From Leucocoprinus leucothites (lineage: Eukaryota; Basidiomycota; Agaricomycetes; Agaricales; Agaricaceae), in assembly GCA_013368445.1 (NCBI GenBank), contig JAACJO010000028.1, positions 1 to 64,000 of the forward strand: DNA of 64,000 nucleotides, in the 5' to 3' direction. Under the pieces are notes generated by a model. That model did no database searches. It had not been told where the DNA came from and saw only the letters and a list, made by a program, of their open reading frames with translations. A program made the position numbers and the translations under genes. Shown piece by piece: positions 1-64,000 of the stretch; positions within the stretch are counted from its first letter, which is position 1, and every line of letters starts with the position of its first letter.

Positions 1-1176
1 CAGCTGTATCCTGGATCTATCCTTCACTGAAGCACGGAAAATGTTGGTTTTTTCAGTGGGTTTTGTGGTCTGAGGGTTTTTGACGGGCATTGATGCGGAG
101 CGCGAACCCTCTGGTCGTCTTGTTGACTGTGACAGCTTGAGCTGGCCCTTTTCGTATTCAATTTCTTTTGCAAGTCCATTAGCCATGCGGGTGAATTTGG
201 AGCCTTTTGAACTAGCACTAGCAGAAGAGGGGGTGGGAGGGTGAAGAATAACGTCAGGTTTTGGTGGGGCGGGAGGTTTAGATGAGAGAACGCTGTTACG
301 TCGTCCAGGACGTGGAGTTGCCATATGCGTTACGCTAGGGCGCTGCGCACCCCGCAAGAGCGTGGATGTAGCCGGTTGCTTGGGTGAGAAGGAAATTTGT
401 GGACTGCGAGGCCGCTTTGGGGAAAGTGCGACATTGCGGAGGACATCTGAGAGTTTCGGGCGTCCTTTTAGTGTATTATTGGCTTGATCTGATTCGGAGT
501 GGGAGGAGGAGCCAGAAGTAACTGGAGAGGCTACCCGTACGGAACGGTGCATGTGTGCCTGAGAGCCCGTCTCGAGTATGTGATCGAGTTCTGCTGTGTC
601 TTCGACAACATACGGATCATTAGTAATACTTTCAAGTGTCTAAAAACGCTTTAAGTGAGTGAAAAAAAAGTAAAGTATTTTGTTTACCTGGCGTTTTGAG
701 GCAGACTCGAAAACACTGAGTTTACTGGTGACTCCTGCGATTATCTCGTGGAGGGGCCGATCGGAGTCATATTCTGCACCGCTTATGCTCGCGTCGCGCC
801 TAGGGCCACGACCACCTAGGCCAGCGCTGAGAGTGACAGCACTAGCGTGGTGGGCAAGAGTAGAGAGGGATTCTCCACCGTATGGATTGATGCCTTCTTC
901 ATAGTCATCGCCTGTGCGGTATGACCAACCATGACCAGGTGCATCTTCATCTGCAAGATAATCTGTAACGCGACGGTCAAAAGACGGAAGCTCGTTGACC
1001 TCCGAGTTATGACGAGGATACTCTAGACTCTCAAGGTCATCGTCTGCATCGCTCTCTGTAGCAGAAGACAGATGAATGGCAGTTTCTGAATGCCTTAGGT
1101 TATGCTCGAGCATGATTCTGTGGTGCTCGAGAGGATCATTGGGGATGGCAGGCGCAGGATTGCGAGGACGCCGCAT
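1..1176 (-). CDS. Unidentified low-complexity protein, 5' part, runs off the window
   Basis: Two exons can be read on the minus strand. Exon 1 runs from the ATG at 1176 down to 688. A 48-nt intron (687-640, GT...AG) is removed in phase 0. Exon 2 then stays open from 639 to base 1, giving at least 375 codons. The protein is rich in Ser, Pro and charged residues, with DRPLHEIIAGVTSKLSVFE near the end of exon 1 and a basic, Pro-rich exon 2. I recognise no catalytic motif. The style resembles N-terminal parts of fungal spindle-pole or cytoskeletal coiled-coil proteins (Ppc89/Cep57-like), but this is only a guess because any coiled coil would lie beyond the window. The clean splice and base composition like BMS1 argue for a real host gene. 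Confidence 0.7.
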
Positions 1177-1327
1177 TGCTGCTGGAGGAAGGGATGTGTC
1201 GCAGAGGAGAATGCCAAGTTTGAGTTGGGCTGCCCATCAACAGCGACGCGCTGGTCACGTGATCGCGCAGGGAGGTCAGATGAGCTAATACTACTATAGG
1301 AATGATTTTATTTTTCCATTGGCGCTG
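1177..1327. promoter_or_regulatory. Divergent intergenic promoter region
   Basis: Only 151 bp separate the minus-strand ATG at 1176 from the BMS1 ATG at 1328, so both promoters and 5' UTRs must share or overlap this gap. I see no convincing TATA box. The neighbours might be co-regulated, but that is inference from the spacing alone. Confidence 0.45.
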
Positions 1328-4300
1328 ATGGAGGATAGAGTACACAAGGCGCATAGACCGGCTCAGGCTGGTGCAAAGGCGGACAAGAAGGACAAGAAGA
1401 AGGGAAAGGAGAGGCAGGGATTCAATGCAAAGGTGTGCAAACTCTGAGGTTGACTGTTTTGGTGACTAATTAATTGGCAGGCATTTGCACCGAAATCGGG
1501 ACGGAGAGCAGAGAGGCAAGGTCGCCGTGCAGCAGAACAGGATCAGACAAGGCTTCATGTTCCTCTGGTTAACCGTACCCCGGACGAGAATCCGCCTCCT
1601 GTTGTTGTTGCAATCGTTGGGCCTCCTGGCGTTGGGAAAACCACTCTACTCAAAAGCCTCGTTCGTCGGTACACAAAGCAGACTCTCAGTGAACCCAAGG
1701 GACCTATCACTGTCGTCAGTGGAAAGAAGCGGCGGCTGACGTTTATCGAGTGCAACAACGACGTCAACAGTATGATTGATGTCGGTAAAGTTGCTGACCT
1801 TGTCCTCCTCATGATCGACGGCTCATTTGGCTTTGAAATGGTGAGTCAACATTTTTCTTATCAGTGGAAAGCCTAAACTCTTCTACAGGAGACATTCGAA
1901 TTCCTCAACATCCTACAAGCCCACGGATTCCCCAAAGTCATCGGCATCCTCTCCCACCTTGACCTCATCAAAAAAGCCGCTACCCTCAAAGCCACCAAAA
2001 AAGCTCTCAAAAAGCGCTTCTGGACAGAAATTTACCAAGGCGCAAAACTATTCTACCTCTCCGGCGTCATCAATGACCGATACCCCGACACTGAAATCCT
2101 CAACCTCTCCCGCTTCATCTCTGTCATGAAATTCCGACCTCTGATATTCCGAAATTCGCATCCGTATGTCCTCGCTGATCGACTGGAAGATCTTACCCCA
2201 CGAGAACTTGTACGAACGTCAAAGGGTAAATGTGATCGCACCGTGACGTTGTATGGATATGTGAGGGGAACGAATTTGCGGTTAGGGACAAAGGTGCATG
2301 TACCGGGTGTGGGTGATTTGGATATGACGACTGTACAGCAGTTGGGTGATCCATGTCCGTTACCGGATGAGGAGTCGGAGAAGAGGAGAAAGTTGAGTGA
2401 GAAGAAAAAGTTGTTGATTCATGCGCCGATGAGTGATGTGGGTGGGGTGATTTATGATAAGGATGCGGTGTGGATTAATGTTCCTGGGAGTTTTTCGAGA
2501 GGGAACAATGAGGGTAAGTGGGCTGTTGGGTGTGTGTTCTGTGGCTGATGGTTTTGTGTGTTTAGTTCCGCAGGGTGAGGGTGAACGGATGGTTATGGAT
2601 CTGCAAGATGTACCGAATACTCTTGAGGATGCGGTTAGCAAAAGCCAGATCCGATTGTTCGGGACGTCATCGAATCCTCTTGCTGTGGCTTCCGGATCAT
2701 CACCAGATGATGATAGGGACGAGGACGAAGAGGAATCCGGGAGCGACGGAGAATTCGGTTCAGATACTGAAGAAGAAGAGGACGACGAAGAAGCTCTCGA
2801 TCTAGATCACCTACCTCCAGGTGCTTCCAACACAGGTCGACAATCTCGTCGTATGCCACAGCGGTCACTACCTTCCTCTAGTCGTCAGTCAAGAGCAGAA
2901 ATCGAATACGCAGAAAGTGACTCTGACCTCGGGGACCACGACAACGACGAAGATATGCCTTCTTCCCGTCGCGTTCGGTTCTCTGGTGAGGACGAAGAGG
3001 ATATCGATATCGCCAGCGACGAGGACGACGCTATGGACGGGGATGACGACCGGGACGACACCATACCAAAATGGAAATCCAACCTCGCCGAAAAAGCACA
3101 AGCACTCGCTTCTTCACAGGAAAGCAAACGTAAAAATTGGATTAAACTCATCTACAATTCTGACCTTACACCAGAGGAAATCTTGCATGGCGAAACGAAG
3201 GACACCGATGAGGAGGATGTTGATGATTTCTTCACCATTAAGCGCAAATCGGATGTGAGCGAGACTGAGGTGCTGGATATGGGAAAGGAGGCGTATGAGG
3301 AAGGAGAGCTGGAGAAGTGGGAGGATGAAGAGTTGTTGGAGTCGATACGCGGGTTGTTTATTACTGGTCAGGATGCTGGTGGTGAGGGTGAGGGTGGAGA
3401 GGAGGAAGGAGACGGTGAGGACGAGAATGATTTCGGATACGAGGAAGAGGAAGAGGTCCAAATGACAAAAGATGCCAAAGCTCTACAAGCCAAAAAAGAA
3501 GCTCTCAAACGAAAATTCGACGAACAGTATGATGATCCAGAGTCATCCAAAGGTCTCGACTTTTACGAATCCGCTAAGGACGAAATGGCCCGCCAGTTAG
3601 CTCTCAACCGCGCCGAATTCGAAGGTATCGACACAGAATCCCGTACCCTCGTTGAAGGATTCCGTCCGGGTTCATACGTCCGTATCGAACTCCAAAACGT
3701 GCCCTGCGAACTCGTCGAACATTTCGATCCTTCATACCCCATCATCATCGGTGGTTTACTCGCTGCGGAAGAGAGGTTCGGGTACGTCCAGGTTCGAATT
3801 AAACGACATAGATGGTTCACGAGACCACTCAAAACGAATGATCCGTTGATTTTTTCACTTGGGTGGAGGAGGTTCCAGAGTGTACCGATTTATTCCCTGG
3901 ATGATCATTCGATTCGGATGCGGATGCTCAAGTATACACCTGAGCATATGCATTGCTATGCGACGTTTTACGGGCCGGTAGCACTCCCCAACACAGGCTT
4001 CTGCGCGTTTAATTCGTTGAGTGGGGAGGCGCCTGGGTTTAGGATTAGTGCGACGGGTGTGGTGTTGGATATTGATCGGTCGGTGAAGATTGTGAAAAAG
4101 TTGAAGTTGACGGGGGTACCATTTAAGATTTATAAGAATACGGCGTTTGTGAAGGATATGTTCAATTCGGCGTTGGAGGTGGCGAAGTTTGAGGGGGCGA
4201 ATGTGAAGACGGTGTCGGGGATTAGAGGACAGGTGAAGAAGGCGCTACCGAAACCTGAGGGAGCGTTTAGAGCGACGTTTGAGGATAAGGTGCTTAAGAG

Positions 4301-4929
4301 CGGTGAGTTGTATTGGGGTTCTATGATTGTAGTGTTGGCTGATTACGATCATGGTGTTGTTAGATATCATTTTCCTTCGGGCGTGGTACTCGATCGAGCC
4401 GAGAAATTTTTATAATCCAGTTACGTCGTTGTTGCTCTCCAACAAGGCTTCGTGGATGGGTATGCGGCTTACAGGCCAAGTCCGGCGTGAGGAAGGTCTC
4501 AAGACACCTCTCGACGTCAATTCTACGTACAAAAAGATCGAACGCCCTGCACGGAAATTCAACCCGCTTCATATCCCGAAAAAACTTCAAGCTTCCCTTC
4601 CCTACGCGTCAAAACCGAAACTGATGAAGAAGCAAAAATCGCAGACGTACCTACAGAAACGCGCAGTCGTGATGGAACCAGAAGAACGTGAAGCTGTGGC
4701 ATTGCTTCAGCAGATGCGGGCGTTGAGGAGAGACAAGGTTGTGAAAAGGAAGGAGAAGAAGGAAGAGAAGAAAGAAGAGAGGAAGAAGAGGTTGGAGAAG
4801 GAGGAGGGGAGACGGGAGGAGAGGGAAAGGGAGAGGAAGAAAGATGTGATGAGGATGGTTGGGATGAAGAGTAAGCGGGAGAAGGAGATGGAGGAAGGTC
4901 ATCAGGGCAAGAAGAGGAGGAAGACGTGA
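1328..4929 (+). CDS. BMS1: BMS1, 40S ribosome biogenesis GTPase
   Basis: Five exons splice in frame: 1328-1432, 1481-1840, 1889-2513, 2566-4302 and 4364-4929, giving about 1130 residues (yeast Bms1 is 1183). Introns are 48, 48, 52 and 61 nt with GT-AG ends. The start is followed by a Lys-rich leader, then the P-loop [10 protein letters not shown] of the N-terminal GTPase domain. A long acidic, low-complexity middle (about 2700-3460) follows. The conserved C-terminal block contains [15 protein letters not shown] sequence ([11 protein letters not shown] at about 4410) and MRLTGQ. The extreme C-terminus is Lys/Arg/Glu-rich. Bms1 is a nucleolar GTPase that binds Rcl1 and the U3 snoRNP in the SSU processome and is needed for 18S rRNA processing. 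The gene appears intact, with no frameshift. It is the last clear host gene before the repeat island. Confidence 0.96.
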
Positions 4930-5762
4930 TAGGATAAGCATTTCGGCTGTAGATCAAGGGTCGACGGTTGAATATTGTTTTTATTTCTCTCGGGTGGGGT
5001 TGTGAGCAACCAAGCAACTTTGATCCCAGCTGGTATTAAGATTTGTGAAAATTTTATTGGTTTTGCAGTGACTTCAGCATGTATATATAGCATTCTTCTC
5101 AAGACCACCAGTACTATGGGCCGAAGAAAATTTTGTACTTGCTTTTACTATGGAGGTTCATTGAGCTCATGGAATTGGGGAGTGGTAAGTGTGGTCTTAC
5201 CTTGTTGCAGAGCAGACCAGTCTCCTGGTCATCGTGGAGGATAACAAATGGTTTTATCCCTGGCCCATTAATCGCAGCCAGCTCATCCCCTCCCTTGCCT
5301 TGACTTGCCATTTCTCTTGGAGGATAGGTGTCATCTCCATGTCTTCAACAGGTTATTTGGTTTTGGTGTGCTTTGATGCTCTACCAGTTGCTTTCTTCAA
5401 AGTAGGATTCTTGTCAGCTTCCACATCACCATCCTACTCATCACCCACCCCCTTGCACTTGGATGTGGGTTACATTGAGGAGAAGCTACAACTGCCTTAT
5501 TACCTTTTGGGGGAGGGCTGCATCACTAAATTTATAAGTGCCGGACAGGTGCTTATAGTGTACATCTTTTGTTGTAGCCTGGCATCTGAGCTAAAATACA
5601 GAGTAGCATTATCAGCTTCAGATCTTGGCATGTTACAGTCGGAGAAATTCATTGGAGCCAAGTTCCAGCATTGGGCTTACTCCACCTGCACGAGCATGGA
5701 TAATCTATCATGGTGTGATCTTACCTTAGCAAGAGTAGCTCTGCAGAAATGACTTGTGGGCT
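4930..5762. other. Intergenic region, no recognisable gene
   Basis: About 0.8 kb between BMS1 and the first recognisable repeat. ORFs of up to 187 codons exist, but none has a recognisable domain. A weak coding-like stretch on the minus strand (about 5560-5110) has several stops and could be a gene relic. Composition shifts here from the GC-balanced host gene to AT-rich, CpG-poor sequence. Confidence 0.4.
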
Positions 5763-6049
5763 GATATAGCCTTTGAGCCTGATGTCTTCAGCATATCACG
5801 GTTAGACAAATTTGTTGGGTCCATAATACTGAGATCAGGTACCCCCAAGATGAGCAGGCACATTTGCCATGATTGTGAAGGGTATGCCAGTCTAGCCTTT
5901 GGACTTGGTGTCTTTGGCATATCACAGTTGGATAGATTCATCAGATCTGTAATGCTGGGATCAGGCACCCAAAGATGAACAGGTCCAGTCACTATGTTGT
6001 GAAGGGTATGTCAATATGGTCTTTGGGCTTGGTCTCTTTGGCAGATCAC
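5763..6049. repeat. 126-bp tandem repeat, units 1, 2 and the start of 3
   Basis: Two diverged units of about 126 bp begin near 5768 and 5894 (shared anchors CTTTGAGCC / CTTTGGACTT at 5771 and 5897). A third starts near 6017 and stops at 6049, where a retrotransposon is inserted. The rest of unit 3 continues at 9684. Shared landmarks in each unit are ATCAC-GTTAGACAAATT, a GAGATCAGG-type block and a GATGAGCAG-type block. No coding potential is evident. Confidence 0.75.
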
Positions 6050-6312
6050 TGTTGCAACCTTTATCAGAACTCAGGTTGCAACTCTGGCAAAGGCTTGAGA
6101 ATGAGAAAGGGAAAGATACAATTGGTAAAGCATAAAGAATACACTCTACCTAGGAGTCTATATATACATAAGGAAGTGGACCCAGGTAGGTATGAGTCAG
6201 AGGACTCAGGTAACTATGACATAGGCTATGATGTGGACCATGACATAGGAGTGGGGTAAATATGAAAATAGAACTGACATGAGAAGTACCAGAACTGAGT
6301 AAAGTCATAACA
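6050..6312 (-). repeat. 3' LTR of the 6050-9678 element
   Basis: A 263-bp direct repeat, nearly identical to 9415-9678. On the element strand it starts TGTTATGACTTTAC and ends GTTGCAACA. The left flank ATCAC is one half of the target-site duplication. Confidence 0.9.
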
Positions 6313-6409
6313 TTACCCCTTTTCTATAGTTCAAGTCCTCATGAACTAATGTAAATGTTCATGTAAGATATGACATATGGGAGTGTAGGAGAGTAAATTG
6401 TAAGTCTTT

Positions 6410-7261
6410 TTAGAAACCTTCAGCAGCAGCATGGGCCATTGTTTTCTTGGTGGGGCCAATGATGAACCCTCCATTATTAGGTACAGCAACTATGAAGAAA
6501 GGGGCATTCAGGGGACCACCCTGGAAGCCTTCAACAGAATAACCACTATGTGAGATCTTGAGGTTGCCATGGTTGGCTATAAAAGTATTCATGATGTTGT
6601 CCCAGTAGGTGGTGTCAGATTCACCATTGTCTTTCATGGTGTTGAATCCTGCTGGTTGGAACCAGATAATGCCTCCATTGTGTTGGTAGGTGCATAGATA
6701 CTTGATTAGGTGTTCTGCCTCTTGAGATAAGGCAGGTTCTGGTGTGGGTTTGATTGGAGGTTTGGCTGTGTTGTTGGCTAGGGGGTGCATGAGCATGGGT
6801 TCATCAGCTGATTTGTATGACAGTTGAGAGTTTGAGGAGGCAGATAGCATAGGGGAGTGAGGGTGCTTGCATTCATTGACCATAGAGGATGGTGGGGAGC
6901 ATCTTGCAGTGAGTATTGGTTCTCTCATCCTGTTGGTATGAGAGTATGAGGCTTGAATTTCATTGATATGGTCATGGATGTCTGTGATACTAAGGTAGTG
7001 ATATTTTCCTAATTGCTGGATGAGCTTAAACTGGAGCTCATGCATGTATTCAGTATCATTGTGGGAGTGTAAGCCTTGTAGGCAATTGACAGTCCATGTG
7101 GCATTCTTATCAACATCCTCAAGGGAGAGGAGTTGGACAAGTTGGGGTTTGATGCCAATGAGAAGGGCTACTGCTTCAGTAGCTATCTCATTGATTGAGT
7201 TGATGCAGTCCTTGATGGCTATAAGGTTCTGGATGGCATCAATGGTTGCGTTGTATTCCAT
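6410..7261 (-). CDS. Intact 283-codon ORF of unknown function inside an LTR element
   Basis: This uninterrupted ORF occupies the place of RT-RNase H-integrase, immediately before the 3' LTR. Residues 1-110 look helical (MEYNATIDAIQNLIAIKDC at the start). The middle is Ser/Pro/His-rich, and the C-terminal third is Gly/Asn/Phe-rich (for example GGIIWFQPAGFN and GGFIIGPTKKT). I see no RT, RNase H, integrase, zinc-knuckle or transmembrane motif. The protein is open while the neighbouring gag and pol frames carry stops. It could be a captured host gene fragment or an element accessory gene. Upstream sequence in the same frame has a stop directly before the ATG region, so this ATG or a joined frame could be the start. 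Confidence 0.5.
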   Translation of the reverse strand: MEYNATIDAIQNLIAIKDCINSINEIATEAVALLIGIKPQLVQLLSLEDVDKNATWTVNCLQGLHSHNDTEYMHELQFKLIQQLGKYHYLSITDIHDHINEIQASYSHTNRMREPILTARCSPPSSMVNECKHPHSPMLSASSNSQLSYKSADEPMLMHPLANNTAKPPIKPTPEPALSQEAEHLIKYLCTYQHNGGIIWFQPAGFNTMKDNGESDTTYWDNIMNTFIANHGNLKISHSGYSVEGFQGGPLNAPFFIVAVPNNGGFIIGPTKKTMAHAAAEGF

Positions 7262-7307
7262 GAGGCCATCCTTTCATGCCTCATTGTGTTTGTTGATATC
7301 TTCTACA

Positions 7308-7529
7308 TCAAGGTATGTGATGGTGTTGGTTTAACCATCTATAATTCTGTACTAGCCATAGTGATCCATTTTTCTTTGGTATAAAGAAGTATGGGGAGGC
7401 ATATTGGGACTTGGATTCTGTGATTAGTCCTGCTCCAAGTTGTTTGTTGATCCATGTGTGTAGCTCTTTTTCCTCCTTCAGTATCATAGGGTAGACCTTT
7501 GCATTCAGTTCCTTGGGCATGTTATCCAA
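7308..7529 (-). pseudogene. Reverse transcriptase, N-terminal fragment
   Basis: The frame shows the start of a Gypsy RT domain: a leader to the KELHTWINKQL-type helix, then SPYFFIPKKNGSLWLVQNYR, the usual palm entry. It breaks at LNQHHHIP followed by a stop, just where the active-site half should begin. The YxDD half, RNase H and integrase are absent, so no functional polymerase is made. Confidence 0.8.
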
Positions 7530-7765
7530 TAGGTTGATCTCATGATCCCATTCTCTCCTTTCTGGCAGTGATTCAAATTTCTTTTTGTTGAACAGGTGTG
7601 TGAATGGTCATATGTAGTCTGGTAAGTCTTCTGGGTTGGTTGGGTCTGGTTTCTTTTCTGTGTTGTCATTTTCTGTGGTGAGTTCCTTCAGGAATAATTG
7701 TTGGATGTGTGGTGAATGGGATTGTTTGATGGTTGATTTTGCAGTTGTCTAGACATCTTGTGAAT

Positions 7766-8062
7766 CATACCATCCCTTCTTTCCAGTCTACCTCTGGATT
7801 GTGTTTGACTAGCCAGTCATGTCCTAGAAAGATGTCCATGTTGTCCAGGTCAGTGACTACAGCATGGATGTGCTCCTTGTGTCCATTGGAATCCAGTGTG
7901 ATTGGGGCTATCTTTGTGATTGTTCCTTAACTGTTTGGTGTACTGTCTGTATTAAAGACTTGTAGAGGTTGTTCCATTTGTTCTGTTGGGATCCCTTCTT
8001 CCTCTATCAGTCTTTTGTTGATTGCTGTGTGTGTGAACAGCCTGAATCCACTAGTGCTGTTA
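7766..8062 (-). pseudogene. Retroviral-type aspartic protease
   Basis: The minus-strand reading ALVDSGCSHTAINK has the intact DSG catalytic motif, and FLGHDWLVKHNPEVDW is the typical C-terminal half of a Gypsy protease. One in-frame stop (after NTDSTPNS) separates them. It lies between gag and the RT fragment, the expected order. Confidence 0.8.
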
Positions 8063-8194
8063 CTTCAATCCTTCTCTTATTCTTTGTTTCAATTGTTGGT
8101 CATATTGTTAGTTTACACTTAGAGTTCCTTCATTGGGGGATGGTATAACAATTTGATTTTGGTCCTCTAGTTACATGGGCTCATAAGATTGTGC

Positions 8195-9302
8195 CTACTC
8201 TAAGCCATTCTGAAAATCCTCCTTGTCATCTTTCTCTTCTACCTCTACTCCTCTAACTTTCATTTTTGGGCTCCTGCAGTCTTTGGCTCTGTGGCCTCTC
8301 TTTCCACAGTTGTAGCATCCTTCTGCCTTTGGCTGTCTGCATTCTTTTGCCATATGTCTGTACTTGTTGCAGTTGTAGCATTTGGGCTTTCCTTGCTTGT
8401 TGTACTTTGGGAGTGATTGTCCAAATTGATGACCTATCTCCATGGGTTGGCCAGCTCCCCCATATGTTATTCCTGTTCCAGTATGGGTGTCACTCCTTTC
8501 CATGGATTTGAAGCCTTGTCCAATGGAAAGTATGGCTGTTTTCCATGCTGTGTAGGTTTTTGGGATTGACTCAGGGGGGTACCCTAGGATTGCCTTGATG
8601 ATGTCTGCATGCATATTTTTCTTTAGTAGAAATATGGTGTGGGTTTTGTCAGTCTTTGCTCATGTTTTGAGCACTTCAAATTCAATTAAGAAGTTAGCTG
8701 TGTGCTTCTTGTTTTGTTTGAAACTCTCAATTCTCCATTCCACATTGATTTTGAGTGCATCATCACTGAAGAGTTCTTCGAAATTTATTTTCCATGTGTT
8801 CCAATCTGTGGTGTCTGCCCTAGCATTCAGGGCATCCAGTTCCATCTGAGTGAAATCTCCTGCTGTGCCTCCTTTGAGTTGTGATATGATTGCTATTACT
8901 TTGTCATCTGCATCATTGGTTTTGTTGAATTTGAGGTATAGGAGCGTTGGTCTCCACCAATCCTCGAACTTCAATTGTGTTCCATCAAAAAATCCTGGTT
9001 CTGGAACCAGGGATTTGGTATTGAACATGGAGGTAGCAGTATCTGTCATTTCATTTGAGTTTCTTTGGCTGATTTGTAGTGATCTGAGTCCTTCAAATCT
9101 TTCTACCTCTTGTTCAAGGTGTGCACTTCTGGGTGGTGTGGGTTGTTCTTCTTCATTGTCTGTTGTTCCTTCACTGTTGTCCATTACTTCTTCCTCTTTG
9201 TCTGAGGATTCTTCTTTGTCTGTGATGGGTGGTTCTTCTGTTTGTTTGGCTTCTCATTCTCTTTGGGCATCTTCTTCTGCAAGGATGTCTTCTTCAGCAT
9301 TA
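8195..9302 (-). pseudogene. Gag polyprotein with two zinc knuckles, broken
   Basis: The N-terminal part (frame ending at 8660) begins with an acidic leader and contains EDWWRPTLLYLKFN and FEELFSDDALKINVEWRI, typical of fungal Gypsy capsids. The C-terminal part (8614-8195) carries two CCHC knuckles, [14 protein letters not shown] and [15 protein letters not shown] stop or frameshift near 8640-8660 separates the parts and another stop lies near 9260. It would assemble the particle and bind element RNA if intact. Confidence 0.85.
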
Positions 9303-9414
9303 GACAATATCATGCATAACCATTGTCATCATTTGGTTACTTCTTTGAGTGATCAGTATTGCTTGTGACATTGGTGATACTCCATTGCAAAGTGAGTGGG
9401 GACACTTTACCAAA

Positions 9415-9678
9415 TGTTACAACCTTTGTTGGAACTCAGGTTGCAACTCTGGCAAAGGCTTGAGAATGAGAAAGGGAAAGATACAATTGGTAAAGCATAA
9501 AGAATACACTCTACCTAGGAGTCTATATATACATAAGGAAGTGGACCCAGGTAGGTATAAGTCAGAGGACTTAGGTAACCATGACATAGGCTATAATGTG
9601 GACCATAACATAGGAGTGGGGTAAATACAAAAATAGAAATTTACATGAGAAGTACCAGAATGGAGTAAAGTCATAACA
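9415..9678 (-). repeat. 5' LTR of the 6050-9678 element
   Basis: A 264-bp direct repeat matching 6050-6312 with TG...CA ends. It is followed by ATCAC (9679-9683), the second target-site copy. Confidence 0.9.
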
Positions 9679-9683
9679 ATCAC

Positions 9684-9780
9684 AGTTAGACAAATTTATC
9701 AGGCCCATAATACTGAGATCAGATGCCTCCAAGATGAGCAGATCCATTTGCCATGCTGCAAAGGGTAATGTGATTCATCC
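9684..9780. repeat. 126-bp tandem repeat, rest of unit 3
   Basis: AGTTAGACAAATT and the following sequence continue the tandem unit interrupted at 6049. The break coincides exactly with the retrotransposon's target site. Confidence 0.7.
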
Positions 9781-9801
9781 CTTTCTCAAGAGATCTGGGC
9801 C

Positions 9802-10358
9802 TGTCATGAGCTGATCCTCAAGAATGGCTGACAGTTTGGACTTGATATTATTTCATGAACTCTTATCTGCTTTCACATATCAGTTATATTGGTTTTATTG
9901 GTCTTTTGCCTTTGGACTTATTCTGACATCTTCCATTTTATTAATTCATATTGCCTTGTTGAAAATTTCTGACAACTGTTTAATAGTAAATTTTACATCT
10001 TCTATCCTTGTAAAATTTGTGGACTCCACTTTGATTATTTCTCTGTTTACCACTTTGCTTGTTTTCCTTATCTGATCCTATGTCTCACATCATATATAAG
10101 TAGCATGACTTTGTAATTTGATTCTTTAGTCTGATAATCAACTTAGTGATACGCTAGTTTCCTTCTGCTCTATTTGTCCTCTGCTCTCTGTCCTTGTCTG
10201 AAATCTGGGTCAAGCATCAGTAGTCAGTACAACACATAAGTTGAGGCCATGATCCACTCCTGCATCTAATGACTGGCTCCTGCCTTACCTCAGTCCCATC
10301 TCTATTCATCCAGTCCCAGGCATTGGCTCCCCTACCCATAGCATTTGTGTGCTTAACA
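9802..10358 (+). mobile_element. Solo LTR, family A copy 1
   Basis: 557 bp, TGTCATGAGC...GCTTAACA, flanked by GGGCC at 9797-9801 and 10359-10363. No internal region is present, so it is a solo LTR left by LTR-LTR recombination. It is a member of the family that forms the 3' LTR of element E. CpGs are largely replaced by TpG/CpA, so it is an old copy. Confidence 0.92.
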
Positions 10359-10363
10359 GGGCC

Positions 10364-10814
10364 AAAGGAATCAATTGGCCACATAATCAGTTGTTAGGCA
10401 GACTTTTCATGAGTATTTCCTAACAGCAAGGTGGTTGTGCAAAAGCTACATATGTTGTAGTGTTGTTTTTGATGATACAATATAAGCATTGTGTCTTGAG
10501 GTGGTTTCATTCTGATACCACAGCAGTCCTTTCACATAGGGCACAATCTCATTGCATATCACTCATCAATTCTTAATCAAACAGAAACTAGAACCCAATG
10601 CTGTTTATTTCACATATATAGGAATAATGATTATAGGCTAGAGCTATGATAACAATCATATATAAATCCCAACATTCAGTGCCTTTGCCTGGCAGTGCAA
10701 TGGGCAGCAAGCTGCTTATGAGAAGCATGTGAATTGGAGACTGCTTTGGCATGGTTGGGGAAAATCTGACTGATTGTGGAAGTAAGTAAACTATGAACAA
10801 TAGGGATAAGCAAA
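10364..10814. other. Non-coding stretch, nothing recognised
   Basis: AT-rich sequence between solo LTR A1 and the DUF6698-like relic. Short ORFs only. No boundaries or motifs that I can assign. Confidence 0.4.
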
Positions 10815-10819
10815 TGGAG

Positions 10820-12185
10820 ACAAACCTATTACACCACCAAAGGAGTAAACAAGCATCTTCCTCAGACTTAGGGTCTGATGGGGTTTTGAAGTAGTCAACA
10901 ATGAAGTTGTAGAGGCTGTGGAAATTGAAGCCATTGTAGGTTTTGGTCTATTTTGAGGCATTTGTGAGGTTGAAGGCCAGCTTTAATAAAAGAAACAATC
11001 AATGTTGTGTTCCTGTGATCATTGTATATATAACCCTTACCATTACAACTGCATAGGCAATTGTGTGACCAGTAACCCTGCCATTCAAACCAATATGGGT
11101 TGCAACATTGGACTTGTATGCAGTTTGGGCCTCATGTGAGGGCCCCTTCCATTTCTTGTGAGGGGGTCCATCTGAGTTGTTAGTGTTGGGTCTGCCATAC
11201 TCATCTTCTTCAACTGAGGGGGATATGAATATTGCATGGAAGGTCTTGCATGCAGAGAATGAGAAATTGTAAACTGCTGGAAATGGTCTTAACAACTCAC
11301 CAGAAGTAGCCAGCAGCTATGGAGGTAGTTATACTTGACATCTTTGGGATCAAAATCATTGTCAGGATAAAAGCCATGCAAAAAATAGCTTTCCTTGATA
11401 TTTACTTGAACTTGCCATTTCAGATAGTATCATGGGTTCTTCAATGAAGGGTCAGCAATATGATGCACAAAAATATCAGAGTGATACATACTCAAGGTTA
11501 TCCCAGTTAATGTTGACAGGAACAAGTAGCCATCCACAAACATCATGTTGGAGGCCACAGTTTGTGCAGTCCATAGGCTTCAAAGCCTCTTCAGGTTTGT
11601 ATGCACTGTTGAGCCACAGTGCAACCTCCCACTTGATATGAGAGTTGTCATTGGTGCAAGACAAGTTAAGACCTGAATGAAGCTGAAGATATTCAGCACA
11701 ACATGGGAGCAATAACAGAAAAGTAACTTACCTTTGCTATATATTGGTTAATGGCCTCATCAGAGGTTGAAGTCTTGGATAGCCCAGCAATGCAGGGAGC
11801 AATGTGAATTAACAGACAATAAGCAGCAAAACAGTGATCTTGCCTAAGCTTGAATTAGCCTTTGTACACCACATCAGAAACAACAAACTCACACTTGACC
11901 TAGCTCTTTATCATCATTAGCAGGACAGTCATCAACAGTAATCTCTGCCTCAATAAGAGCATATCAATCAGCCTCCTTTACCAAAACAGACATGCTCTTA
12001 TAGCATGTAACAAGCCAACAGACTGAACATCCAAGTATTGAAACAGGGCTAGATGTTCAGTTGTCAGATTGGTATCACTCAATCATTAAGGTGAGGATAT
12101 GCTCACTTTGACTGCTGCTTCTGCTTAGCTGACATGTTGTCAACCAGCTTCTGCAGGTCCCTTATCTTACACTTGAGAGTAGCGT
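10820..12185 (-). pseudogene. DUF6698-like gene relic
   Basis: Minus-strand pieces appear in order. A short coiled-coil-like start (LKCKIRDLQKLVDNM, about 12175-12130) comes first. Next is HDVCGWLLVPVNINWDN (about 11550), then a block with FHAIFISPSVEEDEYGRP and HIGLNGRVTGHTIAYA (about 11240-11050). The last piece is FNFHSLYNFIVDYFKTPSD with a Trp-Trp motif (about 10930-10840). This order and these motifs match my memory of the agaricomycete DUF6698 family (function unknown, often near transposons). Stops and frame changes lie between the blocks, some perhaps introns. I judge it non-functional. Confidence 0.6.
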
Positions 12186-12738
12186 TCTCCTCTCCAGATT
12201 GTTAAGCATGCAAACACTACAGATATGGGAGCTGATGTCCAGGACCAGATGGACAGAGGTGGGACAGAGTTATGATATGAGCTGGTCATCAAATGCAGGA
12301 GTGGGTCATAGCCACAACTTATATGTTGTGCTGACTACTGATGCTTGACCCAAATTTCAGACAAGGGGAGAGAGCAGAGGGCAAATAGAGAGCAGAGGGA
12401 AACTAGCATATTGCTAAGTTGATTATCAGACTATAGAATGAAGTATGGAATGTGCTACTTATATATGAGGCAGTTTTGAGGATCAGATAAGGAAAACAAA
12501 GGAACAATTGTATGGAGAAATAATAAAAGTGAAGTCTGCAAATTTTACAAGGCTAGAAGATATAAAATTTACCATTAATGGATGTCAGACATTTTTGACA
12601 AGACAATATGAATTAAAAACTAGAAGGTGTCAGAATAAGTCCAAAGATGAAATGGTCCAATAAAACCAATAGATGGAAGCAGGTGAGGAATCAAGAAATA
12701 ATACTAAGTCCAAATATTGAGCCATTCCAATGGACCAG

Positions 12739-14078
12739 TGTGACATGAAAACCAAAAATAAACAAGAAATACTAATATTTTCGTGATTTCACACTTAGTA
12801 TTATAAAAGAATAATACTATACCTAAGAGTCCTATAGTGCATTAGCAGTGTAGCTACAAAGCTACTTACTAAGAAGTAATATGGTCAACCAATACAGCAG
12901 GTGAGACTGGTAATCTAGTACAGCTGTCCACTGTTGTAAACCATTCTGGGGATTTGAACCCTTGACTTCAGGACACTACCATCACCAAATTACTGCTTTG
13001 GGACTCGAGGGAAACCTCTGTACCAAGAATGATCCAAACAACCCAAAAATAAGGTCCAGGGTCTAGAACTGGATCAGAAGGATCAATGGACCAGTTAACA
13101 GACAATGATCTGTGCTTTCCACATGCACAAGACAAGGACATAGCTACCCTGCTGCTTAGCTACATCACTTCTGCTCTGCTCAGTCACCCAATTGTACTGG
13201 CCAAGTAAACCAATGGTCACATTGATGTGGCAGAGGTCCTCCAATAAAGAAAATATCACAGCCAAAATGATTATCCATGGTTAAAAAAGGATTAATGAAA
13301 GAAACTTGTGTGGTAACTACTCTGCTACCCATGCAACAATCTAGCAATTGAATGGGCCTACCAGTTGGCATCACATCATAAAAGTATACCCAGCTGGATC
13401 CAGGACAATTCAGTCATTTTCTATTAGTCAATAATTGAGTCATACCTATTTCTTTCTAGAATATTTCGTCTATTTTCATATCTCTCAATTAATATAAAAG
13501 AGGCCCAACAGTGTGTGGATATGCAAGGAATCCTACACCTCCATAGTGCTATAGGGTGTGCAGACCACAAACTAAGCATTTTTGAGTGAATAAGTGATCA
13601 ACCTTCTAAGAGAGCTCTAATGGAAAAGACTTCTACTAGTTATTCTAAGAAATATTCTAAGATGTTTTGAGTTTGCTCCAGTGTCACAGCAAAGTAGCTA
13701 CCAAGCTAAGAAGGCTTGTAGCTAAAGCATCTTGACTGCACCAGCACCAGTGTGTGACTGAGTGGGTGATTATAGACAAGGTCCAGTTGACCTTAGAGAG
13801 AAACAGAGACATTCTCAGGATAAAAGATCTTAGTTATAGAAGTTGTCTAAGTGTCACAAACTGTGCATTTAGTCAGGATCCTAGTATAGTTTTTGAGAAT
13901 TTCACAAAGTAACCAGTATGGCATTTAGTTTCATCACACATTTCATGTTTTTCAGTAGTAGCTACCTAAATCCTCATCTATTTCTCATACTTCCCCTCAA
14001 ATTTGTTTGAGGTTACATTCTAGCTACCTAGCTAGTACTACACTTGACATTATATCTGTACATCAATAAGCCTCTACA
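12739..14078. mobile_element. Solo LTR-like repeat, family D copy 1
   Basis: 1340 bp, TGTGACATGAAAACC...AGCCTCTACA, matching 47613-48950 along its whole length. It lies inside solo LTR A2. The flanks CCAG and CTGG look like a 4-bp duplication of CCGG in which each copy lost its CpG differently. No ORF of note. It contains a tRNA-like box (see 12950-13020). Confidence 0.8.
12950..13020 (-). other. Degenerate tRNA-like block in family D copy 1
   Basis: On the minus strand GGGTTCAAATCCC resembles a tRNA B box (GGTTCRANTCC). A weak A-box-like stretch lies about 45 nt upstream. The better preserved version is at 47812-47883. This is a relic, not a usable tRNA gene. Confidence 0.35.
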
Positions 14079-14096
14079 CTGGCTTGTGACACAGAT

Positions 14097-14955
14097 GAAG
14101 AGAACACTGAGGGTGATTGAGATCTAGAGGGCAAGTGATCTATGCAGAGCATAGAGATTGGGGAATGTGCAGTGAATCTGGGGGGGGGGGGGGTTATAAA
14201 CTGCTTATATGTTTTGTAAGTGTGGCTTGGGTTCTAAAAAAAGAGGTCACCAAGGCTAAGGTCTCCACTCTGTGAGCTACAGCTTTCTTTCTCCAATGCA
14301 TATAGCATTGAGACTCTACAAAGAGTATACCATTGTGTCACAATCAGGACTCATTGGCAGGCAATGTGTAACTTTTGGATACTTGGAGCATTTTGGAGCT
14401 TGACTAGTATCAGGAAGGATCTGAAGAGCATTCAGTTGTTCAAATTGTGTAGCTCAGACACTGGATGTCCCAAGTGAAGACCACCCTCCAGGCTCCAGGC
14501 TTAATGCCAAATGTGTCAGGCATATGAAAGGCAGTTTCTGTGCAATCAGCCACCCTACTAGGTGTTTGTGGATCCAGTGAGTCAAAAAAGTGCAAGTCTT
14601 TACAGTGCATCCAAGAGGCAATAGGGTCAATTAGTGAAATGGTGGTTCAAACTTAAGACAAAACATCATGTCACAATGATTAGTTTGCATTAACAGGCCA
14701 TGTGCCTGCGTCAACACACTAAGCATCAGTGAAAATATCTTCAGGCTTTGACCCTAGAAATTGTGCTCCTTATTCTGTGCTTATGCAGATTCAATAGATA
14801 AAGATAATGAATTGTGATAATGATTAAAAAGGAATATAATCAATTGAGTTGGGGTCAAATGGGAAGTGACTGAGTAATCATAATTCATGAATGTAGCTAA
14901 ACCTCTGGATGCCTTCCACTCAGAACTTTTGCATCTTCCATACCTCCTCAAACTC
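14097..14955. other. Unassigned stretch with a G14 tract
   Basis: No boundaries recognised. A run of 14 G lies at 14180-14193. A short coding-like minus-strand stretch (about 14590-14450, with HMPDTFGIKPGAWRVVF) is open but belongs to no family I can name. Confidence 0.35.
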
Positions 14956-14959
14956 AACA

Positions 14960-15900
14960 GGCTCATTCTGTGATTACTCCTTGTTGGTCCTCATCCCATT
15001 ATCTATGTACCAGAATATTTCACCTTGTGCATACTGAACAAGGGAGCCATGAATTTCATTGGAGGCTACTGGAAGATTGGAGTGAGTGAATAGCACAGAG
15101 GGAAAGAGAATGACAGAGTTTGGTGGGAACTCAAGGACAAGCCCAAGCTCCCATAGAATCAGATGTCCTCCTTTTGTATGATCAAAATGGCCCAGAGCAT
15201 GAACAGCATGGATACCAAAAGGGAGGTTTTGCACACACAATGTTTGAAGGTTGAAACAGAGGGCCCAAAGTTCATGCATAAGGTCAGAAACACATTGCTA
15301 GGAAATTTTGATTGAAGATGAGGTTTTGTGCAAAGAAGTTGATGCATTGTCTCAAGATACTGTTTGTAGATTTTGGGAAAGTAGAGTGCTAATCCAGCTG
15401 CAAAAAATCCAGGTAAGACTGATCAAAGAACAAGAAAGAATGTCATTCTCATTTTTTGTATGCTTTGCAAGGCATTTGAAGTCTTGATTGTCCAAAAGAT
15501 CATTTGCAAGGGGATTGAGCTGGTGATTATTGATATTGATAGGCTCACAGGTGCCTTGGCCATGAAGAATGCCAATGTTCAATAGATGATGGGTCCCATA
15601 ATGGTGGCTGTTCTGAGTCCCTTTGATACTGTATGCCTTAGCATACTTGGTAATGAATTTAAACACCTTGTTGCCAGCTTGATTGAAGGATTCATGATCA
15701 GTGGACATCCCACCCATCACAGCTACAACCTGGCCATTCTCCAAGCAGATGGGTCAATCACTACTACAGAAAGAATATAGAATGAGTAAAAACTGACTGG
15801 GTTGGGTCTGTTGGGATACATTTACTCATGTGCCATCCCATCTCACTACCTTGAATCCTTCTGCAATCAGCTCCTCCAACTTCCACTTCTTGTTGGCCTT
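14960..15900 (-). pseudogene. TET/JBP-like dioxygenase relic
   Basis: Minus-strand blocks appear in the order seen in agaricomycete TET/JBP-type 2-oxoglutarate/Fe(II) dioxygenases. They are KKWKLEELIAEGFKVVRWDG (about 15890-15830), ENGQVVAVMGGMS (about 15740), the ILHGQGTCEPININN region (about 15560) and a core with NLPFGIHAVHALGHFDHTKGG, EFPPNSVILFPS and a HSNLPV motif (15230-15060). This core should supply the second iron-binding His and the oxoglutarate contacts. I cannot find an intact HxD motif, and stops or frameshifts separate the blocks. Such enzymes oxidise 5-methylcytosine in related fungi and travel with KDZ transposons; that role is family knowledge, and this copy is dead. Confidence 0.6.
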
Positions 15901-16194
15901 GCTAGGTTGTATATCAATGCCAGTGTAGGTGCTAGACTTCACAGATCAGGCAGCCATTGGGAGATTGAAGCTGTTGATAATAGGCACAGCTGTGTAAACA
16001 TAGTGTATAGCCTGCATTGTCTTTTTGTTGCTTCTGGAGGTGTGTTGGAGGATGTCTTGCACATGTTCCTTCTGACACTTCAAGTACAAGTGATGATGTC
16101 AGGAGTTAGTATTCAGAAGGACTTTTTGGGGCACTTGTTTGATTCAGAGGCTGTGTCAAGTGATACTTAGGAGGGTAGAAGGAAGATCACCCTC

Positions 16195-16652
16195 TTCAGC
16201 AATCACTGTTTCATTTGCATTGAAGTCAGGGAGTGCCTGGCTGGGTTCTTTTTCAAGAACTCAACAAGGAACTTATATTGTGGAAAAGCACATTGCACCC
16301 ATTGAGTACAAATGGGGTAGAGAGGACAGTATGAGAGGATGTGATGCCATGTCTCCAAACAGTGGCCACAATGACAGGAAGTGGGTTTGAGAGGGAAGAA
16401 CCTCTTGCAAAAAGCTCTGATAGGAGCATGATTAAGGATAGCATGAGTCATTTGAGTGCAGAGTGATGTTGTCTTGTTAGCTAGAGGAAGCCAGGTGTCT
16501 CCCTTAACATATGTAGGGATAAGAAACTTGTGATTCTTTTTTGAGAGAAGGAAACTGTTACCACAGTACTTCTTCTTCCAGAATGTGGACTCCCAGGATT
16601 TCTGGCAGTCATTGGTGGCTTTGCATCACAAGAAGTCAAGGATGGCACCCAT
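16195..16652 (-). pseudogene. LINE ORF2, C-terminal part (3' segment)
   Basis: The minus strand reads KKYCGNSFLLSKKNHKFLIP, KGDTWLPLANKTTSLC, ILNHAPIRAFCKRFFP and a CCHC-like CHCGHCLETWHHILSYC. This is the usual C-terminus of basidiomycete LINE polyproteins after RNase H. It ends at MQMKQ-stop (about 16203). It directly continues the LINE segment at 56622-58150. Element F and element C were inserted between the two halves. Confidence 0.8.
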
Positions 16653-18027
16653 TGTTACAGCCCAAACAGCATTAGCTGTGAAATCATTAATTTTGATATG
16701 ATATAGTCAATATATTGGGTGACTGTATAGACATTAAGGAACCCTACTGTAAGACCCTAGTGTAACACACACATTCACAAAGGCACAGCACATTTGTGAA
16801 ATGACCATTAATGATCAAGAGTAACAATAGACTATGGGATAACATCAAGACTTAGCAAACATGGTTGGGATATGTACCCTATGACCCTTTGTGATCTTAG
16901 CCTGTAACCAGGATATTGATCCAGTCAAAGTCTTTCTTGAAAGAACAATGACAGACTAACTAATCAGAGATCAAAGGCTTAGCCTTCTGATCCAGACAGG
17001 CACTTGTGTACATTTGCGGAAGACCTATCATTCCAACATTGCTACAGCAGAAGTATACCCTTTCACAAAAGATGGAGAAATTCCACATGGGCACTGAATG
17101 ACCCACTTGACTATAGAACCAGATTAGTGGAAACTAACAGGATGTGTCAGCACTTGACTACTGACTAGTAGACATTGTTACAGTCAGAAACAAGCTTTTG
17201 TGGAACAAGACAATAATCAGCAGTGATAAAGATCTCATCAGATGAGCAGGGGTAAGCACACCTTCATGAAAGGATGTATCAGCACTTAAACCCCAAAGAA
17301 AACCCAGAGATACTTCTATTGGACAACCTTTCAATAAATCTCCTTTTATTATTAACAATGTGTATGTATCATCCATGTAATTACTCCTTTAGTACTTTCA
17401 CAAAACCAATATAAAGCTTTCTTGAGTGTATAGTCTAGCAAGGAATCTCACCTGCTAAGGCTATGCTTAGAGACTGTCCCACACAACATATCTGAGTGAG
17501 TAGTAAAAAGTGTATTGAGCATCCTTTGGTCATAGACCATTGAAGAATTGGAAAACACCTTTCAAGAAAGAACATTACTATGAGATTCATATAAGTTCAG
17601 AGTGTGAAGAAGCCTGGAAAAGACCTATAAGCTGTATATTGCATCTAGTATCCAGGAGTGGTGCTAGTCAGTGTCAGTTGTATTGTGATAGAGCCAAGTG
17701 TTAGCAAAAGTGACAATTTGTGAATACTGGTCTATTACACTTCTGCATTCTAAGGGACTTGTAGTTGTGCAGTGTCACATAACAAGGATCATTGAGTACC
17801 TTTTGTAAACTGGTTATTCTAGTACAAAACCAGTCTACAGACAACTCCCATTATCTATCATTATCAATCTTTGCACTTTTGCAAAACATCTTTCTTTATT
17901 GATTAACCTCCCATGAACTTGTATTGAGTTTAGGAGTGTTGGTTGTTATTGTTATTATTGTTACCTATCATTCACTATCTGACTATATTCCCTTTATTAC
18001 CTTAACAATCACATTTCTGCCTCTTCA
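16653..18027 (+). repeat. 5' LTR of element F
   Basis: 1375 bp, TGTTACAGCCC...CTGCCTCTTCA. Similarity to the 3' LTR continues through CTGCCTCTTCA and then stops sharply at TCTGGAGCCC, which may contain the primer-binding site. No tRNA match is established. Confidence 0.85.
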
Positions 18028-18118
18028 TCTGGAGCCCACCCAAGGGGAGTTTCAGTATTGAAGGTGTTTCAAAATTTCTGCACCTTTTAATTTCACTTCA
18101 AACCATTTTATAAAACCC

Positions 18119-19850
18119 TTGCATCAGCAAAAAAGGACTCTTGACAATATCATCACCAAGAACACAGAATCATCAGAAATTGATAACCAGAGTCATCAGA
18201 TGCACACTTTGCAAAGAGCAGGTGTCACAGAACCAGTAGATAACCCAGAAAGGCTGCTTTCAAGAAGAGGAAAGAATAGACAAGTGACTATGTCACCTGT
18301 AACCCCACTTCCAAACACAGTTGAACATTCTATCTACCAAACACCTACTCTAGGTTTACCAACAGACATTGAACCAAATCCATTCATTGTGTCTTCAGAC
18401 AAACCCAGAAGGACCCTGCCAGGTCATTTTGCAAATCTGGGTCCACAAACTCAACCACAGCCAATTCACAAAAGTCAGAATTCTACTTCCACAAACTCAC
18501 AGACTCATTAGTCACAGACCCAGAACCAAAGTATTACACAAAATTCAAACTCAGACAGTATGCCTTCTACTCCAAATATACCTATGCCCTCTACTTTGGG
18601 CACCCCCAAGTGGGATGGTAGTTTGGGGACACTTAGGAATTTCCTAAGGATACTAGAACATTTATTTAAAGTGACCAGCACCACATCAGACATAGAAAAG
18701 CTGAATTGGACAACTGGTTACATTGATGCAGACATTAGCAAAGAGTAGTCCAGCTTTCAAGAATTCAAAGATAATGATTAGGCTGCCTTCATGAAAAGAC
18801 TCAAGAAAGAGTATCCCAAAATGGTTGAAGAGGAGCAAGATTCCATGAACCAGCTTCATAAGCTATGCCAAAGCAATCAAGGCATTAGCTTAGTAGATGA
18901 AGACCAATTACTTAGTTTTAAGAGACACTTTCTCTATATTGCACAGAAGTGTTTAGAACCACTAGCTGTAACTGGGAATCATGAACTTGTTGAAATGTTT
19001 GTACGAACATTAGACACTACCTTCCAGGATTCCTTAAATGCACAACTAAGTATACAAGGAACTGCCAAGGTCAATGCAATAGGAAAAAGCAGACAGGAGG
19101 ATCCTTACACTTTAGAGGAAGTGATCAATAAAGTGGTAGAACTAGTTAGTGGAAAGACTATTGTACAAGCAATGAAGTATGCCCCAACTAGCATAATAAA
19201 AAGAGAAAAGGCAGACATGGAGCTGTGAGCACCTATAGCTTTCATGAAAGAAGAAGCTACACAAAAAGTGACTCTACCTTTACTGCCAGACATAGATTCA
19301 TTGCAACAAGAAATCAATATATTGAAAACTATGTATGAGAAACAAGAGAAAGAATGAGAAAAGCATGAATGGTTGGTGCAGAGTGCACTAGATAGTTTGA
19401 AGACTATGATGCAGAACAATACATCACAGTCATCTAACTCACCAGTCAGGTATCAGCAGAGTCACGAAAATGTAGCACCTCCATGAATGATCTAAAAGTG
19501 TTACTACTGTTTTGATACTGGCCATTTGTTCATGATGTGTCCTGTAAAAGCAGAAGATGAGAAGAAAGGCTTAATTTTGGTTGAAGGATTCTCAGTTCAT
19601 TTCATGAATGGAGAAGCCATACCATGTGAAGCCAACATTTCAATTAGAGATTGCATCAAGAAATATTTACTAGCTACTATAGCTGCAGTGGCTCTGCAAG
19701 AATATGATGAAGACTTTCATGACTTCTTTGATAGAGTGCCAGACACCAGTTATGTAACAGTTGTAAACTCTCAGATGACAATTCAGTCAAGACCACAAGC
19801 ATTTGTGAGCAAGTCCTCTCACAAAGTGGATCAATAAAAGAATAAATTAT
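18119..19850 (+). pseudogene. Gag of element F, broken
   Basis: Segments in shifting frames read as one Gag. They comprise a Gln/Thr/Pro-rich start, a capsid-like stretch at 18560-19228 (TPKWDGSLGTLRNFLRILEH, then FVRTLDTTFQDSLNAQLSIQ) and a zinc knuckle CYYCFDTGHLFMMC at about 19499-19543. Stops near 18511, 18748, 19228 and 19490 break it. Confidence 0.75.
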
Positions 19851-20715
19851 CTAAACTTGAGGCACTGTTACAGAAAGCAGGTATTGAGGACTTGTCATCT
19901 GAGTCAGAAGAAGAAATAGAAGTCTTGTTAGCAAAGCTAGCTAAGTCATTTACTCAGACAAGAAAAGCAGAAAGCTCAACTAAGAAGTCAGGTTTCTAGA
20001 AGGTCTGAGGAAGAAGCCTGCTGTTGAGAAAAAGGTTTGATTCCAAAGGCAAAAGGTTTCTGAGGACAGTAAAACAAAGAACTCAGAAGAATCAGAAAAT
20101 GAATTAGAGAAAGAAAAAGGGACTCAGGGTGATAATTGAACTTTGACCACCAAATTGCCTGAGTTCCCTTATAGAAAGGTACCATCTATGGTGCCAGTGG
20201 TTGAAGTTCCCCCTATGCCAGTGCATTATATGTGACAATATTCTACAAAAGTGCCAGGCTACAAGTACAAGGCACTGGTAGAGGACAGTGTAGATCTGCA
20301 AGAAATAGTAGAAAGAATTATGGAAAGCAAGATTAAGCTCACTTCATGAGAACTCATGGTAGTGTCACCTAAGATAAGGGCAGCTGCTAAAGAGAACATT
20401 TCTGTGAAACAAGTATTAGCAGAGGAATCAAGTGACAAGGATAAAGGGGCATTTGATAAAGTAGAAACCTCAAATGGAATAGTCCCCACAGTAGTAGAAG
20501 TTAATTCATTAGAAATACCTACTAAGGTACAAGGTGAGGTACTAGATGAAGACAGAAAGCAAATAGAGGCATGGACCATTGTGGACCTTATCTTGCAGTA
20601 TCTTGAAACCTTAGTGCCAGAAGAGAGAGATTGCCAGGTTTTCTCAAACTTGTCAGAAGGATTCAAGGAAGTAGCAGGCAGTCTGGCTTCACTAAGAGTA
20701 GTGCCAACCTTAATA

Positions 20716-21075
20716 AATGGAGTTTGCAAGGAAGAGATGCTTCTTGACAATGGGTCACAAATTATCTCTATGGATAAAAAGACTGCTGCAGCAGCTAAGA
20801 TTACTTGGGATCCTGCACTAAGCATTAATATGCAGAGTGCCAATAGAGGGATTACATGAATGTGTGGACTTGCAAAAAATGTACCTTTCACCTTCAGGGA
20901 GGTAACAATATTATTGCAAGTTCACATTATGGAACAAGCACTGTATAGAGTGCTACTAGGACAGCCTTTCAATGTCATTACAGAAAACAAAATAGTAAAC
21001 CAGAGGGATGGAAATCAATATCTACATATAACTTACCCCAACTTAAAACTCAAGGCAACACTACCAACCTATTAG
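20716..21075 (+). pseudogene. Aspartic protease of element F
   Basis: Reads INGVCKEEMLLDNGSQII, with DNG in place of the catalytic DSG, then FTFREVTILLQVHIMEQALY and VLLGQPFNVITE, typical of this Gypsy clade. One stop follows NRGIT. The Ser-to-Asn change and the stop suggest loss of activity. Confidence 0.75.
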
Positions 21076-21113
21076 AAAGGTCAGTTGCCTCAAGCAGTTA
21101 GGGTAAATTTTCA

Positions 21114-22607
21114 GTGAGCCTCAATGAGTTTGAGTCCATCCCCAGAAGAGAGGTTCCCTGTATAATAGACTTAGATGGAGATGAAAAATCTTACATTGCT
21201 GAAGTATTACCATTGGAAATAAACAACTTAGTAGAAGATGAGATCCAACTATTATATTTAGCAAAAGGGCTAAAGCACTCAGAAGTATCTGAAAAGGCAC
21301 TGTTTACTCAGTTCATACAAGAGCTAATGCCTAGTAGTGGGACCTTGAAGACAGTAGTTGTAGTAAATAAAGAGCCTGATTCAGAGGATCTGGCACTTTG
21401 TTTCATGAAAAAGTATAAGCCAGTAGCATTGAAAGTAAAACCCATATTAGGGGAGCTCCCAGAATGCTTTAGGATCATTTGCAAAATAACAGGTGACCCT
21501 TTAGCAGAATTGCCTAAGCTACCTATACACCTGCCCAACTTTCAACCTAAAGGATGATACACTCTTGAAAGAAAAGATAAGATGGATCTAAAGCATAATG
21601 AAGAGTTCTTATGGCCTGAGGAGTGAAAGCTAATGCATTGGATGATAGCAGAACACAATGAAGCCTTTGCTTGGGATGATACTGAATGTGGTAAATTTAA
21701 GGAGGAATATTTCCCTCCTATAGATATTCCAACAGTTGCCCATACACCTTGGGTTGAGAGATCATTTAGAATACCCCCAGGAATTTATGACAAAGTCTGC
21801 AAAATGATTAAAAGAAAGATAGACACTGGTGTGTATGAACCCTCAAACTCATCATATTGTTTGCAATGGTTCTGTGTTATTAAAAAGGATGGCAAAAGTC
21901 TAAGACTTGTGCACAGCTTGGAACCTTTAAATAAGGTGACCATTGCTCATTCAGGTTTACCCCCAGCTACAGAGGAACTAGCTATGCATTTTGCGGGATG
22001 GGCATGTAATGGAATTTTGGATTTGTATGTGGGTCATGATGAGCGAGTCTTATCTGAGTCTTTGCAAGACCTCACTACATTCCAGACTCCATTTGGGGCA
22101 CTCAGACTGGTAACATTACCAATGGGCTGGACTAACTCAGTGCCAATCTTTCACAATGATGTGACTTACATACTTTGCAAAGAAATCCCAGAGTATACCA
22201 TGCCTTATATTGATAATGTACCAATGAGAGGACTGGCAACTAGGTATGAAAAACCTAATGGAACTTGTGAAGTCATTAATGAAAATGCTGGCATTAGAAG
22301 ATTTGTAATGGAACATTTTGAGAACATGAATAGAATACTACAGAGAATGAAGTATGCAGGTAGTACCTTCTTGGGACCAAAAACCACTATGTGTGTGGAT
22401 CACATCACAATAGTGGGGTTTGACTGTTTATATAAAGGAAGGAAACCTACCACAGATACTATTGGAAAGATCATGAGGTGGGGTCCCTGTGAAGACACCA
22501 CTGATGTGAGGGCCTTTCTCAGAACTGCAGTCCAATGCCACAATCATATACCAAACTTTGTGACAGTAGTAGCTCCATTATATGAAGTTGTCAAGAAAGA
22601 CATCTAA
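21114..22607 (+). pseudogene. Reverse transcriptase of element F
   Basis: A leader (21114-21557) precedes the RT frame at 21633-22607. Motifs in order are NSSYCLQWFCVIKKDGKSLR, the TTFQTPFGALRLVTLPMGWT block, the active-site strand YIDNVP (22204-22221; the second catalytic Asp is Asn), and the thumb with DTTDVRAFL. The frame closes at VVKKDI-stop exactly where the 4.6-kb insert begins; the connection subdomain resumes at about 27262. Confidence 0.85.
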
Positions 22608-25600
22608 AAATTACCAGCAACTGATTTGTCAGCGAGGGGTGGGAGCCAGAGGCTGGTGCCAAAGGCAGGGGGGACCTAACATGAGGGTCTGAGGAGGGTC
22701 TGATGGGTCTAATGGGCAGGGTCTCTATAGTCCAGGAGGCCTAAGCAGGGTTTGATTGGTCTAAATTAGCAGTGTGGTAAGTAAGGGTCCAATAATAAAG
22801 GGAGAAGAAATTTTGAGGTTTATCAGCTTAGTCAGGATTGGTCAGTCTTGGTCAGGAAAGCACAGCATTAGTCAGAACTGACAAAGCATGACAAAGCAAT
22901 GGGCCATTATATTATGGTGGCTCTGTGTTGGTGGGTGGGAACCCCATCATCACTGGCTGATGGCTGGTGATGGCTGGTGATGGGCATTACTGGAGGTGTT
23001 GGCTGGCCTCTGGTGAGCACTGTATGCGCTTTCCAGCGCTTAAAGACGCGTTTTAGCGCGGGAAACTGGCTGAGAGGTGGGATGTGTTAGGATTGCGTGC
23101 GTCAACGGGCGCTTAATTGTACGACAAGCGCGAGAACCTACATCATGCCTGGCTCATAGCTGGGAGCTCTGGGGTGGGGTTTAAGTGCAGGAGAGCCAGA
23201 GCTAATAGCTGGGAGAGGGGTGAATAACTATATTATGGAGAACTAGCAGAACTACCATAGCTGAGATGTGCTCAGGTTGTGCGCAAATGGGCACTTAAAT
23301 GTGTGACAAGCACTTAAATGTAAATGATGTCAGGGAGCTCTGGGGTGAGCTTTGAGTGCAGAAGAGCCATCAGTGGCTCACTGAGCCAGAGCTGATAGCT
23401 GAGAGAAGGCTGTCTTCTGTTGCGAAAGTACTAGATGCTCTAACAAAGCACCCTATGGGCTTGCCCTTAGTGAGCATGAGAACCTTTCCAACGATTGCTT
23501 TCAGACTATTCAAGGATTGATTATATCATGGATCAGTACCTATAGTTATGATCCGATCATTATGTCTTAGTATATTCCACAATATGTAGTATGACAGTAT
23601 ATGATATCCGTATAGTAATAGTTAGTTGGAATGACTCAGTATCAAGCCAACTATGAGTCAAGATGACCTGTATGACTAGTAATGAGTTAGAACGACTCAG
23701 ACACAGTCAGAGTGATTATGATACCACAGTATGAGTCGATAGTATACAGTAATTTCTATGACTCAGTAGACATTGTAGAAACATATAAAATACAGACTAG
23801 AATTCAGTGGTAGAATAAGTTTTACCAATCTTATTGTGTACAACTAAACAACTATCATCATCATTGCTTCACTCAATCTCAACATTCTACATAACTTTGC
23901 CCAGCTACTGTTCTACACTGATTACTCGCTATTACAACCGACTGAACTAGTGTTCTTACAAAGTGAGTGTGTCATAGCTTGCTCAGCCACTTCACATTAT
24001 GCTGTGTAGCAGCAATTACTGTTTCAACATCCTCAACCAATGCTAAGTAAAAAATGCCCTCAGAGCTGGATAGCTGAGATGTGTTTATGTTGTGCATAGA
24101 TGGGCACTTAAATATGTGACAAGTGCAAGAATGTGAATGATGGCTGGCACTATCTTATAGCAGGGAGCTCTGGGGGAGTGTAGGAGATTCAGAGCTGATA
24201 ACTGAGAGAAGGGTGTCCAGTTTGTTCTCAGCCTAAACTAAATAAATATATTATATGGGAAACTGGCTCAGAACTGGATAGCTGAGTATATTGCGCATGA
24301 ACGGGCGCTTATTTATATGACAAGCGCGAGAATCTGGATGATGGCTGGCACTAACTCATAGCTTAGAGCTCTGATATGGCTTCTGATAGTTGAGAGAAGG
24401 CTGGCCTCAACTCAGGCTAAATAAATATATTATGATCAACTGGCTTGGAACTGGCTGAACTATTATAGCTGAGATGTATACATGCTTGGGCACTCAAATA
24501 CTTGACCAGCACAAGAATCTAGCTGATGGTTGACAGTTCTGGGGAATTTAAAGTCCCTCACTGGGAAACACTCAGTCCAGAGAGATCAGTTGTAGCTTAG
24601 ACATAGCTGGGAATTAATATTGGTATCTAGAGATAGAGAAGCTCAAAGTCAGAGTTTGACTACAGATTATATAGTATATAAATATCTAAGTCAAGGGCTG
24701 AGCATGGATGTCAGTTATTGGACTTTCAGTATCTGACCTGGGTTATGAAAAGAGAGAATTGATGTAAAGGATGCTGATGTTGACTGGATAGCTGGAATGG
24801 AAGAACCAGATAGCCAAGCCAGCTATTGACAGCTGACTTACATCTCAGCCTCAACTTCTGTGTAACCTGAGTTTTAGATGAAGAGGACAACAATAAGGAA
24901 GAGTAGAGGCCAGATAGGATGCAGAATGCATAACTGAGTTGAATACCAGGCAGAGAAAATAGAGTACAATGGAAGTTTGCTAAATATAAGATAAATTAAA
25001 GTACAAGAATATTTACTAAGTCTGGTAACATAGTTGAGAAATCTTTCAAGGCATGGGCAGAGTCCATGCCAGGTAGACAATTGTGGCTTTACTTAGGAGT
25101 TGTATTAAAAGAGCTCAATGTAGAGTGAGCAGAGTAGTATTGGAGTGTAAACAAGAGGGGTACAGAAATGTTGACTACAAATTTATATACCATAGAAACA
25201 ATAGACTGAGTTCAAACTCAGAATAAATTACAAGGATAATCTAACAAGTTGTATTTACAACAATATCCATAGTGTGACTATGAATTAGATTGTGCTTTGA
25301 AACACAGATTTACTATTGCAGTTCACAGCGTGCCAAAGGCATGCGAAACAACCTCGTCTCAATATTCCCTGAAACTGATGATGGCGCTGAGTCAGATTTA
25401 GTCATGCTGACAAATTGCTGAGGTCAGCTTGACTAAGCATCTTTATCTTTGTCAGCAGTGCCCAGTAACTCTGGCACTCAAAGGTACAGGAAACTGATTG
25501 ATGGGGCCTCCCATGGCCCAAATGGTGGCTGTTAGTGTTGATGGGTGTTGCACCCTGGCTTTTGGTAGGTATCTTGCACACTTTTCAGTGTGTAGATGTA

Positions 25601-27250
25601 TGTTTTAACATGAGAAATCGGGCCCTGAGGTGACATGGGCAAAATGTCCGCACATACAAGTGCTTAAACGCACATCAACTGCAAGAAACTAACTGATGGC
25701 TGAAGCACACTGCATCATTGAGCACTTATTTGTACATCAACCACGAGAAAGCCATATGATGACCTGGCTGGGGCACCTCTATGCACATGAGAAACTGTGT
25801 GACCTTAGGTCATAGGCTGTATATGTGATACTGTACGCACGCATGGGCGCTTAAATGCTCGATTAGCGCGAGAAAATAGCTGATGGTTAAATCATGCACA
25901 CTCTGCTCACCCAAAGAGGGGGGGAATGTATGGGAATGAGGGGGCCTTAGGGGGCATGATTTATGTTTTGCACACTGAGTGTTTTTATTTCAGTTCAATC
26001 TCTGTGATGAATAGCTGGCTACACTCTAACCGTGCGAGACGGGCGCTTAAACACCCGATGAGCGCGAGAAAGTAGATCAAAAGAGCCCATGTTGTGTTGG
26101 TATGTGTGCCAGAAAGCCAGTGATCCCACAAATAATTTAGTGAAGGGTTGGTGGCTGTGGTGAGTGGGGATGTAGGTGTGAGCATGACAGCATGCATCTG
26201 TTGTTGGTTCTGACCCAAGTGGGTAGATATATTGTTAGATGTGTTGGGTATGGGTAGATTTCACCAAGGAAAATTGTAGATACATGGCAGTATCTGATGT
26301 TGAAGGGACTCAATGTGGGGTGACATGGTGATATTGGAGGGCAAATAAGCAGGGTACAAGAATTTAGACTATGAGATTATACACCATAAGCATAATAGAA
26401 TATATTTAAACTCGGAATAAATCATGAGGATAATCCTCAGATTGCTATTCTAACATCTGAATCTATGGCCCTATGAGTATCTATGAAGCTCTAATAAATA
26501 AAAGTGAGTAGCAATTATCACTACATGAGGTGCTTTTGAAAAGGAAAGATAAATCCTAATTATTAGTGGTGGAAAGATGAGTAGAGAGAGGGGTTGATAT
26601 GGTCTCTAAAACCCACATTGTTACTCTAATAAATGTAACTCATAAATAGAGAGTAATTTGGAGCATGGATTGTGATTTTATCGGATTTTTAGGAGATGAG
26701 GAAGAGGAGGAATGAAATTGACAAGATAAGCAAACATTAAAAAGTGCGGACTTCTGTTGGTTGAATGGTGGGTACTAATTTGGTATTGTGACTGTAATTC
26801 CAAGTGCGAAATATATATAGCAAGGATTAGATGGAAACAAAAGGGATGCTGGGAGGAATGGTGAGTGTAAGCAGCAGCTTTGGATGGGGGATATGCAAAG
26901 TATGAGAGGGCAAGTGGACTTACAAATTAAGATCTACACAAAGAAGCTCACCCTGCTCCCAAGGCATGGGCAAAGTCCATGCCAGGTGAACAACAGAGTT
27001 TCAAATTAGCAATTATTCCATGGTTCATTTAATTAAATTTAAATTTAAGTTATAGAGGGGACACTCATGTTTGAACCAATGTGTTGCTGTTGGGACAGTG
27101 TTGGTCTCACAGAAGGTGCCAACCAACCAAAACTCTTCCTCACTGAGTAAAGTTGTCAACTCCTAGCTCTGCCAATCCTCATGTTACGGGCTCAGGGGCA
27201 GTGTTTTGAAACTCAGGTTTATTTAACATAATACACCTGTGCCATAGGCA
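22608..27250. mobile_element. Unclassified 4.6-kb insert with repeated hairpins
   Basis: This sequence separates RT from RNase H of element F. Both edges carry TAAAAA (22605-22610 and 27255-27260), which may be a duplication or chance. It has no coding potential. It holds about ten copies of a unit GGGCGCTTAA...AAGCGCGAGAA that can fold as a hairpin, and copies of GGAGCTCTGGGG. Two related arms (about 25050-25320 and 26290-27000) share a GGCATGGGCARAGTCCATGCC palindrome. It also carries a possible solo LTR. I cannot assign it to LTR, Helitron or TIR classes. Confidence 0.5.
23418..23989 (+). repeat. Possible solo LTR in the insert
   Basis: The stretch starts TGTTGCGAAAG, ends CTCAGCCA and has CTTC on both sides (23414-23417, 23990-23993). 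It differs in texture (ATGACTCAGT-rich, with TATAAAA) from the hairpin-rich sequence around it. A 4-bp match can occur by chance, and there is no second copy to compare. Confidence 0.35.
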
Positions 27251-27261
27251 TGGATAAAAAA

Positions 27262-28497
27262 ACTCGTTATATTTGAATGGGGACCAGTTCAACAGGAAGC
27301 ACAGGATCATCTCAAGAACCTGATTCAAGAATGTGTACATAGTAGGAATCCTAAGTTCCCTAGTACACAGCCTAATGCATTAGCAGTAGATACTTCATGG
27401 TGTGCAGTAGGATACTATATCTATCAGTGCAACAAAGAGGACCCAAAGAAGATTCATTATGTTAAGTTCAATTTGCTACTGATGGATCTGCAACAACATG
27501 TCACAAGCTGGTCCTCTAGAACGGCTGAAGGTTTGGACTTAGTAATATTTTCATGAACTCTTATCCGCTTTCACCTATTGGTTACATCAGTTCTATCGGT
27601 CTTTCACCTTCAGATTTAATCTGATGTCTTCCATTTTATTAATTCATACTGCCTTGTTGAAATTTTCTGACAATCATTTAATAGTAAATTTTATACTTTC
27701 TAGCCTTGTCAAATTTGCGGACTCCACTTTGATTATTTCTCCATTTACTACTTTGCTTGTTTTCCTTATCCAATTCTATATTCTGCATTGTATATAAGTA
27801 GTACGATTTTGTACTTGGATTCCTCAGTCTGATAATCAACTTAGCGATACGCTACTTTCCTCTGCTCTCTGTTTGTCCTCTACTCTCTCATCTTGTCTGA
27901 AATCCAGGTCAAGCATCAGTAGTTGGCACAACACATAAGTTGAGGCCACAACCCACTCCCACATCTGACAACTGGCTCCTGCCTTCCCTCTGTCATACCT
28001 CTGTTCAACCGGTCTTAGACATCGGCTCACTAACCGTAGTGTTTGCACACTTAACACAACAGCATTACTCTCAGCTAAAACATGAATTGTGTGGTCTGTT
28101 AAGAGCATTGCAAGCAGAAACATATTTATTGACAGGGTGTAGAAACTTGATAGTGGAAACAGATGCTAAGTATCTAATGGGCATGTTAAATAACCTGGGA
28201 AAGATGCCTAATGCCACTATTAACAGATGGGTAGATTATATTAGAACAAACTTCTTTTTCAACTTAGTACATAAGAAAGGGAAGACCTTTGGACCAGATG
28301 GGCTTTTGCAAAGGAAGTGGTACCCTGGTGACCCAGTAGAGGATGCTTTTGATGAAGGATCAGATGATGATAGGGGGGACATCACAGTAATCAGAGATGA
28401 CCCTAACAATGAAGATCCACTCTCTCTTGAAAGCTTCTATGATGAAATTGATACTCATGAAGGTTATTACTTGTCAGTAATGAGCAATGAACCTATT
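27262..28497 (+). pseudogene. RNase H of element F, split by solo LTR A3
   Basis: The frame resumes with VIFEWGPVQQEAQDHL and NALAVDTSWCAVGYYIYQCN. It breaks at 27498 by an LTR and continues at 28057 with YSQLKHELCGLLRALQ and NLIVETDAKYLMGMLNN, ending in GKTFGPDGLLQRKW. Catalytic acidic residues (AVDTSW, KHEL and VETDAK) are visible. Joining across the LTR and removing one CAACA keeps the frame, so the reading frame was intact when A3 inserted. Confidence 0.85.
27499..28056 (+). mobile_element. Solo LTR, family A copy 3
   Basis: 558 bp, TGTCACAAGC...CACTTAACA, flanked by CAACA at 27494-27498 and 28057-28061. Inserted in the RNase H coding sequence of element F. Confidence 0.93.
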
Positions 28498-28533
28498 TAA
28501 GAGACCACTCGCAAAGCTGCCAAGTATGACTTA

Positions 28534-29199
28534 GTGAAAAGGACAGAATGGAGTAAGGATAATAAGTATCCAGATCCAGTTAAGGTCTTTCTTGAAGCCA
28601 CAACTGACTTAGAAAGAGAGAGCAATGAGGAAGAGACATTCATGAATGAAGATGAAGACAATGAACTAGAAGATGATGTAGTCACTTATGAGAATAGGCA
28701 CTCAGAGTGTGCACTCATGCTTGATAATTGTCTCAACAAGATAAGGAACTATTTAGCAAATAAGCCAGAAAAAGGTGACCTGACTTCAATGACTAGTGAA
28801 GAAGCTAAGTTCATGAGGGCAGTATCACATTTCTGGTTAGATGAATCTGATGGTAAACTCTATAGAAAAACTGGTAGCCATCAGTATCCACAATTAGTGA
28901 TACCAATAGAATACAGAATGAAGATGTTGAAGACATGTCATGATGACATGGGACACAGGGGAGCTTTTGCTACTGCTTGATTACTGCAACAAAGGTTTTG
29001 GTGGCTGGAGATAGAAGAGGACACTACTTGGCATGTCAAGTTGTGCCACCTTTGCCAAGTATGTCAAAAGATGGCTCTTGAAATGCCACCTGTAGTGACA
29101 CACACCTCTTCAATATTTCAAGTACTATATGCAGACATAGTACACATGACTCCACCATCAAATGGGTATAGCTACATTGTACATAGTAGATGTGCACTC
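28534..29199 (+). pseudogene. Integrase of element F, N-terminal half
   Basis: Contains the integrase zinc-binding region (CHDDMGHRGAFAT with the preceding helix, then CHLCQVCQ) and the start of the catalytic core, VLYADIVHMTPPSNGY, with the first catalytic Asp. A TGA after GAFATA breaks it. Element B is inserted directly afterwards. Confidence 0.8.
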
Positions 29200-29804
29200 T
29201 GTCATGACCCAATGCTTCCAACTGGCCTGGCTGGTAATATCTTACTTAGAATCTTTTTATGCATGTTTTGTTTTCTATCTCATCTCTTCAGCTTGCTTCC
29301 ACTTCATTTGCTCCACTCTTCTTCTTTGCCCTTTGTCTTCTTGTGCATTGTATTTGGACTTTCCCATGTCATGTCATGTTCCATTCCCCTTGTCATTTTT
29401 AGTTCCCTTCCAATGTCTCAGATATTCTTATCTTCTAGCCTTTCCAAATCATTGGATAATAATTATCCTCTTATCCTTTTTCTGCAATATCTTTGTTTTC
29501 CTACTAACCAACCCTATCCACTATATCATATATAAGTAGTCAAACTTGTACCATATTCCTCAGTCTGATAATCAACTAAGTCATGTGTTACTACTTTGTC
29601 TGACCCCCACCCTCTCCTTGCCCTCCCATCTCTATCTGTTTCCAAAATCTGGGTCAGTGTCAGTAGTAGCACAACACATAAGTTGAGGCCAAGACCCACT
29701 CCCATGTTCAACAACCAGATCAGTCATCTCTGCTCCTCTGTCCTAGACACCTGGTCTTGAGCATTGGCTCCATCCCCTGTCCTTTAGTAACCCAGTTCTT
29801 GACA
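29200..29804 (+). repeat. 5' LTR of element B
   Basis: 605 bp with TG...CA ends, followed by GTATTATCAGAC, which resembles the tRNA-iMet-type primer site TGGTATCAGAGC (tentative). Confidence 0.93.
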
Positions 29805-29871
29805 GTATTATCAGACTTTGCCTTGCTACTGTTACATCATCCCTCTGCTCTCTTCTCTCATCTTTGTTATG

Positions 29872-31465
29872 ACAAACACCTGCACCACAGCAAGGCATCA
29901 GCCTGCTGCCACCACATCTACCACTCAGGAGCCAAAATGCTCCAACTCTGTCCCAGCTACCCTGGCTGAAAGCTCTACTTGCAGCTCCAGAAATAATTGT
30001 ATTCCTAGTTGTATCCACTGTTCATGTCATCTAAATCCCAATTTGCCTTCAACTCCCCAGCCCTCTCAAATCCCTCATCCTACTCATCTATTGCCTCACC
30101 ATCATGACACTTGTCCTCCTAGTACTCCTGCACCTCCCAGCAGTATGCCACCCAATTGGGATCCATCCAGTCCTTCAGAACTGGGTGATGAGGATGGTCT
30201 CAACTATGTTGATCCTCCCCACCAGGATGATGAGAACAACAATTGGGAAGATATCAAAGATCACCTTGGTAGCCCTGAGGATCCTGATGACCCCAACAAC
30301 AATGACCCAGATGACAATGACTCATCCTCTTCCTCATCCAACAACTTACCCACTCCTCTACCTTATCCTCATTGTGGTGATTGCTTTGAGGGTTGCCTAG
30401 CTGATGCACTATCCTGGCTTGCTGACAACCTTGACCATCATCCTCAACCTAATGCAGCTCCTGTCAATAAAGCTCACCTACTGGATATGTTCAGCAGAAC
30501 AGACCTGGACAAGCTCAATACCTTCCTCATCCAATGTTGTCTCTATTTCTGCACCAACCTGACCCAGGTCCAGAAGGATAGCCAAAAGGTCAACTTTGCA
30601 ATGACCTACCTCACTGGTGTAGCTCTAGACTGGTTTGAGGTTGCCCTCACTCAGGAGGAGCAAGGTGTCTTCCATGATTGGATTATGGATTGGGATGCTT
30701 TTACCTGTGAGCTCCCACATGCACTTTGGGGTTGCCAATCCGAAATCAGAAGCAGCTAAACTTCTTGATAACCTGCAGATGAAAATGGGTGATAAGATCA
30801 TGACTTACAACATTGACTTCATGAAGTATGCTGCACAGCTTGGCTGGGGTGATGAGGTCCTCTGCAATTGCTACTATATGGGTCTCCCTAATTGCATTCA
30901 GGACCCAATCAGTGTCCACAAACAGGGTAAACCCAGCACCTTCCAGGAGATGCTCCATATGCCTATGCTCATTGATGGTTGCTATTGGGAATGCAATTGC
31001 AAACAAGCCCATGCCCATGCCATGGAAAAGGATCTTGCCAAGTGCAAGCAATCCAAACCCTCTAACTCTTCAAATAATCCTCAGCCTAATCCCCAGTGCA
31101 GCTCTGCATCACAACCATCTAACTTTAATCAGAGCAACAGCAACAGCAACAGCAGCAGCAGCAACAGCAACAATAATCACAATACCTCTCAGGCCCCCTC
31201 CAAATCTACTACCCCCACTCCATCTACCTCTAACCAGCAACACTCTTTGACCTGTCCAGCAAAACTGAATATTTTTGATAAGCTAAGCAAGGACAGCAAA
31301 TTGACTCCCAAAGAGCGCAAATGCCATATCAATGAAGACCTCTGCTTATTCTGCAGTGGTAAAGGTCACAAGGTTGACCAATGTCACAGGAAGCAGAATA
31401 GGGCCAAGATCCACAAGGTTGAAGTGGCTCTGGCCAAGGACTCTGAAAAGAGTTTGGGAAAATAG
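29872..31465 (+). pseudogene. Gag of element B
   Basis: The first frame (29872-30759) begins with a Thr/Pro/Ser-rich leader and an acidic Asn/Asp stretch. It then enters capsid with FSRTDLDKLNTFLIQC and TYLTGVALDWFEVAL. A frameshift near 30700 moves it to the frame ending at 31465, with an Asn/Ser tract (CAG/CAA repeats at about 31134-31170) and the zinc knuckle CLFCSGKGHKVDQC. One frameshift is the main lesion. Confidence 0.85.
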
Positions 31466-31609
31466 AGAGCAGCCCTCAGGACTCCACATAGACTGAGGGT
31501 CACATTAAGCTCATCTGTGCACCAGAGAGTCTCCTCTACCTCAATGCATCCGCTCTTTCCAATCCCAATTCCCTTCCTGTTTCACTTTCTTCTTTAATTT
31601 GTTCATCTG

Positions 31610-31929
31610 ATAATATCCAATGGCTCCCTTTCAGTGCTCTCATCAACTCTAGCTCTACTCATTGCTTTATTGATTCTGATTTCACTCACACCCATTCCCT
31701 TCCAACCTCTCCTATTCCTCTGATTGAGCTTTGCCTATTTGATGGATTGTTGAATAGTTTTATTACTGAACTAGTGAATCTTCCTGTGATTTTTCCTACT
31801 GGTGAATCTATGACTCTTGACCTATATGTCACCTGGCTCGACTCTTCCTGCTCTGTGGTTCTTGGACACAACTGGCTCACCCACTACAATCCATTGATTG
31901 ACTGGGCTTCAAGCAGTATTACATTCTGA
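31610..31929 (+). pseudogene. Aspartic protease of element B
   Basis: Reads [16 protein letters not shown] and [20 protein letters not shown]. The family form has DSG at the active site; here it reads NSS, so the catalytic Asp and Gly are both changed. Element E shows the same pair of changes. Confidence 0.8.
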
Positions 31930-31935
31930 TCACAT

Positions 31936-34820
31936 TTGCCAGATACTCCCACCCCTTCTGTTTGCATTGCATCTGCTTCTATGGTGGTTCCTGCATCATC
32001 ACCCGATCCTAGCCCAATGGCTAATGCCCTTCCTCTGGATTCATCACTATCTGGGACCCCTTCATCCACTTCTGATTCTGTTCCTGCACGTCCTCATATT
32101 TTGCTCATCAATGCTCCTGCTTTTATTCACACTTCACATCTTCCTGGCTCAGTAAATTTCCATCTCAACTTGAACTCAACATCTGCTTCCACTGGCTTGG
32201 CTCATGTATCTGATGATTCAGCAGACCTCTCTAATGTGCCCAGTGAATATCATGAATTTGCCAACATCTTCAGCAAGGCTTGTGCTGATACTCTTGCCCC
32301 ACATCACCCTTATGACTTCAAGATCAACCTGGAAGAAGGTGCTCAACCTCCTGTTGGCACCATCTACTCCCTTTCTCCATATGAGCTTGAGGCTCTCTGC
32401 GAGTTCATTGATGAGCACATCAACATTGGATTTATCTGTCCCACTTCTTTGCCTCATGGCACACCCATTCTCTTCATTTGGAAGAAAGACAGTTCACTTC
32501 AACTTTGTGTCGACTTCCATGGGCTCAATTGGCTTACCAAAAAGGATTGTTATCCACTTCTGCTCATTTCCAACCTCCTTGACTCTCCCCACAAAGCCTG
32601 CATTTACACCAAGATTGACCTCTGCCATGCCTACCACCTTGTCTGCATCGCTGAAGGTGATGAATGGAAGACAGCCTTCAGGACCCTCTATGGCTCCTTC
32701 AAGTGGCTTGTCATGCCATTCAGTCTTACCAATGCACCCACAGCCTTCCAGCAGTTTATGAACAACATCTTCTCTGACCTCCTCAATGTCTGTGTGATGG
32801 TCTATCTTGACAATATTCTCATCTACTCCAACAATCTTGACTCACACAGTAAACATATATGAGACATCCTGAAGCAGCTCTGCAAGCATGGCTTATATGC
32901 TAAAGTGGATAAATGCAAATTCCATTCTGACTCTGTTGAGTACCTCAGATACATCCTCTCTCCAGCTGGTCTCAAAATGTCAGAAGACAAAATCAAGGCT
33001 ATCCAAGAGTGGCCTGAACCTAAGAAGATCAAGGACATACAGTCCTTCCTAGGTTTCACAAACTTCTATTGATGCTTCATTTACAACTATTCTGACATTG
33101 TTGTCCTGCTTATGTACCTGACCTGCAAATTGGCTAAGTGGAACTTTGATAACAAATGTTGTGAAGCCTTCAACTCTCTCAAGGAAGCATTCACCACAGC
33201 CCCTATCCTTACTCATTGGATTCCTGACTCCCAGATCATCATTGAGACTGATGCCTCTGATTATGCCCTAGCTGCCATCCTGTCCATTGTGATGGATGAC
33301 AATGAAGTTCACCCTATTGCCTTCCATTCCCATACCTTCAACATGGCTGAGTCCAACTATGATACTCATGACAAGGAGCTCCTAGCTATCTTTGAGGCTT
33401 TCTGCATCTGGCAGCATTACCTTGAAGGGGCCTCTCTTCCTATCAATGTGGTTACCAATCACAAAAATCTTGAATACTTCTGCACCACTAAGATCCTCAC
33501 CTATTGACAGGCTTGCTGGTCCGAGTTCCTCTCCCAGTTCAACCTCATTATCCATTTCTGACCTGGCTGACTCAGAACTAAACCCAATGCTCTCACTAGA
33601 TGATGTGACATCTACCCTAAAGGGGGAATAATGGCTATGTGTCAGTCAATCCACACAATTTTCGACCTGTCTTCACTCATAAACAACTCTCAGCTTCTGT
33701 TTGAGCTACTTATTTTTCCACTCCTTCCCTTCACACAGCCACCATATTAGATCTTGAAAACCTCCACTCTGACATCCTTACCTTGCTTCCACAGGATCTG
33801 ATCACTTCAACCCACATTTTCTCACCTGAAGGTCACTAGTCAGTTGACTCCACTGGCTTCCTAAGACTTGATGGCAGAATCTATGTACCTGATGTCAACA
33901 ATCTTTGACTCCAAGTCCTTCAGTATAAACATGATCACATCCTCTCTGGCCATTTCAGACAGAACAAGACTCTGGAGCTCATCCAATGTGAGTACACTTG
34001 GCCAAATATCCGATCTGAGGTCAAGGATTTCTGCAAATCATGCATCACTTGTATGCAATCCAAATCTCAGTGTCATAAGCCCTATGGAAATCTCAAGCAG
34101 CTTCCTATTCCTGAACACCCTTTGAATTCAATCTCTATGGACTTCATTGAAAAACTCCTGACCTCTTCTGGCTTTGACTCTATCCTTGTAGTCATCAACT
34201 GACTCTCCAAACAGGCTATCTTCATTCTGACCCATGACACCATTACTTCCACAGAACTGGCTCAGCTCTTTGTCATTCACATATTCTCCAAGCACAGTAT
34301 TCTCTCTCATGTCACATCTGATTATGGTTCAGAGTTCATGTTCCACTTTTTCTGATCCCTTGGCAAGGCTCTGGACATGTGCCTACATTTCACTTCAGGT
34401 TATCACCCTGAAGGCAACAGACAGATGGAATGTACCAACCAGACTTTGGAGCAATATCTTTGCATTTACTGCAATTACCAGCAAGACAACTGGTCAGACC
34501 TCCTTCCACTCACAGAATTCACCTACAATAATGCCCCCAGTGCTACCACCAGAATCTCTCCCTTCTTCACCAACAAGAGTTACCACCCCAACCTCACAGT
34601 CTATCTGGAGCATGATATTGCATCAGCCCATACCTGCAACTTCACAGTCAATCTCAATGATCTGCATACCACACTCAAAGCTGAAATATCCAAGGCACAA
34701 AAACAGTATCAACAATCTGCAGATGCAAGACAGTTACCAGCTCCTGACTTCCAGATCAGCCAGAAAGTCTTCATGAAAGCTCAGTTCTTCTGCACCACTT
34801 GCCCCTCCAAGAAACTTTCC
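31936..34820 (+). pseudogene. RT-RNase H-integrase of element B
   Basis: RT (about 32250-33070) has GTIYSLSPYELEALCEFIDE, FRTLYGSFKWLVMPFSLTNA and MVYLDNILIYS (YLDN instead of YLDD, 32803-32814). RNase H has IIIETDASDYALAAIL (about 33240) and the HDKELLAIFEAF helix. Integrase follows with frame changes (about 33880-34370), then FTSGYHPEGNRQMECTNQTL, including the catalytic Glu, and the conserved SPFFTNKSYHPN region. Multiple stops (for example 32862, 33507) inactivate it. Confidence 0.9.
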
Positions 34821-35265
34821 AAATGTTACCCTGGTCCATATGAAATCATCACTCAGCCTGGCTCTCACTCATTCACCCTTCACCTTCCTGATTCCATGTG
34901 CACTGTTCACCCTGTCTTCCATGTGTCTATGCTCAAGCCATCCACACCCAACACCTTTCCCAATCATACAGAACCAGCTCCTGCACCTGTTGTCATCAAT
35001 GGTGAACTGGAATATGAAATCAACTGCATTGTTGACTCTAAAATCGATCACTGTTGTGCTTGTAAACTCCTATACAAGGTCATTTGGTCAGGTTACAAGG
35101 ATAATAAATAAGAATTGTCTTGGCTACCCACAACTGAGCTTGCACATGCAGCCGAACTTGTTGCTGGTTTCCACACTGCTTATCCTGACACGCCTGGTCC
35201 ACTTCTGCTATCCTAGACTCCATATTGGCTTGCATTATTCCTTGCATCTCTTCTCTCTGGACTAA
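34821..35265 (+). pseudogene. Integrase C-terminus and chromodomain of element B
   Basis: GPYEIITQPGSHSFTLHLPD and VHPVFHVSMLKPS are the GPY/F-type end of integrase. A chromodomain follows: EYEINCIVDSKIDHC, LLYKVIWSGYKDN, then after a stop at 35109 LSWLPTTELAHAAELV. Chromodomains direct chromovirus integration to histone-marked heterochromatin. Confidence 0.85.
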
Positions 35266-35533
35266 CTTCCTTCTGTTGAGTACTTCTACCATGAACTTTT
35301 CTCCACTGATTATTCTTATCTTCAATCCTAGTTATCCTGTATTGCAGTTCAGCTACATGGACTTAACAATTCTTATCTTGACATCTTTCTATCCAATCTC
35401 TATATTAGGCTCAATTTTTTCACACTTCAAAGCACAGGCAAGAGCATCACATTCAACACAGCTACCAACAGCAAGTCCAATATACAGCAAGATACAATGT
35501 CCAACAAGAAAACCACTATGACAAAACAGCCAA

Positions 35534-36798
35534 TCACTCTTTCCCACTCTCACCCACACCCTCCCCATCATCCTCCTCTTCTCCATCACCTTCCTCATCT
35601 CCCTCAGCTTCCTTGGAAAGACCCAATCTGGATGCTGTGGCTTCCAGTGATTCCCCACCCAGTGTTGCCACCCCAGCTGCCTTCTTCTTCCACTCCTCCT
35701 CCTCCTGCTCCTTAGCCTTCTCATATGCATTGTTGCTTATCAACAAGCCTTGCCACATACAGCATTCAAAAAACACCTTGAATTCCTCCACCAACTCATG
35801 CCACTGCTCATTCCCCCTTTGCATCAACCTCATCACCCGCTCCTGCTGACCACCAAGCTCAGCTTGCAACTCACACACCTCTGCCACCAACTCAGTCATG
35901 ATTGTCCAAGTCACACACATCTCGACAATCAAATCATGCATCTGTTCATGAGGTGCCTTGTCCACCTCAGATGGAAATGTGCAATGCTGCTTCAAGCTGT
36001 TGCAGGCCTCACACATGAACTTGTTACTACAAAGTTCTGTTAGCCATGTGTCAATGCTGGTTGAAGAGACAAAACTTACTTATCTGATTGCACTTTGCAG
36101 TCCTTCCCCAGTTGTTGGCACTGCCCACATTCATTCTGTCCCCTCATCTTGACCCTCCTCCCTTTATCATCATAGTTTCCCTATTTCTTCTTGGGAGACT
36201 CCTCAATCTCAACATCTGAGTCATGATTGGGCGTATACAACCCACTGTTGCTGGTAGAAACTCACAAAGGACCCAGAGTGGGCCCTCAGATGATGCCTTT
36301 TCCAACATTAGCCACAGCAGCCCTTAGAGGTGGGAGATCTCTTGTGCCCATCGTGGGTATATTTGTTTTGGCCTTCTTAGCCATGGGACCTGTCTCTGTG
36401 TCCACCTTCTGCTTTGTGGGAGCAGCTCCCTTCACCTTCTCCTTTCCTTTGCCTTTGCCCTTCTCCTTCTCTTCTCCCTCCTTCTTCTCCATCTCCTCCT
36501 TCTCTTTCTTTTCCTTCTCTTCCTTCTCCTTTACTGCTGCTTCTTCTCACCATCCCCTCTCCTCTTCTTCCCTCCATTTCTGCTCTTCCTCCTTGGCCCT
36601 CTTCCTTTCCACCTCCTTGGCCTCCTTCAGCTTTCTCAACTTCCCCCACTTTTTCTCTTGCTCCTCTTCTGCCTTCTGTCTCCTCTTCTCCTCTGCAGCC
36701 TGCTCCAGCCGATCTTCTTCCTCCATCAATGTGAGTGCTTCATCCAGGTTGATGTCTGAGAGTGGATCCGTTACTTGGGTCTGAGAGTTAGATGCCAT
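35534..36798 (-). pseudogene. Antisense two-exon gene of element B, paired CX2CX6C motifs
   Basis: Exon 1 starts with ATG at 36798 and runs to 36080. A 53-nt intron (36079-36027, GTAAGT...GCTAAC...TAG, a good fungal branch point) is removed, and exon 2 (36026-35534) continues in frame to a stop. The product of about 403 residues has an acidic start (MEEEDRLEQAAEEKRRQKAE), a Glu/Lys-rich predicted coiled coil and a basic stretch. It continues with CGQCQQLGKDC and, just after the splice, CEACNSLKQHC, then a helical region and a Glu/Asp/Gly-rich C-terminus. Four in-frame stops lie in exon 1 (including TGA at 36547 and 36286); each is one C-to-T step from a sense codon. The motifs recall half-sites of Zn2Cys6 clusters. 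It lies antisense to the element between pol and the 3' LTR. Confidence 0.65.
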
Positions 36799-36850
36799 GG
36801 TATATGAAGGAGGTTAAGAGGGAAAAAAGTTTAAATTTTTTGCACAGTGG

Positions 36851-36858
36851 AATTTATA
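36851..36858 (-). promoter_or_regulatory. TATA-like box of the antisense gene in B
   Basis: TATAAATT on the minus strand, 53 nt upstream of the antisense ATG. The same box, with CAAACTCTG before it, stands at the same spacing in element E (59190-59197). Confidence 0.5.
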
Positions 36859-36927
36859 CAGAGTTTGAAATTAATTCCCACAATCAAATCACAGGGCTTC
36901 AAGGGCTCAGCCCTAAGGGGGGAATAC

Positions 36928-37532
36928 TGTCATGACCCAATGCTTCCAACTGGCCTAGCTGGTAATATCTTACTTAGAATCTTTTTATGCATGTTTTGTT
37001 TTCCATCTCATCACTTCAGCTTGCTTCCACTTCATTTGCTCCACTCTTCTTCTTTGCCCTTTGTCTTCTTGTGCATTGTATTTGGACTTTCCCATGTCAT
37101 GTCATGTTCCATTCCCCTTGTCATTTTTAGTTCCCTTCTAATGTCTTGGATATTCTTATCTTCTAGCCTTTCCAAATTGTCAGACAATAATTATCCTCTT
37201 ATCCTTTTTCTGCAATATCTTTGTTTTCCTACTAACCAACCCTATCCACCATATCATATATAAGTAGTCAAACTTGTACCATATTCCTCAGCCTGATAAT
37301 TGACTAAGTCACATATTACTACTTTGTCTGACCTCTGCTCTCTCCTTGCCCTCCTGTCTCTATCTGTTTCCAAAATCTGGGTCAGCATCAGTAGTGGCAC
37401 AACACATAAGTTGAGGCCAAGACCCACTCCCATGTTCAATGACCGGATCAGTCATCTCTGCTCCTCTGTCATAGACACCTGGTCTTGAGCATCGGCTCCA
37501 CCTCCCATCCTTTAGTAACCCAGTTCTTGACA
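36928..37532 (+). repeat. 3' LTR of element B
   Basis: 605 bp, near identical to 29200-29804, and followed by CACTC, the second target-site copy. Confidence 0.93.
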
Positions 37533-38989
37533 CACTCTTGAGTTGGATGAAGGCATGGGCACTCAGACAAGAAAATGCTAAGACTATTTGTCAATGGCTT
37601 TTCAAGGATATAATATGCAGGTGGGAAAATCTAGTCAAAATTGTAACAGACAATGGCTCCCCTTTCAAGAAAGCAGTCAGGTGGCTTGTGGAAAAGTATG
37701 GAATTAAAGGAGTCACAATTTCTCCTTACAATTCACAAGCCAATAGCACTATAGAAAGATGTCATGAGCTGAACCTCAAGAACGGCTGACAGTTCAAACT
37801 TGGTATTATTTTCATGAACTCCTATCCACTTTCACATATTGGTTACCTCGGTTTTTATCAGTCTTTCACCTTCGGACTTATTTTGACATCTTCCATTTTA
37901 TTAATTCATACCACCTTGTTGAAATTTTCTGACAACTGTTTAATAGTAAATTTTCTATCTTCTAGCCTTGTAAAATTTGTGGACTCCACTTTGATTATTT
38001 CTCCATTTACTACTTTGCTTGTTTTCCTTATCCGATCCTATATTCCGCATCATATATAAGTAGCGCAACTTTGTACTTGGATTCTCCAGTCTGATAATCA
38101 ACTTAGCAATATGCTACTTTCCTCTGCTCTCTTATCTTGTCTGAAATCCGGGTCAAGCATCAGTAGTTGGCACAACACATAAGTTGAGGCCACGACCTGC
38201 TTCTGTGTCCGATGACCAGCTCCTGCCTTAACTCTGTCACACCTCTGTCAACCCGGTCCTTGATGTTGGCTCCCTATCCGCAGCGTTTGCGCGCTTAACA
38301 AAAGACCACATTGGGACCTCAGGCAAATGTTATTTAAAGCAACTGGTGGTGAAGTAAAGAAATGGTATTGGTCACTACACCATGTAATGTGGGCTGGTAG
38401 GATCACTATTAGAAAAGGGACTGGGTGTTCACCTTACTTTATGGTAACAGGTGCCCATCCAACTTTGCCATTAGATGTTATTGAAGCAACATGGTTAGTC
38501 AAATATCCTAATAGAATAGTCTCTACTACAGACCTGATAGGACTTAGAGCCCAAGCACTCATGAAGCATGTTTCACATGTAGAAGAAATGTGTTCATAAA
38601 CAAACAAGGAAAAGATAAGGAGGGGTTTATAGCTCAAAAGTGACTTTAAGTATAAAATTAAAGAATTCAACCTAGTACCTGGTAGTTTGGTACTAGTGAA
38701 CAACTCTGCAATAGAAAGCTCTGCTGATAGATAAATGAAGCCTCGCTATCTAAGACCCATGGTGGTTATTAAGAAATAAAAAGGGGGCACATTCATGTTA
38801 GTGGAACTGGATGGGTCAGTGTGGCAAAATAAGGTAGCAGCATTTAGAGTTATACCCTACCTCATGAGGAGGCACATCAAGTTTAGCAAAAAAGTCAAAG
38901 ACTTGCTTGACACCTCTCATGAAGGTCTGAAACTGTTGGAAGACACAGAAGTAGACACCATTGAATTGGCTAATGAAAGTGATACTTGA
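37533..38989 (+). pseudogene. Integrase of element F, C-terminal half, split by A4
   Basis: After element B the catalytic core continues: IVTDNGSPFKKAVRWLVEKY with the second Asp and ISPYNSQANSTIER with the Glu. Solo LTR A4 interrupts it at 37760. Removing A4 and one AAAGA gives IERPHWDLRQMLFKATGG in frame, then GCSPYFMVTGAHPTLPLDVI. The end (38795-38989) has MLVELDGSVWQNKVAAFRVI, the SH3-like C-terminal domain. Stops near 38600-38790 break it. Confidence 0.85.
37760..38300 (+). mobile_element. Solo LTR, family A copy 4
   Basis: 541 bp, TGTCATGAGC...GCGCTTAACA, flanked by AAAGA (37755-37759, 38301-38305). Inserted in the integrase of element F. Confidence 0.93.
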
Positions 38990-39133
38990 CTGACTTCACA
39001 TTTGCAAAAGGTTGGGAGTCAGAGGTATTAGATTGCAAAACAACTACACAGAGCTAAGTGTAACAAAAACTGTGTCTAAAGGACCATTTATAACAATAAG
39101 CTGACTACCAAGGAAGTGAAAGACTACAATGGG

Positions 39134-40444
39134 TTAAGCATGGTTTGCAACATTGTAAATGTTAGTGAGACAATCATGCTCAGCCATAGTGACTTGATAC
39201 TGCTGAGTAACACTCTTGAGAGAAGCAATGGAATGCAACACTTGAGAGGTTGAGTTAGCTAAACCCATCTGAATGACTTTGCAAGAGCAAGTCTGCAGAA
39301 TGGAAGTTTGTAACTCAACAGCTTGAGTCATGAAACCACTCATAGTGTCGAAAAGAGAGTTAGCTAATGCAGAAATATTAGTTCACAAAAAGAAAAACAG
39401 ATTAACAGAGAATGTATCTTGGCCAACAAGGGCTTGGGTAGGACAGATCTCATTGACAGGGCCAGGAGTAGTGGGCTGCATGGTGCAAGCATAAGCCTTG
39501 CTGTGAATGTCTAGGCCAGGGACAAAGGCATAGGGAATGTGCACAGTCTGGGCACAATTGACTACTTGAGCTTCCTACAAAGGAGAGATCAGATATGGAA
39601 CAAGCTTTTATAAAGGGGATAACTCATGGGTACAGAAGGTACATAATGGACAATTTCCTTGTCAACCTGCATAGGGCCCTTGAGAGTAGTAAGAAGCCAT
39701 TTGCAAAATGAAATAAAAAGAAGAGGCTCACTGGCTGAGTAGTAGGTTGAGGAGTGACACTATGAGGGACGTTACCAGCAGCACTGCAGTGGTTGGTAAT
39801 CTCCACTTCATCATCCTCTTCATCTGTGGAAGACTTTACATATTCCAGGGAGATTGGCTTAGTACATTGATGCTGCCAGTGAACCCATGATTCAGTTCAG
39901 TTTTCAAGAAAGCACATTAGCAAAAGACAAAACCCACCTTTTTGGAAGGTGCCTCAGTGGCAGTAGCACCAGACTCAGCAACTGCACCAGCTCCACCAGA
40001 GGGAGGGTCTTGACTAGAGTTGCTAGTAGAGCTTGCAGTATCACTAGCTTTGGCATTGACCTTATCAAGTTGATTAAGGAACTGCCTCAGCTGTCCATAG
40101 ATAGGAAGAAAACCATAAGTAGGATTGACATCTTGCTTGAACTTGTCATAAGCATACTTAGCGTTTTTAACAATGTGAACAGAATCATCATTTGTGAAGG
40201 TAGCAGCATCTGTTTTGAGGCAGTTCAAGAAAGATTCCTTTAAATAATAGACATCAGTAATGAAGAATAAGTAATGTTCATAGAAACAAACCATGGGTTC
40301 AGCAAGGCTGTCAACAGCTGTTTTGACTGATCCCTTAGTAGTCTGGTTGGATGCAAAGTGTTGGCAGTGATGAAAGATGTTCAAGATTGCATCTGTCAGC
40401 TTGATGTAAGTGTTTTTGGTTTTGCCAGTGAAGTCAGAAGACAT
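39134..40444 (-). CDS. Antisense four-exon gene 1 in element F
   Basis: Exons are 40444-39938, 39872-39732, 39678-39634 and 39574-39134. Introns are 65, 53 and 59 nt, all GT-AG and all phase 0. They give one frame of about 377 codons with a single in-frame TGA in exon 4 (after NLFFFL). The N-terminal 140 residues look globular and helical (FVFC-intron-free core with TDAILNIFHHCQHFASNQTT). A Ser/Thr/Gly/Ala-rich linker follows, then an acidic DEEDDE patch, a Pro-rich stretch and a C-terminal helical region ending NIYNVANHA. I recognise no domain. The gene is antisense to gag-pol and far better preserved than it. It could be an element gene or a captured host gene. A single TGA may be a real lesion. 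Confidence 0.6.
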
Positions 40445-40884
40445 GTCAGAAAAAGAGAGTTGAGCAAGTTGTGTCTCAAAGCTGAGGTTTTGAGAATGAG
40501 AGAAAGTACAGTAAAAAAGGAGGCTTTTATATCCAAGCCCACCTCTGCCAATAGGGAATAAAAATGTTCACAAAGACAACTGCTTGGACTCTGAGTGGAT
40601 TCTAGTGACAATGCTAATGAGTACAGTGGCACAGATGGGCAGGAAATCCAGTACTCATAAAAATTGCAGCCAGAAAGGGCACAGTCAGAGTGGATGGTAC
40701 CCACATTGCCAAATAGCAGTGAAATTTAGGACCATTTGCAAATATGATGGAGCATATGCCAACTCTAGACAAATTTCAAATAAAATTTTAAGAGTTGCAC
40801 AGATATTGATTAAGGCAAGAACTGCCAGATTTAGTATCCCCAAGGGTTTCTTTCACTACAATAGTTTTGTGAGGACATGATCTG

Positions 40885-40901
40885 TTATAGTGAGGGGGAG
40901 A
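40885..40901 (+). other. Internal copy of the element F polypurine tract
   Basis: TTATAGTGAGGGGGAGA here is identical over 17 nt to 45134-45150, which abuts the 3' LTR. It could be a central polypurine tract or the scar of recombination between related elements. Confidence 0.5.
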
Positions 40902-41372
40902 GGGCAGAGAGCCAGAAATAACCCATAGTACTATTTCAGAAATTCTTTGATTTACAGCTAAGTTAGTAAGTCACTAAGTCACACAACAGATCAGAATTGT
41001 GCTTGAAGACCAGTGCTCAGATTTACCACTATATTAAGGAGAGATAGGCACAATATGTCAAATTAAGTGAAGTCACTGAAATGGATCAGAGGTGATGTCA
41101 TTATGACAAGTCCAGACCAAGGAATAGAAATCTCTCAAACAAGGCTTCACCAGATTTCTTAGTTTAGAAGTCACATAGGGAAACTGGCCAAAAGCACACA
41201 AGTGGATTAGAATGCAAAAGAGACTACCTAGCAACATAACAAGAAATTGGATATATAACATGAGGGGCAATGTTGGCTAGATAAAAGAGTAGAACAACAA
41301 GAAAAGAAAATACAGAGTTCAGGAAAGCGATAGCAAACAACTAATAGAGTCCAGAAACAAGAAGACAGTCAC

Positions 41373-44300
41373 CTATTCTTCACAACACTTGCCTTTAGCC
41401 CTGGTCTTACCCCCAGACTTAGTAGTGGGGACAGGAGATGAATTATGAGACAGGCCAGCAACAACTGGAGTGTGATGGTCAGCCCAAGTTAAGGGGCACA
41501 GGAGTGGAAGAGAGCAACCTTCTTCTCCAATCTGATCACAAAGGGAATGAATGAACATATTATGAGCACTGAGCAAGTTACTTGCAGTATTGTGAGGGGA
41601 AAGTCCAATGGGGGCAGAGACAGCCTGACAAGTGGCAGCAAAGACAGTGGCACAGGTAGCCTTATCAGGGACTAACTTGCTATCCACCCACTAATCCAGG
41701 TTGGGAGAAAAGTACTCCTCAGGTGTGAGGAGCTTGTCCACAAATTCAGAAACCTGAGCTTGGTAGCTGGTGAGTGCCAACTTGTAGCTATGGTGACCAA
41801 CCTCAACCATGTCCCAACCCACAGCCAGGACATGAAGACAAGAAATAATATCTGGAAAAGTAATCAGATACAATGCAACAAGGAAAGATAGATAAGGAAT
41901 GAAGAACTTATGGGAGTTGCTGGTGAGAGTTGCTGGATGAAGTTGTTCAGCCCAAAAATTCCATAATTCAGTGGGCTTCTGATGAGTGCAATGCACTGAA
42001 TTTTTGTCCTTGCACTGTATGCAAGGTAATATGCCATCAAGAAGTTGGAAGGGCTTGGCATGCATAGCAGGTTTAGAGGTACAGGGCTGGGGATCAGAAG
42101 CAACACACTTGTCCAAGCACTTGGCAATACAATGCAAGCACTTGTCACAAGCCGAACCTCAAGAATGGCTGACGGTTCGAACTTGGTATTATTTTCATGA
42201 ACTCCTATCCGTTTTCGAATATCGGTTACTTCGGTTTGCATCAGTCTTTCGCCTTCAGACTTATTCTGACACCTTCCATTTTATTAATTCATACCATCTT
42301 GTCGAAATTTTCTGACAACCGTTTAATAGTAAATTTTCTATCTTCTAGCCTTGTAAAATTTGCAGACTCCACTTTGATTATTTCTCCGTTTACTACTTTG
42401 CTTGTTTTCCTTATCCGATCCTATATTCAGCATCGTATATAAGTAGCACGACTTTGTACTTGGATTCCTCAGTCTGATAATCAACTTAGCGATACGCTAC
42501 TTTCCTCTGCTCTCTGTTCGTCCTCTGTTCTCTTACCTTGTCTGAAATCCGGGTCAAGCGTCAGTAGTCGGCACAACACATAAGTTGAGGCCACGACCCG
42601 CTCCCGCGTCTGACGACCGGCTCCTACCTTACCTCTGTCAACACCTCTGTCCAACCGGTCTTTGACGTCGGCTCCCTATCCGTAGCGTTTGCGCGCTTAA
42701 CAGCACTTAAGCTTACCTGCAGAACCCTAGAATAAAAATAAAAATAATTAGGGAAGCATAAGATGAGTATTCAAGAATGAAACCATACTAAGTCAGATAA
42801 TGAAGAAGGGGTGAAAAATTGAGGGCAGACTCCCAAGAAAGAGTGTTCTGCCTCCATTCCAAACTCCCTAACCAAGTTACAACCTATAGTGGAGAATAAC
42901 CAATAATCAGTGAAAGGCCAGATAAAATAAATAAAGGAACCTATGTGAAGAGGAGGCAGAAGGATCTGCTCAAGCACTAGAACCACTAGTCTGTACTGAA
43001 ACAGGAGCGATTCCTAGGCGACAGGGGATTGACAGTGGTAGAGCAAGAGGACAAGTAGGGAGTTCAATAGAGTCCATCACCAACTACTGATGAGAGCTCA
43101 ATATATCAGATTTGATGTTTTCTCACAAGGACTTGGTAGCTGGAGTACTGATATGTAGGGAATTGGCCAACTGTTTCGAGGGGCCAGGTTGAGGGCCTAA
43201 AGCTCTAGGGTGCCAAAGACTATCCTCAATCTTGTTGTCATCTGTGAACTCCATATATGGAGGGTTACTTAGTCCTGGAGGGAAAACACAGATGGCAATG
43301 AATTAGAAAAGTCACCAAAGAATAATAAAATATGTACCAGAACTAGTCCTGGGCTTGGGATGAGCCTTGGATCTTGCATTTACCAATGGAATTGTCAGAG
43401 AAGATGTACATGACAAAGACAGATTGGGGAGATACTTGGCTATTAAATTGTCAGCACCAATTGCAGGTGCAGGAGAAGGGAGACCTGATATTAAGAAATA
43501 AAATGAATAATTTGGGAAAGAAATAGTCATATACTCACTAGAAGACATATTGGCAATAGGGTGAGTCGGTTCCTGTGAAACTACAAGAGGAGAGGAAGTC
43601 TGCAGAGGGGCTGGAGATGGCGGATTCAATACTCTGGCAGAACCACCACAAGGAGGAGGCCATGGACACTCATCAGTGGTGGTAACTGCAGGAGCAGACA
43701 GCTTCTCTAGAGGATGAGCTCATTGACATTGGGTGGGTTCCTCATTGATATAAGCATCCCAGCACTTATGAGGCTTGATCTGTGAAAGCATGATCAAAAT
43801 GCAGGACTCTAGCAGGCCTAAGTAGCTAAACTCACCTGCCACAGCCAAGGAGGGCAGTGGAAAATAGAGTTTTTTCTGGGTTTGGGAATGAATAAATAAG
43901 GATGGGGTGGGATACAAATGGTCAATTGAGGGTGCACCAGACTAGGAGACAAAGGACAGTTGGGCTGTGAAAGTGGTTCATTGTCAGATGGACTGACTAA
44001 GTTGATTGGGGAATCAGGAGCTTGAGAAGGAGCAGGAGAGAATGGTGGAGGAATTGGAGAGGGCAGCAAAGGCTCATTATGATGGTTGGCTGTCTGTTCT
44101 GGGACAGGGGTAGGAATATGGGGGGTGAGGGCCATAGCTGGGGTGATCTGATGTACTTGAGTGTTAGCATCCCGAAATTATTGTAACAGATGGGCACAGT
44201 TAGCCCCAAGCAACTGGAGTTGTGCAGCATGAATAGGATGTAAGGCCTGGCTTGAGAGTGCAGCTCATTGTTGTTCAATATCCCCGAGAGCAAGCACCAG

Positions 44301-44378
44301 ACAGTTGAGCTCTGGAAAATGAAAGGCATACTCCACAGCCAACAGATTGGCCAATAGATTGCCAGGAGCAGAGGACAT
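41373..44378 (-). pseudogene. Antisense multi-exon gene 2 in element F
   Basis: The ATG at 44378 opens a frame starting MSSAPGNLLANLLAVEYAF. Three introns splice in frame: 43835-43780 (56 nt), 43538-43485 (54 nt) and 43337-43275 (63 nt). More are likely near 42950 and 42740 and inside 41920-41830. The protein is Pro/Ser-rich (IPTPVPEQ, SPSDNEPL), with CWDAYINEEP and GADNLIAKYLPN blocks. A Cys-rich part follows (KCLHCIAKC, then CIQCKDKNSVHC) with PTELWNFWAEQLHP, and the end is basic (GGKTRAKGKCCEE). Several TGA/TAG stops are present. Solo LTR A5 is inserted in the Cys-rich exon. Like the antisense gene of element B it pairs low-complexity N-terminal sequence with CXXC motifs. Function unknown. 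Confidence 0.55.
42143..42702 (+). mobile_element. Solo LTR, family A copy 5 (youngest)
   Basis: 560 bp, TGTCACAAGCCG...GCGCGCTTAACA, flanked by GCACT (42138-42142, 42703-42707). It keeps many CpGs (for example CCCGCTCCCGCG) that other copies have lost, so it is probably the most recent insertion of the family here. Confidence 0.94.
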
Positions 44379-45150
44379 GGCTAGCAAAAAGATATGAGTC
44401 AACCAGAACCTACCAAGCAGAGTGGAAACACACATTGAGCAGCAGGTGGAGGATATGCAGGCAGCATGAAGTCAGGTAAGGCAAGGATGGAAAGAAAGAG
44501 TCAAGTCCTGAGCACTAGGACTTTAAATAAGCCATCTAGAAATAAAGTTAGAAAGAAGTCAGTCAAGGACATGACAACATACAACTGGACCAAATAAACA
44601 ATAATAAGAGCAGCTGTCATGAAGTTCTTGAACACTTGGAAGGTTGGGTCAAGGCAATAGAGGACATATTGGGCATGCAGCAGCTTTGCCATGAGCAGGT
44701 CAACAATCTGTGGCAGAGAAAGAGGGAGTCCATATCTGTCAACAGGGCTAATGATTGATCAGATCTGATTGCCAACCAATAGTAGACCTTTGCAATCATT
44801 CTAAAAATAAAATACATGTGTCCAATCACAAGCCATCTTTTGGCCTCAATCAATTGTGGAGCTTGAATTAGCATGGAGTGTTCCAGAATGTTCTAGAACA
44901 AATCTGAAGAAGTGATGGACTGGGTATTGGACAACTCAGAGCTGGTCCCAACTATAGTCAAAATAACTTTTACAGATGTGGGCATAGGACTGTGTTCTTC
45001 ACAAATAAAGCATGGGACACAATAGCAGTGATGAAAATGAAGATGACTTAATCACACAGAGGCCATTTGTTAGCAAAAGGAAATAAGATTTGACCTCCTA
45101 AGTCCACAACAAGCAGAGACTGAGGGCAGTCATTTATAGTGAGGGGGAGA
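44379..45150 (+). other. 3' untranslated region of element F with polypurine tract
   Basis: No sense ORF. It would contain the promoter of antisense gene 2. It ends in GTGAGGGGGAGA immediately before the LTR, the expected plus-strand primer. Confidence 0.5.
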
Positions 45151-46528
45151 TGTTACGGCCCAAATAGCATTAGCCATGAAATTGTTAATTTTGATGATAT
45201 AGTCAATATATTGGGTGACTGTATAGACATTAAGGAACCCTACTGTAAGACCCTAGTGTAACACACACATTCACAAAAGCACAGCACATTTGTGAACCAA
45301 CCATTAATGATCAAAAGTAACAATAGGCTACAGGATGACATTGAGACTTAGCAAAAGTGGTTGGGATGTGTACCCTATGACCCTTTGTGATCTTAGCCTG
45401 TAACCTGGGTATTGATCTAGTCAAAGTCTTTCTCAAAAGAACAATGACAGACTAACTAATCAGAGATCAAAGGCTTAGCCTTCTGATCTAGACAGGCACT
45501 TGTGTACATTCATGGAAGTCCTATCATTCCAACATCACTACAGCAGAAGTATACCCTTTTGCAAAAGATGGAGAAATTCCACATGGGCACTGAATGACCC
45601 ACTTGACTATAGAACCAGATTAGTGGAAACTAACAGGATGTGTCAGCACTTGACTACTGACTTGTAGACATTGTTACAGTTAGGAATGAGCTTTCATGGA
45701 ACAAGACAATAATCAGCAGTGATAAAGATCTCATGATATCAGATGAGCAGGGGTAAGCACACCTTCATAAAAGGATGTATCAGCACTTAAACCCCAAAGA
45801 AAACCCAGAGATACTTCTATTGGACAACCTTTCAATAAATCTCCTTTTATTATTAACAATGTGTATGTATCATCCATGTAATTACTCCTTTAGTACTTTC
45901 ACAAAACCAATATAAAGCTTTCTTGAGTGTATAGTCTAGCAAGGAATCTCACCTGCTAAGGCTATGCTTAGAGACTGTCTCACACAACATATCTGAGTGA
46001 GTAGTAAAAAGTGTATTGAGCATCCTTTGGTCATAGACCATTGAAGAATTGGAAAACACCTTTCAAGAAAGAACATTACTGTGAGATTCATATAAGTTCA
46101 GAGTGTGAAGAAGTCTGGAAAAGACTTATAAGCTGTATATTGCATCTAGTATCCAGGAGTGGTGCTAGTCAGTGTCAGTTGTATTATGATAGTGCTAAGT
46201 GTTAGTGAAAGTGATGATTCACGAATACCAGTCTATTACACTTCTGCATTCTAAGGGACTTGTAGTTGTGCAGTGTCACATAATAAGGATTGTTGAGTAC
46301 CTTTCACAAACTGGTCATTCCAGTACAAAACCAGTCTACAGACAACTCCCATTATCTATCATTATCAATCTTTGTGCTTTCACAAAACATCTTTCTTTAT
46401 TGATTAACCTCCCACAAACTTGTATTGAGTTTAGGAGTGTTGGTTGTTATTGTTATTATTGTTACCTATCATTCACTATCTGACTACATTCCCTTTATTA
46501 CCTTAACAGTCACATTTCTGCCTCTTCA
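45151..46528 (+). repeat. 3' LTR of element F
   Basis: 1378 bp, near identical to 16653-18027. Similarity ends at CTCTTCA, after which CCAT repeats the left flank. Confidence 0.87.
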
Positions 46529-46534
46529 CCATGC

Positions 46535-47230
46535 TGTTATAAATGTTGACTTGATTGACGCCCACTGTGACTTAATCTTTCTAGATGCCAACACAGCCAC
46601 ATGGTCCGAAGCTGTGGTTCTTGATTGGGAAGAGTATATTGGTAAGTTTGATGTAGAGGAAGAATGGTTTGACATCAATTGGGACAAGTACAACTGGACA
46701 GACATTATTAGGAGGATCAAGAGGAATAGTTTTGCTGTTTGATTGTTATGGACTAAAAAGATTGATAAACAGACAATGATTGTTTTATGGACATCATGTT
46801 TGGATTGGAACTATTCAATATCTAACTATGATAGCTATTACATCAGTGGACAGATATGTATTTATCAGAATCATGATAGTGATACTGGACTTGTAGTTGT
46901 AGTTTCGTAGTTTGATATCATTTCATTTACTTAGTATTTAAGGACTTTGTATTTGGAAGATTAAATGCAAGTTTAATCTTTCCTTTGTTTCCCAGACTAC
47001 TTGTGTTTACTTGCCCTGACTTGAATTCACTCATATCATTGTTGTTGTCTCAAACCTTGTGCTACCTTAGACTTACCTCAAGTCTTCTTGGCCTTCTCTT
47101 ACTAAGCTTTGAGAATACTCAAGCTTATTAATTGAAGTAGGTTAAAGACCAGTTAGCTGCTGTCTTACATAACCCAATCACATGTTGTGACATGCGACAT
47201 TACTAGGTGCTCTGACTGTGAATCTTAACA
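46535..47230 (+). repeat. 5' LTR of element C, with open frame
   Basis: 696 bp. Its first 210 bp keep an open frame (VVLDWEEYIGKFDVEEEWFD to RIKRNSFAV-stop at 46742), as does the 3' copy. Confidence 0.93.
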
Positions 47231-47612
47231 ATAAGATTAAACTTCCTACTGTGCCAATTCCAGTAGTATCCCCACAACAAACTGTCATATTTGGTTCTCA
47301 TTGCCTAGTTGCTGTGCCATCCGACATCTCTTATGAGCTAGTATTGCTTCATGCTACACTCAAAGAAATCCTTGGGCTAGTATTGCTTTGTGCTACACCT
47401 GAGCAGAACACTGAACCAATCTATAACCGGCAAGCCTCTGATTAGGAATCACGTCCAAGAGTTATACATCACCCCTGGTGCATGCCAAAGAACTGACCTG
47501 ATTTCTTGCATACAAACTACAAAGGCAGCCAATCAGAAGAGTCTGACCATGAACATCTGACTAGCAGGCTAATGTCATCCAAAGAACCTGAATCACCATT
47601 GTGGATCAGTGA
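47231..47612 (+). other. Leader of element C
   Basis: Sequence between the 5' LTR and the inserted solo LTR D2. A 75-codon ORF (47218-47445) spans the LTR edge but has no recognisable motif. The primer-binding site should lie at its start; I cannot match it to a tRNA. Confidence 0.4.
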
Positions 47613-48950
47613 TGTGACACGAAAACCGAAAATAAACAAGAAATACTAATATTTTCGCAATTTCACACTTAGTATTATAAAAGAATAATGCTATACCTAA
47701 GAACTATATAGTGCATTAGCAGTGTAGCTACAAAGCTACTTACTAAGAAGTAATACAGTCAACCAATACAGCAGGTGAGACTGGTAATCTAGTACAGCTG
47801 TCCACTGTTGTGAACTGTTCCAGGGATTCGAACCCTCAACTTCAGGACACCACATCACTGAATTACCACTTTAGGACTCAAGGGAAACCTCCACACCAAG
47901 AATGATCTGAATGATCTAAAAATAAGGACCAGGGTCTAGAACCAGATCAGAAGGACCAACAGACTGGTTAACAGACAACAATCCACATTTTCCACATGTA
48001 CAAGACAAGAACCTAGCTACCCCACTGCTTAGCTACATCATTTCCACACTGCTCAGTCATCCAACTGTACTGGCCAAGCGAACCAATGGTTGCATTGACA
48101 TGGCAGAGGTCCTCAGTTAAGGAAAATATCACAGCCAAAATGCTTATCCATGATTAAAAAAGGATTAATGAAAGAAACTTGTGTGGTAGCTACTTTGCTA
48201 CCCATATGACAACCTAGTGATTGAACGGACCTACCAGTTGGCATTGCATCATAAAAGTATACCCAGCCAGATCCAGGACTATTCAGTCATTTTCTATTAG
48301 TCAATTTCAAGTCATACCTATTTCTTTCTAGAATATTTCGTCTATTTTTGTATCTCTCAAATAATATAAAAAGGGCCTGACAGCGCGCAGATAGGCAAGG
48401 AATCCTATGCCTCCATAGTGCTATAGGGTGTGCAGACCACAAACTAAGCATTTTCAAGCAAATAAGTGATCAACCTTCTAAGAGAACTCTAACAGGAAAG
48501 ACTTCTACTAGTTAATCTAAGAAATATTCTAAGACGTCTCAAGTTCAACCTAGTGTCACAGCGAAGTAGCTACCAAGCTAAGAAGGCTTGTAGTTAAGGC
48601 ATATCGACTGCACCAGCACCAGTGTGTGACTGAGTGGGTGATTATAGACAAGGTCCAGTTGACCTTAGAGAGAAACAGAGACAGCCTCAGGATAAAAGAT
48701 CTTAGTTATAGAAGTCAGCTAAGTGTTGCAAACTGTGCACTTAGTCAGGATCCTAGTACAGTGTTCAAGAATTTCACAAAGTAAATAAAACAGCATTTAG
48801 TTTCATCGCACATTTCACATTATTCAGCAGTAGCTATATAAATCCTCATCTATTTCCCATACTTCCCCTCGAATTTGTTTGAGATTACATTCTAGCTACC
48901 TAGCTAGTACTCTACTTGATGTTATATCCATACATCAACAAGCCTCTACA
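47613..48950. mobile_element. Solo LTR-like repeat, family D copy 2
   Basis: 1338 bp, TGTGACACGAAAACC...AGCCTCTACA, aligning along its length with 12739-14078. The flanks GTGA and GCGA differ only at a CpG, so a 4-bp duplication is likely. Inserted in the leader of element C. Confidence 0.8.
47812..47883 (-). other. tRNA-like block in family D copy 2
   Basis: On the minus strand GGGTTCGAATCCC fits a tRNA B box exactly, and AAAGTGGTAATTCAG resembles the D-arm/A-box region at tRNA-like spacing. GTTTCC and GGAAC could pair as an acceptor stem. A possible loop TCCTGAA would give anticodon CCT. I regard it as tRNA-derived or tRNA-mimicking sequence, not an expressed tRNA. Confidence 0.4.
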
Positions 48951-49168
48951 GCGAGATCAATGATCAAACAGAAAACTACTCAGATTATGAATCTGACAAA
49001 AATCCAAATTCATCTAACTCTATTGATTCTATTTTTAGAACTAATATTACCCCTGATACTCAACAACATATAATCAAATTAATACTCAAATGACATCTGT
49101 CAATCATCATTCATGAATGTCCAAAAGCTCATCTTCCAACAATTGTAGAAGAGCAGACCCCCCACACC

Positions 49169-50900
49169 TTGCAGCATGCCTCTCTAAGAAATTCCAAAGT
49201 CACTTCCACCCTGAAAGTGAACCAGCCAATGAAAACTCCTCAGCCAAATCCTGAGAAACTCAAAACACCCTCTTCTCACAACAACTCCCCAACCTTCCAA
49301 CCCCTCCAACAAACCCATCTTTGCTCCCAGCTATCCAAAGACAATGAAGCAGACACTATGAAGAGGAACACAAAGCCAACCTCAAAGAAACCTTTGCTAG
49401 ACTTGACAACTTCCACCAAACAGAACCCCTACACTCCAAACCAAACCAATCAAAACCCAAGAAATGCCTTCATAAGGATCTTCCACTGTTACTGCCCATT
49501 CACAATCAGAATCCAAAACCTCTTACAGATCACAAAAAGAAGGATCACCAATGGAATCCAATGAACCTTACAGAGGATCCAAAGCCTTGGCAGCAAACAC
49601 ATTTGGATATAGGGCAAACAACCCAGAATACAATGTCTACCAACCAATACAACAAGGTTTCAAAGGGAAAGGACTGCCTGGAAATCCAGACAGAGGAGGA
49701 GGAGGGGGGAGGAGGAGGATTCTTTGGACAACCACAACAACAACAAAATCCACAAAATAACTACAGAGGAATTAAATATGACTTACCCAGAGAGTTCAAT
49801 GGCACCACTCAAGATTATCAAAGATGGAAGGAACAACTTTCACTCTACTTCTTGGCAAACTGTGATCAACTCCCATCCAATCACAATGTCATCATCTGTG
49901 CACTCTACAACATGGGAGAAGGAGCAAGTTTCTGGTGAAGAGATTTCCTTACCCATCACATGCAAAGTGGAGTACCTACCTTCAGTTCTGCCAAAGCATT
50001 TTGGCAAGCCCTGGATCAATTGTTCCTACCCTTCAATAAAAGCAAAAGTTTCCTTAGAAAATGGCTCACACTTAAACAATTGCAAAGACCAGTCAAAACC
50101 TACATCATGGAGTTCAGAATCCTGGCTAACTGAGCCAGAGTTAGAGAAACCCAACAACTCATTCATCAATTCCGAGAAGGTCTCAACCCAGGTATTGCAA
50201 TTCACACCATTTCAAAACATCCAGGAAACAACTTGGAGGAATGGTTCACAGCAGTGTGCACAGCAGAAGAAACCGAAAGAATGGAGGCAGACTATTATCA
50301 AAGACACCCCCAGATATACTTCCAAAGAAAGATGGCAAAACCAAAAAGGCACAATCATTACCAGAGTCAAGGCTACATCCTGTCCCAACCTAATAGAGAC
50401 CTGAACATGATGGACATTGATGCTATGGAAGCATTACTTCAGAACTTCATGATTTCTCAAGGCTACCAACAAAACAATGATTCATCATCTGATGAAAGTG
50501 AAAGCAACAATGAAGATCATCAAGAAAATGTTAAGCAGTCAATCTTACAAGCATTTGACAGAATCCTTTCTTCACATCAAAAAGAAAGCCTTAGAAAAGG
50601 AACATGTTTTGAATGTGAGCAAACCAGACACTTTGCTTGAGACTGTCCCAAGTGTAGAGCATGCCTTTCAAAAATCCCATGAAATTCCCAATCCAAAAAT
50701 GCCAAGCATAAGCGACCCATATCACCTAGGAAACCACACAATAATGACAAGAAGACTCAGAGACACTTCCAAAGCATGCAACTCAACAAAATTGTCCAAA
50801 GCATCCCCAACGATGAAGAAGTTGTAAACATCTACAATGAACATGCAGATCAACCCAGATTCATCCATTGAGAAATCCAGGATTTTGCCTCAGATGATTA
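49169..50900 (+). pseudogene. Gag of element C
   Basis: After a basic Pro/Gln-rich start the frame near 49561-49938 has PREFNGTTQDYQRWKEQLSL, then continues across stops with WQALDQLFLPFNKSKSFLRK and REGLNPGIAIHTISKHPG. The frame at 50233-50640 ends with an acidic Ser/Glu region and a zinc knuckle CFECEQTRHFA-stop-DC, where the stop is TGA (from CGA). Several frameshifts, one in the GGAGGA run near 49690, break it. Confidence 0.8.
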
Positions 50901-51149
50901 GCATCCACATCTAATTCATCAAAAACCTCTACCAGACAGTGCACACCCTCTTATTTATCCTCTCACTCATCGACCCCAGATTCAAATGGACTATTTATTT
51001 CTTGAATGGACTACAGAATGATAGCTACCCTAGACTGAAGACCCCGACTGGACTCTCTTATTTAAACAAAGTTTCCCTTACCCCTATGCAATCCAACACT
51101 CTTTATCTTCCCCTCAAAGTACACCTACCCAAGAGAACTGTGGGTACCT

Positions 51150-51470
51150 TAGCACTCCTTGATTAAGGAGCTGGAGCTGATCTTGTTGATCAAGATCTTG
51201 CAAACAAATGGAAACTTCTGAGAAGAAAACTCCCAAAACCACTCACCATCAGAAATGGAGATGGATTAGTTGTAGAAAATACATCCATCACTGATTATGT
51301 AGTGATTGAAACTACAGTTTATGGAAAACAAATCAAAACCAACACAATTGTTGCAAACCTAGGATGACCTCAAATAATCTATGGAATCCCATGGTTTTCA
51401 AAACACAACCCCAATGTAGATTGGACCAAGAAAACCCTTTCTTGGCAATCTTACCTCAAAAACTAAGAAT
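51150..51470 (+). pseudogene. Aspartic protease of element C
   Basis: Reads ALLD-stop-GAGADLVDQDLAN, with TAA in place of the catalytic-loop Ser codon, then IIYGIPWFSKHNPNVDW. It lies between gag and RT and is inactive. Confidence 0.75.
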
Positions 51471-51639
51471 TCACTACATTATTAGATTCAGTATTCCCTG
51501 ATGCAATTGGACTGGATGAATTCAACCTGTCAGACAGAGACTTCATTGAATTCAATGCCAAAACATCACACTCTCAGACATTTGCCCAACAACATGGAGA
51601 AAAGAAAGAAACTGATCCTATGAAAATTGTACCCAGTTA

Positions 51640-54130
51640 TCTTCACAAATTCCTCAACTTCTTCAGTGAAAAGAAAAGCAAACAATTCCCACCATCTCAA
51701 ACCTATGACCATAAAATCGAGATGAAACCATCCTTCTAACCCAAAGCTTTTCCTTCATATAAACTATGATATGGAGAAACCCTTGAACTCAACAAATTCT
51801 TAGAAGAAAACCTATGGAAGGGATACATTCAACCATCAAAGTCACCAATGGCTTCTCCTTTCTTCTTTGTATCCAAGAAAAATGGATCCTTGAGACCATG
51901 CCAAGACTATCAATACCTCAATGAACATACCATCAAAAATGCCTATCCAATCCCTAGTATCCAGTCAATACTCAATCAACTCCAAGGATTGAAATATTTC
52001 ACAGCACTTGATGTATGACTTGGATACAACAACATTCACATTTTTGATGGAGATCAATGGAAAGGAGCTTTCTGTACACACAAAGGGTTATTCAAACCCA
52101 CCATCATGTTTTTTGGAATGTGCAATAGCCCAGCAACATTCCAAAACATGATGTACACCATCCTTGCTCCTCTCATTCATCAAAACAAGGTTATCATATA
52201 TATGGACAATGTATTGATTCATGCAAAAACAAAACAGAAACTACAGGAAATCACCCGCCAAGTATTTGAAATCTTTTGAAAGCATGATCTCTATCTCAAA
52301 GCAGAGAAATGTGATTTCAAAAAAGAAAAATTGGCATATCTAGGATTCATAATTTCACCCGATGAAGTACGCATGGACCCAATAAAACTCAAAGGAATAG
52401 TGGATTGGCCAATACCCAAAAATCCATGTGATATTCGCAAATTCATTGGGTTTTGTAACTTCTATCGAAAATTTATACAAAATTATGTCCACTATGCAGC
52501 CCCTCTCAATGCACTGCTTTGCAGTGGTCAACCATTTCAGTGGAATTCAGAAGCTCAAACGTCATTTGACGCCCTCAAAAAGAAATTTCTACAAGAACCC
52601 ATCCTCATAACCCCTGACCCAACCAAACCCTTTGAAATACAAACTGATGCCTCAAACCATGCATCAGGTGCAGTTCTACTTCAAAAGGATTCGAATGGTA
52701 TCATGCACCCATGTTTCTTCCACTCAAAAGGATTTTCCCCTACTGAAAAACACTACCACACATCCAAACAAGAATTCCTAGCAATCATCTGTGCATTGCA
52801 AGAATGGCAACATTACATCAATGGTTCACCACACAAAACCATTGTATGGACAGATCATGACAATATTATCCATTGGGCTAAACCATCAAAGTTATCTCAA
52901 CGGACAATTCGATGGTCTGCCCTCATCAGCACCCATAAAGTCAAGATCCACTACATTGCCAGCATCAAAAATGTTGTGGCTGATGCACCCTCACACCAAC
53001 CTGACCACATCACCGAAGAAGAAGAAAAACCACAAGCAGCCATCCCTCCCCACATGTTTGATACATCATCCTTCCCAGCAATGGATGTTGATATCCTCAA
53101 TCCGGAAATCGAAGAATCACTCCCAATGAAACCCAATGGCTCACCCCATATTGACAAAAAAGGATGTTTTACACTCCCCACCAACAACACATTTAAGAAG
53201 CACTTACTCCAACAAGTACATGACACCCCAGCAGCAGGACACCCTGATACAACTGAAACCATACACAAACTAGAAGAATACGTCACATGGCCTGGAATGA
53301 GAGCTTTCATCAAGAACTATGTGAAAGGATGCCCAATCTGTCAGCAACACAAGATCAACAGATGGCCTTTCAAGCCCCCACTCCAACCCATTAAAGGACC
53401 ATGCTCTCTTCAACTGTTCATACAAATAGCCATGGATCTCATCACAGATCTTCCAGAAGTCAATGGATTCAATTCTATTTTGTCTGTAGTGGACCATGGA
53501 CTCACAAAAGGGATAATTATAGTACCAACACAAAAAGAAGTCACTGCAGATCACATCTCTGATCTGTTAATCCAAACATCTTCTTGCGTTTTGGAACCCC
53601 AGACAAAATTATCTCCAATTGAGACCCTAGATTTGTTGCTAAATCTGTCCAAGCTCTGTTCAAGAAGCTAGGAATAGAACATGTATGATCTACCACATAC
53701 CACCCTCAACCTGATGGTACCACTGAATGCTTCAACCAGGAAATCAAAATGTACCTCTCTGCTTACTGTTCCAAGAATGCACTTGACTGGCCAAAAAAAC
53801 TACCTCTTGTCAAATTTGCACACAACTCCAGAACCCACTCCAACTGATCACAAACACCCTTTGAACTGATGTACAGCCACACCCTCAAAGCTTTCCCAAC
53901 TGATCAAGAACCAACAAACAATCTGGTGACAAAGACCACATTGACTGGATAAAGAATATCCACATTGCTGCACAGGATTTGCATGAGAAAGCAAGGCAAA
54001 CTATGACCAAGTGCATCAAAGGCCCACTTCTGAAACTAGAAGTAGGACAGAAGGTTTGGCTGGATTCACACAATCTCCCTATTTGAGTACCATCAAGAAA
54101 ACTATCAGCAAAACATGTAGGACCCTTTGA
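51640..54130 (+). pseudogene. RT-RNase H-integrase of element C
   Basis: RT (51640-52500) has [20 protein letters not shown] and VIIYMDNVLIHAK (YMDN, 52199-52210). From 52331 a 446-codon frame is open. It covers the RT thumb (FIGFCNFYRKFI), RNase H (FEIQTDASNHASGAVLLQ, TSKQEFLAIICALQEW) and the integrase zinc domain (HDTPAAGHPDT with CPICQQH). It also includes the first catalytic Asp (MDLITDLPEV). A frameshift near 53570 leads to YHPQPDGTTECFNQEIKMYL with the catalytic Glu and then stops. The long open part shows recent activity. Confidence 0.9.
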
Positions 54131-54152
54131 AATTGCAAAGAAGCTTGGACCT

Positions 54153-54467
54153 GTGAACTATGAACTAAAATTACCCAAATCATGGAAAGTTCATCCCCAC
54201 TTCCACATAGGACTCCTATGGCCAGTAACTGAGAACAACAAATACAGAAATCATTTCAAGAACCCACCGCCTGATCTTGTAGAAGGAGAAGAAGAATGGG
54301 AAGTTGAGGACATTGTTCGCCATCGCAAAACACACCGCAGAAAGATCAAATATCTGATCCACTGGAAAGGATACCCCAATTTGGAACAGACATGGCAGCC
54401 CACAGACACCCTAAAGAATGCACAGGAGATGCTAGACACTTATAAACAGCATCACAAACTTCATTGA
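54153..54467 (+). CDS. Chromodomain end of element C integrase
   Basis: An open 104-codon frame, the C-terminus of integrase: VHPHFHIGLLWPV, then a chromodomain (EWEVEDIVRHR, IKYLIHWKGYPNLEQTWQP). It keeps the aromatic residues expected to bind methyl-lysine. In an intact copy it would be fused to the preceding integrase; here upstream stops cut it off, and the ATG at 54153 is unlikely to be a natural start. Confidence 0.8.
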   Translation: MNYELKLPKSWKVHPHFHIGLLWPVTENNKYRNHFKNPPPDLVEGEEEWEVEDIVRHRKTHRRKIKYLIHWKGYPNLEQTWQPTDTLKNAQEMLDTYKQHHKLH

Positions 54468-54611
54468 AAAACCCAGAATCATGCAACACCTCATTCCAAA
54501 CACCACCCCAGAGCCTTATACCTACCAAGCCAATATGCCCTTAGTACCCCTTCACAAATCAGACATCACATCTAACTCCGGTAATTTATCTCCACGCCCC
54601 CAACATATACC

Positions 54612-55379
54612 TTGCCTGGAACAGGAATGAGCTATGTCATTGCCCCTCCAGTCACAACCATCACACAGTCCTCTTCCTCAATTTCAGAAGATTCCCCACC
54701 AGAAGAGACCTACACCGACCCCACTAGAGCCATTCAAACCTTCCAACTCTACAACACCCCCTTCACTGAAGCTAGGGCCACTCTCCATGAAGATTCACTT
54801 GACGCTGTTCAGTTCGACCTATTCAGGGAGGACTGGACTACTCTCTTATTTCTTAAACACATGCTGTTCCACCACTCACATTCCTTCAAGTGTCACATTG
54901 ACTCACTTTGCCAAACTGTTGACTTGCCTGTCATTAGGAAAATTGTGTCAGTGGCTGAACAAGCCCTTCATGCTTTCCCAAAGGCTCCAGATCCAAGTGA
55001 GCCTAGCAAGACTTGACAAGGATCTGAACTCCCTACTCTCCAGTACCCAGATGGACCTGATGATAGAACCAATGGAGTTCCCCCTGAACTTCCTGATGTG
55101 GCTCGACCTGATGCCCCTCAAGGAATGGAACAGACTGGAACACATGATCATGGACTACAACTGCCACAAATGGAACCCAACCCGATTCCCACCCCCAAAA
55201 GTACTGCACCAAGAGACTACTGTGCAATCTGTAGGGTTGATGGTCATTTTGTGGACCAATGCAAACATTACCCCTGCCACTACTGCCAACACTCCGCCCC
55301 TGGACATCTTGGAAGATATTGCTTCCTCAACAAACACCGAGCATGTACCACCCAGGAATTCACACAGGTCTTACAATGA
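54612..55379 (+). pseudogene. Post-pol ORF of element C with two zinc knuckles
   Basis: One frame of 255 codons starting MPGTGMSYVIAPPV, with a single TGA at 55014-55016 after PSKT. The middle (FDLFREDWTTLLFLKHMLFH) is helical. The C-terminus has CAICRVDGHFVDQC, a perfect CCHC knuckle, and CHYCQHSAPGHLGRYC, a second one with longer spacing. I chose this frame over the longer overlapping 310-codon frame because only it carries these motifs. It sits downstream of the chromodomain, where env-like or accessory genes lie in other retroelements. Probably an RNA-binding accessory protein; function unknown. Confidence 0.6.
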
Positions 55380-55599
55380 CAAGCCATTGCAAAGTTCCCA
55401 CAATTATACCTCTTTCCCCTCACCACATTCATCAATGGAGTCTCTGATCAAGAATGATAATGGCTCAAACCTATCCTTACCTGCAAACATCTATCCCAAG
55501 TATTTAGACCCAGAGACCTCCCCCTACCTTCTTCCTGAACCACTCCAACTCAAGAAATCTGCCTGATCCAACCTATTTGACATCAATGACAAAGGCAAA

Positions 55600-56133
55600 A
55601 TGAAGTCTTCCTCCATGTGGGACTCAACTCAACAGATGCAAGTAGAACACAAGTTCTACTGCCGCGTTCTCCAGCTTGCCCAACTCCTAATGCCAGACAT
55701 TTGCATTACCAAATGCCTCACCATTGACCTCATACCCAACACCACCTCAGACTTCAATGAGTCACAGATGGAGGTTATGATCATCAGGATGCTTATGGAG
55801 AAAAATATGATGACCCCTATGACAATGTCACAATTGCCAACATCACAGGAGAGCCCTATGGAGATTACTGAGCCCAATTTGGATAAGGATGTTGATGAGG
55901 ACATCAAGTCCTACAAAAGGGATAATGTTATAAATGTCAACTTGATTGATGCCCACTGTAACTTAATCATTCTAGACACCAACACAGCCACACAGTCTGA
56001 AGCCACGGTTCTTGATTGGGAAGAGTATGTTGGTAAGTTTGATGTAGAGGAAGAACAGTTTGATGTTGATTGGGATGAGTACAACTGGACAGATGTTATT
56101 AGGAGGATCAGGAGGAATTGTTTTACTGTTTGA
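55600..56133 (+). CDS. ORF crossing into the 3' LTR of element C
   Basis: 178 codons, Met-rich and then acidic, running 208 bp into the LTR, where it has LDWEEYVGKFDVEEEQFDVD and ends RIRRNCFTV. The 5' LTR keeps the same frame open. The part before 55925 may not be the natural start, since another frame there (about 55770-55860, with NVTIANITGEPYGDY) also looks coding-like. Confidence 0.4.
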   Translation: MKSSSMWDSTQQMQVEHKFYCRVLQLAQLLMPDICITKCLTIDLIPNTTSDFNESQMEVMIIRMLMEKNMMTPMTMSQLPTSQESPMEITEPNLDKDVDEDIKSYKRDNVINVNLIDAHCNLIILDTNTATQSEATVLDWEEYVGKFDVEEEQFDVDWDEYNWTDVIRRIRRNCFTV

Positions 56134-56621
56134 TTGTTATGGACTAACAAGATTGATAAACAGACAATGATTGTTTTATGGACATCGTATTTGGATTGGA
56201 ACTATTCAATATCTAACTATGATAGCTGTTACATTGGCAGACAGATATGTATTTATCAGAATCATGATAGTGATACCAGACTTGTAGTTGTAGTTTTGTA
56301 GTTTGATATTGTTTTGTTTACTTAGTATTAAGGACTTTGTATTTGGAAGATTAAATGCAAGTTTAATCTTTCCTTTGTTTCCCAGACTACTTGTGTTTAC
56401 TCACCCTGACTTGAATTCACTCATATCATTGTTGTTGTCTCGAACCTTGTGCTACCTTAGACTTACCTCAAGTCTTCTTGGCCTTCTCTTACTAAGCTTT
56501 TGAGAATACTCAAGCTTATTAATTGAAGTAGGTTAAAGACCAGTTAGCTGCTGTCTTATGTAACCCAATCACATGTTGTGACATGTGATGTTACTAGGCA
56601 CTCTGACTGTAAATTGTAACA
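55926..56621 (+). repeat. 3' LTR of element C
   Basis: 696 bp, matching 46535-47230, and followed by CATGC, the second target-site copy. Confidence 0.93.
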
Positions 56622-58150
56622 CATGCAAGGAGGGGCATGGATGTGGGTAGAGGTGACATCATTGTAGACTTTGAGATGTGGTTTCCATTTCCACTTGGAT
56701 AGGACATCCCAGAAGTGTACAGATTGTGAAGATTTGGCTGAAAGCCAGTCAGATAGGGGTTGGCAAACTTGAATGGATTGCAACTGGCTTGAGTGGATGG
56801 AGGGTTTGACTGCCAGCTTGGCTGCTGGAAGACAGTTGGTGATGAGGATAATTTTGTTGCATTGGAGGGAAATGGCCTTAGTGATGCCAATGCCAATGGA
56901 GTAGAGTTCAGCATCTGTTGAAGATGCCCAGCCACTTGCCTGCTTTGCATGGGACACTTGTTGTCTGCTGTAATATAAATGTGCCACCAAAACTGCCTGA
57001 AGGGAACCTACAAGTGGAACAGAGGTGTCAGTAACAACTGATATACAATTATGATCAGATGAAGAAGAAGAAGAAAAAACAGAATCAAGGGATGAGATGT
57101 GTTTGTACATTTCATGTTTATTTTTACAATCACAAGGATGAAAATGAATTCAATCAGAGAAAATATCCATCAGACAAGACCCAGGCTCGGATTCAGAAGC
57201 AAAGGGGAAAAGGAATCAGAAAGATATGAGAGAGAACTATCTACATCAATAATAGGGCCTTTTACTTTAGCTTTTTTGGCTGGAGTTAGAAGGTGAAGCA
57301 ATTGAGGATGAGGGGTTGAGTCCAAAGAGAAATGATCAGATAATAAAGAACATAACACATGATTAGGGGGTAAAGTTGAAACTCAATATGAAGACCAAAT
57401 AGCTAATTTATGAAGATGGAAGTGAATTGGAATAAGACCTGCAATACTCTTGGCACCTCCAGAGGGAGAAGTGTGGAAAGTGCCAGTAATCCACAGAGCT
57501 GTGCATCTCTGCATAGAAGAGAGGGACTTGAGAAGCACCTTGTTGCAAGCTCTTTCAAAGTACCAAAGTCAAAAGCCATATGTAGCCACAGGGACAATGC
57601 ATGACCTATAGAGGAGTTGTTTTTGGAGGGGGAGGAGACCTTGGGTAGAGTTTCCTGGCATGCCTATGGCTTTCACTGTTGACAATGCTTTGGTAGAATA
57701 ATATTGAACATGTTCTTGAAATGTAAGTCAATGATCAAAGTAGAAACCAAGGCATCTCTAGAAGGGTTTCAGGGATAGGATGGGGCCACTGACATCAGAT
57801 AAGTCAAGTGGGGGGTTTGAGTCATTGTGGCATTAAGAGAAGTGAAAGACCTCAGATTTGTTGTGTTCAATGACTAATCTGAGATCAGTACAAATAGATA
57901 TGATGATGGAGTAAGCAGCTTTAAGGGAAGAAATAGTATCAGTATAGTTCTTCACTTGTGAAATACAAAGCCCATCATCAACAAAAAAAGGAGAGAGGAG
58001 GGGATAGATTGGAGCTGAGTGCATTGGTTGAAAATGAACATGAGAGGCGCCAAGTATAATGCTGAAAGGATAGGGGATAAAGCAGAACTTTGCCCTATGC
58101 TAACATCTGCATCATGGGCATCAGATAAGAAGGTATTCCACATGAATTGA
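56622..58150 (-). pseudogene. LINE ORF2: reverse transcriptase and RNase H (5' segment)
   Basis: On the minus strand: SIGQSSALSPILSALYLAPL (about 58110-58050), FFVDDG (RT active site, about 57985-57965) and a thumb region. RNase H follows: VVTDTSVPLVGS, SSTDAELYSIGIGITKAI, VHFWDVLSKWKWKPHLKVYN. This is the order of basidiomycete LINEs with a terminal RNase H. Frameshifts (near 58000) and stops make it a relic. It continues at 16652 after removal of elements C and F. Confidence 0.85.
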
Positions 58151-58563
58151 GTGGAGCCTGAGTGCATTGTTGCTATGCACCAGGCCACCACCACCACCAC
58201 TGGCTCTATCAAGAAGCCACACATGACCACCACTGGCCCCATGTGCCACCAGCTCTTTCTTGATTTTGTCAGTGATGCCAGTGAGATCTCCTACCTCCAT
58301 CACAAGGACATGTGCCTTATCAATGACTCCCTCTCACACACCAAGTCTGGCTTGCATGTTGAGAACATCTCAAAGGCATATGACACCATTGTGTTGTATA
58401 TCTCCACCATCCCCTCCAACTCCAACATCAGTCATTTCATCAGCCATTCCCTTGGCCTTCAGTGCTCCTTTCAAGCTGAAGACCTGCTGCTCCAGGTCCA
58501 GGTCCTACCTCAAGATCTTGGATGTCCCCTTCCATGTGAATGGTGTGTGCATCACACTGAATC
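58151..58563. other. Unassigned stretch between LINE and element E
   Basis: An open plus-strand frame (from 58151) has no recognisable domain. A CAC-rich run lies at 58185-58202. LINE similarity fades here. Confidence 0.35.
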
Positions 58564-59121
58564 TGTTAAGTGTGCAAACACTATGGGTAGGGAGCCAACA
58601 TCTTGGACCAGATGGGCAGAGGTGTGACAGAGGTAAGGCAGGAGTCAGTCATCGGACATGGAAGCAGGTCATGGCCTCAACTTATGTGTTGTGCTGACTA
58701 CTGATGCTTGACCCAAATTTCAGACAAGATAAGAGAGCAGAGGACAAATAGAGAGCAGAGGAAAGTAGCATATTGCTAAGTTGATTATCAGACTGAGGAC
58801 TTCAACTACAAAGTCATGCTACTTATATATGATGCAGAATATAGGATCAGATAACAAAAACAAGCAAAGTAGTAAACAGAGAAATAATCAAAGTGGAGTC
58901 TGCAAATTTTACAAGGCTAGAAGATATAAAATTTACTATTAAACAGTTGTCAGAAAATTTCAAAAAGGCAGTATGAATTAATAAAATGGAAGATGTCAGA
59001 ATAAGTCTGAAGGCAAAAGACCAACAAAACTGACATAGCCAATATGTGAAAGCAGGTAGGAGTTCATGGAAATAACACCAAGTCCAAACTGTGAGCCAGT
59101 CTTGGGGAATGGCTTGTGACA
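58564..59121 (-). repeat. 3' LTR of element E (family A)
   Basis: 558 bp, TGTTAAGTGTGC...GGCTTGTGACA on the plus strand. It identifies element E as the likely source type of solo LTRs A1-A5. Confidence 0.92.
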
Positions 59122-59189
59122 GTATTCCCCCCTTAGGGCTGAGCCCTCGAAGCCACATGACTTGATTGTGGGAACCAATTCAAACTCTG

Positions 59190-59197
59190 TATAAATT
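59190..59197 (+). promoter_or_regulatory. TATA-like box of the antisense ORF in E
   Basis: CAAACTCTG followed by TATAAATT, 54 nt before the ATG at 59251. It is matched in sequence and spacing by element B. Confidence 0.5.
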
Positions 59198-59250
59198 CCG
59201 CTCTGAGGAAAAAAATAAGCTTTCTCACAACTTAACTTTCTATATCTACC

Positions 59251-59529
59251 ATGACACCCAATTCCGCTATACAAGGATCCAACCTGATGTCCAATAGCAA
59301 CCTTGAAAACAAACTTCACAAGATGGATGAGGAGTTCTACAACTGGCTTGTCCTTGATGACAAGGTAATGGACAATGAGGCACATGAGAAGGCATGGGCA
59401 GAGTTGGATGCCAGGTTGGCTGCTAAGAAGACCATGCTGGAGATGTCAGATGCTGGGTCTGGGAATGAGGGGGAGATAGGAGGAGAGGAAGGTGAGGGAG
59501 AGGATGAAGGTGAGAATGGTAGTAAATAG
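59251..59529 (+). CDS. Antisense ORF of element E, acidic 92-residue protein
   Basis: Intact, starting MTPNSAIQGS, with a helical middle (DNEAHEKAWAELDARLAAKK) and a Gly/Glu/Asp-rich end (EGEGEDEGENGSK). It begins 130 bp inside the 3' LTR, the same distance as the antisense gene of element B, and is antisense to pol. Its acidic C-terminus resembles the B product, but it lacks the Cys motifs and the coiled coil. It may be a shortened version after internal deletion. Confidence 0.5.
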   Translation: MTPNSAIQGSNLMSNSNLENKLHKMDEEFYNWLVLDDKVMDNEAHEKAWAELDARLAAKKTMLEMSDAGSGNEGEIGGEEGEGEDEGENGSK

Positions 59530-59839
59530 TCATCTCATCTCTCCCATTCCTCGTTCTCAGCTTGCTTTGTTGTCAATCTGTTTTTTGTTGTCACATATTT
59601 TTACTTGTGCTCTTTGGACTTGTTTTTTGAAATGGATGATATTTCTTGGGGCCAAGTGTGAGTAAAGAAAAATCCGAAAAAAGAAAAAAGGATGAGAGGG
59701 AGATGAGACTATTGGGTGTAAGTGAAAACAAAATGATAAGTAAGAAAGTACAAAAAATTGTCTAAGTCCAACAGAAAACAAGTGAGCTGGTATCATAGAA
59801 CAGGTAAAGAAAATATGTAGCTGAGATGAAGTCTAGGAT

Positions 59840-60090
59840 AAAGGAAGTGGGCCAGGCTTGTCAGGATAAGCAGAATGGAAATCAGAAAGAAGTTTGGCTG
59901 CATGCATAAGTTTGGTAGCAGGTAACCACAAATATTCTTTGTCAGTATCTTCATATCCCAACCAGATGACCTTGTAAAGAAGTTTGCATGTGTGATGTCA
60001 ATTGATCTTTGAGTCTATGATGCAGGTGATCTTGTACTCTAGCTCACCATCAATGACAATGGGAGCAGGAGCTGGTTCTGTGCAATCTGA
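59840..60090 (-). pseudogene. Chromodomain of element E
   Basis: The minus strand reads VIDGELEYKITCIIDSKIN, a stop, then LLYKVIWLGYEDTDKEYLWL and ATKLMHAAKLLSDFH. Same layout as in element B. Confidence 0.8.
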
Positions 60091-61407
60091 AAATGGATTG
60101 GGTGTGGTTGGCTCAAGCATGGAAACATGGAAGACAGGATGAACAGTGTGCATGGAATCTGGAAGGTGAAGGGTGAATGAGTGAGAGCCAGGTTGAGTGA
60201 TAATTTCATATGGACCAAGATATTTTTTGGAAAGCTTTTTGGATGGATGGGTAGTGCAGAAGAATTGAGCTTTCACAAAAACTTTCTGGCCAACTTTGAA
60301 CTCCAGGGCTGGTAACCAATGTGCATCAGCGGATTGTTGGTAGCATTCTTGAGCAGTGGCCATCTCAGCCTTGAGAGTTGTATGTAATTCGTCAAGGTCA
60401 ACTGCAAAGTTGTGTGTGCAAGCTGATGTGATATCACATTCAGGATGGACTGTAATGTTAGGATGATAACCCTTGTTGGTGAAGAAGGGCAAAATTCCGG
60501 TGGTAGCACTGGGCACATTGTTGTATGCAAATTCTGCAAGTGGGAGGAGGTTGGACCAGTTGTCCTGCTGATAGTTGCAGTAAATGCAAAGATATTGCTC
60601 TAGCATCTGGTTAGTTCATTCCATCTGTCCATCACCTTCAGGATGATAACCAGATGTGAAGTGAAGGTGCATGTCCAGAGCCATGCTGAGGGAACAGAAG
60701 AAGTGTGAGACAAACTCTGAACCACAATCAGAAGTGACATGAGAAGGAACACCATGCTTAGAGAATATGTGAATGACAAATAACCATGCCAGTTCTGCTG
60801 AAGTGATAGTGTTGTGGGTTGGAATGAATACAGCCTGTTTGGAGAGTCGGTCAACAATAATGAGGATGGTGTCAAAGCCAGAGGATGAAGGGAGTTTCTC
60901 AATAAAGTCCATTGAAATTGAATTCCAAGGGCATTCAGGAATGGGGAGTTGCTTGAGGTTACCATACAGCTTATGGTGCTGAGACTTGGATTGCATGCAG
61001 GTAACACAGGATTTACAGAAAGCCTTGACCTGAGATCAGATATCAGGCCAGGTGTACTCCCATCAGATGAGTTCAAGGGTCTTGTTCTGACCAAAATGGC
61101 CAGAAAGGACATGATCATGTTTGTATTGTAGAACTCTGAGTTGAAGGTTGTTGATGTCAGGTATGTAAATACTGTTGTTGAGCTGAAGAAAACCAGTGGA
61201 ATCAACTGACCAGTGGCCTTCAGGATGAGTGATGTGAGCAGATGTGATCAGGTCTTGAGGAAGCAAAGTAAGGATATCAGAATGAAGTTTCTCAAGATCT
61301 AGTATGGTGGCAGCACAAAGGGAAGGAGTGGATAAATAAGGAGCTTGAACTGAAGCCAATAACTGTTCATGCAAAAATACAGGACAGAAATTATGAGGAT
61401 TGACCAA
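59998..61407 (-). pseudogene. Integrase of element E
   Basis: Zinc domain HDHVLSGHFGQNKT and CKSCVTCMQSK (about 61105-60980). Catalytic core SISMDFIEKLPSSSGFDTIL (first Asp), VTSDCGSEFVSHFF (second Asp) and HFTSGYHPEGDGQME-stop (Glu), then LLPLAEFAYNNVPSAT and GPYEIITQPGSHSF. Only a few stops break it (for example TGA near 61060 and near 60615). Confidence 0.88.
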
Positions 61408-62955
61408 AGCATAGCCATTATTCCCCCCTTTAGGGTAGATGTCCCATCGTCTAGTGAGAGCATCAGGCTTGGTTCCGAGTCAGCCAGGTTGGAAACAGAT
61501 AATAAGGTTGAACTGTGATATGAATTCAGACCAATGAGCCTGTCAATGAGTTAGGATTTTTGTAGTGCAGAAGTATTCCAGGTTCTTGTGATCAGCAACA
61601 ACATCAATAGGGAGTGGGGCTTCTTCAAGGTAATGCCGCCAGGTGCAGAAGGCCTTGAAGATAACAAGGAGCTCTTTGTCATGAGTGTCATAGTTTAACT
61701 CAGCCATGTTGAAGGTGCGGGAGTGGAATGCAATTGGGTGAACTTTGTTGTCATCTGCGACAAGGGAAAGGATGGCAGCAAGTGCATAATCAGAAGCATC
61801 AGTCTCAATGATGATCTGGGCATCAGGTATCTAGTGAGTGAGGATAGAAGCAGTAGTGAATGCTTCTTTGAGGGAGTTAAAGGCTTTGCGGCATCATTCA
61901 TTGAAATTCCACTTAGATGCTTTTTGGGTGAGGCATGTAAGCAGGACAATGATATTGGAATAGTTGTAAATGAAGCATCAGTAGAAATTGGCAAAACTGA
62001 GAAAAGACTGGATGTCTTTGACTTTCTTCGGTTCAGGCCACTCCTGGATTATTTTGATCTTGTCTTCTGACATTTTGAGACTGGCTGGTGAGAGGATATA
62101 CCTGAGGTATTTGACAGAATCAGAATTGAACTCGCAATTTTCTGCTTTAGCATATAGGCCATGCTTGCAGAGCCACTTGAGGACATCTTGAACATGTTTC
62201 TTGTATGTGTCAAGGTCATCAGAGTAGATGAGAATGTTGTCAAGATAGACCATGATGCAGACATCAAGGAGGTCAGAAAAGATATTGTTCATGAACTGCT
62301 GGAAGGCTGCGGGTGTGTTGGTGAGTCCAAAAGGCATAACCAGCCATTCAAAGGATCCATAGTGGGTCCTGAAAGCCGTTTTCCATTTGTCTCCTTTAGT
62401 GATCCAAATGAGGTGATAAGCATGTCGAAGGTCTATCTTGGTGTAGATGTGGGCTTTGTGAGGAGAGTTGAGTAGGTCAGAAATGAGCAGGAGTGGGTAG
62501 TGATCATTCTTGGTGATGCAATTAAGGCCACAGAAATCAACACAAAGTCATAATGAACCATCTTTCTTCTGAATGAAGAGAACAGGTGTGCTGTGAGGTG
62601 AAGAAGTGGGGTGGATAAATCCAATAGATATGTGTTCATCGATAAATTTGTGGAGCGACTCAAGCTTGGATGGAGATAATGAATAGATAGTGCCAATGGG
62701 AGGTTGAACACCCTCTTCAATATTGATTTTGAGATTGTAAGGGTGATGCAGCACAAGGCTGTCAGCATGAACTTTGCTGAACACATTGGTGAATTCATGA
62801 TATTTGTCAGGCACTTTAGAAAGGTCAATTGACTCATCAGAAACCCGAGCCAAATTGGTGGAAACAGAAGGTGAGCTGAGATTGAGGTGGAAATTTACTG
62901 AACAGGAAGGTACAAAGTATGAATGTATGCAGCAGCATTGATGATAGAAATGCAA
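61408..62955 (-). pseudogene. RT and RNase H of element E
   Basis: RT: GTIYSLSPSKLESLHKFIDE, HSTPVLFIQKKDGSL, a stop, PFGLTNTPAAFQQFMNNIF and MVYLDNILIYSDD (YLDN, codons at 62241-62236), then SLSFANFY. RNase H (about 61880-61570) has AFTTASILTHxIPD-type and DASDYALAAILSL-type sequence. Stops and a frame change near 62550 inactivate it. Confidence 0.88.
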
Positions 62956-63116
62956 GGAGCTGTTGCAATACCAGAAGTAGACATAGAAGTCCCAGAGGAT
63001 GGTGAATTCAGAGGAGGAGTGTCAGCCATCAGGCTAGGAGCGGGTGACAATGTAGGAGCCACTATGGGAGTGGATGTAATGCAGGCAGAAGGGGCAAGAT
63101 TATCCTGCAAATGTGA

Positions 63117-63503
63117 TCAGAAAGATATACTGCTTGAAACCCAGTCAATCAACAGATTGTAGTGGGTGAGCCAGTTGTGTCCTAGTACCACAGAGCAGGA
63201 AGAATCAAGCTGAGTGATGTAGAAGTCAATAGTCATAGATTCACTGGTAGAGAAAGTAACAGGCAGATTCACAAGTTCAGTAATGTAACTATTCAATGAT
63301 CTGTCAAATAGGCGAAGCTCAATAGGAGGTAAGGGTAAAGTCAGAAGAGAGTGAGTGTGGATGAAATCAGAATCTATGAAGCAATGAGTGGAGCTGGAAT
63401 TGACAAGAGCACAAAATGGTATCTGTTGAATATTATCAGATGAGCAAATGAGAGAAGAAGTGAGTGAAGCAATAAGTGAATTTGGATTGGAAAGAGCGGA
63501 CAT
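63117..63503 (-). pseudogene. Aspartic protease of element E
   Basis: Reads [17 protein letters not shown] and [20 protein letters not shown] in an open 128-codon frame. The expected DSG is NSS. The Asp-to-Asn and Gly-to-Ser changes can each be a G-to-A step at a CpG (GTCGAT and TCCGGC). Confidence 0.8.
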
Positions 63504-64000
63504 ATTGAGGCAGAGGAGACTTTCTGGTGCACAGATGAGCTCAATGCAACCCCCAGTCTGTGCAGAGTCCTGAGGGTTTCCCTCTATTTTTTCAGACTCT
63601 TTTCAGAGTCCTTGGGCAGAGCCACTTCAACTTTGCAGATCTTGGCCTGATTTTGTTTCCTGTGACAATTCTCAACCTTGTGGCCTTTGCTGCCACAGAA
63701 TAGACAGAGATCTTTGTCAAGGCGTCATTTCCACTCCTCAGGTGTCAGTTTGCCATTTTGGCCGAGTTTGCTAGAGAGGTCAAATTTTGGTGTAGGGCAT
63801 TGGGTACTAGATGTGGATGGAGTGGGGGTGTTGGATTTGGTAGTTGGGGCCTGTGACTGATTATGGTTGCTGTTGTTGTTGCTGTTACTGTTGTTGCCTC
63901 AATTGTTGTTGTTGCCAGGTTGAGACTGACTGGGTGGCAGATTCAGGTTGGAAGTATTAGAGGTCAATGGCTTGTTGGGCTGCTTATGACTGAGAGAATC
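63504..64000 (-). pseudogene. Gag C-terminus of element E
   Basis: The minus strand shows an Asn/Ser/Gln-rich stretch, KFDLSSKLGQNGKLTPEEWK and the zinc knuckle CLFCGSKGHKVENC, followed by a Lys-rich end. A TGA lies in the Asn tract (near 63900). The capsid part is beyond the window. Confidence 0.82.

Follow-up and report, generated by a model that had tools for sequence, protein, structure and literature searches.

Gene A, a spliced gene on the minus strand of the 64,000-nt stretch of Leucocoprinus leucothites DNA analysed here (the window), is very probably a real, self-contained antisense accessory gene of an LTR retrotransposon, element F, in which it lies between the integrase and the 3' LTR. 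The proposal that this is a genuine antisense gene of the element came from a sequence-only reading of the window, and it is supported by the position of the gene in all nine copies found in the same genome, by the conservation of its introns, by selection on its reading frame and by its occurrence in a second, distant family of elements.

Gene A and element F in the window

The sequence-only reading had assembled gene A from four exons (40444-39938, 39872-39732, 39678-39634 and 39574-39134). This chain is exactly present: it joins in phase over 1134 nt to give 377 codons plus a TAA, with three GT-AG introns of 65, 53 and 59 nt and a single internal TGA. However, a fourth intron is concealed in its last exon (39417-39364; 54 nt, phase 1). 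The TGA lies in this intron, and the corrected model therefore comprises five exons, four introns and 359 codons. In the window, exon 1 (39938-40444, 169 codons, with the ATG at 40444) is followed by intron 1 (39873-39937, GTGGGT...GCAG, phase 0), exon 2 (39732-39872), intron 2 (39679-39731; 51 nt long in copy C5), exon 3 (39634-39678), intron 3 (39575-39633), exon 4 (39418-39574, 157 nt), intron 4 (39364-39417) and exon 5 (39134-39363), which ends in the TAA stop codon and for which AlphaFold predicts a helical hairpin. At the donor of intron 4 the window copy reads ATACAT, whereas all eight other copies read GTATGT, GTACGT or GTACAT. Since this donor is mutated, normal splicing of intron 4 would be impossible in the window copy, and its open-frame status as given below counts exons only.

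A candidate promoter, the TATA-like TATAAAAG, is located at 40524-40531 (minus strand), 87 nt upstream of the ATG, and is identical at this distance in all nine copies.

The length of the chain was compared with 150 dinucleotide shuffles of the region. When up to three introns of 45-75 nt and one stop were allowed, the real region yielded 385 codons, while the shuffles averaged 212 and went no higher than 363; with four introns and no stop, it yielded 368 codons against a maximum of 341; and its longest plain frame (175 codons) was shorter than the longest shuffled one (197 codons). The single-copy chain thus beats chance, but only by 22 codons over the best shuffle, which is not overwhelming, and the proof of gene A therefore comes from the comparison between copies. 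That a chance open frame in a decayed element was combined with splice sites chosen by the reader, as the 363 codons reached by permissive splicing in shuffles might suggest, is scarcely credible given that four introns and the frame are conserved across separate insertions and the protein is conserved in a distant family.

Element F is bounded by a 5' LTR (16653-18027, plus strand, TGTTAC...TTCA), preceded by CCAT, and by a 3' LTR (45151-46528, plus strand), followed by CCAT. The two LTRs are 94% identical: they differ at 74 of 1372 aligned bases, and 68 of these differences are transitions, an excess as expected of cytosine methylation decay. The gag gene and the first part of pol (18557-22604, plus strand) were located by tblastn with the frames of other copies; they are decayed and are interrupted after 22604. 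As had been claimed for the sense gag-pol, the window copy is riddled with stops (14 in 1873 codons aligned to the frames of other copies). The C-terminal part of the integrase (37533-38989, plus strand), identified by comparison with other copies, is split by an LTR-like insertion at 37760-38300. A second LTR retrotransposon, element E (29201-37532, plus strand), is nested in the integrase gene and is one of the insertions that break F in the window. A polypurine-tract-like sequence, TTATAGTGAGGGGGAGA, occurs directly before the 3' LTR (45134-45150) and again as an internal copy (40885-40901, plus strand).

Judging the size of element F by the nearest LTR-like repeats would greatly underestimate it; copy C5 measures about 15.1 kb from one LTR to the other. 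Those nearest repeats, at 37760-38300 and 42144-42701, were considered as its LTRs and rejected, as both are insertions missing from other copies; we read them as solo LTRs of another family. With regard to classification, the LTR pair starts with TG and is flanked by a short target-site duplication, and in C5 RT_RNaseH is followed by Integrase_H2C2 in one frame, both above the Pfam cut-off, as in Ty3/gypsy elements. For rve, the matches in pieces of C10 and C3a stayed below the cut-off, Ty3_capsid scored 22.2 bits in C5 against a cut-off of 29.1, and the F pieces scanned gave no Pfam match to an RT family.

Conservation among copies and constraint on the reading frame

A search of the organism's own assembly (47.0 Mb in 110 contigs) returned nine copies of gene A. 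Eight are complete, with identities of 87-100%, and an insertion divides the ninth, C3b. In the alignment, introns 1 to 3 are bounded by GT-AG in all nine copies, and intron 4 has a GT donor in eight and a TAG acceptor in nine, so that the expected homologues with conserved intron sites in other copies of the element were indeed recovered. The length of intron 4 varies from 54 to 65 nt through differences in a T run, and length differences that would break the frame are present inside introns 2 and 4. Exons free of premature stops were found in five copies (the window, C33b, C8a, C33a and C8b), while of the other four C3a carries one stop and C5, C10 and C3b carry stops together with exon frameshifts. 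Exon 1 by itself is open in six of the nine, with a single internal stop in each of C3a, C5 and C10.

In all nine copies gene A is antisense and directly adjoins the integrase end. Sequence of the 3' LTR lies beyond it in seven of the nine stretches fetched; in C10 this LTR was placed by position only, and in C3b it was not seen. This is the location of an aORF-3R, antisense to gag-pol and between pol and the 3' LTR. The 3' flanks are common to C33b and C8a, and likewise to C33a and C8b, and the nine copies therefore represent at most seven insertions. The two F copies on contig C33 (12-42 kb) match the two on C8 (147-186 kb), 3' flanks included, which suggests duplicated segments. Occurrence in nine copies at no more than seven sites, together with five further copies in the second family, is also as in an aORF-3R and differs from a one-off transduction.

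Four elements with both LTRs have different target-site duplications: CCAT/CCAT in the window, GCAA/GCAA in C33a, CCGG/CTGG in C5 and ACGC/ATGC in C10, the 3' LTR of the last being a partial match only. The duplications of C5 and C10 each contain one C/T mismatch, as CpG decay would give. All four introns of gene A are present in each of these elements.

Selection was examined on biallelic, gap-free columns, with three-allele or gapped columns dropped and CpG sites treated separately; the expectation was derived by placing the same base changes randomly in the same triplet contexts in 2000 simulations. Among 159 biallelic non-CpG differences in the seven insertions, 83 were nonsynonymous, compared with 104.9 expected. 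The resulting dN/dS-like ratio was 0.56, a value that none of the 2000 simulations reached, and comparison of dN/dS among copies, the check named in the sequence-only reading, thus came out in favour of a coding frame. At CpG sites the ratio was 1.01, which is neutral and as expected for post-insertion decay. When all nine copies were included, the ratios were 0.59 (non-CpG) and 0.95 (CpG). The other five frames gave 1.40, 1.61, 1.09, 0.75 and 1.47; the frame with 0.75 belongs to the sense strand and also shows a deficit (P 0.014). These results show purifying selection on the reading frame of gene A, the strongest of the six frames. Singletons, expected to be mostly post-insertion, and shared differences gave similar ratios (0.60 and 0.53), and the test therefore pools constraint during active life with later decay. 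Among the eight copies other than C3b, mean divergence was 0.099, 0.063 and 0.120 at codon positions 1, 2 and 3, and the introns gave values of 0.07-0.15.

Protein searches of the own genome with gene A also gave weak matches on C35, C24, C7 and C3, and searches with pieces of these extended the second family to five copies (C35, C24, C7, C3 and C102). Protein identity to gene A is roughly 35%; it amounts to 32-36% over the C-terminal part and to 25-41% over shorter pieces from the N-terminal side. In all five copies an integrase end follows past the 3' end of the gene, on the opposite strand and at a distance of about 160 nt or less in four and of 3.3 kb in C3. The four family-2 copies that were read are all decayed. 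By eye, intron 1 (after PPKK, phase 0) and intron 4 (phase 1, preceding the conserved hairpin) are at matching sites in four copies. The donor of intron 1 reads GAAAGC in C3 and GCAAGT in C24, C35 and C7, which would correspond either to a GC-AG intron or to a decayed GT. The acceptor AG of intron 4 is kept in C7 and C3, where AATAG fits the frame, and is lost in C24 and C35, which read AATGG at this site; CTCTAG in C24 and C35 was rejected as the acceptor, as it breaks the frame. Introns 2 and 3 look as if they correspond to those of gene A, but exon 3 does not align and they are therefore not claimed as matching. Over 75 codons of exon 5, the window copy and C7 had identities of 0.44, 0.67 and 0.41 at codon positions 1, 2 and 3 (the C35 and C24 rows were left out of this comparison). 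The candidate promoter has a counterpart in this family, TTTAAAAG, located at -83/-84 in three of four copies and not found in C35.

The integrase ends of the two families are still 73-77% identical at the DNA level in the four family-1 matches listed, so that the integrase is apparently the slower-evolving of the two genes, and the occurrence of gene A in both families indicates that the association between gene and element is old. This bears on the possibility, raised in the sequence-only reading, that gene A is a host gene captured by the element and merely carried along. A multi-intron gene such as this does resemble an ordinary nuclear gene. Nevertheless, protein searches of the own genome matched only the two element families, as far as the best candidates scored can tell (a very distant relative could be missed), the protein databases gave nothing, and both the old association and the constraint on the frame speak against a passenger. 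We accordingly found no support for a carried host gene and regard it as highly improbable, the version left standing being an ancient capture.

The gene A product, its possible role and known parallels

Gene A would be carried by a large Ty3-like LTR retrotransposon (about 15 kb), transcribed from its own TATA promoter and spliced through four introns to encode a product of 359 residues, which would start with a presumably helical part, continue through a low-complexity linker and end in a helical hairpin. The genomic RNA of F would hold the gene A introns as their reverse complement; as such they would be no substrates for splicing and, by established logic, should pass reverse transcription unchanged. 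AlphaFold modelled exon 5 as a two-helix hairpin with a mean pLDDT of 86.5, a fold too generic to be usable for a structure search, and exon 1 with a mean pLDDT of 57.5.

With the first 283 residues of the product, no Pfam family was found at E 1, and with all 359 residues no family, TRP28 of Retand included, scored above its cut-off. A match to Dynein_attach_N in the full product (14.1 bits against a cut-off of 27) was rejected, as was the one match in the PDB (E 0.13). Neither the gene A product nor alignment A1 matched anything at E 0.01 in a protein database whose fungal coverage is not established, and the 10 pattern matches in viral contigs were none of them confirmed. In the own genome, no stand-alone paralogue of gene A was present among the best candidates obtained with the first 283 residues and two family-2 pieces as queries.

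Maize Grande and Retand are known to carry antisense ORFs in the interval from pol to the 3' LTR (PMC7264820, PMC11963269). These ORFs resemble gene A in position and orientation, in the long region between pol and the 3' LTR and in their presence in most copies; Grande also has its own promoter, where that of gene A is a candidate only. In contrast, gene A is fungal and has four introns conserved among copies, two of them matched in the second family, and neither paper uses the word "intron" in its main text. Furthermore, the gene A product differs from that of Retand in that it gives no TRP28 match above the Pfam cut-off.

Two further systems bear comparison with gene A, the antisense gene brtn of Botrytis and HBZ of HTLV-1. 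Botrytis is an ascomycete, and one form of HBZ is spliced. The brtn gene is an additional antisense gene in a fungal LTR element, as gene A is, and belongs to the Boty/BcGypsy1 elements (Zhao et al. 2011, as cited in PMC7264820 and PMC8365987). HBZ is likewise an antisense regulatory gene of an LTR element, in this case a retrovirus, but its promoter lies in the 3' LTR according to PMC7264820, in contrast to the internal candidate of gene A, and it encodes a bZIP factor of an animal retrovirus. In the literature searched, we recognised no description of an antisense gene with several introns in an LTR element of a fungus. The novel features are a structure of several introns that is conserved, the family of proteins encoded, a second antisense gene arranged in tandem, which lies in a divergent cassette, and a third one carried by the nested element.

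With respect to function, gene A may well regulate the expression or copy number of its own element, a reading that we hold tentatively, by analogy with the unproven role proposed for plant antisense ORFs, and at somewhat less than an even chance. Such a regulatory or self-limiting role fits a promoter-bearing, apparently fast-evolving gene that lies beside a second antisense gene better than a structural one does, and the product would then probably be nuclear. A structural or particle-associated product is rather unlikely: the C-terminal exon, as a helical hairpin predicted with a mean pLDDT of 86.5, could oligomerise, but, as indirect evidence against this, the Grande product is reported as nuclear (PMC7264820), and neither a signal peptide nor a membrane stretch is evident by eye in the gene A product. 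It is also improbable that the antisense RNA rather than the protein matters, by pairing with the RNA of the element and silencing or limiting it. This alternative has been proposed for plant antisense ORFs (PMC7264820), but selection on the protein frame and protein similarity to the second family would be needless for a pure RNA role; the RNA may act in addition to the protein.

Under the preferred reading of gene A as an accessory gene of the element, it constitutes a natural case of introns surviving retrotransposition when antisense to the genomic RNA, because four elements whose target-site duplications are separate all contain the four introns, and a distant family shares two of these introns. 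Elements can thus hold on to introns and accessory genes through repeated RNA copying. Constraint on an antisense multi-exon frame, moreover, indicates that the element needs the protein, which makes its role testable. Should antisense spliced genes be common in the elements of mushroom-forming fungi, they may have been labelled as host genes by automated annotation.

Further antisense genes in F and E

A second antisense spliced gene of F, gene B, lies upstream of gene A in the antisense direction (41373-42158, minus strand, from frames in the window) and consists of a Cys-rich exon and a C-terminal exon. Its constraint was assessed from copies C33b and C5 rather than from the copy in the window, and the two exons are strongly biased by codon position: identities at positions 1, 2 and 3 were 64, 74 and 43 of 85 codons, and 58, 65 and 35 of 70 codons. 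The intron between the exons starts with GTAAGT in C33b and with GTGAGT in C5, and the spacing of the exons differs by 4 nt.

Gene B is located in a cassette that extends from about 40.9 to 44.7 kb in the window and corresponds to the 9.6-12.9 kb block of C33b. Between C33b and C5 the cassette is 54-72% identical, while its flanks in gene A and the LTR are about 90% identical; C33b and C33a are closer to each other here, with an identity of 58-82% in most segments compared and 90% at the far end. In the window the cassette starts near the internal copy of the polypurine tract, which is an exact 17-nt match to the tract before the 3' LTR, and the tract core GGGGGAGA is found at this place in eight of the nine copies, the exception being C3b. 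Judged from these sequence comparisons, this pattern suggests module exchange between related elements.

The third antisense gene, that of the nested element E (35534-36800, minus strand; last exon 35534-36079), belongs to a different sequence type, with 77 matches in this genome at 29-100% identity. When 150 of 364 integrase candidates were scored, at least 21 of the 77 E-type genes had an integrase zinc-domain match within 5 kb; in at least 20 of these the gene was antisense to and downstream of the integrase, and one was on the same strand. Two copies of the gene that were read are open, and one GT-AG intron splits their CX2CX6CX10CX2CX6C motif, recognised by eye, mid-way. The motif notwithstanding, Zn_clus scored 11.2 and 14.9 bits in two copies against a cut-off of 21, below the level for membership of the Zn(II)2Cys6 family, and a protein database search with the element E gene gave nothing at E 0.001. 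A gene of the E type is also found in many other Ty3-like elements, and some of these genes are open and adjoin pol frames longer than 1250 codons.

On a speculative and rather doubtful view, antisense, self-promoted, spliced cassettes would be a standing part of the genome in several Ty3-like lineages here. In F, gene A would be fixed and gene B exchangeable, and the cassettes would act as specificity modules by which an element limits itself or excludes its sister elements, with plus-strand recombination as the means of swapping them.

A Cys pattern similar to that of the element E gene, possibly marking a further gene of this type, was seen by eye in the protein encoded by the sequence adjoining the family-2 copy C35 (L052, 2360-2960, plus strand).
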